The position numbers and the translations under genes are program-made. DNA of 35,140 nt, taken from Opitutaceae bacterium. Lineage in GTDB: Bacteria > Verrucomicrobiota > Verrucomicrobiia > Opitutales > Opitutaceae. Positions 1-35,140 of the stretch are shown here, piece by piece (the first letter of the stretch is position 1; every line of letters begins with the position of its first letter). Location of the stretch: NCBI GenBank assembly GCA_024711005.1, contig JANJTQ010000005.1, forward strand, positions 1 to 35,140, written 5' to 3'. Under the pieces are notes generated by a model. That model was not told the origin of the DNA. It worked only from the letters and a program-made list of their open reading frames with translations, and searched no databases.

Positions 1-44
1 CCCCGGGGTGTCACAGGCGGGCCCCCGCATCTGCTGTTTCTTGG

Positions 45-94
45 GGGAGCGAGCTTGCTCGCTATGTTCGATCCTCGCGAGCATGCTCGCTCCC
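45..94. repeat. REP-like palindromic element
   Basis: Two arms, GGGAGCGAGCTTGCTCGC and its near complement GCGAGCATGCTCGCTCCC, face each other across a 14-base spacer, and each arm is itself partly palindromic. This head-to-head layout is typical of REP/BIME-type extragenic repeats. It lies just downstream of the minus-strand gene that ends at 122, so it could also act as a transcript-stabilising or terminating hairpin. No Us follow, so it is not a clear intrinsic terminator. Confidence 0.7.
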
Positions 95-121
95 ACATCG
101 GTCACTCACTAGATAATCGTC

Positions 122-832
122 TCAAATGTGGTCGTTGTTCACACGTGAGGAGATAACTTTCCTCCCCGGCAGCATCTGGAACGCGAGAACCACGGGCGCG
201 AACAGGCACCAGATCATCGCCCCTGGAATCCGCATCAACACCCTGGCGATGGGACCGCGTATCCTTCTTTTGGTGACAGCCCCCTTATAAGACAGTCTGG
301 CGAACCCGCGGACCCGCCGACGAATTCCCAACAGGTTGCCCACCGAGGAGAACGGCGTCAGGGCAATCTCCGCACGCAACATCGCCTTCCTCTCCTGACG
401 CGAGGCGATCCACGCGAGCAGCATTGAGGGCGGCCCAAAGGGTAGCGCATACGCCATGAGGTGGGGCCCGAATCCTTTCTGAAACGCGATCGCGAGGAAA
501 CCGATGAAAAGCACCGCGGCCATCGCCTGAGTAAGGCGCCACGTCCGGCGACCTGGCGTTTCGGGCGCCAACTCGCCGTCGGATTCGAGCAGCAGCAACA
601 GACGATTGTAGTAGTCCCACTCCTCCTTTGAGGCGACGACCTTGTGATCCGTGCAATCGTCGTAAAGAAACCACAGCGCACGCCCGATGTTTTGCACCGT
701 CTCGTCGCTCGTCGCCTCAATCATTTCAGAAAGCGCCTCATCGAACGCGAAGGCGGTGATCTCCTCGTTCATGTAAGATCGAAGCACGGCGGCCATTCGG
801 TCTCTGGATTTTCGATCTACCATATTCGTCAA
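122..832 (-). CDS. Hypothetical membrane protein with conserved N-terminal cytoplasmic region
   Basis: This 236-residue protein is not assigned to a named family. Its N-terminal ~95 residues are soluble and acidic and include the stretch ALWFLYDDCTDHKV followed by KEEWDYYNRLLLLLES, which looks like a compact helical domain. About three hydrophobic segments follow (roughly 98-116, 124-143 and 200-220), with a strongly basic loop between the second and third (RRRVRGF, KRRIRGP), which would be cytoplasmic by the positive-inside rule. It starts 16 bases after the stop of the epimerase-like gene on the same strand, so the two probably form an operon in which this gene is second. No catalytic motif is visible, and the function is unknown. 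Confidence 0.75.
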   Translation of the reverse strand: MTNMVDRKSRDRMAAVLRSYMNEEITAFAFDEALSEMIEATSDETVQNIGRALWFLYDDCTDHKVVASKEEWDYYNRLLLLLESDGELAPETPGRRTWRLTQAMAAVLFIGFLAIAFQKGFGPHLMAYALPFGPPSMLLAWIASRQERKAMLRAEIALTPFSSVGNLLGIRRRVRGFARLSYKGAVTKRRIRGPIARVLMRIPGAMIWCLFAPVVLAFQMLPGRKVISSRVNNDHI

Positions 833-848
833 GATCAGCGTACGCCCG

Positions 849-1787
849 TCATAGAGTATCGGCGCCCTCCACGACTGTCGGATATTTCAGCTCGGGGAGA
901 AGTTCCCGGCGAAACCGCCCCGTGTCGCCGTAGTAGGAAACACGACCGATATCGATGAAGTCGCGCGTCAGGGGAGACGTCGCTCCGGTGAGCTTCGAGT
1001 AAAGCTCACACACTCCCGCCGCGAAATAGATCAACCAAAGCGGCATCGTCCAAGGCCCTCGACATCCCCACTCCCGGCAGGCCAGTGCAAGAAACTCCTG
1101 AAGATGAATCCGGCCTTCGTCACCGACATGGTAAATCCCACGGACATCGGTCTTCTCAATCGCCGCAGTGCATGCGGCACAGAAGTCCGCCTTCGAAATG
1201 AGATGAATCGCCGTGGGCTCCTTCCAAACCCCGAGAAGCCCGCGCGTGGCGAGCCAGCGCGCCGCATCGATCATCAGAATACCCCGACCGTAAACCATGC
1301 CGACGCGCAGCGAAACCGGCAGGTCCACCGAGGAAAACAAACAGCGTTCTTCTTCGAGCCGGGTCGATGCGTGAGTGGAAACAGGCGAGCCATCCAGACG
1401 TCCGCTCGCCGGCCGCTCAAACGAAGAAGGCCCTTCGACATGCGGGAAGCTGACAAGGATCACTTTTCGAACACCGTGCTCGCGTGCGGCGTTCACCAGG
1501 TTTTTGAAATAGGCGGTGTTGGTGGTCGGCAGAAACCGCTCCGGATTCGCCTTAAACAACACCCCGGCGAAATGGATGATCTGGTCGACGCCTTCCACAG
1601 CCTTGTGCAAAGACTCCGGATCCGAAAGGTCCGCCCGGATCACTTCCGTGCGTTCGTCGACCTTTAGATCGTCCGGCAAATCACGACGGTGCGTCATCAA
1701 CCGCAGCGTAAGTCCGGGTCGCCCGAGAAGATGGCGCGCCAAAAGCGCCCCAAGATTTCCCGCGGCTCCGGTGATCAGGACTTTCAT
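849..1787 (-). CDS. NAD(P)-dependent epimerase/dehydratase-like (atypical SDR) protein
   Basis: This 312-residue extended or atypical short-chain dehydrogenase has a Rossmann dinucleotide-binding motif at the very N-terminus (MKVLITGAAGNLG, residues 1-13). An acidic RADLSD near residues 51-56 probably marks the adenine pocket, and IIHFAGV near 70-76 the strand-4 region. The start is set at MKVLITG because the fold begins there; an in-frame ATG eight codons upstream adds only MPRHALAR. The usual YxxxK catalytic pair is not obvious: where a Tyr-x-x-x-Lys segment is expected before a Leu-Glu-x-Glu helix, this protein reads HASTRLEEE. It may therefore bind NAD(P) without classical epimerase chemistry, as NmrA-like proteins do. 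It is upstream of the membrane protein gene in a likely two-gene operon. The substrate is unknown. Confidence 0.82.
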   Translation of the reverse strand: MKVLITGAAGNLGALLARHLLGRPGLTLRLMTHRRDLPDDLKVDERTEVIRADLSDPESLHKAVEGVDQIIHFAGVLFKANPERFLPTTNTAYFKNLVNAAREHGVRKVILVSFPHVEGPSSFERPASGRLDGSPVSTHASTRLEEERCLFSSVDLPVSLRVGMVYGRGILMIDAARWLATRGLLGVWKEPTAIHLISKADFCAACTAAIEKTDVRGIYHVGDEGRIHLQEFLALACREWGCRGPWTMPLWLIYFAAGVCELYSKLTGATSPLTRDFIDIGRVSYYGDTGRFRRELLPELKYPTVVEGADTL

Positions 1788-1966
1788 GCGAGCGAGAGCG
1801 TGGCGCGGCACGGCAACGGATCAACCGTCATCACGGATGCAATGGGACGTAATGCAGGCTCGGAAAAGTGGCATGGGCATCCCTGCTCAAGGGGCCGGAA
1901 ACGAGGAGGGAGGCCCCCTGCGCGAGGCTTTACGCCACGCAGACAGGCTGTTTGGCTCGCGAACAC

Positions 1967-2275
1967 ATGTACGACTTTCCTCTCACCGGCGCGCAGAAGA
2001 CCTTTCTCCGCGGCCTCGGCCAAACCCTCGATCCGTCCGTCAAGGTCGGCAAAAGCGGCCTCACGCCCGAATTTTTCGCCGAGCTCCAGAAGCACCTCAA
2101 CGCCCGCGAATTGATCAAGATTCGCTTCGTCTCCGCCGAGCGCGACGAACGCGCCACCCTCGCCGCCCAAATCGCCGATGAAGGCCGTTGTGTATTTGTC
2201 AGTTCCGTCGGTGCGACGGCGCTCTTCTACCGCCAGAACCCGGATCCCACCCTTCGCGTAATCGAGCTGGAGTGA
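1967..2275 (+). CDS. yhbY: YhbY/CRM-domain RNA-binding protein
   Basis: This 102-residue protein consists of one CRS1-YhbY (CRM) domain. It has the typical N-terminal LTGAQKTFLRGLGQTLDP, the GxxG-type loop VGKSGLTPEF near residues 27-36, and the helix and strand region ARELIKIRFV. Bacterial YhbY proteins associate with pre-50S ribosomal particles. The ATG at 1967 matches the family N-terminus; the open frame continues upstream to 1868, but that part (MAWASLLKGPETRRE) is unlike the family. No Shine-Dalgarno is visible before it. The next gene, rsgA, acts in 30S maturation, so two ribosome-assembly genes sit side by side on the same strand 122 bases apart. Confidence 0.9.
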   Translation: MYDFPLTGAQKTFLRGLGQTLDPSVKVGKSGLTPEFFAELQKHLNARELIKIRFVSAERDERATLAAQIADEGRCVFVSSVGATALFYRQNPDPTLRVIELE

Positions 2276-2397
2276 TCGAACAGCGCACCGGCGGGCCCGA
2301 CGGTTCCGCCCTATCCAGGAACGCCAGCCACCTCGGCAAGATCAAAATTCCTCCTCGCGACCTTAGCTCCAGCGCGTTTTTGCGTTAAATTCCGACC

Positions 2398-3519
2398 ATG
2401 TCCCCCGACCGCAATAACCCCACCGTTCTCCATGCCTACGGCTGGGACGACGCGTGGGAGAACGCGTTCGCACGCCATGTCTCCCCCGGTCTTGAGCCCG
2501 CCCGGGTCGTCGTCGAACTGCGCCGGCATTACTACGCGGTCCAAACCGCCGGCGGCGAGGTCCTCGGCGAACTCACCGGCAAATTTCATCATGCCGCCAA
2601 CCGCGATGCTCGAAACTACCCGGCCGTCGGCGACTGGGTTGTCGTGCAGGTTTCCTCCGACAAACGTCGCGCCCAAATCCACGCCCTGCTTCCGCGCCGT
2701 TCCTGCTTCTCTCGCCAGGCCGCCGGCGAACGCCAGGTCGAGCAGATCGTCGCCACCAATATCGACACGGTCTTCCTGGTCAGCGGACTTGACGCCAACT
2801 ACAACGCGAAGCGCATCCAGCGTTTCTTCGTCGCCGCGCGCGACAGTGGCGCGCAACCGGTCATCATCCTCAACAAGTCCGACCTGTGCGACGATGCCGA
2901 GGCCGTGCGCGCCGAGATCGAACTACTCGTGCCTGGCATTCCCGTCGCCATCACCAGCACGTACACGCGAAAGGGACTCAAGGCGCTCACCGAGACGTAC
3001 GCGCTCCCCGGACGCACGCTCGCGTTCGTCGGTTCATCGGGCGCCGGCAAATCCACGCTCATCAATCGTCTGCTCAAGGATGCCGATGCGATGCCCACGG
3101 CCGAGGTGCGCGAAAAGGACAGTCGCGGACGCCATACGACCACACGCCGCGAGCTGACGCAGACACCCACCGGCGCGCTCGTGATCGACACACCCGGCAT
3201 GCGCGAATTCCAACTCTGGGACGCGAAGGAGGCCGTCGAGGACGCCTACCCCGACATCGTCGATCTCGCCGCGCGCTGCCGCTTCAGCCGTTGCACGCAC
3301 CTCACCGAACCCGGTTGCGCGCTCCGCGCCGCCCTTGAAGCCGGTACGATTCCGCCCGAGCGCCTCGACAGCTATTTCAAACTCAAAGCCGAGCAGGCCG
3401 CCAAAGCGCCGAAGCAATTAAAACCCGGAGCCCATGCCAGCGCCCCGGGCTGGCGCAAAAAAGCCGAAGAAGCCAAAACCCGCCCCTTCCGCCACCGCCA
3501 GCACCGCGACGACGAGTAA
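2398..3519 (+). CDS. rsgA: Ribosome small subunit-dependent GTPase RsgA
   Basis: This 373-residue protein is a circularly permuted GTPase that acts late in 30S subunit maturation. The order is an N-terminal OB-fold (about 35-110), then the GTPase motifs in the permuted order: G4 NKSD (159-162), G1 P-loop GSSGAGKS (212-219), the G2 threonines in RHTTT (245-249) and G3 DTPG (264-267). A C-terminal zinc-binding domain follows with C294, C299, H301 and C307 (CRFSRCTHLTEPGC). The basic tail (RPFRHRQHR) is usual for rRNA contact. Length fits the family. The ATG follows a pyrimidine-rich stretch without a Shine-Dalgarno. It converges on parC, with a REP-like repeat between them. Confidence 0.97.
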   Translation: MSPDRNNPTVLHAYGWDDAWENAFARHVSPGLEPARVVVELRRHYYAVQTAGGEVLGELTGKFHHAANRDARNYPAVGDWVVVQVSSDKRRAQIHALLPRRSCFSRQAAGERQVEQIVATNIDTVFLVSGLDANYNAKRIQRFFVAARDSGAQPVIILNKSDLCDDAEAVRAEIELLVPGIPVAITSTYTRKGLKALTETYALPGRTLAFVGSSGAGKSTLINRLLKDADAMPTAEVREKDSRGRHTTTRRELTQTPTGALVIDTPGMREFQLWDAKEAVEDAYPDIVDLAARCRFSRCTHLTEPGCALRAALEAGTIPPERLDSYFKLKAEQAAKAPKQLKPGAHASAPGWRKKAEEAKTRPFRHRQHRDDE

Positions 3520-3550
3520 ACGGGCAGCGGTTATCTGCGGCTTGAACGTA

Positions 3551-3631
3551 GGGCGGGACCGCTGGGACCGCCGCGAACCCACAGAGGGGGAACGCTTCCA
3601 ATCCGACGTGCCCAGCGGTCACGCCCTGCCC
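3551..3631. repeat. REP-like inverted repeat, GGGCGGGACCGCTGGG family
   Basis: The left arm GGGCGGGACCGCTGGGACCG and the imperfect right arm GTGCCCAGCGGTCACGCCCT face each other between the convergent ends of rsgA and parC. A second copy of the same family sits at 33791-33874. It could serve as a bidirectional transcript end, but no T-run follows. Confidence 0.7.
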
Positions 3632-3661
3632 CTGAATGGTTACAGTTTCATTTGAGCCGCT

Positions 3662-5758
3662 CTACGCCCGGGTCACGTCCTTGATCGGATACTGCGTCAC
3701 CGTGACGCCCTTCGCACCACGACTGCCGACGGTGAGTTCGCTCAGGTCGAATGTGAAATCCTTTACGCGCGCCGAACAGCGTCCGCTCAACTGCACACGT
3801 ACCTTCGATGGCATCGACTCCTGGTTCTTCGTTTCATCGAAAAACACCAGCTTCGAGCCTTCGCTCGCCGCGAGGTTATAAGCTTTCTCACGCGTGGTGC
3901 CACCCAACTGGAAACGCTTCGCGTAGGCCTTGCCGCTCTTCTTGTCCTGATAAATCACCGTGTAGAAGCGGTCGTCGCCTCCCTTTGGGATGACGTGCAG
4001 GTGCTGGATATTTTTCCCGACAAACACCTTGTCCGCGACCTTCACGACCTTGCAGGTGGCGTCGGCCATAAAGCAGACCACGTCGTCAAGGATTGTGCAC
4101 TCGGTGACGAACTCGTGCTGGCGCCAGTTGAGGCCGATGAAACCTTCCTCGCGGTTGACGTAGAGCTTCTGATTGGCGACGACGACCTGCGCGGCGCTGA
4201 TCTGCTCGATCTCGTCGTAGGTCGTGCGACGTTTGCGGCCCTTGCCATATTTTTCCTGCAAGGTCTCGAACCACTTGATCGCGTATTCGGTGAGATGCGC
4301 GAGATCGTGCTTCGTCTGCTTGATGTCGGCTTCGATGCCCTTGATCGCCTCGTCCGCCTTGAAACGGTTATAAGCGGAAATGCGCTTGATGCGGATTTCG
4401 GTCAGGCGGGTGACATCCTCGTCGGTCACGGCGCGGCGAAGTTTTTTGACGAAGGGTTTCAATCCCTCGTGGATTTCCGCGAGAACGCTCTCCCATGTCT
4501 TCGACTGCTCGATGCGGCGATAGATGCGCTCCTCGATGAAGATGCGCTCCAGGCTGTCCCAGTGCCATTGCTGTTCGAGCTCGCCGAGCTTGATATCAAG
4601 CTCCTGCTTGAGGAGCTGGACCGTCTTGTCGACGGACCGTCGCAGAATTTCGGATACACCGAGGAAGACGGGCCGGTCCTGGCCGTCGATCGTGTCGATC
4701 ACGCACGCGGCGGGCGAAATGGACACCTGGCAGTCGGTGAACACGTAAAGCTGGTTCATCACCTTGTCGGCATCGGCGCCCTGCGGAAGATGGACGATGA
4801 TCTCCACGGACTCGGACGTGTTGTCGTCGACGTGCTTGACCTTGATTTTGCCCTTCGCGTTGGCCGCGAGGATCGACTCGATGAGCGACACGGTCGAGGT
4901 GCCGTAGGGCAGCTCGGTGATGGCGATCTGGTATTTGCCGCGCGTTTCCATCTTGGCGCGAAGCTTCACCTTGGCGCCGCGCTCGCCGTCATTGTAACCC
5001 GAGAAGTCGGCGATACCGCCGGACGGGAAATCGGGAACCAGTTTGAAGCGTTTACCTTGGAGGTGATTGATCGCGCAGCGACAGATGTCGTTGAAGTTGT
5101 GCGGAAGGATCTTGGTCGAAAGACCGACCGCGATGCCCTCGGCTCCGTCCAGGAGAACGATGGGGAACTTGGCCGGGAGGGTGACGGGTTCCTTGGCGCG
5201 TCCGTCGTAGCTGGATTGCCAGACGGTGGTCTTCGGGTTGAAGAGCACTTCGCGGGCAAACGGTGTGAGTCGGGCCTCGATGTAACGAGGGGCGGCCGCG
5301 TCGTCGCCAGTGAGGGTGTTGCCAAAGTTGCCCTGCGGTTCGACGAGGTAACCGCGCTGGCCCATGCCGACGAGGGCCGCGCCGATGGAAGCGTCGCCGT
5401 GCGGATGGTAGCGCATGCAAGCGCCGACGATGTTGGCGACCTTGTGGAAGCGACCGTCGTCCTGTTCCCAGAACGTGTGGAGGATGCGGCGTTGGACGGG
5501 TTTCAGGCCGTCGTCGATATGCGGTACGGCGCGATCGAGGATGACGTAACTGGCGTAGTCGAGAAACCAGTTCTTATAGGAATGCGCGAGCGGGGCGTGA
5601 TCGTTGGTTTTCGGGGCCTCGGGCTCGGCGGCTACGAGTTCGGTCGACTCGGCATCCGCGTCGGCGGGTTGCTTCGCGGACGGATTGGAAGGCTCGGGGG
5701 TGTCTCCGTTGAGGGGGAACTCGGGTTGCTCGTCTTTGGGATCGTTACGTTTGGGCAT
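3662..5758 (-). CDS. parC: DNA topoisomerase IV subunit A (ParC-like type IIA topoisomerase)
   Basis: This 698-residue protein is the DNA breakage and reunion subunit of a type IIA topoisomerase. A low-complexity acidic and proline-rich N-terminus (1-55) precedes the GyrA/ParC core: the helix DGLKPVQRRILHTF (83-96), the winged-helix segment with YHPHGDASI, and the catalytic tyrosine Y159 in AAAPRYIEAR. GyrA-box sequences such as QRRGQxG are not seen, and the C-terminal part is short, so ParC is preferred to GyrA. Residues about 480-690 form a reduced beta-pinwheel-like region ending in GSRGAKGVTVTQYP. The partner subunit is at 8837-10681 on the same strand, with three genes between. No Shine-Dalgarno precedes the ATG. 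A gyrase-type assignment cannot be fully excluded without comparison with the other copy in the genome. Confidence 0.92.
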   Translation of the reverse strand: MPKRNDPKDEQPEFPLNGDTPEPSNPSAKQPADADAESTELVAAEPEAPKTNDHAPLAHSYKNWFLDYASYVILDRAVPHIDDGLKPVQRRILHTFWEQDDGRFHKVANIVGACMRYHPHGDASIGAALVGMGQRGYLVEPQGNFGNTLTGDDAAAPRYIEARLTPFAREVLFNPKTTVWQSSYDGRAKEPVTLPAKFPIVLLDGAEGIAVGLSTKILPHNFNDICRCAINHLQGKRFKLVPDFPSGGIADFSGYNDGERGAKVKLRAKMETRGKYQIAITELPYGTSTVSLIESILAANAKGKIKVKHVDDNTSESVEIIVHLPQGADADKVMNQLYVFTDCQVSISPAACVIDTIDGQDRPVFLGVSEILRRSVDKTVQLLKQELDIKLGELEQQWHWDSLERIFIEERIYRRIEQSKTWESVLAEIHEGLKPFVKKLRRAVTDEDVTRLTEIRIKRISAYNRFKADEAIKGIEADIKQTKHDLAHLTEYAIKWFETLQEKYGKGRKRRTTYDEIEQISAAQVVVANQKLYVNREEGFIGLNWRQHEFVTECTILDDVVCFMADATCKVVKVADKVFVGKNIQHLHVIPKGGDDRFYTVIYQDKKSGKAYAKRFQLGGTTREKAYNLAASEGSKLVFFDETKNQESMPSKVRVQLSGRCSARVKDFTFDLSELTVGSRGAKGVTVTQYPIKDVTRA

Positions 5759-5795
5759 CTACAGGTGAAAATTCGAGAGTCTGCGGGCGTGGAGT

Positions 5796-5863
5796 GTAGG
5801 AGCGGCTTTGCGCCGCGATGACGGCGGCGAAGGGTTCTCATCGCGGCATAAAGCCGCTCCTAC
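5796..5863. repeat. REP-like element, long near-perfect inverted repeat
   Basis: The arms GTAGGAGCGGCTTTGCGCCG and CGGCATAAAGCCGCTCCTAC flank a short spacer, and the pairing extends inward through GATGA/TCATC. The GTAGGAGCGGCTT core resembles widespread extragenic REP elements that REP-associated tyrosine transposases (RAYTs) act on; no RAYT gene is in this window. The element lies 38 bases upstream of the parC start, so it would be in the parC leader if transcription begins farther upstream. Confidence 0.85.
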
Positions 5864-5887
5864 AAGCAAAGAAGTGGATCACTGGGT

Positions 5888-6031
5888 TCAGGCCAGTTGA
5901 AGGCCGTGAGGAACGAAAAGCTGAAAGTCCGCCGTGTTCCGCGTGGCAAGTCGAGCCCCGGATGCGATCGCGGCGGCGGAACTATCCACTATCCGCCCGG
6001 CAAGTTTGTCACTTAATAGGTTACAAACCGG
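5888..6031 (-). pseudogene. C-terminal remnant of a VapC/FitB-type PIN-domain toxin
   Basis: On the minus strand one frame reads LAGRIVDSSAAAIASG, then ARLATRNTADFQLF, and ends with PHGLQLA and a TGA at 5888-5890. This matches the C-terminal part of VapC-family PIN-domain ribonucleases: a GR dipeptide, an Asp before an AAxIA helix, the LxTRNxxDF strand and loop with the last acidic residue, and a terminal G-hydrophobic strand. Only about 45 codons remain. There is no start codon, no N-terminal half with the first catalytic Asp, and no VapB-like antitoxin. The fragment begins inside or beside the first 25-bp palindrome. It is called here from the raw sequence; it is short enough that chance cannot be fully excluded. 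Confidence 0.6.
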
Positions 6032-6075
6032 CCGAAGATGCCCCCACCCCGTTTGTCACTTATTAAGTGACAAAC
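6004..6075. promoter_or_regulatory. Pair of 25-bp operator-like palindromes
   Basis: Positions 6051-6075 form an exact palindrome, GTTTGTCACTTA, one central T, then TAAGTGACAAAC. Positions 6004-6028 carry an imperfect second copy with the same GTTTGTCACTTA left half and TTACAAAC at the right end. Each is 25 bp, and their starts are 47 bp apart. The size and symmetry are those of a helix-turn-helix dimer site. They sit 3' of the HipA-like gene and about 250-320 bases upstream of parC, next to the VapC remnant, so they may be the surviving operator of a lost toxin-antitoxin operon. Confidence 0.55.
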
Positions 6076-6173
6076 TGGGTTCGTTTTGAGGCACGAGGCG
6101 GCGGGGCGGGGCGTGAATCGGAGACGAAGTGACGGCAGGGTGGCCGGTGCCGGGCAGGCCCAGGGCATTCGCT

Positions 6174-7586
6174 TCATCCGCCAAAATGCGTGCGCAGGCG
6201 GGTGACCGTCTCTCCTGCCTGGCGAGCGATGGCGGCGAACCCGGGCGACACACGATCATCGACGGCGACACGTTGCCAAAATCCTTCCGCCCAACCCGCG
6301 GCTTCGAGCCAGACGTCGCGATCCGCAGGCAGCGGCGGGATGGGAGCGAACTCGGGCGTGGGCGTGGCGTTGCCGGGCGTCGGCGCCCAGAGCATCGGCA
6401 ACATGTCGTAGGCGGGCGCGAGCCGAAAAGGCAGCGTGTCATCCAGCCAGAAGGCGAGGTTTCCGAAGTGCATGTCGGTGTTGCCGATCAGTTCGCCGAA
6501 CGCATGCCTCAACCGAATCGAGCGCAGCGCGGTGTCATCAATGAGTTCGCGCGCGTGCAGGTGAGCGGCGACGGCGGGCCAACGGTTGGCGTCGGGTCCG
6601 CCGAACGCGTCGTGCAACGCGCGCAAGGAAACAACTCCGCGGCGTCCATGCAGCCCAACGCGATCGTAGCGCGGCGTCTCCAAAAAGCAGCGATCGTCCG
6701 CCTTCAACAGGCGCGGCGCAGCGTGCGCTTCGCCCTGCGCATGAAGGAGCGCGAGGGCGTGCGCCTCCGCGATGAGCAGATCGGCCCAGCGGCGTCCGGT
6801 CGGCGTGGAAAGCACGTCGGTGAACTTCACCAACACCGGCGTGCTCCTGCCGTCGAGCTCCGCGAGCGTTACGAGAAACTTGGGCTGCTCGCCGTCGACC
6901 GAGGACCCGGCCACCGCAAGGAAGGCCCCCGCGTTCGCGAGTTCGGAATACCGGACGGGGCGTTCGCTTACGGAAAGCATCGCGGGTGGATGAAGGACGC
7001 GGTCTTGCACACGACGAAGCGTCACGTCGCCGACAATAAGATCGCCGGGAAGGTCGTCGCCGGCTGCCTGGAGATAAACCAAGGTATCGTCATCACTCCA
7101 GCCGCGAGGGTCAGGCGGCAGATTGAGCGAAAGACTCAACGCCCGGCCAACGGCGCGGCCGAGGTAACCTTGAGGTCGTGCTTCGCCGAGAAAGAACGGA
7201 AAACCTTCCGAGTAGCCTCCCAAAGCAAGGAGCAATTGAGCCCACTCTGGGGCGCGTGCGGGATCGCTCCAGCAAAGTTGCCAGCCGCCGTGGAGCGCGA
7301 TGAGTTGCGCCCACTCCTGCGCCCGGCCGGCCGCATCGACACGCCGGATCGCAAACGTATTACCCAGTCCGCGCACTGAACGGCGCAGCGCGTAATTCGT
7401 GCCCCGCGTGGTGCCGAGACGGACGAGATGCGGCGCGAGTTCAGGTCGCGCCAAAGCACGACTGATACTGGAACGATCCACCCGCATTGCCGCCGCCAAC
7501 GCCTGCGCAGACTGGGGGCCACCGCTTTGGAGACGCAGTGCAAGGGCAGAGGGTTCAACTTGTCGAGGACGGGCCATTTCACCCAT
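6174..7586 (-). CDS. yjjJ: HipA-family serine/threonine kinase-like protein, YjjJ (HipH) type with N-terminal wHTH
   Basis: This 470-residue protein has a DNA-binding-like N-terminus (about 13-70, with AQALAAAMRVDRSSISRALA) and then a HipA kinase fold. Key sites are the Gly-rich loop GSSVDGEQPKF (227-237), a lysine in VLVKF (K254), the catalytic loop GNTDMHFGN (368-376, with D371) and the metal-binding AYD (392-394). All catalytic residues appear intact. HipA kinases phosphorylate aminoacyl-tRNA synthetases or other translation factors. The YjjJ subgroup differs from classical HipA in carrying its own HTH domain and lacking a separate HipB antitoxin, and no hipB-like ORF is adjacent here. Repeats directly upstream (7589-7679) could be its own operators. 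ATG 7586 and ATG 7577 are both possible starts; neither has a Shine-Dalgarno. Confidence 0.9.
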   Translation of the reverse strand: MGEMARPRQVEPSALALRLQSGGPQSAQALAAAMRVDRSSISRALARPELAPHLVRLGTTRGTNYALRRSVRGLGNTFAIRRVDAAGRAQEWAQLIALHGGWQLCWSDPARAPEWAQLLLALGGYSEGFPFFLGEARPQGYLGRAVGRALSLSLNLPPDPRGWSDDDTLVYLQAAGDDLPGDLIVGDVTLRRVQDRVLHPPAMLSVSERPVRYSELANAGAFLAVAGSSVDGEQPKFLVTLAELDGRSTPVLVKFTDVLSTPTGRRWADLLIAEAHALALLHAQGEAHAAPRLLKADDRCFLETPRYDRVGLHGRRGVVSLRALHDAFGGPDANRWPAVAAHLHARELIDDTALRSIRLRHAFGELIGNTDMHFGNLAFWLDDTLPFRLAPAYDMLPMLWAPTPGNATPTPEFAPIPPLPADRDVWLEAAGWAEGFWQRVAVDDRVSPGFAAIARQAGETVTRLRTHFGG

Positions 7587-7588
7587 TA

Positions 7589-7679
7589 TTACGCACAGTT
7601 TTTACAGAGGCGCAATCCCAGTATCTACCTAGGTACTATGCACCAATAAACCTGTAATTATGCACAGAATTATGCACAG
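7589..7679. promoter_or_regulatory. AT-rich region with TTATGCACAG repeats upstream of the HipA-like gene
   Basis: An exact 12-bp tandem repeat AATTATGCACAG occupies 7656-7667 and 7668-7679 and is followed by TTTTT. A third copy TTACGCACAG with the same TTTTT flank is at 7589-7598, directly against the gene start, and a degenerate copy CTATGCACCA is near 7636. A perfect 10-bp palindrome TACCTAGGTA is at 7626-7635. TTATGCACA fits the DnaA-box consensus TTWTNCACA. The stretch is much more AT-rich than its surroundings. Autoregulation by the wHTH of the HipA-like protein, or DnaA binding, are the two readings. Confidence 0.6.
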
Positions 7680-7738
7680 TTTTTCTTATGGCGAACTCCA
7701 CCCGCGAACAGATGAACAAGAGCGAGATTGTGAGGATT

Positions 7739-8071
7739 CTACGGTGCGACGAAACGCCACGCCCCCTCGAAATCCGCCCGGTTGGTGTCGGTCAGATGGC
7801 CCATCAATCCATCCACCAAACTCATGCCGGAAATCACCACGTTTTTTAGGCGCCGCGGGCTTCGGCCGACATTCGCCTCGATCAAAAACTGCACGTAACC
7901 GACAAACGGAATCTCCTTTTGGAAGTAGTCGGGATCTTGAGCGAGAATCCAACGCACCGCGTCTTCTTGGAATTTCGGACGGGGCGGGTTCGTCTGAGCG
8001 AAAGAGGACAGCAGTTGCTCGTAACTCGCGCGCGTGGATCGCGGGATCTCGAGCGAACATTTGAAAATCAT
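7739..8071 (-). CDS. Hypothetical protein, 110 residues
   Basis: The ATG at 8071 gives a 110-residue, probably cytoplasmic and mainly helical protein that begins MIFKCSLEIPRS and contains KEIPFVGYVQFLIEANVG and GMSLVDGLMGHLTDTN. I recognise no family. The frame stays open to 8221 upstream, but that part is antisense-like and overlaps the C-terminus of the neighbouring secreted-protein gene, so the internal ATG is preferred. It begins 17 bases after the stop of the gene at 8089-8592 on the same strand and may be co-transcribed with it. No signal peptide or catalytic motif is seen. Confidence 0.55.
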   Translation of the reverse strand: MIFKCSLEIPRSTRASYEQLLSSFAQTNPPRPKFQEDAVRWILAQDPDYFQKEIPFVGYVQFLIEANVGRSPRRLKNVVISGMSLVDGLMGHLTDTNRADFEGAWRFVAP

Positions 8072-8088
8072 TCTAGATGAATAAGCGG

Positions 8089-8592
8089 CTACATCCGGAG
8101 AACGAGACGACGCCCCCTTCGGCGCGTCTGGATTTGCTTTCCCCACATCTCGATAGAGCGCTCCACCTCGGCTTTCAGCTCGGCCGTGCTTTTCCGCTCC
8201 ATGGCGTGCCACGTCGTCCAATGCTTCCGGTCAGGACCATGACGGACGAAGACCCTCCCTACATGAGCGCGCGGTTCGGCATCCACCCCGTCGTCGATTT
8301 CAACGGTTAAATTCGCCGAAGACCAAGGCTGCCGCCACGCCCCGACGGCGAGCGGTGCCGTCTCCACCCAAACCTCGATTTCGGCGCCTTCGCCGACCGC
8401 CGCACTGCCCAAGCCCTCCGAACTCAAATCCAGAGGATATTTCGTCGGACCTCCCCAAGCGGCCTTGTCCTTTAACGCCTCGAGGGAGGTAAAATCCAGT
8501 CGCTCGCCCGCGAGATCCAAAATGGTTGCCCGCACGGCGATCTGACTCACGCCAACAAGAAGCACCGCCACCAACATTCGAATTGTGCGCAT
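8089..8592 (-). CDS. Hypothetical secreted protein
   Basis: The ATG at 8592 gives 167 residues beginning with a signal-peptide-like segment (MRTIRMLVAVLLVGVSQIA, then VRATILD). The mature part contains a beta-rich region (AEIEVWVETAPLAVGAWRQP, LTVEIDDGVDA, HVGRVFVRHG) and a basic C-terminus (TRRRGRRLVLRM). No family is recognised. It ends 17 bases before the next small gene in a different frame; the two could be products of one broken gene, but nothing in the sequence proves this. The lead 16 residues of the longer frame (from 8640) do not look like a secretion signal and are left out. Confidence 0.6.
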   Translation of the reverse strand: MRTIRMLVAVLLVGVSQIAVRATILDLAGERLDFTSLEALKDKAAWGGPTKYPLDLSSEGLGSAAVGEGAEIEVWVETAPLAVGAWRQPWSSANLTVEIDDGVDAEPRAHVGRVFVRHGPDRKHWTTWHAMERKSTAELKAEVERSIEMWGKQIQTRRRGRRLVLRM

Positions 8593-8710
8593 GGCGCAGT
8601 CAGGCTGTCGCACACACTGAGCGCAAATGCATAACCGCAATGAATCCCCGGTACCGCGAAAACCGGCTACTTACACTGCTTTGATTATCCTTTGCCAAGC
8701 TTGATGGATC

Positions 8711-8758
8711 GGCGGCAATTCGCCGTCGGCGGACACACACGGCAACAGGATTGCCGCC
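8711..8758. repeat. Inverted repeat downstream of parE
   Basis: GGCGGCAAT at 8711-8719 is complementary to ATTGCCGCC at 8750-8758, across a 30-base loop that itself contains CGGCGGAC and CGGCAACAGG. It lies between the parE stop and the secreted-protein start on the minus strand and may be a degenerate REP-like element or a weak transcript end. The rest of 8593-8836 shows no supported gene. Confidence 0.4.
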
Positions 8759-8836
8759 GCTTCTTTTCGGATCGTGGGGCCGATTCGGGCTGAAGCGCCG
8801 AACTACGCTCAACCCGCGAATCCGCCCAAGTAAAAA

Positions 8837-10681
8837 TCAGCCGACCTCCACCAGATCCTTCTCCACCTTCAGATTGCCGATGATGAACTCTTGGCGGTCG
8901 GGCGTGTTTTTGCCCATGTAGAACGTGAGCAGGCCTTCGACGTCATGAAGGCGGTCGAGGGTGACTTTTTCGGCGCGCATGTTTTCGCCGATGAAGTCTT
9001 TGAACTCGGCCGGACTGACTTCACCGAGACCTTTGAAGCGCGTGATCTCGGCGCTCTGGCCGAGCTTATGCATCGCCGATTGTTTCTCGGCTTCGCTGTA
9101 GCAATAGATCGTTTGCTTCTTGTTGCGCACGCGAAAGAGCGGCGTCTCCAGGATGAAAAGGTGCCCTTGCGTGATCAGCTCGGGAAAAAACTGCAGGATG
9201 AACGAGAGCAACAGCAGGCGGATGTGCATGCCGTCCACGTCGGCATCGGTCGCGATGATGACCTTGTTGTAACGCAGTCCATCCATGCCCTCCTCGATGT
9301 TGAGGGCGCTCTGGAGGAGGTGGAATTCCTCGTTCTCGTAGATGACCTTTTTCGTCAGCCCGAAGGTATTGAGCGGCTTGCCCTTCAGCGCGAAGACGGC
9401 CTGCGTCTGCACATTGCGGCACGAGGTGAGCGAACCCGCGGCGGAATCACCCTCGACGATAAACAGGGCGCTGTCCTCGGCGCGTTTGTCCTTCGAGTCG
9501 AGGTGAACGCGGCAGTCGCGGAGTTTGCGGTTGTGCAGCGAGGCTTTCTTCGCGCGCTCGCGGGCGAGGTTGCGGATGCCGGAGAGTTCTTTGCGCTCGC
9601 GCTCGCTTTCCTCGATCTTGCGCTTGAGCGCGTCGGCCGCCTCGGGGTTGCGATGGAGCCAGTTGTCGAGGTGCTGCTGGAGAAATCCGCCGACGAATTG
9701 ACGGATGGTCGGGCCCTTCGGGCCGAGGTCGTTGGAGCCGAGCTTGGTCTTGGTCTGCGATTCGAAAACGGGTTCCTGCACGCGCACGGAAATCGCGGCG
9801 ATGACGGACTGTCGGATGTCGGCCGCATCGTAGTCCTTCTTGAAGAAGTTGCGCAACGTCGCGACCAGGCCCTCGCGGAAAGCAGCGAGGTGGGTGCCGC
9901 CCATGGTGGTGTGCTGGCCGTTGACGAACGAGTAGTATTCCTCGCCGTAGTGCGCGCCGTGGGTGAGCGCGACCTCGATGTCCTCCGCCTCGATGTGAAT
10001 GATCGGGTAGAGTGTGTCGCCGGTGAGCTTTTTCGTGAGGAGATCCTTGAGGCCGTTCTCGGATTTGTAGGCCTTGCCGTTGAACGTCAGCGTGAGGCCG
10101 CGGTTCAGGTAGGCGTAGTTCCAGAGCATCTCCTCGATGAACTCGATGCGGAACTTGAAGTCCTTGCCGAAGAGCGCCTCGTCGGGCGTGAAGGCGATGA
10201 TCGTGCCGTTCTTCTCGGCGGTCTTTTGCGTTTTGTGATCCTTGCGGAGCTTGCCCTGCTCGAACTCGACGATGCGCGTCTGGCCCTCGCGGACGGCCTG
10301 GGCGGAAAAGTAAACCGAGAGCGCGTTGACCGCCTTCTGGCCGACACCGTTCAAGCCGACGGATTTCTGGAAGGTCTCGCTGTCGTATTTCGCGCCGGTG
10401 TTGATGATCGACACGCAGTCGATGAGCTTGCCGAGCGGAATGCCCCGTCCGTAGTCGCGCACGCGGAGGGTGCGGTCGGTGAGCTCGATTTCGATCTTCT
10501 TGCCGTAGCCCATCGTGAACTCGTCGATGGAATTATCGATGGTCTCCTTAAGGAGGACATAGATACCGTCCTCGGCGTTGGCGCCGCTGCCGAGGCGCCC
10601 GATGTACATGCCGGGACGCAGGCGGATGTGTTCGAGCGGTGAAAGGGTCTTGATCGAGTCTTCGGTGTAATTGGACGCCAT
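8837..10681 (-). CDS. parE: DNA topoisomerase IV subunit B (ParE-like ATPase subunit)
   Basis: This 614-residue protein is the ATPase and TOPRIM subunit of a type IIA topoisomerase. The GHKL ATPase domain shows ETIDNSIDE (46-54), DYGRGIP (76-82) and [14 protein letters not shown] (109-122). The transducer has the QTK loop (309-311). The TOPRIM part has EGDSA (410-414), KGKPLNTFG and the metal-binding DADVDG (479-484); the C-terminus has the usual RFKGLGE. There is no GyrB-type insert between TOPRIM motifs, and the length fits compact ParE-like proteins. Its partner is the ParC-like protein at 3662-5758. The ATG has no Shine-Dalgarno; the bases just before it on the coding strand read TTCACCTC. 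Confidence 0.94.
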
Positions 10682-10847
10682 GAGGTGAACGCGGAAAAGT
10701 TAACGACTGCGGCCAAGGCAGGGCCGCGTTCCCGCGCTGACAAGGTAAAACTTCCCTCAACGCGATCCGCGGACGAAATCCCACGCGGAGCCAACGGCTT
10801 GCCGTCCGCATGGCCTTCACGCGTGCTTGGGAGCGGTGGGCTCAGCA

Positions 10848-10878
10848 TCCCGCCCTACCCTCAAGCCCATGGGCGGGA
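10848..10878. repeat. Hairpin between CoA-transferase and parE genes
   Basis: TCCCGCCC at 10848-10855 pairs with GGGCGGGA at 10871-10878. TCCCGCCCTACC also occurs in the right arm of the REP-like repeat near 33865-33874, so this may be a truncated copy of that family. The rest of 10682-10916 holds no supported gene. Confidence 0.4.
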
Positions 10879-10916
10879 CACCCCTATCACGCCAAACCGC
10901 CGATTTTCGGAGGACC

Positions 10917-12407
10917 TCAGACCGTGACCGCTTCGCGCATGTCGCCGGTGCGCAGGAACTGCTCGTGCATGGCGAAGGCGCGGCTGAGCGTCTGCGGAGT
11001 CTGCCCGTGCTTGGCCATTTCGAAGTAGTGCATGAGCTGATCATGGAACTGCGGATGGGCGCATTTCTGAATGATGAGGCGGGCGCGTTCGTTGGGGGCT
11101 TTTCCGCGGAGATCGGCCACGCCGTTTTCCGTGACGACCACCTGGACGGAGTGCTCGCTGTGATCCATGTGCGAGACCAGCGGCACGATCGTGCTGATCT
11201 TGCCCCCCTTGGCGGATGACGGACAGGTGAAGATCGAAATATGGGCGTTGCGCGTAAAATCACCCGAGCCGCCGATGCCGTTCATAAGGTTCGAGCCCAT
11301 GATGTGCGTCGAGTTGATGTTGCCGAAGATGTCCACCTCGATGGCCGTATTCACGGTAATGATACCCAGGCGACGGACGACCTCCGGGTTGTTGGTGATC
11401 TCCTGCGGGCGCAGCAGAATCCGCGAACGGAAAAACTCCAGGTCTTCGTAGAACTTAAGCAGCACATCCTTCGCGATGGTGAGCGAGGTGCCGGTGGCGA
11501 ACTTCACCTTGCCGGAGCGAACCAGGTCGATGACCGAATCCTGAATCACCTCGGAATACATCTCGAACGCGGGAATGTCGGGATGGGCGCCGAGGCCGCC
11601 GAGGACGGCGTTGGCGATGTTGCCGACGCCGGATTGGATGGGGAGAAATTCCTTCGGAATACGGCCGGCACGGAGCTCCGCGGCGATGAATCCGGCGACG
11701 TTGCGGCCGATGCGGTCGGTCGTTTCGTCGGCGGGCTCGAAGCCCCCGGTCTCGTCGGGCATGTTGTTCTCGACGACACCGGCGATCCTGCTCGGATCGA
11801 TTTTGACGGTCTGGGTGCCGATGCGGTCGGAGGGGCGAAGAATCGGAATCGGGAGCCGGTGCGGGGGATCGAGCGGCTCATAAATATCGTGGAATCCGCG
11901 AAGCTTCGGCGAATGGAAACGGTTGAGCTCGATGATGACCTTTTTCGCGCAATGCAGGAACGTGGGCGAGGCGCCGACGGAGGTGGTGAGCACCACTTCG
12001 CCCTCGGGGGTCACGTCACATGCCTCGACGATAGCCCAGTCGAATCGCCCCAAAAATCCGCTGCGCACCTGTTGCGGCAAATGCGAGAGGTGCATGTCGA
12101 AAAAGCGCGTGCGGCCGGCGTTAATGCTCTCGCGCAGCGACTTGTTGCTTTGATAAGGCGTGCGCCAGGAGATGGCGTCGGCGCGGGCGAGTTCGCCGTC
12201 GAGCGAATCTCCGGTCGAGGCGCCGGAGACGATGGCAACCTTGAAAGGGCGTCCGGCGGCGTGTTCGGCGCGGGCGCGGGCGGCGAGCGCACGAGGCACG
12301 ACCTTGGCGGCGCCGGCCGGCGTGAATCCGCTTACGCCAAGAGTCTGGCCGTCCTTGATAAGAGAGGCCGCTTCGTCGGCCGTCAGGGTTGGAAACGGAA
12401 ATTTCAT
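10917..12407 (-). CDS. Acetyl-CoA hydrolase/transferase family protein, succinyl-CoA:acetate CoA-transferase type
   Basis: This 496-residue protein matches the class I CoA-transferase subfamily that includes succinyl-CoA:acetate and propionate:succinate CoA-transferases. Evidence includes the N-terminal GVSGFTPAGAAKVVPRAL (24-41), SGASTGDSLDGELARADAI, the GVGNIANAVL segment near 260-269, then MYSEVIQD, in which E286 is the likely catalytic glutamate by position (inference), and the C-terminal IEVDIFGNINSTHIMG and NGIGGSGDFTRNA. Such enzymes exchange CoA between short-chain acids in fermentation or a modified citric acid cycle. The exact acid pair cannot be read from sequence. It is divergent from the AsmA-like gene, sharing a 148-base intergenic region. 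No Shine-Dalgarno is visible. Confidence 0.9.
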   Translation of the reverse strand: MKFPFPTLTADEAASLIKDGQTLGVSGFTPAGAAKVVPRALAARARAEHAAGRPFKVAIVSGASTGDSLDGELARADAISWRTPYQSNKSLRESINAGRTRFFDMHLSHLPQQVRSGFLGRFDWAIVEACDVTPEGEVVLTTSVGASPTFLHCAKKVIIELNRFHSPKLRGFHDIYEPLDPPHRLPIPILRPSDRIGTQTVKIDPSRIAGVVENNMPDETGGFEPADETTDRIGRNVAGFIAAELRAGRIPKEFLPIQSGVGNIANAVLGGLGAHPDIPAFEMYSEVIQDSVIDLVRSGKVKFATGTSLTIAKDVLLKFYEDLEFFRSRILLRPQEITNNPEVVRRLGIITVNTAIEVDIFGNINSTHIMGSNLMNGIGGSGDFTRNAHISIFTCPSSAKGGKISTIVPLVSHMDHSEHSVQVVVTENGVADLRGKAPNERARLIIQKCAHPQFHDQLMHYFEMAKHGQTPQTLSRAFAMHEQFLRTGDMREAVTV

Positions 12408-12555
12408 GAGATGGTAACAGTATGCTCACTTGACCGCGCAGACACCAATCGGGTTTTGGCAATGGCTGCGCATTCCTTGCCGGGCCTGTTTCGCACCCCA
12501 ATGGCGGGCTTGCTGAACGCGTGCGCATGGGCAATTTGTCCTCTCAAACTTTCCG

Positions 12556-13293
12556 ATGAAAAAACTCCTGATCATTCTCGGCTGCCTGCTTATCCTCGCG
12601 GTGATTGGCGCCTTTATCGCCTCCTTCTACCTCGGTTCCGCCGTCACTAAAGGGGTCAATCATTTCGGCCCCGGCATCACCGGCACGAAGGTCACGCTCG
12701 ACAGCGCCGCACTCTCCCCGCTCTCCGGCTCCGGCACGCTCAACGGACTGTTTGTCGGCAACCCCGCAGGCTGGAAAAGCGACAAGGCGTTCTCGTTCGC
12801 CAAGGTGCATCTAAGCGTCACCCCTTCCACGTTGTTCGACGACTTCATCGTGGTGAACGAGGTGGTCATCGACGGCCCCGAGTTCGTGTACGAAACGAAA
12901 ATTTTCACCAGCAACATCAAGGAGATCCTGGCCAACATCGAAAAGAACATCGGCGGCACCGAGGGAAAACCCGCCGAGCAGCCCACCACCAAAGAGGGAA
13001 AACCGCTCAAGTTCGAGGTGAAGAGCTTCCGCCTCGAAAACGCAAAGGTCACCGTCGGCGTCGGTGCCAATGCAATCATCGTGACCATGCCCCCGCTCAT
13101 TCTCACCGACCTCGGCACCCGTGAAGGGGGACTCACGACCGACCAACTCGCCACCAAGATCATGGCCGCCGTCCTGAACAACATCACGAAGGCCGCCGCC
13201 GGGTCCATTCTCAAGGAAGGCTCCGTCTCGGGTGCCGTGAAAAAGGCGGGCGAGGACATCAAGAAGCTCTTCAACGGCGGTAAGAAAGAATAA
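12556..13293 (+). CDS. AsmA-like membrane-anchored protein
   Basis: This 245-residue protein has one N-terminal membrane segment (about 3-26, LLIILGCLLILAVIGAFIAS) and a periplasmic beta-rich region. Segments such as GTKVTLDSAALSPLSGSGTLNGLFVGNP, split at about residues 43-70, and the FEVKSFRLENAKV strand are like the repeated strands of AsmA/DUF748-type proteins, but it is far shorter than classic AsmA. A basic, lysine-rich tail (KKLFNGGKKE) ends it. AsmA-like proteins are linked with envelope lipid transport or assembly; the role of this short form is unknown. The DsbA-like gene follows 41 bases later on the same strand. Confidence 0.65.
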   Translation: MKKLLIILGCLLILAVIGAFIASFYLGSAVTKGVNHFGPGITGTKVTLDSAALSPLSGSGTLNGLFVGNPAGWKSDKAFSFAKVHLSVTPSTLFDDFIVVNEVVIDGPEFVYETKIFTSNIKEILANIEKNIGGTEGKPAEQPTTKEGKPLKFEVKSFRLENAKVTVGVGANAIIVTMPPLILTDLGTREGGLTTDQLATKIMAAVLNNITKAAAGSILKEGSVSGAVKKAGEDIKKLFNGGKKE

Positions 13294-13334
13294 CCACGCG
13301 TCTCCCGCCTCTCCACCGCACCGCCGTTCCGACC

Positions 13335-14021
13335 ATGCCCACACCCGCCGCCCCCGTCACCGTCACCTATTATTTGGAGATCCTGTCATCCTGGTGCCAT
13401 TGGGCCGAACCCGCTTGGGCGGAGCTCAAAACCCGCTACGCCGGCCAGGTCGATTTCCGTTGGAAGATCGCCGCGATGAACCCGGCCGACTTTCCGGTCT
13501 CGGTCGCGCAAAACGAATGGTTTTACCAACGGAGCGGCACCGTGACGGGTTCCCCTTACAAACTCCACCCCGGTTGGGTCGAACCCGAGTGCGGCGGACA
13601 TTACCCCGCCCCCAATCTCGTGGCCGAAGCTGCGCGCGACCTGCTCACGAACCCCGAGAGCGATCGCGTGCGTCTCGCGCTCGCCCACGCCGCATTGCGC
13701 GAAGGCCTGCGGATCGGCAGCGACTTTGCCCTCGCCGCCGCGATCGCCGCCAAGGCCGCCAAACTTGACCTGAAACGCCTCCGCAAAGCCTCCACGTCCG
13801 CCGCCGTGAAAGCCCGCGTCGCGGCATCCACCGCCGAATTCCACGCGCACCAGATCAACCAACGGCCGGCGTTCGTGGTGACCAGCTCCATCGGCGACAA
13901 AGCAGTGTTCTCCGGACTCGCCCGCGTCGAACCGCTGGCCGCCACGATCGATGCAATGTTGGCCGATGTCCGCCGTTACGCCTCGTTCGCCGCCCACTTC
14001 GGCGCACCGCCGCGGAACTGA
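13335..14021 (+). CDS. DsbA-family thioredoxin-fold protein
   Basis: This 228-residue protein has a thioredoxin-like fold of the DsbA/FrnE type. The N-terminal strand TVTYYLEILSSWCHWAEP (about 9-26) carries the active-site position, an alpha-helical insert follows (90-165), and the cis-proline region is NQRPAFVV near 178-185. The active site reads C-H-W-A, so the second cysteine of CxxC is absent. It may therefore work as a glutathione-linked or isomerase-type enzyme, or by a monothiol route. There is no signal peptide, so it is probably cytoplasmic. It is likely co-transcribed with the preceding AsmA-like gene (41-base gap). Confidence 0.72.
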   Translation: MPTPAAPVTVTYYLEILSSWCHWAEPAWAELKTRYAGQVDFRWKIAAMNPADFPVSVAQNEWFYQRSGTVTGSPYKLHPGWVEPECGGHYPAPNLVAEAARDLLTNPESDRVRLALAHAALREGLRIGSDFALAAAIAAKAAKLDLKRLRKASTSAAVKARVAASTAEFHAHQINQRPAFVVTSSIGDKAVFSGLARVEPLAATIDAMLADVRRYASFAAHFGAPPRN

Positions 14022-14228
14022 CGTCCACGAAGGTTGGTTCTTTCGCCGCCATCCAACCAGCCTCGTGAACTCGTCTGCTACGTTCGACTGCATCGCTTTG
14101 GGCTAGCCCCAAGGCCACCCCCCCCCCGCGCAGATCGGTTGCATCGAAATAATACACTAGTAGCCGTTCATCTTTACTGATGAAGTGCTCCTTCACTCAG
14201 CCGACAACCGTCCACTCACGTTCCAGCC

Positions 14229-15131
14229 ATGTCCGATCATTCCCACGAGGGTAAGCACGAGGAAAAATTTTCCCCGTGGCTCTTTATCGCCACCATCCTT
14301 GTCTCACTTGCCGTCCTCTTTGCGGCACTGGCCTTCATCGTGCCGGGCGTCTGGCAGACCCAGCTCGCCGCGTCCGGATGGTCGCTCGCCGTGTGCTTTG
14401 TCGTCGTCCATGCGATCGCGGGCGTCTTCGAGTTTTTCTTTCATCGCTACATCCTGCACGCACCGCTCGTTCCCTTCCTCAGCTACTTCTACAAGCAACA
14501 CACGCTTCACCACGCGCTCACCCACATCGGCTATCACCGTTCGAAAATCACCAACGCCGAAGTGCCCGGACTGATCGACAACGAACCGGTCGCGGAGCCC
14601 CTGCACATCGCCCGTAACACCTTCCCCATCGTGGAGGAAAAACAACACGAGGCCTCCTACTTCCCGTGGTATTCGATGCTGGTGTTCTCGCTCGTCGTGA
14701 CGCCTCTCCTCGCGCTCGGCCAGTGGCTGTTCCCGTCCGCCCCCGTGTTCTTGGGCGGCTTTCTCGGCGTCGCATTCTCGATGTCCCTCTACGAACTCAT
14801 CCACGCCGTCGAACACTGGCCGCAAGACACCTGGGACCGCCTCATCGAGCATCCGCGCTTCGGTCGCATGTGGCGCAAAGCCTACGCGTTCCACCTGCGT
14901 CATCACGCAGACATCCGTTGCAACGAAGGCATCTCGGGTATCTTCGGTCTTCCGCTCGTTGATTTTGTCCTCGGCACCTACGTCGATCCCGAAACGCTCT
15001 ACACTCACGGCGAACACGTCCACGCCGACGAATTCGTGAGCCCGCAGCCACGCTTTGCGTTTATCCGCTGGCTCGATCGTCGCGCCGATGAAGCCGTGAA
15101 AAATCGCCGCGCGGCTCGTCGCGCCGCCTGA
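14229..15131 (+). CDS. Fatty acid hydroxylase/sterol desaturase superfamily membrane protein
   Basis: This 300-residue integral membrane protein has a hydrophilic N-terminus, membrane segments near 17-38 and 47-70, a third and fourth at about 150-190, and the clustered histidine boxes of a di-iron membrane oxygenase: HRYILH, HTLHH with a nearby H in HIGYH, and HLRHH near the C-terminal third. This set is typical of the FA_hydroxylase superfamily (ERG3, CrtZ-like and related). Substrate candidates are fatty acids, sterol-like lipids or carotenoids; the sequence does not decide. The gene begins 207 bases after the DsbA-like gene. That gap holds a weak GGTTGG/CCAACC hairpin (14032-14058) and a C-rich run. 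No Shine-Dalgarno is visible. Confidence 0.82.
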   Translation: MSDHSHEGKHEEKFSPWLFIATILVSLAVLFAALAFIVPGVWQTQLAASGWSLAVCFVVVHAIAGVFEFFFHRYILHAPLVPFLSYFYKQHTLHHALTHIGYHRSKITNAEVPGLIDNEPVAEPLHIARNTFPIVEEKQHEASYFPWYSMLVFSLVVTPLLALGQWLFPSAPVFLGGFLGVAFSMSLYELIHAVEHWPQDTWDRLIEHPRFGRMWRKAYAFHLRHHADIRCNEGISGIFGLPLVDFVLGTYVDPETLYTHGEHVHADEFVSPQPRFAFIRWLDRRADEAVKNRRAARRAA

Positions 15132-15185
15132 TTCAATCCCAGACTTGACCCGGCGCGATTTTCTCGCCTTGTTCCGCTCGTCTCA

Positions 15186-15296
15186 ATGAATCTCCGCGGC
15201 ACGACGCTCTCTTCCAAAGCCTCCGCCCACGCCTCCGTGGTCGCAGTCGTCGTGTCCGTATCCGTGTCCGTTAGCAACGCGCCGAGAGGGGCCTGA
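15186..15296 (+). CDS. Valine-rich leader peptide of an attenuator (ivbL-like)
   Basis: ATG at 15186 opens a 36-codon ORF ending in TGA at 15294-15296. Residues 18-29 contain eight valine codons (using GTG, GTC, GTA and GTT) alternating in the second half with serine, and the peptide ends SNAPRGA. Enterobacterial IvbL, the ilvBN leader peptide, likewise has a run of Val codons and ends GNAP. An intrinsic terminator starts 16 bases after the stop codon. GAGGGG at 15286-15291, within the last codons, can pair with CCCCTC in the left terminator arm, giving a possible antiterminator. This is the standard plan of ribosome-mediated attenuation responding to charged tRNA-Val. A weak TTGACC (15145-15150) could be a -35 element; a matching -10 is not clear. 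Confidence 0.75.
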   Translation: MNLRGTTLSSKASAHASVVAVVVSVSVSVSNAPRGA

Positions 15297-15311
15297 GCGA
15301 AGCCAATTTTC

Positions 15312-15347
15312 GCCCCCTCCGGTGCCATACCGGAGGGGGCTTTTTTT
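15312..15347 (+). terminator. Intrinsic terminator, probable attenuator
   Basis: GCCCCCTCCGGT pairs with ACCGGAGGGGGC around a short loop (GCCAT region) and is followed by seven Ts. It is one of the strongest hairpins in the window. It lies between the valine-rich leader ORF and the 71-residue ORF plus aminotransferase gene, so it would govern read-through into them. It would also end transcripts from the hydroxylase gene upstream. Confidence 0.88.
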
Positions 15348-15406
15348 GTGCCCTGTCCGGTCGGGCGCAGGGAGTGGGTTTCCAAAAAAATCAAACCACA
15401 CCCGCT

Positions 15407-15622
15407 ATGAATAACACCGCCATCATCCGGACGCCGCGCTTTGCGCAGCCGCTCAACCTCACCACACACCTCAGCCAGGAGATCACCCGTCCCTTTTTCG
15501 AGACGGAGTTCCATCCCGCCACACACGACATGCTCCTGCTCAACACGCATCCCGATCTCCTCCCGGAACCAGAACCGGCGCCGATCCACGAACTCACGTT
15601 CTTCAACATCGATCGCCCGTGA
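15407..15622 (+). CDS. Small hypothetical protein translationally coupled to the aminotransferase
   Basis: The ATG at 15407 gives 71 residues, with PFFETEFHPATHDMLLLN in the middle and a proline- and glutamate-rich stretch (PDLLPEPEPAP) before the end. Its stop codon overlaps the GTG start of the aminotransferase (GTGA, 15619-15622), a layout that suggests translational coupling. It is the first gene after the attenuator. I do not recognise a family. An alternative GTG start at 15374 would add 11 residues. It could be a regulatory or partner subunit of the aminotransferase, or a second leader ORF; nothing in the sequence decides. Confidence 0.6.
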   Translation: MNNTAIIRTPRFAQPLNLTTHLSQEITRPFFETEFHPATHDMLLLNTHPDLLPEPEPAPIHELTFFNIDRP

Positions 15623-16905
15623 GTGCCTTCCCTCACAATCCCGCCGAAAACGAAGTCGCTCCAACATCTCTTCGCCCGGCGGGACAAGCCGGGGGCGTCG
15701 CCCCGTCTTCGGTCTACCGCTTCGCCTCCCGCACCACCGCGCTCAAATCCAGCGCCATTCGCGAAATTCTGAAGGTCACCTCCGCGCCCGACATCATCTC
15801 CTTCGCCGGAGGCCTTCCGGCCCCCGAGCTTTTTCCCGTCGAGGCCGTCGCTCGTTCCGCGCAAGCCGTGCTCTTCTCCGACGGCCCCCCCGCGCTTCAA
15901 TACGGCGTCACCGAAGGCCACCTGCCGCTGCGCGAATGGGTCTGCGCCCACCTCGCCTCCACCGTCGGATTATCCGTATCGCCCGATGACGTCGTTATCA
16001 CCTCGGGCTCCCAACAAGCCCTCGACTTGATCTCCAAAGTCCTTCTGGACCCGGGCGACGTGGTGCTCACCGAGAATCCGGCCTACCTCGGCGCGCTCCA
16101 GGCATTCCAAGCGTACGAAGCCCGCGCCGTCGGACTCCCCTCCGACGAACACGGCCTGCAACCCGCCGCCCTCCTCACGTTTTTGGAAACCTCTCCGGCA
16201 CGGCCCAAGCTGCTGTATTTGATTCCCAACTACCAGAACCCGACCGGCGTCACTCTTTCCGCCGCGCGTCGCGCCGAAGTGGTGCGGATCGCCGCGCGCT
16301 TCGGCATCCCCGTCCTGGAAGACGATCCCTACGGCGCGCTGCGTTTCTCCGGCGAAGCCTTGCCCGCTCTGGCCGCGTTCCCCGGTGCCCGCGACTGTCT
16401 TTACCTCGGCACCTCCAGCAAAATCCTCGCCCCCGGCCTTCGCGTGGCGTGGCTCGTCGTGACCGACCGCGGCCTCCGCGAAAAGATCACCACGGCCAAA
16501 CAAGCCGCCGATCTGCATACGTCCTCGTTCACGCAGCGCATTGTCCTCCACTACGTCAGTCAGGCCGGCGTTCTGGATGCGCACGTCGAAACACTCCGCG
16601 CCGTCTACCGTCGCCGTCGCGACGTGATGCTCGCCGCCCTCGCCCGAGAATTGCCCGCCGGCTGCGCCTGGACACACCCCGGAGGCGGACTGTTTTTATG
16701 GGTCACCCTACCGGCGGCCATCGATACCACCGAGCTCCTCCATGTCGCCGCCCGGGAAAAAATCGCGTTCGTGCCCGGCGCCCCGTTCTGGGTGGGCGAG
16801 CCGGTTCGCAATACGCTGCGCCTCAACTTTAGCAACGCGACCGAAGCCCGCATCGAAGAAGGGATCGCCAGGCTCGGCAAGGTTCTAAAAAACGGAATGC
16901 TTTAA
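15619..16905 (+). CDS. PLP-dependent class I/II aminotransferase (LysN/2-aminoadipate aminotransferase-like)
   Basis: This 428-residue fold-type I aminotransferase has the FAGGLPAPELFP substrate-side segment (62-73), the YGVTEGHLPLRE segment (95-106), the SGSQQALDL phosphate region (129-137), NPTG (207-210, with N207), DDPYG (235-239, with D235 and Y238), and the PLP lysine K268 in GTSSKILAPGLRVAW. The carboxylate-binding arginine is in NTLRLNF near the C-terminus. This subgroup includes enzymes for 2-aminoadipate, leucine and other amino acids. The valine attenuator in front suggests a role in branched-chain amino acid synthesis or balance (inference). The start is GTG overlapping the upstream stop codon; a GTG start without a Shine-Dalgarno fits reinitiation. 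About 30 N-terminal residues precede the conserved core. Confidence 0.9.
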   Translation: MSAFPHNPAENEVAPTSLRPAGQAGGVAPSSVYRFASRTTALKSSAIREILKVTSAPDIISFAGGLPAPELFPVEAVARSAQAVLFSDGPPALQYGVTEGHLPLREWVCAHLASTVGLSVSPDDVVITSGSQQALDLISKVLLDPGDVVLTENPAYLGALQAFQAYEARAVGLPSDEHGLQPAALLTFLETSPARPKLLYLIPNYQNPTGVTLSAARRAEVVRIAARFGIPVLEDDPYGALRFSGEALPALAAFPGARDCLYLGTSSKILAPGLRVAWLVVTDRGLREKITTAKQAADLHTSSFTQRIVLHYVSQAGVLDAHVETLRAVYRRRRDVMLAALARELPAGCAWTHPGGGLFLWVTLPAAIDTTELLHVAAREKIAFVPGAPFWVGEPVRNTLRLNFSNATEARIEEGIARLGKVLKNGML

Positions 16906-17144
16906 CCGGTCGTTCACACCAACCATCACGGATTTTTCCCGAGCCGTCGCTTGCCTCGCCGACGACATAGGCACAAACTCTGCTCGTTCGAGATCGTTCG
17001 GCCCGCGTTGTGCTAAAACACCCCGCGGGCGCAGTTGACAGTCAGCCGCCCGACCGGCGTGTCGCTCACGGACACGCGGGTTTGAAGCGGATTCTTCCTC
17101 AACCTCAACCCGGTGCACGGGCACCCAGACGGAAAGTCATTATC

Positions 17145-17558
17145 ATGAAGCTCTCTGCCTTGCTTGCCTCCCGTCCCACGATCCTCCGCCAGGCCGCACT
17201 TGCGCACACCGCCGCCGCTTGGCTCACCCTCCAACACGCATCCACGCGCATCTCCGCCGCCGGTCTGCATGGATGGGTCCGCCTTCGCCAAGGCGATTCC
17301 TCCGAAGGCGAGGCCCCTTGGGTCACGCTTACCTCCGAGGAGATCCGTCCGTCCGTTCTCGAGGAACACTTCACCGATGACGACCTCCTCGAAATCGCCG
17401 AGGCGCTCGCCTACGCCACCGACTCGGACCACGCCGACCTGGAGTTTTGCATTGAAGCGCTCGGCGAAACGTATGCCTCGCCCCTGTTGCGCACCTTGGA
17501 AAAAGCCGGCGTAACCCTCGACATCGACGCGAGATTCATCAATCCGATGCTGGATTAG
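17145..17558 (+). CDS. Small hypothetical protein, 137 residues
   Basis: The ATG at 17145 follows a GGAAAG sequence eight bases upstream, one of the few good Shine-Dalgarno sites here, and sets the start. The protein begins with a helix of small residues (LAHTAAAWLTLQHAST), then a tight acidic region (EEIRPSVLEEHFTDDDLLEI) and LEFCIEALGETYASPLL. It is soluble and acidic with no signal peptide. I recognise no family. The preceding 239 bases (16906-17144) show no gene; a TTGACA is at 17035-17040 but without a clear -10 box. Confidence 0.7.
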   Translation: MKLSALLASRPTILRQAALAHTAAAWLTLQHASTRISAAGLHGWVRLRQGDSSEGEAPWVTLTSEEIRPSVLEEHFTDDDLLEIAEALAYATDSDHADLEFCIEALGETYASPLLRTLEKAGVTLDIDARFINPMLD

Positions 17559-17571
17559 CGTCCCGCCGACG

Positions 17572-17643
17572 GGCGCCCCGCCCGTTCGCCGCTTGCCGGC
17601 GGGGCGCCGCTCGACGAAGCTGCGGTCCATGCGCTGGACCGCA
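17572..17643. repeat. Two hairpins before and over the DUF2937 start codon
   Basis: GGCGCCCCGCC (17572-17582) pairs with GGCGGGGCGCC (17598-17608). Then TGCGGTCCA (17621-17629) pairs with TGGACCGCA (17635-17643) around a five-base loop. The likely ATG (17629-17631) is at the tip of the second hairpin. The first could be a transcript end for the upstream gene; the second could affect initiation. Confidence 0.6.
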
Positions 17644-18174
17644 CCGCTTCGACCGATTTTCCGCGCAGGCGAGGGCCTGCTTGACCGCGTGCTTTGCCTC
17701 TTGGGCGCAGTCGCGTTTTGCCAGCTGCCCGAGTTCATTCAGCAATACCTTCAGCGTCTCGGCGGCCATCTCGACGAGGCCCGTCGCCAGCTCGCGCAGT
17801 TTGAAGCCGTCGCCGCGCAATCGAAGCTCACGCTCGCGCAGTTCATCGAACGCACCTCGGCCAATGCCGACGAAGCCGTCGCCCGTCTCGGCGGTATCAT
17901 GCAGGCCGCAATCGATCGCGTCGCCGAACTCTCGTCCACCGAGTCCGCACTCCGCAACGCGTCGCTTTGGGAAAAACCCTTCGTGTTTTTCGCGAACCTC
18001 GACCGTTCCATTGCAGCCGCGACGATGGACGTTTATCGACCCGCCGTGCCCACGACCATCGAGGGACTGCTCTACGCGATCGCCGGCATGGTCACGATTC
18101 TATGTGTTTACCACGGACTCATTCGCTACCCGATCGCGGCGGTGATCAAAGCCCGCGCAACCAAAAGCAGTTGA
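17629..18174 (+). CDS. DUF2937 family membrane protein
   Basis: This 181-residue protein matches the DUF2937 pattern: an N-terminal hydrophobic segment (LLDRVLCLLGAVAF), the signature QLPEFIQQYLQRLGGHLDEA (about 32-51) followed by a coiled-coil-like helix with RRQLAQFEA, and a C-terminal membrane segment (TTIEGLLYAIAGMVTILCVY). The family has no established function. ATG 17629 is used; an upstream TTG at 17593 is in frame but lies within a palindrome. Codon use is as in the neighbours. The gene converges on the DUF3817 gene, with a complex inverted repeat between them. Confidence 0.82.
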   Translation: MRWTAPLRPIFRAGEGLLDRVLCLLGAVAFCQLPEFIQQYLQRLGGHLDEARRQLAQFEAVAAQSKLTLAQFIERTSANADEAVARLGGIMQAAIDRVAELSSTESALRNASLWEKPFVFFANLDRSIAAATMDVYRPAVPTTIEGLLYAIAGMVTILCVYHGLIRYPIAAVIKARATKSS

Positions 18175-18181
18175 ACCCCTT

Positions 18182-18343
18182 GAGGTAGCAGCCGAGGTAA
18201 CGAGGCTGGGGTTTCTTCAGCCATCCTCGAACCAGCCCCGCTACCTCCCAAGAAACCTGCCCGTCCCGCGACGCCGCCCAAGCCGGTTTCTTGGGGTTCC
18301 AACTGTGCCGCGCAGCGCCTCAGTCCCAGTGCTCGGCTGCTAC
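18182..18343. repeat. Nested inverted repeats between convergent genes
   Basis: Outer arms GTAGCAGCCGAG (18185-18196) and CTCGGCTGCTAC (18332-18343) enclose an inner pair CCCAAGAAACC (18247-18257) and GGTTTCTTGGG (18285-18295). GAGGTAGC (18182-18189) also pairs with GCTACCTC (18240-18247), giving an alternative fold. It could be a composite extragenic repeat or a structured RNA. There is no T-run for a simple terminator. No protein-coding gene is supported in 18175-18408. Confidence 0.6.
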
Positions 18344-18408
18344 GCCCCCCGACGCGGCAGGACCTCCCATCAACGTTCAACAGAATCACGCCGAGCCACT
18401 CCAAACCC

Positions 18409-18717
18409 TCATGCCGTCTCCGGTTCCGCACGCATCCATTTCGCGTCGGCGTAAAACGTCCCGAACGGAACGACGCTCGCCATCGCCACAAGCACGCTCC
18501 GCTTGAGCGTCCACTTGCAATCCAACATCGCGTGCGCGGTGGCCCAAAGATAAGCGATGAAAAGGACGCCGTGCGCCATGCCGACCACGCGCACGGGCTC
18601 CGGGTTACCCCAATGGTATTTCAAAGGCATGGCCACCCCGAGCAGGATCAGGAACGAGAGACCTTCAAGAAAGCCGATGAGGCGCAGGCGTCCGAGAGCG
18701 GTTTTGAGTAGATTCAT
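18409..18717 (-). CDS. DUF3817 domain-containing membrane protein
   Basis: The ATG at 18717 gives a 102-residue protein with the DUF3817 pattern: LRLIGFLEGLSFLILLGVAM followed by PLKY, then the second segment with VGMAHGVLFIAYLWATAHA, and a third near KRSVLVAMASVVPFGTFY. Three membrane helices are likely. Family members are small integral membrane proteins of unknown function. The open frame continues upstream to 18810, but that part has no family likeness. The intergenic region to the tRNA gene (18718-18880) shows no other gene. Confidence 0.88.
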   Translation of the reverse strand: MNLLKTALGRLRLIGFLEGLSFLILLGVAMPLKYHWGNPEPVRVVGMAHGVLFIAYLWATAHAMLDCKWTLKRSVLVAMASVVPFGTFYADAKWMRAEPETA

Positions 18718-18880
18718 GAGTGGAGATTCGATCACAGGCAGGCAGGTCGGTGTCACTACATCGACGAACGAGTGACCGGACAAAACATAGGCGCTTTGGC
18801 CGACTGGCAAGATTCCAACAACTCCCCGTCGCAGCGTTGACCCCCGGGGGCGCGACTGTTCACTCTTCCGCCCTGCAAGC

Positions 18881-18966
18881 GCCCTTGTGGTGGAATGGTA
18901 GACACCAGAGACTTAAAATCTCTTGGCCGTAAGGCCGTGCCGGTTCGAGTCCGGCCAAGGGTACCA
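18881..18966 (+). tRNA. tRNA-Leu (anticodon UAA)
   Basis: An 86-base class II tRNA with the CCA end encoded. The acceptor GCCCTTG pairs with CAAGGGT, leaving a G-U pair at position 1-72, then discriminator A. The anticodon stem AGAGA/TCTCT holds the loop CTTAAAA with anticodon TAA at 18914-18916, which reads UUA and UUG. The long variable arm GGCC-GTAA-GGCC and the T stem GCCGG/CCGGC around TTCGAGT confirm tRNA-Leu identity. Confidence 0.97.
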
Positions 18967-19367
18967 GTTTCGCCAGGCGAACATCCGTCTTCCCTGTTTT
19001 CGTGAAGATAAGCCGGGAGCACCGAACAGATCGGCGCGATGGAAACGATTGGGAAGAAACGCGAGCGACGGCGCGGGATTACGGAAGCAACATGGGGCAG
19101 AGCGTTGAGGTGATCGGAGCGTCACCCGGCGTTTTGAACACCGGCAAAGCCAGGTGCGATCACGCGGGGCCAACAGGAGGGGGAGTGAACGTGATTTAAT
19201 ACGGAGCTGCGCAAGTTTGGAGACACGTCTCCAGTTACCGTAACCCTCTTCCAGGAAACGCCACCGGCGCACGACGGTTGCACAAACAATCCGGGATAGG
19301 GTATTTCCCTTTGCCGTTCTGGGCCCTTGGATTTCAGAGCGCGCTTCCCAAGCACACAGGACATGAA
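18967..19367. other. Intergenic region between tRNA-Leu and PEP-CTERM gene
   Basis: About 400 bases without a convincing gene; an ORF of 65 codons from 19002 has no recognisable features. It contains a perfect 16-base dyad, TGGAGAC-AC-GTCTCCA (19218-19233), possibly an operator or dispersed repeat. A weak promoter-like pair, TTGCAC (from 19277) and TATTTC, is near the 3' end. Confidence 0.4.
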
Positions 19368-22232
19368 ATGCTCGGCGGAATGAAGAACCCCCTTCTTTCC
19401 CGCTGTTCCTCGGTCGTCTTCGGTCTTGCCGCCTTCTTGATCACAATCCCCCTCGCGTCGGCTCAGGTAACCACCGGTTTCAATCAGACAGCCGCCGGCA
19501 CCTACGACTATAACAACTCAGCCAACTGGGTTGATGGAGACATCAACGGCGTCTGGAGCAATGCGCTCACGTTGACCGGTACGCAGACCGTAACCTTCGG
19601 AGCAGATACGACCTTGAATGCGACGAACGGCATCAGCCTCAATTTCAGTCATGCCGGGGCATTCAGCACGACCCTTCGCGCCGATGGAACAGGCCCCTAC
19701 GTCTTGACCTTGGGCGGCGATGTATTTGTCAACACTGCCAGCACATCCCCGAATCCCATCGTGCTCATCGGTGCGTTTACGGGTAACCAGAACTTAAATC
19801 TCAACCTGGGTGGAGCGACGCGGACTTTCAATGTTACCTCCAGCGGGGCGAGAAATCTATCGGTCCGGGCCAACATCATTGGTACCAACTCGACCGACGG
19901 TATCGTTAAGATCGGGGCCGGAACACTGACGCTCGAAGGTGTCAGCAGCTACACAGGCAACACCTCGATCAACGGCGGAACACTGGTACTGGGAGGTGCG
20001 GGAGCAGTCGCAGGCTCCGACTTCGTGGTGAACAGCGGAGCCTCCCTCAACATCAACAACTCAGGGAACGGTGTCGCGGATCGCACGCGTGCCCAAAGCG
20101 TCACGATCAATTCCGGCTCTCTTTCCGTCGTGAACCACTCGGGCTCGCTCACCAGCTACAACGACACGATCTCCGGCGGGATCGCCGTGAACGGCGGCGC
20201 CACTATCTCGATCACCGCGCCCACCGGCAAACATCAGCAACTCACAGCGAACTCGTTCACTCAAAACGCAGGTGGAACCACGCTCTTCCGCGGGACCAAC
20301 CTCGGCGTAAACACGTTCGAGTCGAAGACTGCGGCCAGCTCGAATATCGTCTTCACCAACGCACCGGTGCTCTCCGGTTCCGGAGACGCCGGCACCCCGA
20401 CGGTCGGCATCATCGCGGGTGCCTACGGCGATACCTCACCAACCGGCGCCGGCAGCGGACTGGTCACCTATGATGCCACGAAGGGCGTGCGCCTCCTGGA
20501 GGCTTCGGAGTACACGGCCACTCTCGCCGACGGCGAAGGCAATGTCAGCCTGGCGGGCGTTTCGGGCGGTGTGTCGGGCGCGCCGGCCACCTTCACGCTC
20601 AACGGCGATGCCACCGTCCAGTCGCTCTCGCTCAACACTTCGGGTGCCTCCGGCCACGCCGGCATCATTGTCGAAGGAACCGGCTCGTTGACCATCGGCA
20701 GCGGAACGATCTTCGCCAATCAAAAGGCGACCGGCACCGTGACGAGCGCCGACGCCATCCTGATTTCCAAGAACCTCGATTTCGGAGCCGTCGAAGGCAA
20801 AATCTTGGTCGGCACCACCACGGGACTCAGCAACAGCATCACACCGGCCCCCTTGAACATCTCGGGAGCCATCTCCGGGTCCGCCGGCATCACCAAGGGC
20901 GGCACGGGGAACCTCACGCTCTCGGGCACCGCGTCCAACACTTACACCGGAGTGACGACGATCGACGCCGGCAATGTGCTCGCGAGCAAAACCGGCGGTG
21001 CCCAGGCGATCACCGGCGATCTCGTGATCAACGGCGGCATCCTTTTCCAGAACAGCAATCAGATCGCCGACGCGGCAAACGTCACCGTCGACGGGGGCAG
21101 CTGGCGGCTGGCGCCATCCGGAAGCGGCGGCAGCGCAGCGTCCGAAGTGGTGGCATCGGTTACCATCAACAGCGGCAGCGTTGCCCAATCATCCAGCGGC
21201 GTAAACGGCGGCTCCCTGACCGTCACCAACGCCTTCACGCTTAACGGCGGGACATTCACGCAAATCAACGGCTACGATTCGGACCTCGGGTCGCTGACGG
21301 TCAATGGCGGCACCATCGATCTTCGCGCCGCCCAAAACACGAACGGCACGGTGATGACCGTGAACGGCGATCTCACGATCACCAACACCGCTTCTTCCAT
21401 CGCGCAAAGCGGGCTCGACTACACTCCGATTTCGCTCAGGGCGGGGACCACCTCCGCCGGCGCCCAGTTGATCCTTAAGGGCAACGTGGTTTTCAACGGC
21501 AACTCCACCAACGGCAACTCCACGGTGATCGACGCGCAAGCCGGCACCAATCTCGGCGTGGTTCAATTGGATGGCGCACGGACCTTCACCATCGGCGATG
21601 GTGCAGCCAGTCTGGATCTGAAAATCACGGCCGCTCTCACCAACAACGGGATCACCGAAGGCGGTATCGTCAAAACAGGTCTTGGCACCTTGGCATTGAC
21701 CGGCGTCAACACCTACACCGGCGCAACCGTGATCGATCAAGGCAGGATCGTTCTCGCCGATTCGGGTGCGATCAACGCCGGCTCCGCGCTGACCGTGGGA
21801 GCCGGAGCGATCCTGGATGCGTCGTCCCAAGGCGCCTACACGTTCAGCACCGCAACCACCACAACCCTCGGCGTCGGCGCGACCGGCGCGGGTCTCATCA
21901 AGGCCGCGGCCGCCACGTTCGAAAACGCATCGCTCACCTTCGACTTCGGCGCCGCGGAAACTCTCCTGGCTGCGTATCAGGTTTTGGATATCTCCGGACT
22001 CGGAACCGGCGACTTCGGCAGCGTCACCGCAACCGGCGCCAACATCAGCGGGACATTCAACAACGACGGTTCCGGCAACTGGACGTTGACCGTCGCCGGC
22101 TACGACTTGGTGTTCAGCCAATCCCTGGGCACGTTGACCACCGGCGCTATTCCCGAGCCTTCGACCGTCGGAGCGATCGTCGGCGCGTTGGCCTTGGTCG
22201 CCGCCGCCGGTCGTCGCAAGCGCAACCGGTAA
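19368..22232 (+). CDS. PEP-CTERM surface protein with autotransporter-associated beta-strand repeats
   Basis: The ATG at 19368 gives 954 residues with a signal peptide (SSVVFGLAAFLITIPLASAQ). The mature protein is a long beta-helix-like array rich in Gly, Thr, Asn and Ser. Copies of the autotransporter-associated beta-strand repeat are visible, such as GAGTLTLEGVSSYTGNTSIN, GGTGNLTLSGTASNTYTGV and GLGTLALTGVNTYTGATVID. It ends with the PEP-CTERM tripartite signal: PEPS, a membrane segment (VGAIVGALALVAAAG) and RRKRNR. Such proteins are sorted by an exosortase and exposed at the surface, often with exopolysaccharide; no exosortase gene is here. An AGG seven bases before ATG 19368 favours that start over ATG 19380. 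It nearly abuts the convergent TrmH-family gene (4-base gap). Confidence 0.92.
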   Translation: MLGGMKNPLLSRCSSVVFGLAAFLITIPLASAQVTTGFNQTAAGTYDYNNSANWVDGDINGVWSNALTLTGTQTVTFGADTTLNATNGISLNFSHAGAFSTTLRADGTGPYVLTLGGDVFVNTASTSPNPIVLIGAFTGNQNLNLNLGGATRTFNVTSSGARNLSVRANIIGTNSTDGIVKIGAGTLTLEGVSSYTGNTSINGGTLVLGGAGAVAGSDFVVNSGASLNINNSGNGVADRTRAQSVTINSGSLSVVNHSGSLTSYNDTISGGIAVNGGATISITAPTGKHQQLTANSFTQNAGGTTLFRGTNLGVNTFESKTAASSNIVFTNAPVLSGSGDAGTPTVGIIAGAYGDTSPTGAGSGLVTYDATKGVRLLEASEYTATLADGEGNVSLAGVSGGVSGAPATFTLNGDATVQSLSLNTSGASGHAGIIVEGTGSLTIGSGTIFANQKATGTVTSADAILISKNLDFGAVEGKILVGTTTGLSNSITPAPLNISGAISGSAGITKGGTGNLTLSGTASNTYTGVTTIDAGNVLASKTGGAQAITGDLVINGGILFQNSNQIADAANVTVDGGSWRLAPSGSGGSAASEVVASVTINSGSVAQSSSGVNGGSLTVTNAFTLNGGTFTQINGYDSDLGSLTVNGGTIDLRAAQNTNGTVMTVNGDLTITNTASSIAQSGLDYTPISLRAGTTSAGAQLILKGNVVFNGNSTNGNSTVIDAQAGTNLGVVQLDGARTFTIGDGAASLDLKITAALTNNGITEGGIVKTGLGTLALTGVNTYTGATVIDQGRIVLADSGAINAGSALTVGAGAILDASSQGAYTFSTATTTTLGVGATGAGLIKAAAATFENASLTFDFGAAETLLAAYQVLDISGLGTGDFGSVTATGANISGTFNNDGSGNWTLTVAGYDLVFSQSLGTLTTGAIPEPSTVGAIVGALALVAAAGRRKRNR

Positions 22233-22236
22233 ACCC

Positions 22237-23082
22237 TCACTCGCCGCGCTGTCTCACCGCCTCAAACAGCGTGATAATCGTGGCCATCGCCACGTTGAGC
22301 GAATCGGCCTGCCCCGCCATTGGGATGACCACGCGGGCGTCGGCTTCCTTCAGCCAGTAATCGCTCAAGCCGTATTGCTCGCTGCCCATCACGATCGCCA
22401 ACGGTCCGCGCAAATCCGTCGCCGTATAAACATCGGTCGCCGAGGGCGTCGTCGCTACCGAACGAATCTGCTTTTCGCGCAACCATTCGCGGACATCCGT
22501 GCTGCTCGCGATCACCACCGGCACGGAAAACAACACCCCCGTCGAAGCGCGCACGACGTTGGGGTTAAAGAGATCGGTCACCGGATCGCACACGATAAGC
22601 GCATCCACTCCGGCCGCGTCGGCGCTGCGCAGGATGGTGCCCAGATTGCCGGGCTTCTCGATCGCTTCGACCACCAGGAGGAACGGCGCCTTCCCCTCGG
22701 CGGGCGCGGGAATATCGGCGAGCGTGCGTTTCCATTGCGGCGCGACCGCGAGCAGGCCATCCGGACGCTCGCGATAGGCGACCTTGGCAAACGCATCTTT
22801 GGACAACTCGAAGAGCTGCGCCCCGGCGTCCTGCGCTTGGGCGATCAGCGCGGGCTCGTTTTCACCCAGGAACCAGTCGGGCGAATAATAAAGCTCGGTA
22901 ATGCAGATCCCCTTCTCCAGCGCACGGCGGATCTGGCGGTACCCTTCGACGAGGAACACGCCCGCCTCGTCGCGCGGGCGCCGGTCGCGCAGCTTCACGA
23001 GCTGTTTGATACGCGGATTCTGAAGACTGGAGATTTTTTCGGAAGGTGTGCCCACGGAACACACGGAACACACGGAAAACAT
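22237..23082 (-). CDS. TrmH/SpoU-family RNA 2'-O-methyltransferase
   Basis: This protein of up to 281 residues has an N-terminal SpoU substrate-binding domain (SSLQNPRIKQLVKLRDRR, then FLVEGYRQIRRAL) and a C-terminal SPOUT knot domain with motif 1 EKPGNLGTILRSADAAG, motif 2 LAIVMGSEQYGLS and motif 3 PMAGQADSLNVAMA. It transfers a methyl group from S-adenosylmethionine to a ribose in rRNA or tRNA; the RNA target is not readable. The start is uncertain: ATG 23082 would encode SVCSVCSVG from the repeat arm, whereas conserved sequence begins near EKISSLQ (about 23040), where no ATG exists; a GTG inside the repeat is an alternative. It is divergent from the RlmD-like gene. Confidence 0.88.
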   Translation of the reverse strand: MFSVCSVCSVGTPSEKISSLQNPRIKQLVKLRDRRPRDEAGVFLVEGYRQIRRALEKGICITELYYSPDWFLGENEPALIAQAQDAGAQLFELSKDAFAKVAYRERPDGLLAVAPQWKRTLADIPAPAEGKAPFLLVVEAIEKPGNLGTILRSADAAGVDALIVCDPVTDLFNPNVVRASTGVLFSVPVVIASSTDVREWLREKQIRSVATTPSATDVYTATDLRGPLAIVMGSEQYGLSDYWLKEADARVVIPMAGQADSLNVAMATIITLFEAVRQRGE

Positions 23083-23146
23083 GAAAAAGACAAAATCCTT
23101 TTCCTCGCCGTCTCCCTTTCCGTGTATTCCGTGTGTTCCGTGGGCA
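23049..23146. repeat. 30-bp inverted repeat spanning two divergent gene starts
   Basis: Arm 23049-23078 (containing CCCACGGAACACACGGAAC) and arm 23117-23146 (containing ATTCCGTGTGTTCCGTGGGC) are reverse complements with one mismatch over 30 bases, separated by 38 bases. Inside each arm a 9-bp unit, ACACGGAAC, repeats in tandem. The 5' ends of the TrmH-family and RlmD-like genes fall within the arms, so both proteins would start with SVCSVG-like residues from the repeat. Confidence 0.85.
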
Positions 23147-24396
23147 AAAATAAGAAGAAATTCAACGACCGTCCTTTCGCATATCACCAGGAGATCGAGC
23201 TGGAGATCGCCACGCTCACCAATCTCGGCGTGGGCCTCGGCCGCGTGCCCCACCCCGACGAGCCCGAATCGAAATGGGTCGTCATGGTCCCGTTCACCCT
23301 GCCCGGCGAACGCGTAAAAGCCCGGGTGTTCCGCAACCACAAGAACTTCTCCGAAGCCGATCTCGTCGAAATCCTCACCGCGTCCCCGAAACGAATCACC
23401 CCTCTCTGCCCGGTCTTCGGAACCTGCGGAGGCTGCCAGTATCAAAACCTCGCCTACGACGAGCAGCTCCAGTGGAAGCGTCGCCAGGTCGAGGAACTCC
23501 TAAAATACATGGCCGGCGTAGAGTTTCCCGTGTCGCCGGTCATCGGCTCGCCCGTCCAATACGGCTACCGCTCCAAGCTCACGCCGCATTTCAACGCCCC
23601 CCGCGACGACCGCACCCCCTCCGAACTCCCCATCGGCTTCCTGCGTCAAGGCACGCGCTTCGACATCATCGACGTGCCGCACTGTCCCATCGCCACGGAT
23701 GCCATCAATGCCCGCCTCGCCGAGGCCCGCGCAACGGTCCGCGCCAAGGCGGCCAACGGCGACTACGCACGCGGCGGCACGTTGCTTCTGCGCGATGCCT
23801 CGGGCGTAGTGACAACCAACTACGACGACATCGTCACCGAGACGGTCGGCGACCTGAAGCTGAAGTTTCTCGCGCGCGATTTCTTCCAGAACAACCCGTT
23901 CATTCTGCCAACGTTCACCGGCTACGCGCGCGACCAGGCCGCGGTCAGCGGAGCGCGGTTCATGGTCGACGCGTATTGCGGAAGCGGACTCTTCGCCCTC
24001 ACGGCAGCCCCGGCTTTTGAGCAAGTGGCGGGAATCGAGATCAGCGAAAGCAGCATAGTCTTCGCCAGACAAAACGCCGCCGCCAACGGACTCGCCAACG
24101 TCACGTTTCAAGCCGGCGACGCCTCGGCGATTTTTGCGGGGCTCACCTTCCCCGCCGCCCACACGGTGGTCCTCATCGATCCGCCGCGCAAAGGCTGCGA
24201 CGAACAGTTCCTCGGCCAGCTCTTTGCCTATGGTCCGCGCGCGGTAGTGTACGTCTCGTGCGACCCCGCGACTCAGATGCGTGATTTGAAGTCGTTTCTC
24301 ACCGCGGGCTACGAACTAACCGCGGTGCAGCCCTTCGATCTGTTTCCGCAAACGCGCCACCTTGAGTGCGTGATCACGTTGCGCAAGCTCCCGTAA
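23140..24396 (+). CDS. 23S rRNA (uracil-5-)-methyltransferase RlmD-like (RumA family)
   Basis: This protein of about 418 residues has a TRAM-like N-terminal domain (LEIATLTNLGVGLGRV), an Fe-S cluster site with C90, C96 and C99 (TPLCPVFGTCGGCQYQ) plus C182 (VPHC), and a Rossmann methyltransferase domain with DAYCGSGLFALTAA (277-290), DPPRKGC (347-353) and the nucleophile C374 in YVSCDP. The catalytic base is E409 in HLEC. The family methylates C5 of a uridine in 23S rRNA or tRNA; the exact site is not readable. The start is probably GTG 23140 (VGKNKKKFNDR), inside the repeat arm; there is no in-frame ATG near. The frame is open far upstream, but that part is antisense to the TrmH-family gene. 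Confidence 0.88.
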   Translation: MGKNKKKFNDRPFAYHQEIELEIATLTNLGVGLGRVPHPDEPESKWVVMVPFTLPGERVKARVFRNHKNFSEADLVEILTASPKRITPLCPVFGTCGGCQYQNLAYDEQLQWKRRQVEELLKYMAGVEFPVSPVIGSPVQYGYRSKLTPHFNAPRDDRTPSELPIGFLRQGTRFDIIDVPHCPIATDAINARLAEARATVRAKAANGDYARGGTLLLRDASGVVTTNYDDIVTETVGDLKLKFLARDFFQNNPFILPTFTGYARDQAAVSGARFMVDAYCGSGLFALTAAPAFEQVAGIEISESSIVFARQNAAANGLANVTFQAGDASAIFAGLTFPAAHTVVLIDPPRKGCDEQFLGQLFAYGPRAVVYVSCDPATQMRDLKSFLTAGYELTAVQPFDLFPQTRHLECVITLRKLP

Positions 24397-24478
24397 CCAT
24401 CGATGGCACACGAGCGGCCGCAATCCTGCCTCCGCACACGGCGCACCGGCGACACGATTGCCGTCGCTCCCTAAACAG

Positions 24479-25564
24479 CTATCGCGCGGCCGCGATGCGA
24501 TGCGGCAGCAGGGTGTTTCCCTCGCGCCAGAGACCGTCCAGGTATACGGTTTTTGGATACTTCGGAAGGCCAAACTCGTTGTTCTGCAGCTGCGTCACCA
24601 CCTGGTCCACGGCGGCCGCCCCGACCTCCCTCGCCTGCTGGTCGATGCCCGACCAGGGATCGTCCTTGTTGATGAGATCGAGCGACGCGTAACCGACATC
24701 CTCGGGCACGCGCAGGCCCATCGTTTGGAGCAGCTCCATCGGCGTGGTAAGATTGCTGACCACCACGTCGGGCTTGTGCGCATGATACCACTCCGCGAAA
24801 GCCTTCGCATCCAGGCCCCGGTGAACATCGACGGGCGAAAGAAACGCGGGCACGCGCTGTGCCTCTGAAATCGACTGCTGGTAAACGAGCAAAGCCGCCA
24901 GCCAGCTGCTGGCCACGCGTTCGCTTTGTTCCAGCCGTGTGGCAAAGCCTATGCGCCGGTAGCCATGATGACGCAGGTGCCGCAGCGCGAGGAACATGCC
25001 GTTGTAGTGCCCGTGAGTCGCGCGATGCACAAGCGGACGCACCAGGGTGTAGCTGATTGCCGCGGTCGCGAAGTGCTTCCATTCCATGGTAATGTGACTG
25101 CGCGGAGAGGGGAAGGGGGCGAGAATAATGCCGCGAATGGCCCGGGTGTAGAGAATCTTGCTCAGTCGCGCGGTGGTGACTCCGGGTTCGCGGGCCCAGA
25201 TGTGTTCAAGCTCATAGCCAAGCTTCGCGGCGCGTTCGCTGGCGCCCAGAAAGAAATTGTGTTCGTTGCCCGGCTTCCGCCAGCCGTCCCGCGTGTCCCA
25301 CGTAGTGAAATAAGCGATACGCTCCACCGAACGTTTGGCGCGCGACGTGCGCAGCTGCGCCATGAGCGTGGATACCAGCGGGTCCTGCTTGTAGCCATGA
25401 AGCGCCGCAAGTTTCTGGATACGTGCGCGAGTGTCGACGGGCAGGCTGGGATGGTTGCGCAGCGCGAGGGAAACCGTGGTGCGAGACACGCCGGTTAGCG
25501 CAGCCAACTGGCGAATGGTGGGGACGGGGGCATCGGCCATGTGACTGTCAAATTGCCATGTCAT
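24479..25564 (-). CDS. LacI-family transcriptional regulator
   Basis: This protein of up to 361 residues has an N-terminal LacI helix-turn-helix (TIRQLAALTGVSRTTVSLAL, then RNHPSLPVDTRARIQKLAALHGY) and a periplasmic-binding-protein-like effector domain with the usual late GYASLDLINKDDPWSGIDQ segment. Such regulators sense a sugar or sugar phosphate. It is divergent from the second PEP-CTERM gene and heads the polysaccharide locus, so it probably controls some of the genes to its right. ATG 25564 has a GAGG a few bases upstream; ATG 25540 is the other candidate. No clear palindromic operator was found in the 94-base divergent spacer. Confidence 0.93.
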   Translation of the reverse strand: MTWQFDSHMADAPVPTIRQLAALTGVSRTTVSLALRNHPSLPVDTRARIQKLAALHGYKQDPLVSTLMAQLRTSRAKRSVERIAYFTTWDTRDGWRKPGNEHNFFLGASERAAKLGYELEHIWAREPGVTTARLSKILYTRAIRGIILAPFPSPRSHITMEWKHFATAAISYTLVRPLVHRATHGHYNGMFLALRHLRHHGYRRIGFATRLEQSERVASSWLAALLVYQQSISEAQRVPAFLSPVDVHRGLDAKAFAEWYHAHKPDVVVSNLTTPMELLQTMGLRVPEDVGYASLDLINKDDPWSGIDQQAREVGAAAVDQVVTQLQNNEFGLPKYPKTVYLDGLWREGNTLLPHRIAAAR

Positions 25565-25658
25565 TGAGCCTCGTCAAGCAGCGGACAGTCTGACGGAAAA
25601 CCCGCCCCGATACTTTGATCGAGAGGGTCCGGAAAGTTCCCAATCAACCCACCCCATC

Positions 25659-27365
25659 ATGCATTACCCGACATCGCTCACCGCATTCGCTTCGCGCCTC
25701 GCCATTGGCGCGCTTTGCCTGTCCTCGTTCGCCGTCTCCTCCCACGCAGCCGCCCTTTTTTGGGACACCGATGGCGACGCCGCAATCGGCTATGGCGGTG
25801 ACGGCACTTGGGACACGACCGCGTCCAACTGGAACACATCCAGCGCCGGGGCGGGCGTCCTCCAGACGTGGAATAATGCCGCCAGCCCGTTTGACTCCGC
25901 GATCTTCACCGGCGGCGGTTCCGGGACGGTCACGGTGAGCGGAACCGTGATTGCGGCTGGCATGACCTTCGGCTCAAGCCCAAACACCAATACCACTTAT
26001 ACGTTAAGCGGCGGCGTGGTTGATCTCCGCACCGCCAGTTTCAGCAATGCCGTCAACAATCGTGGCACAAATACCCTCGAAAGTGACCTCTATCTGTTCG
26101 GCGCGATGACGAGCAACACCACCAATCGGCAACGCCTCGTCAACACCAGTGGCACGCTGAACCTCGCGAACATCCGAGACACCTCCGGGTTCGCCGGCAC
26201 GCACGAGCTCTCCTTGGAAAACTATTCGTCGACCATCAATATCACTGGCGACATCACCAAGAACGGGAGCACCGGCGTCACGCTGTTCGTGGGTGGAACC
26301 TCCACGTCAAACGGCGCCAACTACACGCTCGGCGGCAACAACACCGGCCTCGGCGGAGTCGTGACCGTCTATCGCGGCAAATTGAACCTGAACAACTCGA
26401 ATGCGCTCGGAGGCGCTTCGTCGGTCACCGTTGCGAACGCCAGTGCCGCTCCGGGCGGCGTCGCCGGAACCGCCGATACCGCCTCGGTTCTGATCGGCAC
26501 CGGGGGCGTTTCCATCAACAAGAACATCACGTTTTCCTCCAGCTCCGATACGGGCGACACCCGCACGATTGGTAGCAGCAACACCACTGGAACCGCGACC
26601 TACTCCGGCACGATCACCCTCGGCGCCTTCGCCGCCTCGGGCAACGGCTCCACTCTCCGCGTGACCGCCGAAGCGGGCGGCACCACCGTCTTCACCGGGC
26701 TGATCAACGATGGAGCCAACACGACTTCCATTACCAAGACCGGCTCCGGCATCGTAAAGTTCACGCGTGCCGCCGGCGTGACATACGATGGTATCACCAC
26801 CGTTTCGACAGGTTCACTGATCGTGAACAACACCTCGGGCAGCGGCACCGGCACGGGAGCCGTATCAGTCTCTAATGGTGCCACCTTCGGCGGTACCGGT
26901 AGCTCTGCTGGAGCGATCACACTTGATGCGGGGGCGCGCATGTCGCCCGGCGATATGGATGAATCAGGCGTCTCCTCCACCGGCAATTTCACCGGCGGTT
27001 CGCTCACTTGGAATTCCGATTCCGCCGTCGGCATGTCCTTCAACCTCGGTGCGGATCAGGGCTCTTCGGACCAGCTGACCCTCTCCGGCGCTTTCACCAA
27101 AGGCACAGGCTCCACGTTCGTCTTCGATTTCACGGGTTCCACCCTGAACTCCTCGATCGTCTATACACTGGTCACCTTCGGTTCGACCGACTTCGTGGTC
27201 GGCGATTTCTCCGCCATCAATGGCGGCGATGGCGTCTTCGCGCTCAATGGAACCACCCTCACCTTCGGAGCCATCCCCGAGCCCTCCACCTACGCGGCTC
27301 TCGCCGGTACGCTGGTCCTCGCCGGTGCAGTCTGGCGCCGTCGCGCCGGCATCCGCTCACGTTAA
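25659..27365 (+). CDS. PEP-CTERM surface protein with autotransporter-type beta-strand repeats
   Basis: This 568-residue protein has a signal peptide (LAIGALCLSSFAVSSHAAAL), then a typical start of this class, FWDTDGDAAIGYGGDGTWD, with ASNWNTS. The long beta-helical region is rich in Gly, Thr and Ser, with VYRGKLNLNNSNALGG and TKTGSGIVKFTRAAGVTYDG as recognisable repeat cores. The C-terminus is PEPSTYAALAGTLVLAGAVW followed by RRRAGIRSR, a PEP-CTERM signal. The location is presumably the outer surface. It is first in the rightward gene set and divergent from the LacI-type regulator, so it may be coregulated with the hydrolase genes. A terminator lies 33 bases downstream. Confidence 0.9.
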   Translation: MHYPTSLTAFASRLAIGALCLSSFAVSSHAAALFWDTDGDAAIGYGGDGTWDTTASNWNTSSAGAGVLQTWNNAASPFDSAIFTGGGSGTVTVSGTVIAAGMTFGSSPNTNTTYTLSGGVVDLRTASFSNAVNNRGTNTLESDLYLFGAMTSNTTNRQRLVNTSGTLNLANIRDTSGFAGTHELSLENYSSTINITGDITKNGSTGVTLFVGGTSTSNGANYTLGGNNTGLGGVVTVYRGKLNLNNSNALGGASSVTVANASAAPGGVAGTADTASVLIGTGGVSINKNITFSSSSDTGDTRTIGSSNTTGTATYSGTITLGAFAASGNGSTLRVTAEAGGTTVFTGLINDGANTTSITKTGSGIVKFTRAAGVTYDGITTVSTGSLIVNNTSGSGTGTGAVSVSNGATFGGTGSSAGAITLDAGARMSPGDMDESGVSSTGNFTGGSLTWNSDSAVGMSFNLGADQGSSDQLTLSGAFTKGTGSTFVFDFTGSTLNSSIVYTLVTFGSTDFVVGDFSAINGGDGVFALNGTTLTFGAIPEPSTYAALAGTLVLAGAVWRRRAGIRSR

Positions 27366-27398
27366 CCATCAACCACGATCACTTCTAGCAGTTGACCC

Positions 27399-27432
27399 GG
27401 GGACGGTGACACAACTCATCGTCCCCTTTTTT
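27399..27432 (+). terminator. Intrinsic terminator directly before the next start codon
   Basis: GGGGACG (27399-27405) pairs with CGTCCCC (27420-27426), followed by six Ts. It fits the end of the PEP-CTERM transcript. The T-run ends only five bases before the ATG at 27438, so it would also be in the leader of that gene. Confidence 0.85.
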
Positions 27433-27437
27433 GACCC

Positions 27438-28070
27438 ATGAAAACCCTCCTCGCTCTTCTCGCCCTCGCATTCACCGCGTCGCTTGCTGCACAGTCCGTC
27501 AAACTCTCCGCCGATACCAAAGGCGTGATCGTCGATGGCGGCACCGCCGGTCGTATCGTACTCACCCCACCGGCCCTCACCGGCTCGGACAAAAAAACCC
27601 GCAAGCCCGTTTTCACTCCGGCTGCCGACGGAGCCACCGCCACTGCCACGTTCCCGGACGGGTTTGTCATCAAGGTCGCCCTTTCCCCCAAAGATGGCAC
27701 CATCAGCTACAGCTTCGATCAGGTCCCCGCCGATGCTGCATCAATCGTCGTGAACGCCACGCTCCCCGTCTCCTACAACGAAGGCGGTTCCTTCGCCACC
27801 GGTGGAGGCGAGGCCAAATCCTTCCCCGGCGAGCCCGGCAAGCAGCTTTTTGCCCAGGGATCCTTCGACCAGATTGACCTCGTCAAAAGCACCGGCGAAG
27901 CCCTCTCGCTCACGATGCCCGCATCCTACCAACAACTGCAGGACAACCGCATATGGGGCACCCAATCCTTCAGCTGGATTTACCACTATGACTTGCTCCG
28001 CTACCCCAACGAGACTCGCTTCACGATCTCGGTCGCCGCGGTGAAAGCCGCCGCCCCCGCAAAGAAATAA
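27438..28070 (+). CDS. Secreted protein consisting of the N-terminal domain of the adjacent hydrolase
   Basis: This 210-residue protein has a signal peptide (MKTLLALLALAFTASLAAQ) and one beta-rich domain. It is clearly related to residues 20-200 of the following glycoside hydrolase: MPASYQQLQDNRIWG corresponds to TPAVYQQLQDNRTWG, IYHYDLLRYP to VYRYDLKRYP, and TISYSFDQVPADA to SITYSFDAAPENA. The domain is not one I can name. It may bind a polysaccharide or be an accessory to the enzyme. No Shine-Dalgarno exists; a terminator hairpin occupies the region just upstream. A terminator follows 12 bases after the stop. Confidence 0.85.
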   Translation: MKTLLALLALAFTASLAAQSVKLSADTKGVIVDGGTAGRIVLTPPALTGSDKKTRKPVFTPAADGATATATFPDGFVIKVALSPKDGTISYSFDQVPADAASIVVNATLPVSYNEGGSFATGGGEAKSFPGEPGKQLFAQGSFDQIDLVKSTGEALSLTMPASYQQLQDNRIWGTQSFSWIYHYDLLRYPNETRFTISVAAVKAAAPAKK

Positions 28071-28082
28071 TCGCCGCCCGAT

Positions 28083-28106
28083 CCGGCAACGGTTGCCGGT
28101 TTTTTT
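28083..28106 (+). terminator. Intrinsic terminator
   Basis: CCGGCAACGGTTGCCGG followed by seven Ts, a compact and strong hairpin just after the stop codon of the secreted single-domain protein gene. Confidence 0.9.
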
Positions 28107-28145
28107 GGGAGGACCTATGAGACTTGGAAGTCCATAGGTCCTCCC
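28107..28145. repeat. Long perfect hairpin between single-domain gene and GH50-like gene
   Basis: GGGAGGACCTATG (28107-28119) pairs perfectly with CATAGGTCCTCCC (28133-28145); the loop continues as a smaller stem GAC/GTC around TTGGAA. It starts directly after the T-run of the previous terminator and is followed by TCTTTT. It may be a dispersed palindrome or a second terminator in the leader of the hydrolase gene. Confidence 0.7.
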
Positions 28146-28175
28146 TCTTTTCGATACCCCCGCCCGATCGTTTTC

Positions 28176-30986
28176 ATGAAAAGACCCCTGCTTTTCCTCC
28201 TCGGCCTCTGCGCCACGCTGTCGCTCCCCGCGCAAGGCCTGAAACTCTCGCTCTCCGAAAAAGGCGCGGTCGTTAACGCCGGCGCGCTCGGCAGCTTCAC
28301 CGTCCCCCCGCCGTCGATCGACACTGCGGATAAAAAGGAGCTCAAGCCCACCTACGCCCTCGATGCATCCGGTGGTGCGCAGGCCACCTACCCCAACGGT
28401 TTCGTCCTCAAGATCGCCGTCTCCAACGCCGACAAATCCATCACCTACAGCTTCGACGCCGCCCCGGAAAACGCGACCGCCCTCAAATTCCATACGCTTT
28501 TCCCCATCAATCTGAACCAAGGCGGACGCTTCGCCCTCGGCAACAAGAGCGGCGAATTTCCCGCCACCAAGGCGGGCCAATTTCTCGCGGACGGCGACGC
28601 CAGCCACCTCGACATCATTCACCCGCTCGGTGAAGGCATCCGTTTCTCCACCCCCGCCGTGTATCAACAACTCCAGGACAACCGCACCTGGGGATGGAAC
28701 GTCTTCGCCTGGGTCTATCGCTACGACCTCAAGCGCTACCCCGGCAAAACCAGCTTCTCCTTCAAAGTCTCCCCACTCGCCGCCACCCCCTCCGCCGACA
28801 ACGCGCCCGCCGAACGCAAATACCTCGTTGACCGCTACGGCCAGTCCGTCCGCAAAAACTATCCGGGCAAAGTAACCAGCGATGACGAACTGAAGGCGGA
28901 CATCGGCGCGCAAAAAGCCGCCCTCGGCACCTACCAGGGCCCCGCCCTCGACACGTTCGGCGGACTCGCCGGCAGCGGCGAAAAACTCGGCCTCGAGGCC
29001 ACCGGCTTTTTCCACACCGCCGAGTTCGCCAAGGACCGCCACGTGCTCGTCACCCCCGAGGGCAACGCCTTCTTCCAACTCGGCGTCTGCGGCATCACCA
29101 ATACCGACGACTACACGACCGTCAAAGGCCGCGAAAAAATCTACGAGTGGGTCCCCTCCGCCAAGGACGGGCGGTGGACCACCGCCTGGCGCAACAACCG
29201 CCCCGACTGGGGGGTCTTCTCCTTCCAGATCGCCAACTGGATCCGCAAATACGGCAAACCCTACTCCATCGAAGAATGGACCAGCCAGACCGTCGAACGT
29301 CTCCGCGTCTGGGGCTTCAACAGCGCCGGCGCCTTCGGCGGCCACGTCCCCACCTTCCGCTCCCTCAACTTCCCCTCCGTCTCATTCCTTCCCTCCGGCA
29401 AGGACCAGGGGGTCCGCTACCTCCCCGACAGAGTCGGCGCCGCCGAGGTGATGGACCCCTTCGCCCCGGGCTTCGAAGACGCCCTCGACAAAGCCTTCGC
29501 CGGCCCCGTCGCCGCCCGCGCCTCCGACCCGCTCCTCATCGGCTACTTCCTCGGCAACGAACAACACTTCGAAAACCTCCCCAAGATCGTCCCCGCCTAC
29601 AAGGCCTCCAAGGTCCCCGCCAAGGCGAAGCTCGTCGAAACCCTCCGTGCCAAATACGGCGACATCGCCGCCTTCAACACCGCGTGGTCCCCCTCCAAAC
29701 CGTTCGCCAGTTATGACGAGGCCGGCGAGGAGCCGCTCTTCATCCGCACCGACGCCGCCTCGGCCGACATGCGCGCCTTCCTCCGGCTGTATTTGGAATC
29801 CTACTACGACGGCATCCGCCGTGCATTCAAAAAACACGATCCCAACCACCTCCTCATCGGCAGCCGCCTCACCCCGCACACCGCCAACAACGAGGACGTA
29901 GTCCGCATCGGCGGCAAATACCTCGATGTCGTCAGCGTCAACTACTACACCTACGGCATCGAAAAGGACTTCATCAAAAGGATCTACGACTGGAGTGGCC
30001 GCCGCCCCATGATCTTCAGCGAGTGGTATTACAGCTCCACCGAGCAGGGCCTCGGCGGCGGCAAGGAAGTCAAGGACCAGGCCGAGCGCGGACTCGGCTA
30101 CCGCAACTACATCGAGCAATCCGCCGCCACCGGCATGGTCGTCGGCTCGCAATGGTTCATCTACTCCGACCAGTCCCTCACCGGCCGCTTCTTTGAAGGC
30201 TTCAACGGCGAGGGCAACAACACCGGCCTCGTGGACGTCACCGACCGGCCCTACTACCCGCTCGTCAACGCCGCCCGTGAAACCCACGCCCGCATCTACG
30301 ACGTGATCCTAAACGGCGCGCCACCCTACACCCTTGCCGACGCCCGCTTCTCCGGACAAGGCGCCGGAGCCGCCAAGATCGTCGCCGTTCCGCCCGCCAT
30401 GCCCGGCCTACAGTTCAACGGTTCCACCACCAACTGGCCGGGCCGGCCCGCCGAACCCATCGGCGCCAACCGCGTCATGATCGGCAATCTCAACCCGAAA
30501 CTCGGCGGTGCGTTCCGCCTGTGCTGGGATGACAAGACTCTGCACTTCCTCATCCAGGTCAAAGACCCGACCCCCGGAAAAAACGCCCGGATGCCGAAGG
30601 CCTATTGGTCGGGCGACGCCATCGAGTTGTTCATCGGGTCGAAGAATCTCAAGGAAGGCGGCAACCTCCAGTTCAGTGACCGACAGGTCCTCATCGGCAC
30701 GGGCGAGACGCCCGGGGTGTTTGTGGTCGACCACCCCAACGCGGGCAATGCGTGCCGTGTGCTCGTCGTGAATGAGGTGGCCGGTGACGGCTACACACTG
30801 CAAGTCGAACTGCCGTGGACGGTGCTCGGCATCGAGCCGAAGACCGGCATGGAGCTGCTCTTCGACGTCGCAATCGACAACAGCGACGATGGCGAAGCCC
30901 GCCACCAGCAGCTTGTCTGGAGCGGCACCGGCAAGAATTCCGGCGACCGCGGCGCCTGGGGCCGCGCCCGTCTCGTCGAAAACTGA
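28176..30986 (+). CDS. Secreted GH50-like glycoside hydrolase with C-terminal CBM9-like domain
   Basis: This 936-residue protein has a signal peptide (1-20), then the domain it shares with the preceding gene (20-200). The clan GH-A catalytic part runs from about 270 to 705. GREKIYEWVP (318-327) matches a conserved GH50 agarase feature, and VERLRVWGFNSAGAF fits the barrel. The likely acid/base is E462 in YFLGNEQHF, and the likely nucleophile is E616 in MIFSEWYYSS. Residues about 745-936 look like a CBM9/DOMON-type carbohydrate-binding domain (RLCWDDKTLHFLIQVKD, AYWSGDAIELFIG). GH50 enzymes are beta-agarases, so a galactan substrate is suggested but not proven. The protein is secreted to the periplasm or outside. 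No Shine-Dalgarno precedes the ATG. Confidence 0.85.
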   Translation: MKRPLLFLLGLCATLSLPAQGLKLSLSEKGAVVNAGALGSFTVPPPSIDTADKKELKPTYALDASGGAQATYPNGFVLKIAVSNADKSITYSFDAAPENATALKFHTLFPINLNQGGRFALGNKSGEFPATKAGQFLADGDASHLDIIHPLGEGIRFSTPAVYQQLQDNRTWGWNVFAWVYRYDLKRYPGKTSFSFKVSPLAATPSADNAPAERKYLVDRYGQSVRKNYPGKVTSDDELKADIGAQKAALGTYQGPALDTFGGLAGSGEKLGLEATGFFHTAEFAKDRHVLVTPEGNAFFQLGVCGITNTDDYTTVKGREKIYEWVPSAKDGRWTTAWRNNRPDWGVFSFQIANWIRKYGKPYSIEEWTSQTVERLRVWGFNSAGAFGGHVPTFRSLNFPSVSFLPSGKDQGVRYLPDRVGAAEVMDPFAPGFEDALDKAFAGPVAARASDPLLIGYFLGNEQHFENLPKIVPAYKASKVPAKAKLVETLRAKYGDIAAFNTAWSPSKPFASYDEAGEEPLFIRTDAASADMRAFLRLYLESYYDGIRRAFKKHDPNHLLIGSRLTPHTANNEDVVRIGGKYLDVVSVNYYTYGIEKDFIKRIYDWSGRRPMIFSEWYYSSTEQGLGGGKEVKDQAERGLGYRNYIEQSAATGMVVGSQWFIYSDQSLTGRFFEGFNGEGNNTGLVDVTDRPYYPLVNAARETHARIYDVILNGAPPYTLADARFSGQGAGAAKIVAVPPAMPGLQFNGSTTNWPGRPAEPIGANRVMIGNLNPKLGGAFRLCWDDKTLHFLIQVKDPTPGKNARMPKAYWSGDAIELFIGSKNLKEGGNLQFSDRQVLIGTGETPGVFVVDHPNAGNACRVLVVNEVAGDGYTLQVELPWTVLGIEPKTGMELLFDVAIDNSDDGEARHQQLVWSGTGKNSGDRGAWGRARLVEN

Positions 30987-31099
30987 CCCCAAAGTCGCAC
31001 CGATTCCGTCGGAAATTCTTCGCGCACCCCATGAACGGAGATGCTCCGCCCCTTCGACCGCCTCCGTGTCCCGAGTGACGCTTCGCTTGACTGTCCAGT

Positions 31100-31167
31100 G
31101 GTGACGTTGTCGATGTCACCAAAACGGCGTAAGAGGATCCGATCCGTCCGCTCCTCTTGCTTACGCC
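31100..31167. promoter_or_regulatory. Two consecutive dyads before the TPR/solute-binding operon
   Basis: GGTGAC (31100-31105) and GTCACC (31115-31120) form a 21-base operator-like dyad whose inner bases are also partly symmetric. GGCGTAAG (31126-31133) then pairs with CTTACGCC (31160-31167), with an added AGGA/TCCT, ending four bases before the ATG of the TPR-like gene. Either could be a regulator site or a leader hairpin. The remainder of 30987-31171 shows no gene. Confidence 0.5.
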
Positions 31168-31171
31168 GCCA

Positions 31172-32005
31172 ATGCCTCTCCGCGCTCCGCTCCCGTTCCT
31201 TTTCCTCGCCGTTCTTCTCCCTGCCGCCGATCCCGGAGACCCACCCTCGCCTTGGGATCAGGCCACCCTCGGGCTTATCAGGGAAGCCTACAGGAACTTC
31301 GCGAGACAAGCCGGCCCCAATCGCGAGGCTCGTTTCGGCGAAGCAGTCACGTTGCTCAATCTGCAGCCCAAAACCGGCGCCAACCTTGATCGCGCCGCTT
31401 CGCTTTTCACCGACATTATCGCGACTGAACCCGCCGACGGGCTCGGCGTGAGCGCCCGATACTATGTTGCCCGCATCGCGCACGTCCACCGGACCTCGCC
31501 CGACGACGCGACCGCGCTCCGCATTTACCGGGAACTCGCGGACCTTTCCTCGCCTCATCCCCTCGCCCAGCGCGCCCTCGTTCAACTCGCCTTGATGGAA
31601 ATCTTCGAGCCTCGACTCGACCCCGCCGAGGTCCGCGTTCGCTTCGAACGTCTCACCGCCCGCGGCGCAGCGCTCACCGAGTCATCCGCCGTCCGGGATT
31701 TCCACCTCGTGATGGGAGATGCCGCGCTCCGGTTCAATCTGGGCGAAGCCATCGCCCTGGACCATCTCCTTGCCGCCGACCGGGTCGGACTCGCCCGTGC
31801 CGCTACGCAGCGCGACACATGGGTCCGCATCGCCGAACTTGGACGGCGCACCGGTCGCAACGACATCGCCGTTACCTATTATCAACGCTTCCTCGAAAAT
31901 TTCCCCCGCGACTCCCGCCGCCGGATGATCATCGAGCGCCTGGCCGCCCTCCTTCCCACCTCCGAAAGTAGCCGCGAGCACCCGCAAGTGGAAGTCACCC
32001 GATGA
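31172..32005 (+). CDS. Secreted TPR-like protein
   Basis: The ATG at 31172 gives 277 residues with a signal peptide (LRAPLPFLFLAVLLPAADPG). The rest is all-helical with TPR-like helix pairs, for example ARFGEAVTLLNLQPKTGANL, ARYYVARIAHVHRTSPDDAT, LAQRALVQLALMEIFEP and RRTGRNDIAVTYYQRFLENF. Its stop overlaps the start of the solute-binding protein gene (ATGA, 32002-32005), so the two are translationally coupled and may act together at the envelope. No enzyme motif is visible. A longer TTG start at 31157 is possible but less likely. Confidence 0.75.
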   Translation: MPLRAPLPFLFLAVLLPAADPGDPPSPWDQATLGLIREAYRNFARQAGPNREARFGEAVTLLNLQPKTGANLDRAASLFTDIIATEPADGLGVSARYYVARIAHVHRTSPDDATALRIYRELADLSSPHPLAQRALVQLALMEIFEPRLDPAEVRVRFERLTARGAALTESSAVRDFHLVMGDAALRFNLGEAIALDHLLAADRVGLARAATQRDTWVRIAELGRRTGRNDIAVTYYQRFLENFPRDSRRRMIIERLAALLPTSESSREHPQVEVTR

Positions 32006-33597
32006 AACGCGAAAAGATTCTCCCTCTCATCGGATTCGCCCTGTTGCTCATCTGCTTCGGCGTTGCGCTCGCACGCGTCTTCAGCCGCCAGCGCGCCGCG
32101 TCCGATCCCAACGAAATCGTCATCCGCATCGCCCACTGGCAACTCGAGTCCGGCATTCGCGATGCCATCGATACGCTCGCGCGTGAATACGAACGCCAAA
32201 ACCCCGGCGTACGCATCGAGCAAAACCCGATCCCCGAGCGCATCTATCCGAGTTGGCTTCGGACCCAACTCGTCGGCGGCACCGCCCCTGATTTGATCGA
32301 GATTGGAAAAGGCTCCGACGACGAAACCCTGGCCCGCTTCTTCGTGCCTCTCACCGAACACGTCGAACAACCCAACCCCCACAACGCCGGCACCTCGATC
32401 GCCGCGCTTCGCTGGCGGGACACCTTCCTCGACGGACTGGGTGGCGGCGACTGCTACAAAGCCAACCTTCTCGAATACTACGGCGTCCCGCTGTCGATGT
32501 TCACGGCGCGCATGTATTACAACGTCACCGAATGGAAACGCATTCTTGGCGACACGCCCCCGCCCGCCGACTTCGACGGCTTCGTCGCCATTTGCGAACG
32601 AGTCCAACAACATGCCGCTGCAACCGGCGAGAAGATCGTGCCTATCGCCGGCTCCCATTATGGCACGCCTTGGTTTGCATCCACCCTCGTCGGCGGTCAA
32701 ACACAGCGCCTCACCCAGCGTCTCGACGAAACGTTGATCATGAGGCCTCACGGCACCGAGATCGCCCTTCAGTTCGTCGCCGGCCGCTGGACTCTCGATG
32801 AACCCGACTTCGTCGACGGCCTCCTGCTGGCCCGCCAAATCGGCCGCTTCGCCCAATCCGGCTTCATTCAATCCAACCGTGAGGACGCGACCTTCTATTT
32901 CGTGCAAGGCCGGGCCCTCATGATCGTCACCGGCAGTTGGGACGCCCCAAGTTTTCGCTCGCTCGCTCCCTTCGAGACGAGCGCCTTCCGATTCCCCATG
33001 CCTTCGCCGGACCACCCGCGTTTCGGCGCCGGCACCTACGGTCCGGCGTCCGAGGCCGACACACCCACCAGCGCCGCGTTCGGTCTCACACGTGCCTCCC
33101 GCCACCCCGAACGCGCCGTCGATTTTCTTCGCTTTCTCACCTCGCAACAGGGCAATAGTACGTTTTCCCGCGTCAGCGGATGGCTCCCCTCCGTAGTTGA
33201 TGTAGAACTACAGCCACTGCTGAAGCCGTTCGAGCCGCTCAGCGATGGTTACGTCAACGGCATCGGGTTGGAAATGGGCGGGGGGACCGATGCACGCCGT
33301 GTAATTTCCGCCAATTTCGGCACTCTTTTTGACGCCAATGCGGATGTTACAAAATTCCAGGATATCCTCCGCGCCCAGTTGCCCGACGCCATGCGCAGCG
33401 ATCTTTTGCGCTCACTCCGTCAGTCCGCAATCAACACCGCACGCCAGGACACCCCGCTCGCCGCACACATCATCCTTCACGAGCAACGGCCCGACGTGGC
33501 CGAGCACCGTCGCAAGCAAAGCGAGCTTCTCGAGACTCAAACCATGCAGGAACTCCGCCGCGCCTGGGTCCTTCATGAACTCGAAGCCGCGCCGTAG
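32002..33597 (+). CDS. ABC-type sugar solute-binding protein (extracellular solute-binding family 1)
   Basis: This 531-residue protein has an N-terminal membrane segment (about 8-27, LPLIGFALLLICFGVALA) which may act as anchor; LLIC is a poor lipobox, so lipid attachment is doubtful. The family 1 binding fold follows: EIVIRIAHWQLESGIRDAID, the GTAPDLIEIGKG segment (about 93-104), MYYNVTEWKRI, and the late GRALMIVTGSWD and TSAAFGLTRASRHPERAVDF segments. It is longer than the usual 400-450 residues, with an extra helical C-terminal part (about 440-531) rich in charged residues. No permease or ATPase gene is in the window, so its transporter must be elsewhere, or the protein has a sensing role. 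GGAAG upstream inside the previous gene could serve as the ribosome site. Confidence 0.88.
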   Translation: MKREKILPLIGFALLLICFGVALARVFSRQRAASDPNEIVIRIAHWQLESGIRDAIDTLAREYERQNPGVRIEQNPIPERIYPSWLRTQLVGGTAPDLIEIGKGSDDETLARFFVPLTEHVEQPNPHNAGTSIAALRWRDTFLDGLGGGDCYKANLLEYYGVPLSMFTARMYYNVTEWKRILGDTPPPADFDGFVAICERVQQHAAATGEKIVPIAGSHYGTPWFASTLVGGQTQRLTQRLDETLIMRPHGTEIALQFVAGRWTLDEPDFVDGLLLARQIGRFAQSGFIQSNREDATFYFVQGRALMIVTGSWDAPSFRSLAPFETSAFRFPMPSPDHPRFGAGTYGPASEADTPTSAAFGLTRASRHPERAVDFLRFLTSQQGNSTFSRVSGWLPSVVDVELQPLLKPFEPLSDGYVNGIGLEMGGGTDARRVISANFGTLFDANADVTKFQDILRAQLPDAMRSDLLRSLRQSAINTARQDTPLAAHIILHEQRPDVAEHRRKQSELLETQTMQELRRAWVLHELEAAP

Positions 33598-33633
33598 CAC
33601 TACTCTGTTAAGTCTGCGTCCGGCATCCGAGAT

Positions 33634-33705
33634 GGAGACCCGACGACCTCGTCGGGTCCGTTTGGGGACCGCGCCGATCAAGCCCGACGAGGTCGTCGGG
33701 CCTCC
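33634..33705. repeat. Paired palindromes, BIME-like
   Basis: CCCGACGACCTCGTCGGG (33639-33656) and CCCGACGAGGTCGTCGGG (33683-33700) are each near-palindromic and are exact reverse complements of each other. The flanks GGAGA and CCTCC extend the symmetry. This is a head-to-head extragenic repeat pair downstream of the solute-binding gene. Confidence 0.85.
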
Positions 33706-33790
33706 AAGCCGAGCCCCCGCCCGAACTTAATGGAGTAGTGCTAGTAAGCTGTGACACATCATTTATCGCATGTAATGAAGGCTTGAAAGG

Positions 33791-33874
33791 TTGGGACGGA
33801 CCGCTGGGCCGTCCGATGTTGCGCCTTTCAATTATTGATCCACGCGCCCAGCGGGCCAGCGGTCCCGCCCTACC
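33791..33874. repeat. REP-like inverted repeat, second copy of the GGGACGGACCGCTGGG family
   Basis: The left arm TTGGGACGGACCGCTGGGCC and the right arm CCAGCGGTCCCGCCCTACC face each other, with an AT-rich centre. The sequence is clearly related to the element at 3551-3631 about 30 kb away. Apart from this, the neighbouring pair and a terminator, the 544-base region 33598-34141 shows no gene. Confidence 0.75.
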
Positions 33875-34031
33875 TGTGATCCGAGATAAAACGGGGGCCT
33901 GATTTCCAGAGGTGGGCCGCCTGCTTGCAGGCGCGGTTCGAAGCGCGAGCAACCGGCCGACTGTCGCTTCGCTCGAAACGCAGCCCGCGTCGAAAGACCA
34001 TTTCAAAACACGGCCTGGCTAAACCGCGCCC

Positions 34032-34076
34032 GGCAAAACAAAAAACCGCGTCCCGAACGGGCCGCGGTTTTTTGCC
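34032..34076. terminator. Bidirectional intrinsic terminator
   Basis: GGCAAAACAAAAAACCGCG pairs with CGCGGTTTTTTGCC around an inner CCCG-AA-CGGG stem. The A-run on the left and T-run on the right make it function on both strands. It would end the minus-strand hydrolase gene that stops at 34142 and any plus-strand read-through from the solute-binding gene. Confidence 0.85.
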
Positions 34077-34141
34077 GGTCATTGATCTGAGCAGGAACAA
34101 GGCGCCTCCGCCCCGGAATCCGGTTCGAGTCGATCTCGTAG

Positions 34142-35140
34142 TTATTGCACCAATACGCTGTCGAAGCGCACGTCCTGCTTCCAGGCGCCGAGTCCCACCT
34201 TGCCCGCGGTCAGCGAACTGTCCGTCCGCTGCATGACTTGAGTGTCGTTCAGGAATACGGTCAGCGTGCTTCCGTTCACGTCCACCGCGACGTCATACCA
34301 GGTGTTCGCGTTGAGCGTCACATTGACTCCGGAACCGATGTTCGAGAGAGCGCCCGCGATTCGCTTTTGCAGCATGAACTGACGGTAGCCGCCACGGTCC
34401 TGAATCATCAGGCGGTAGTGGTTGTTGGCATCCACGTGGCGGACGAACAGGTGGGTCTCGCTCCAGCCTTGCAGGTCGGTGATCTTCACCTCGGTAAAGA
34501 GGCGATAATTCGTCCACGACGGATCGCCCGCGGTACTGGTGCTCCGCTGGCTGCTCCAATTGAAGTCGAATTGGTAGGCATTGTTGCCCGCATCACTCAC
34601 GACCGACCATTGGGCGGAATGCTCCGGGGTCCAGTTGGTGGTGGTGCCGGAGGTGAAATCGTCATTGAGCTTGGCCCCGAACAGCGTCGGGAAAAGCGCC
34701 TTGGCGTTCGGATACTGGTTCGAGAAGCAGATCTGGTGGTTGCGGCTGGCCGTGCCGCCGCCGGCTTCGAAGTAGGCATGCCAGGCGACGTTGTTGGCGG
34801 GGTTGTTGATCCACTCATTAAACTTCGTCAGGAAAATCGTGTTGTCCTGACCGCCGTAACCAACGGTCAACTTCGTCGCGGCATCCGGATTGTCCAAACC
34901 CCACTCCGGAAAGCACAGGGGCTTGCCTGCGTTGGCGGCTTGGACCTTCCACCAATCCAAAGGATATGATCCCCACTCTTTGTGACTCTTCCAACCGTTG
35001 TTCCGGATGCTGGTTACCTGCCATCCCGGCAAGTTCGGGTACATGTTCCCGTTTGAATCCGTGGTGCTGTAACCGGAGTAGATGTCGTAGAGGTCCAGAC
35101 CGATGGAATCCACATACGCCGCGCCCGGGTAGGCATCCAT
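34142..35140 (-). CDS. Clan GH-A glycoside hydrolase, C-terminal part (GH26-like) with jelly-roll domain; cut by window edge
   Basis: The visible 332 residues are the C-terminal part of a longer protein. DAYPGAAYVDSIGLDLYD at the edge is a mid-barrel strand of GH26-type and related hydrolases, so the ATG at 35140 is internal and the true start lies outside. KPLCFPEWGLDN gives the likely nucleophile E79 (visible numbering), and NVAWHAYFEAGGG the last barrel strand. Residues about 160-332 form a concanavalin-like or LamG-type jelly roll (NTWYDVAVDVNGSTLTVFLN, GKVGLGAWKQDVRFDSVLVQ). Beta-mannanase-like activity is possible but not certain. It converges on the solute-binding gene. Confidence 0.8.
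   Translation of the reverse strand: MDAYPGAAYVDSIGLDLYDIYSGYSTTDSNGNMYPNLPGWQVTSIRNNGWKSHKEWGSYPLDWWKVQAANAGKPLCFPEWGLDNPDAATKLTVGYGGQDNTIFLTKFNEWINNPANNVAWHAYFEAGGGTASRNHQICFSNQYPNAKALFPTLFGAKLNDDFTSGTTTNWTPEHSAQWSVVSDAGNNAYQFDFNWSSQRSTSTAGDPSWTNYRLFTEVKITDLQGWSETHLFVRHVDANNHYRLMIQDRGGYRQFMLQKRIAGALSNIGSGVNVTLNANTWYDVAVDVNGSTLTVFLNDTQVMQRTDSSLTAGKVGLGAWKQDVRFDSVLVQ

Follow-up and report, generated by a model that had tools for sequence, protein, structure and literature searches.

The 35,140-nucleotide stretch of Opitutaceae DNA analyzed here (the window) holds a short valine-rich reading frame and a terminator that, by comparison with relatives, read as a ribosome-mediated valine attenuator of the ivbL type. 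The explanation that we favor, and hold to be probable as a whole, is that the acetolactate synthase I operon (ilvBN) once governed by this leader has shrunk to a mini-gene, that a LysN-like aminotransferase has been added behind it, and that this enzyme is used in branched-chain amino acid metabolism. The features concerned are collected in Table 1.

Table 1. Elements of the leader region and the genes behind it (window coordinates)
Feature	Position	Strand	Remarks
TTGAC, −35-like promoter element	15145-15149	+	Invariant in 11 aligned leaders, window included
Leader peptide ORF	15186-15296	+	Val codons; orthologous leaders in 16 aminotransferase loci, window included; covariance model match
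Antiterminator 5′ strand GAGGGG (region 2)	15286-15291	+	Within last leader codons; complementary to CCCCTC 15314-15319
GCGAA, inner antiterminator strand	15297-15301	+	Pairs with TTCGC 15309-15313
Intrinsic terminator, 13-bp stem and T7	15312-15347	+	Arms 15312-15324 / 15328-15340, T7 15341-15347; CCCCTC of the 5′ arm (15314-15319) doubles as antiterminator region 3
Mini-ORF, 71 codons, core HDMLLLNTHPDLLPE	15407-15622	+	First gene behind terminator; proposed relic of ilvB N-terminus and ilvN C-terminus
LysN/Aro8-like class I aminotransferase	15619-16905	+	GTG start overlaps mini-ORF stop (GTGA)

Anatomy of the leader

The leader ORF encodes a peptide of 36 codons, MNLRGTTLSSKASAHASVVAVVVSVSVSVSNAPRGA, with eight valines in residues 18-29 (positions 18, 19, 21, 22, 23, 25, 27, and 29) and the C-terminal sequence SNAPRGA, and is followed by a strong terminator with a run of seven T. 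The 36-codon ORF, its eight Val codons, its end, and the terminator had been given, correctly to the base, by an earlier sequence-only reading of the region, and the complementarity that it noted between GAGGGG in the ORF and CCCCTC in the terminator arm is likewise confirmed. Among ORFs of 15-60 residues, the leader is the sole one in the 35-kb window with at least seven Val per 12 residues, and 60 dinucleotide shuffles of the window produced none. The whole 162-nt leader region folds moderately better than its shuffles (z = −2.09; 6 of 200 shuffles equally good), and the terminator has a predicted fold energy of −28.8 kcal/mol. No Rfam family was matched at gathering score, the best matches being chance ones and several of them falling on the terminator.

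Across 41 leaders, 98.9% of the cells of the terminator stem are paired and 24 cells carry two-sided changes, a number that none of 500 shuffles reached. Of the six pairs that join the antiterminator core to the terminator 5′ arm, five are present in 38-41 of these 41 diverse leaders and the sixth in 15; pairing in register reaches 86.6%, against 54-76% when the strands are slid. As no two-sided change was found in this core among the 41 leaders, it is without covariation support. The antiterminator and the terminator are sterically exclusive. The linker between the stop codon and the terminator holds a hairpin of variable sequence: 72 distinct family linkers, relatives among them not being independent, fold better than their own shuffles (median p = 0.18, with p ≤ 0.1 in 26 of the 72; KS p = 5e-16), but the linker of the window does not stand out from its shuffles (p = 0.45). 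A further hairpin, seen by eye in several clades between the terminator and the start of the mini-ORF or ilvB, was rejected (84 loci, mean z = −0.32, 22 with z < −1).

The distance from TTGAC to the leader start codon is 41 nt in the window and 38-45 nt in the aligned relatives. Because no good −10 box was seen, the promoter is a putative one. No recognizable Shine-Dalgarno sequence precedes the leader ORF of the window; together with a start 41 nt past the −35-like element, this suggests that the leader may be translated from a nearly leaderless transcript; a transcript start near 15180 would mean almost no 5′ untranslated region.

Conservation of the leader

Of 12 other genomes of the genus, 6 have an ortholog of the aminotransferase with at least 72% identity; further Opitutaceae have one too. 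Eleven distinct loci, the window included, were aligned, and each has leader, terminator, TTGAC, and mini-ORF; the aligned leaders end in SVVAVVVVSVTxAPRGA and alike, and one of them starts with TTG. With five further loci from a family search (L123, L128, L150, L151, L198), the aminotransferase loci number 16, in 16 species. Leader, terminator, and mini-ORF precede all 16 members of the aminotransferase clade (see below) for which upstream DNA was at hand, and neither the ORF nor its Val codons were lost in any of the 16 orthologous loci read.

A covariance model trained on the 11 aligned loci (R1) has matches at E 0.01, among them weak and reverse-strand ones, in 102 of the 150 family genomes; the covariance model match of the window's leader, which was among the training sequences, has E 2.3e-27. 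From such matches 110 loci were taken (30 + 80; L229 had no model match) and 17 weak or unrelated ones dropped by hand, leaving 92 to be classed; with L172 (ilvB) counted apart, 93 leader loci were read among the matches taken, in 89 of the 150 family genomes. The 92 divide into 58 followed by the mini-ORF, 27 by ilvB, two by a transporter-like gene (L192, L210) and one by ilvN only (L211), with three cut off downstream (L125, L159, L167) and one whose mini-ORF, with ADFL, was missed by the motif (L226). The two leaders before a major-facilitator-like transporter gene rather than ilvB or a mini-ORF (L210:761-1999 in G003; L192 in G017) are of the same kind and lower scoring; NCBIfam matches of the L210 gene are far under cut-off, and the L192 gene was judged by eye.

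A search of the phylum matched 27 of 337 genomes at E 0.001, 16 of these within the family. Four of the 11 outside it were read by eye, the remaining matches being in G055, G339, G427, G182, G202, G441, and G458: G292 has the leader and ilvB; G316, from another family of the same order, has the leader and a mini-ORF; and the matches in G257 and G400 looked like chance. The Val-rich frame ending in APRG or alike is kept across genera, and the end recurs as NAP in Escherichia coli. Judged by this conservation, the leader is not a chance occurrence.

The leader and acetolactate synthase I

Acetolactate synthase I (at least 69% identical to that of L166) was found in 31 of the 150 genomes, and the leader lies directly before ilvB in 28 of these; in the other three (G087, G115, G117) only part of ilvB is on the matched contig, probably cut by the contig ends. 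ilvN follows ilvB in 19 of the 22 leader loci with the ilvB end present. Because relatives have the same leader directly before acetolactate synthase I, the leader of the window is taken to be an ivbL-type valine attenuator and, in all probability, the old regulator of the ilvBN operon. In the window itself ilvBN is absent behind the leader, the mini-ORF and the aminotransferase standing there instead, and of the 58 genomes with a mini-ORF only three (G061, G066, G154) also carry acetolactate synthase I. One genome (G016; L211 / L244) has the Val leader followed by a complete ilvN without ilvB, that is, a lone regulatory subunit behind the attenuator, and is a plausible intermediate.

Some relative of acetolactate synthase I is found at E 1e-60 or better in 144 of the 150 genomes, among the matches listed mostly the housekeeping enzyme (42-48%). 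At least 11 further family genomes have an ilvB 54-56% identical to that of L166; weak leader matches in two genomes of this kind (G120 and G109; L217 and L225) were left out as unlike the leader. The source genome's own ilvB was matched in pieces on two contigs, and no Val leader was found in the upstream DNA read.

A wider model (R2), trained on 41 leaders from Opitutaceae only, finds E. coli ivbL, which was not in the training set, with 38.4 bits (E 2.5e-8 in 17 kb). The E. coli leader is similarly rich in Val (VVVVRVVVVVGNAP) and ends in NAP, has AGGG at the family's region-2 position, and is followed by a GC-rich terminator and then by ilvB and ilvN, whose products are 55% (IlvB) and 49-55% (IlvN) identical to the Opitutaceae proteins. 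The window differs in that ilvB and ilvN are gone and the mini-ORF and aminotransferase follow, in that its peptide runs on to PRGA, and in that its leader start seemingly lies near the transcript 5′ end, lacking a Shine-Dalgarno sequence. The IvbL-type attenuation that had been proposed from the sequence alone is well supported by comparison: Val codons, terminator, and antiterminator are all kept, relatives have the leader in front of ilvB, and the model detects E. coli ivbL. It would extend the range of this classic attenuator from E. coli to Verrucomicrobiota; a search of the open-access literature by title gave no report on attenuation or leader peptides in Verrucomicrobia. In Corynebacterium, a conserved uORF before ilvB (the ilvB-II motif) is reported to regulate the ilvBNC operon (PMC10272879); it resembles the present case in being a conserved uORF before ilvB and belongs to a different phylum, the likeness being one of description.

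The aminotransferase

The sequence-only reading had the leader control an aminotransferase instead of acetolactate synthase. An aminotransferase is indeed encoded behind the leader, but it is not the first gene: the conserved mini-ORF, probably derived from ilvBN, precedes it, and in 47 of the 58 genomes with a mini-ORF no enzyme of this kind could be found downstream of it. The protein matches PH0207 (2.5e-101), the multiple-substrate aminotransferase 1wst (2.2e-95), and LysN 2egy (1e-89) in the PDB, and Pfam PF00155 (8.5e-35); no NCBIfam model was above cut-off among the matches listed (25 of 63). Its similarity to PH0207 and to LysN, the 2-aminoadipate aminotransferase of Thermus thermophilus, extends over the whole length (39-425 in the alignment with LysN); unlike them, it lies behind a valine attenuator and belongs to an Opitutaceae clade of its own beside Eremiobacterota sequences. 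Ser45 and Arg48 align with Ser20 and Arg23 of LysN, a pair that we take to set the broad substrate range of that enzyme.

A midpoint-rooted tree was built of 43 aminotransferases of the 112 matched loci, and has some long branches. In it, the 16 leader-bearing enzymes and L043 (upstream DNA not at hand) fall into a single group (support 86/89), which makes one joining of the aminotransferase to the leader locus probable. Seven sequences, mostly from Eremiobacterota, join this group (99/99), and a scan of their upstream DNA picked up no leader of this kind; further Opitutaceae aminotransferases that lack a leader (L014-L018, 50-55% identity) branch elsewhere. In Eremiobacterota relatives (L045:4206-5825, L047:4194-5774) the aminotransferase overlaps an ORF of ~530 residues (520-540), for which no NCBIfam or Pfam match was found at the thresholds used, and an epimerase-like gene follows. 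The Eremiobacterota loci scanned contain no branched-chain neighbors, and no pathway emerges from the neighborhood.

The absence of such neighbors would suit an enzyme acting on 2-aminoadipate, for lysine, or on aromatic amino acids, with valine as a general starvation signal only. So would its nearest solved relatives, which are 2-aminoadipate, kynurenine, and multiple-substrate aminotransferases, and the presence in the same genome of an ilvE above model cut-off, because of which an additional aminotransferase is not strictly needed. Against this stands the leader, whose other direct target in the family is ilvB, which argues that its ancestral signal was branched-chain supply; moreover, one near solved relative is called a multiple-substrate aminotransferase, by its PDB entry name alone. 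We therefore regard a lysine or aromatic role as possible but doubtful. A branched-chain role, on branched-chain keto acids, is the likely best guess given the ilvBN history of the leader, and it provides a substrate guess for an uncharacterized group of aminotransferases.

The mini-ORF

Across loci the mini-ORF is 60-111 residues long and short and proline-rich in appearance; it stands behind the leader in 58 of the 150 family genomes, which represent 22 of the 49 genera searched. In one of these genomes (L136:1754-3109, G154) the gene behind the mini-ORF resembles malate synthase A (TIGR01344 1.8e-124, under cut-off; gene cut by the locus end). The 58 were selected with a loose motif that also occurs in 247 of 5800 shuffles; a strict motif is present in 48 of these preselected 58, against 2 of 5800 shuffles. 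In loci chosen by position only, the motif is found in 53 of 63, one of which (L193) is really ilvB.

The mini-ORF core, HDFLVLNxRPDLTPE, matches the C-terminus of IlvN, where KLHDVLSVRQRPDLPPDYF and alike correspond to the core of some mini-ORFs, for example HDLLVLTQRPDLTPEFF. Against a profile of 17 IlvN C-termini the best mini-ORF scores 22.7 bits (E 1.5e-7); scores above 10 bits are reached by 5 of the 58 versus 0 of 5800 shuffled sequences, and scores above 4 bits by 15 versus 14 of 5800. The window's own copy scores −0.7 bits, and its link to IlvN therefore runs through its relatives. With hhalign, all mini-ORFs together match the IlvN C-terminus at E 1e-4 (probability 57.5%), and the 17 of the window's group (the 16 aminotransferase loci and G009) at E 0.00029 for one comparison (probability 40.7%). 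Searched the other way round, the signal is weak, with 2 of 18 IlvN scoring above 6 bits, versus 5 of 3600 shuffled sequences, the best of which (14.1) lies above all real ones; the nine IlvN with a positive score match at the C-terminal end. The mini-ORFs lack almost the whole ACT domain, and since only the last 15-20 residues of IlvN can be aligned, they are at most derived from IlvN and are not an IlvN.

At the N-terminus, there are 11 matches to IlvB above 2 bits in the 58 mini-ORFs versus 37 in 5800 shuffles, 9 of the 11 being in register versus 13 of the 37, and the best real match (10.8 bits) exceeds the best shuffle (7.3). hhalign of all mini-ORFs against IlvB is not significant (E 0.52), and the likeness is limited to a subset of species; in L178 IlvB-like and IlvN-like parts can both be read by eye in a single ORF. 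On these comparisons we are rather confident that the core descends from the IlvN C-terminus, and descent of the start from the IlvB N-terminus seems fairly likely. The mini-ORF as a whole looks like an ilvBN with the middle deleted that was retained and re-used.

The mini-ORF is constrained as a protein, as pN/pS is 0.32-0.70 over nine groups of close relatives (0.45 in the window's group) and the core codons vary at third positions. A mere decaying pseudogene, with the leader kept solely for the gene behind it, here the aminotransferase, would be consistent with the ratios of 0.68-0.70 in two of the groups, with N-terminal halves that differ strongly among genera and a motif tail largely lost in some copies, and with the lack of any Pfam or NCBIfam match for the window's mini-ORF. 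Such decay appears improbable in view of ratios below 0.55 in the other seven groups, the excess of the strict motif over shuffles in the preselected set, and the many loci in which no aminotransferase was found. Moreover, one genome (G009) keeps leader and mini-ORF without the aminotransferase, its next gene being by eye homologous to the ORF behind the window's aminotransferase, so that the mini-ORF is independent of the aminotransferase.

Rather than a pseudogene, the mini-ORF might, as a tentative suggestion, be a functional microprotein that arose from an internal deletion of ilvBN and is freed by the old attenuator at low valine, the last strand and tail of IlvN serving to bind and adjust the housekeeping acetolactate synthase that the cell still has, or the regulatory subunit of that enzyme. 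If true, an enzyme operon would have become a regulator gene still governed by the original switch and retained in at least 22 genera, with the aminotransferase hooked on later by the stop-start overlap, through which the two genes may be translationally coupled. The mini-ORF is in any case a concrete candidate for a microprotein born by deletion inside an operon; no open-access publication on truncated ilvN products was found by title.

The proposed switch and its signal

In the attenuation mechanism that we infer for this locus, a ribosome supplied with enough charged tRNA-Val would read the leader to its stop codon and cover GAGGGG, and the terminator would form. When tRNA-Val is short, the ribosome would stall in the Val codons and GAGGGG would pair with CCCCTC, capped by the variable inner hairpin; this pairing would block the terminator, and transcription would continue into the mini-ORF and the aminotransferase. 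ilvBN would have been lost in the lineage save for the short constrained mini-gene, the LysN-like aminotransferase being added behind it, probably once, where it most likely takes part in forming valine and the other branched-chain amino acids from their keto acids with glutamate. The placing of the switch before mini-gene and aminotransferase points to a valine-related job for both, and suggests a switch that has survived the operon it belonged to, the leader remaining in place while the enzyme genes were reduced to a constrained mini-gene and a new gene was brought in.

At least five Val are found in the last 20 codons of 56 of the 58 mini-ORF-type leaders and of 25 of the 26 ilvB-type leaders taken for the comparison. 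The mini-ORF-type leaders also have 4.1 Ser per 20 codons, against 1.3 in the ilvB-type, and the window has VSVSVSVS, with similar runs in L152, L154, L164, and L176; from this alternation it had been suggested that the leader could sense serine as well as valine. The suggestion finds no support in the relatives, since the repeat occurs in none of the 10 aligned orthologs and a repeat-like run in only 5 of 92 leaders, the window included. In addition, E. coli ivbL has been shown to react to valine and to leucine, and none of six further amino acids, which included serine, had an effect (PMC11187965); joint sensing of valine and serine is accordingly quite improbable. That the ORF is spurious, the terminator alone being real and ending the upstream gene (14229-15131), would agree with the position of that gene on the same strand and with the missing Shine-Dalgarno sequence, and is nonetheless hardly credible given the Val-rich frame and its end kept from other genera to E. 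coli, the conserved −35 element just upstream, and the occurrence of the leader before different genes.

The upstream gene, just before the leader, matches NCBIfam TrhA_N_extend (TrhA companion domain) with 391 bits against a cut-off of 200. Elsewhere in the window, a CoA transferase gene on the reverse strand (10917-12407) is over cut-off for the butyryl-CoA:acetate (NF053666), succinate (TIGR03458), and succinyl-CoA:acetate (NF053853) models, and 19278-22232 encodes a protein of 984 residues whose beta-strand repeats are of the autotransporter type (TIGR02601) and whose tail looks PEP-CTERM-like by eye.
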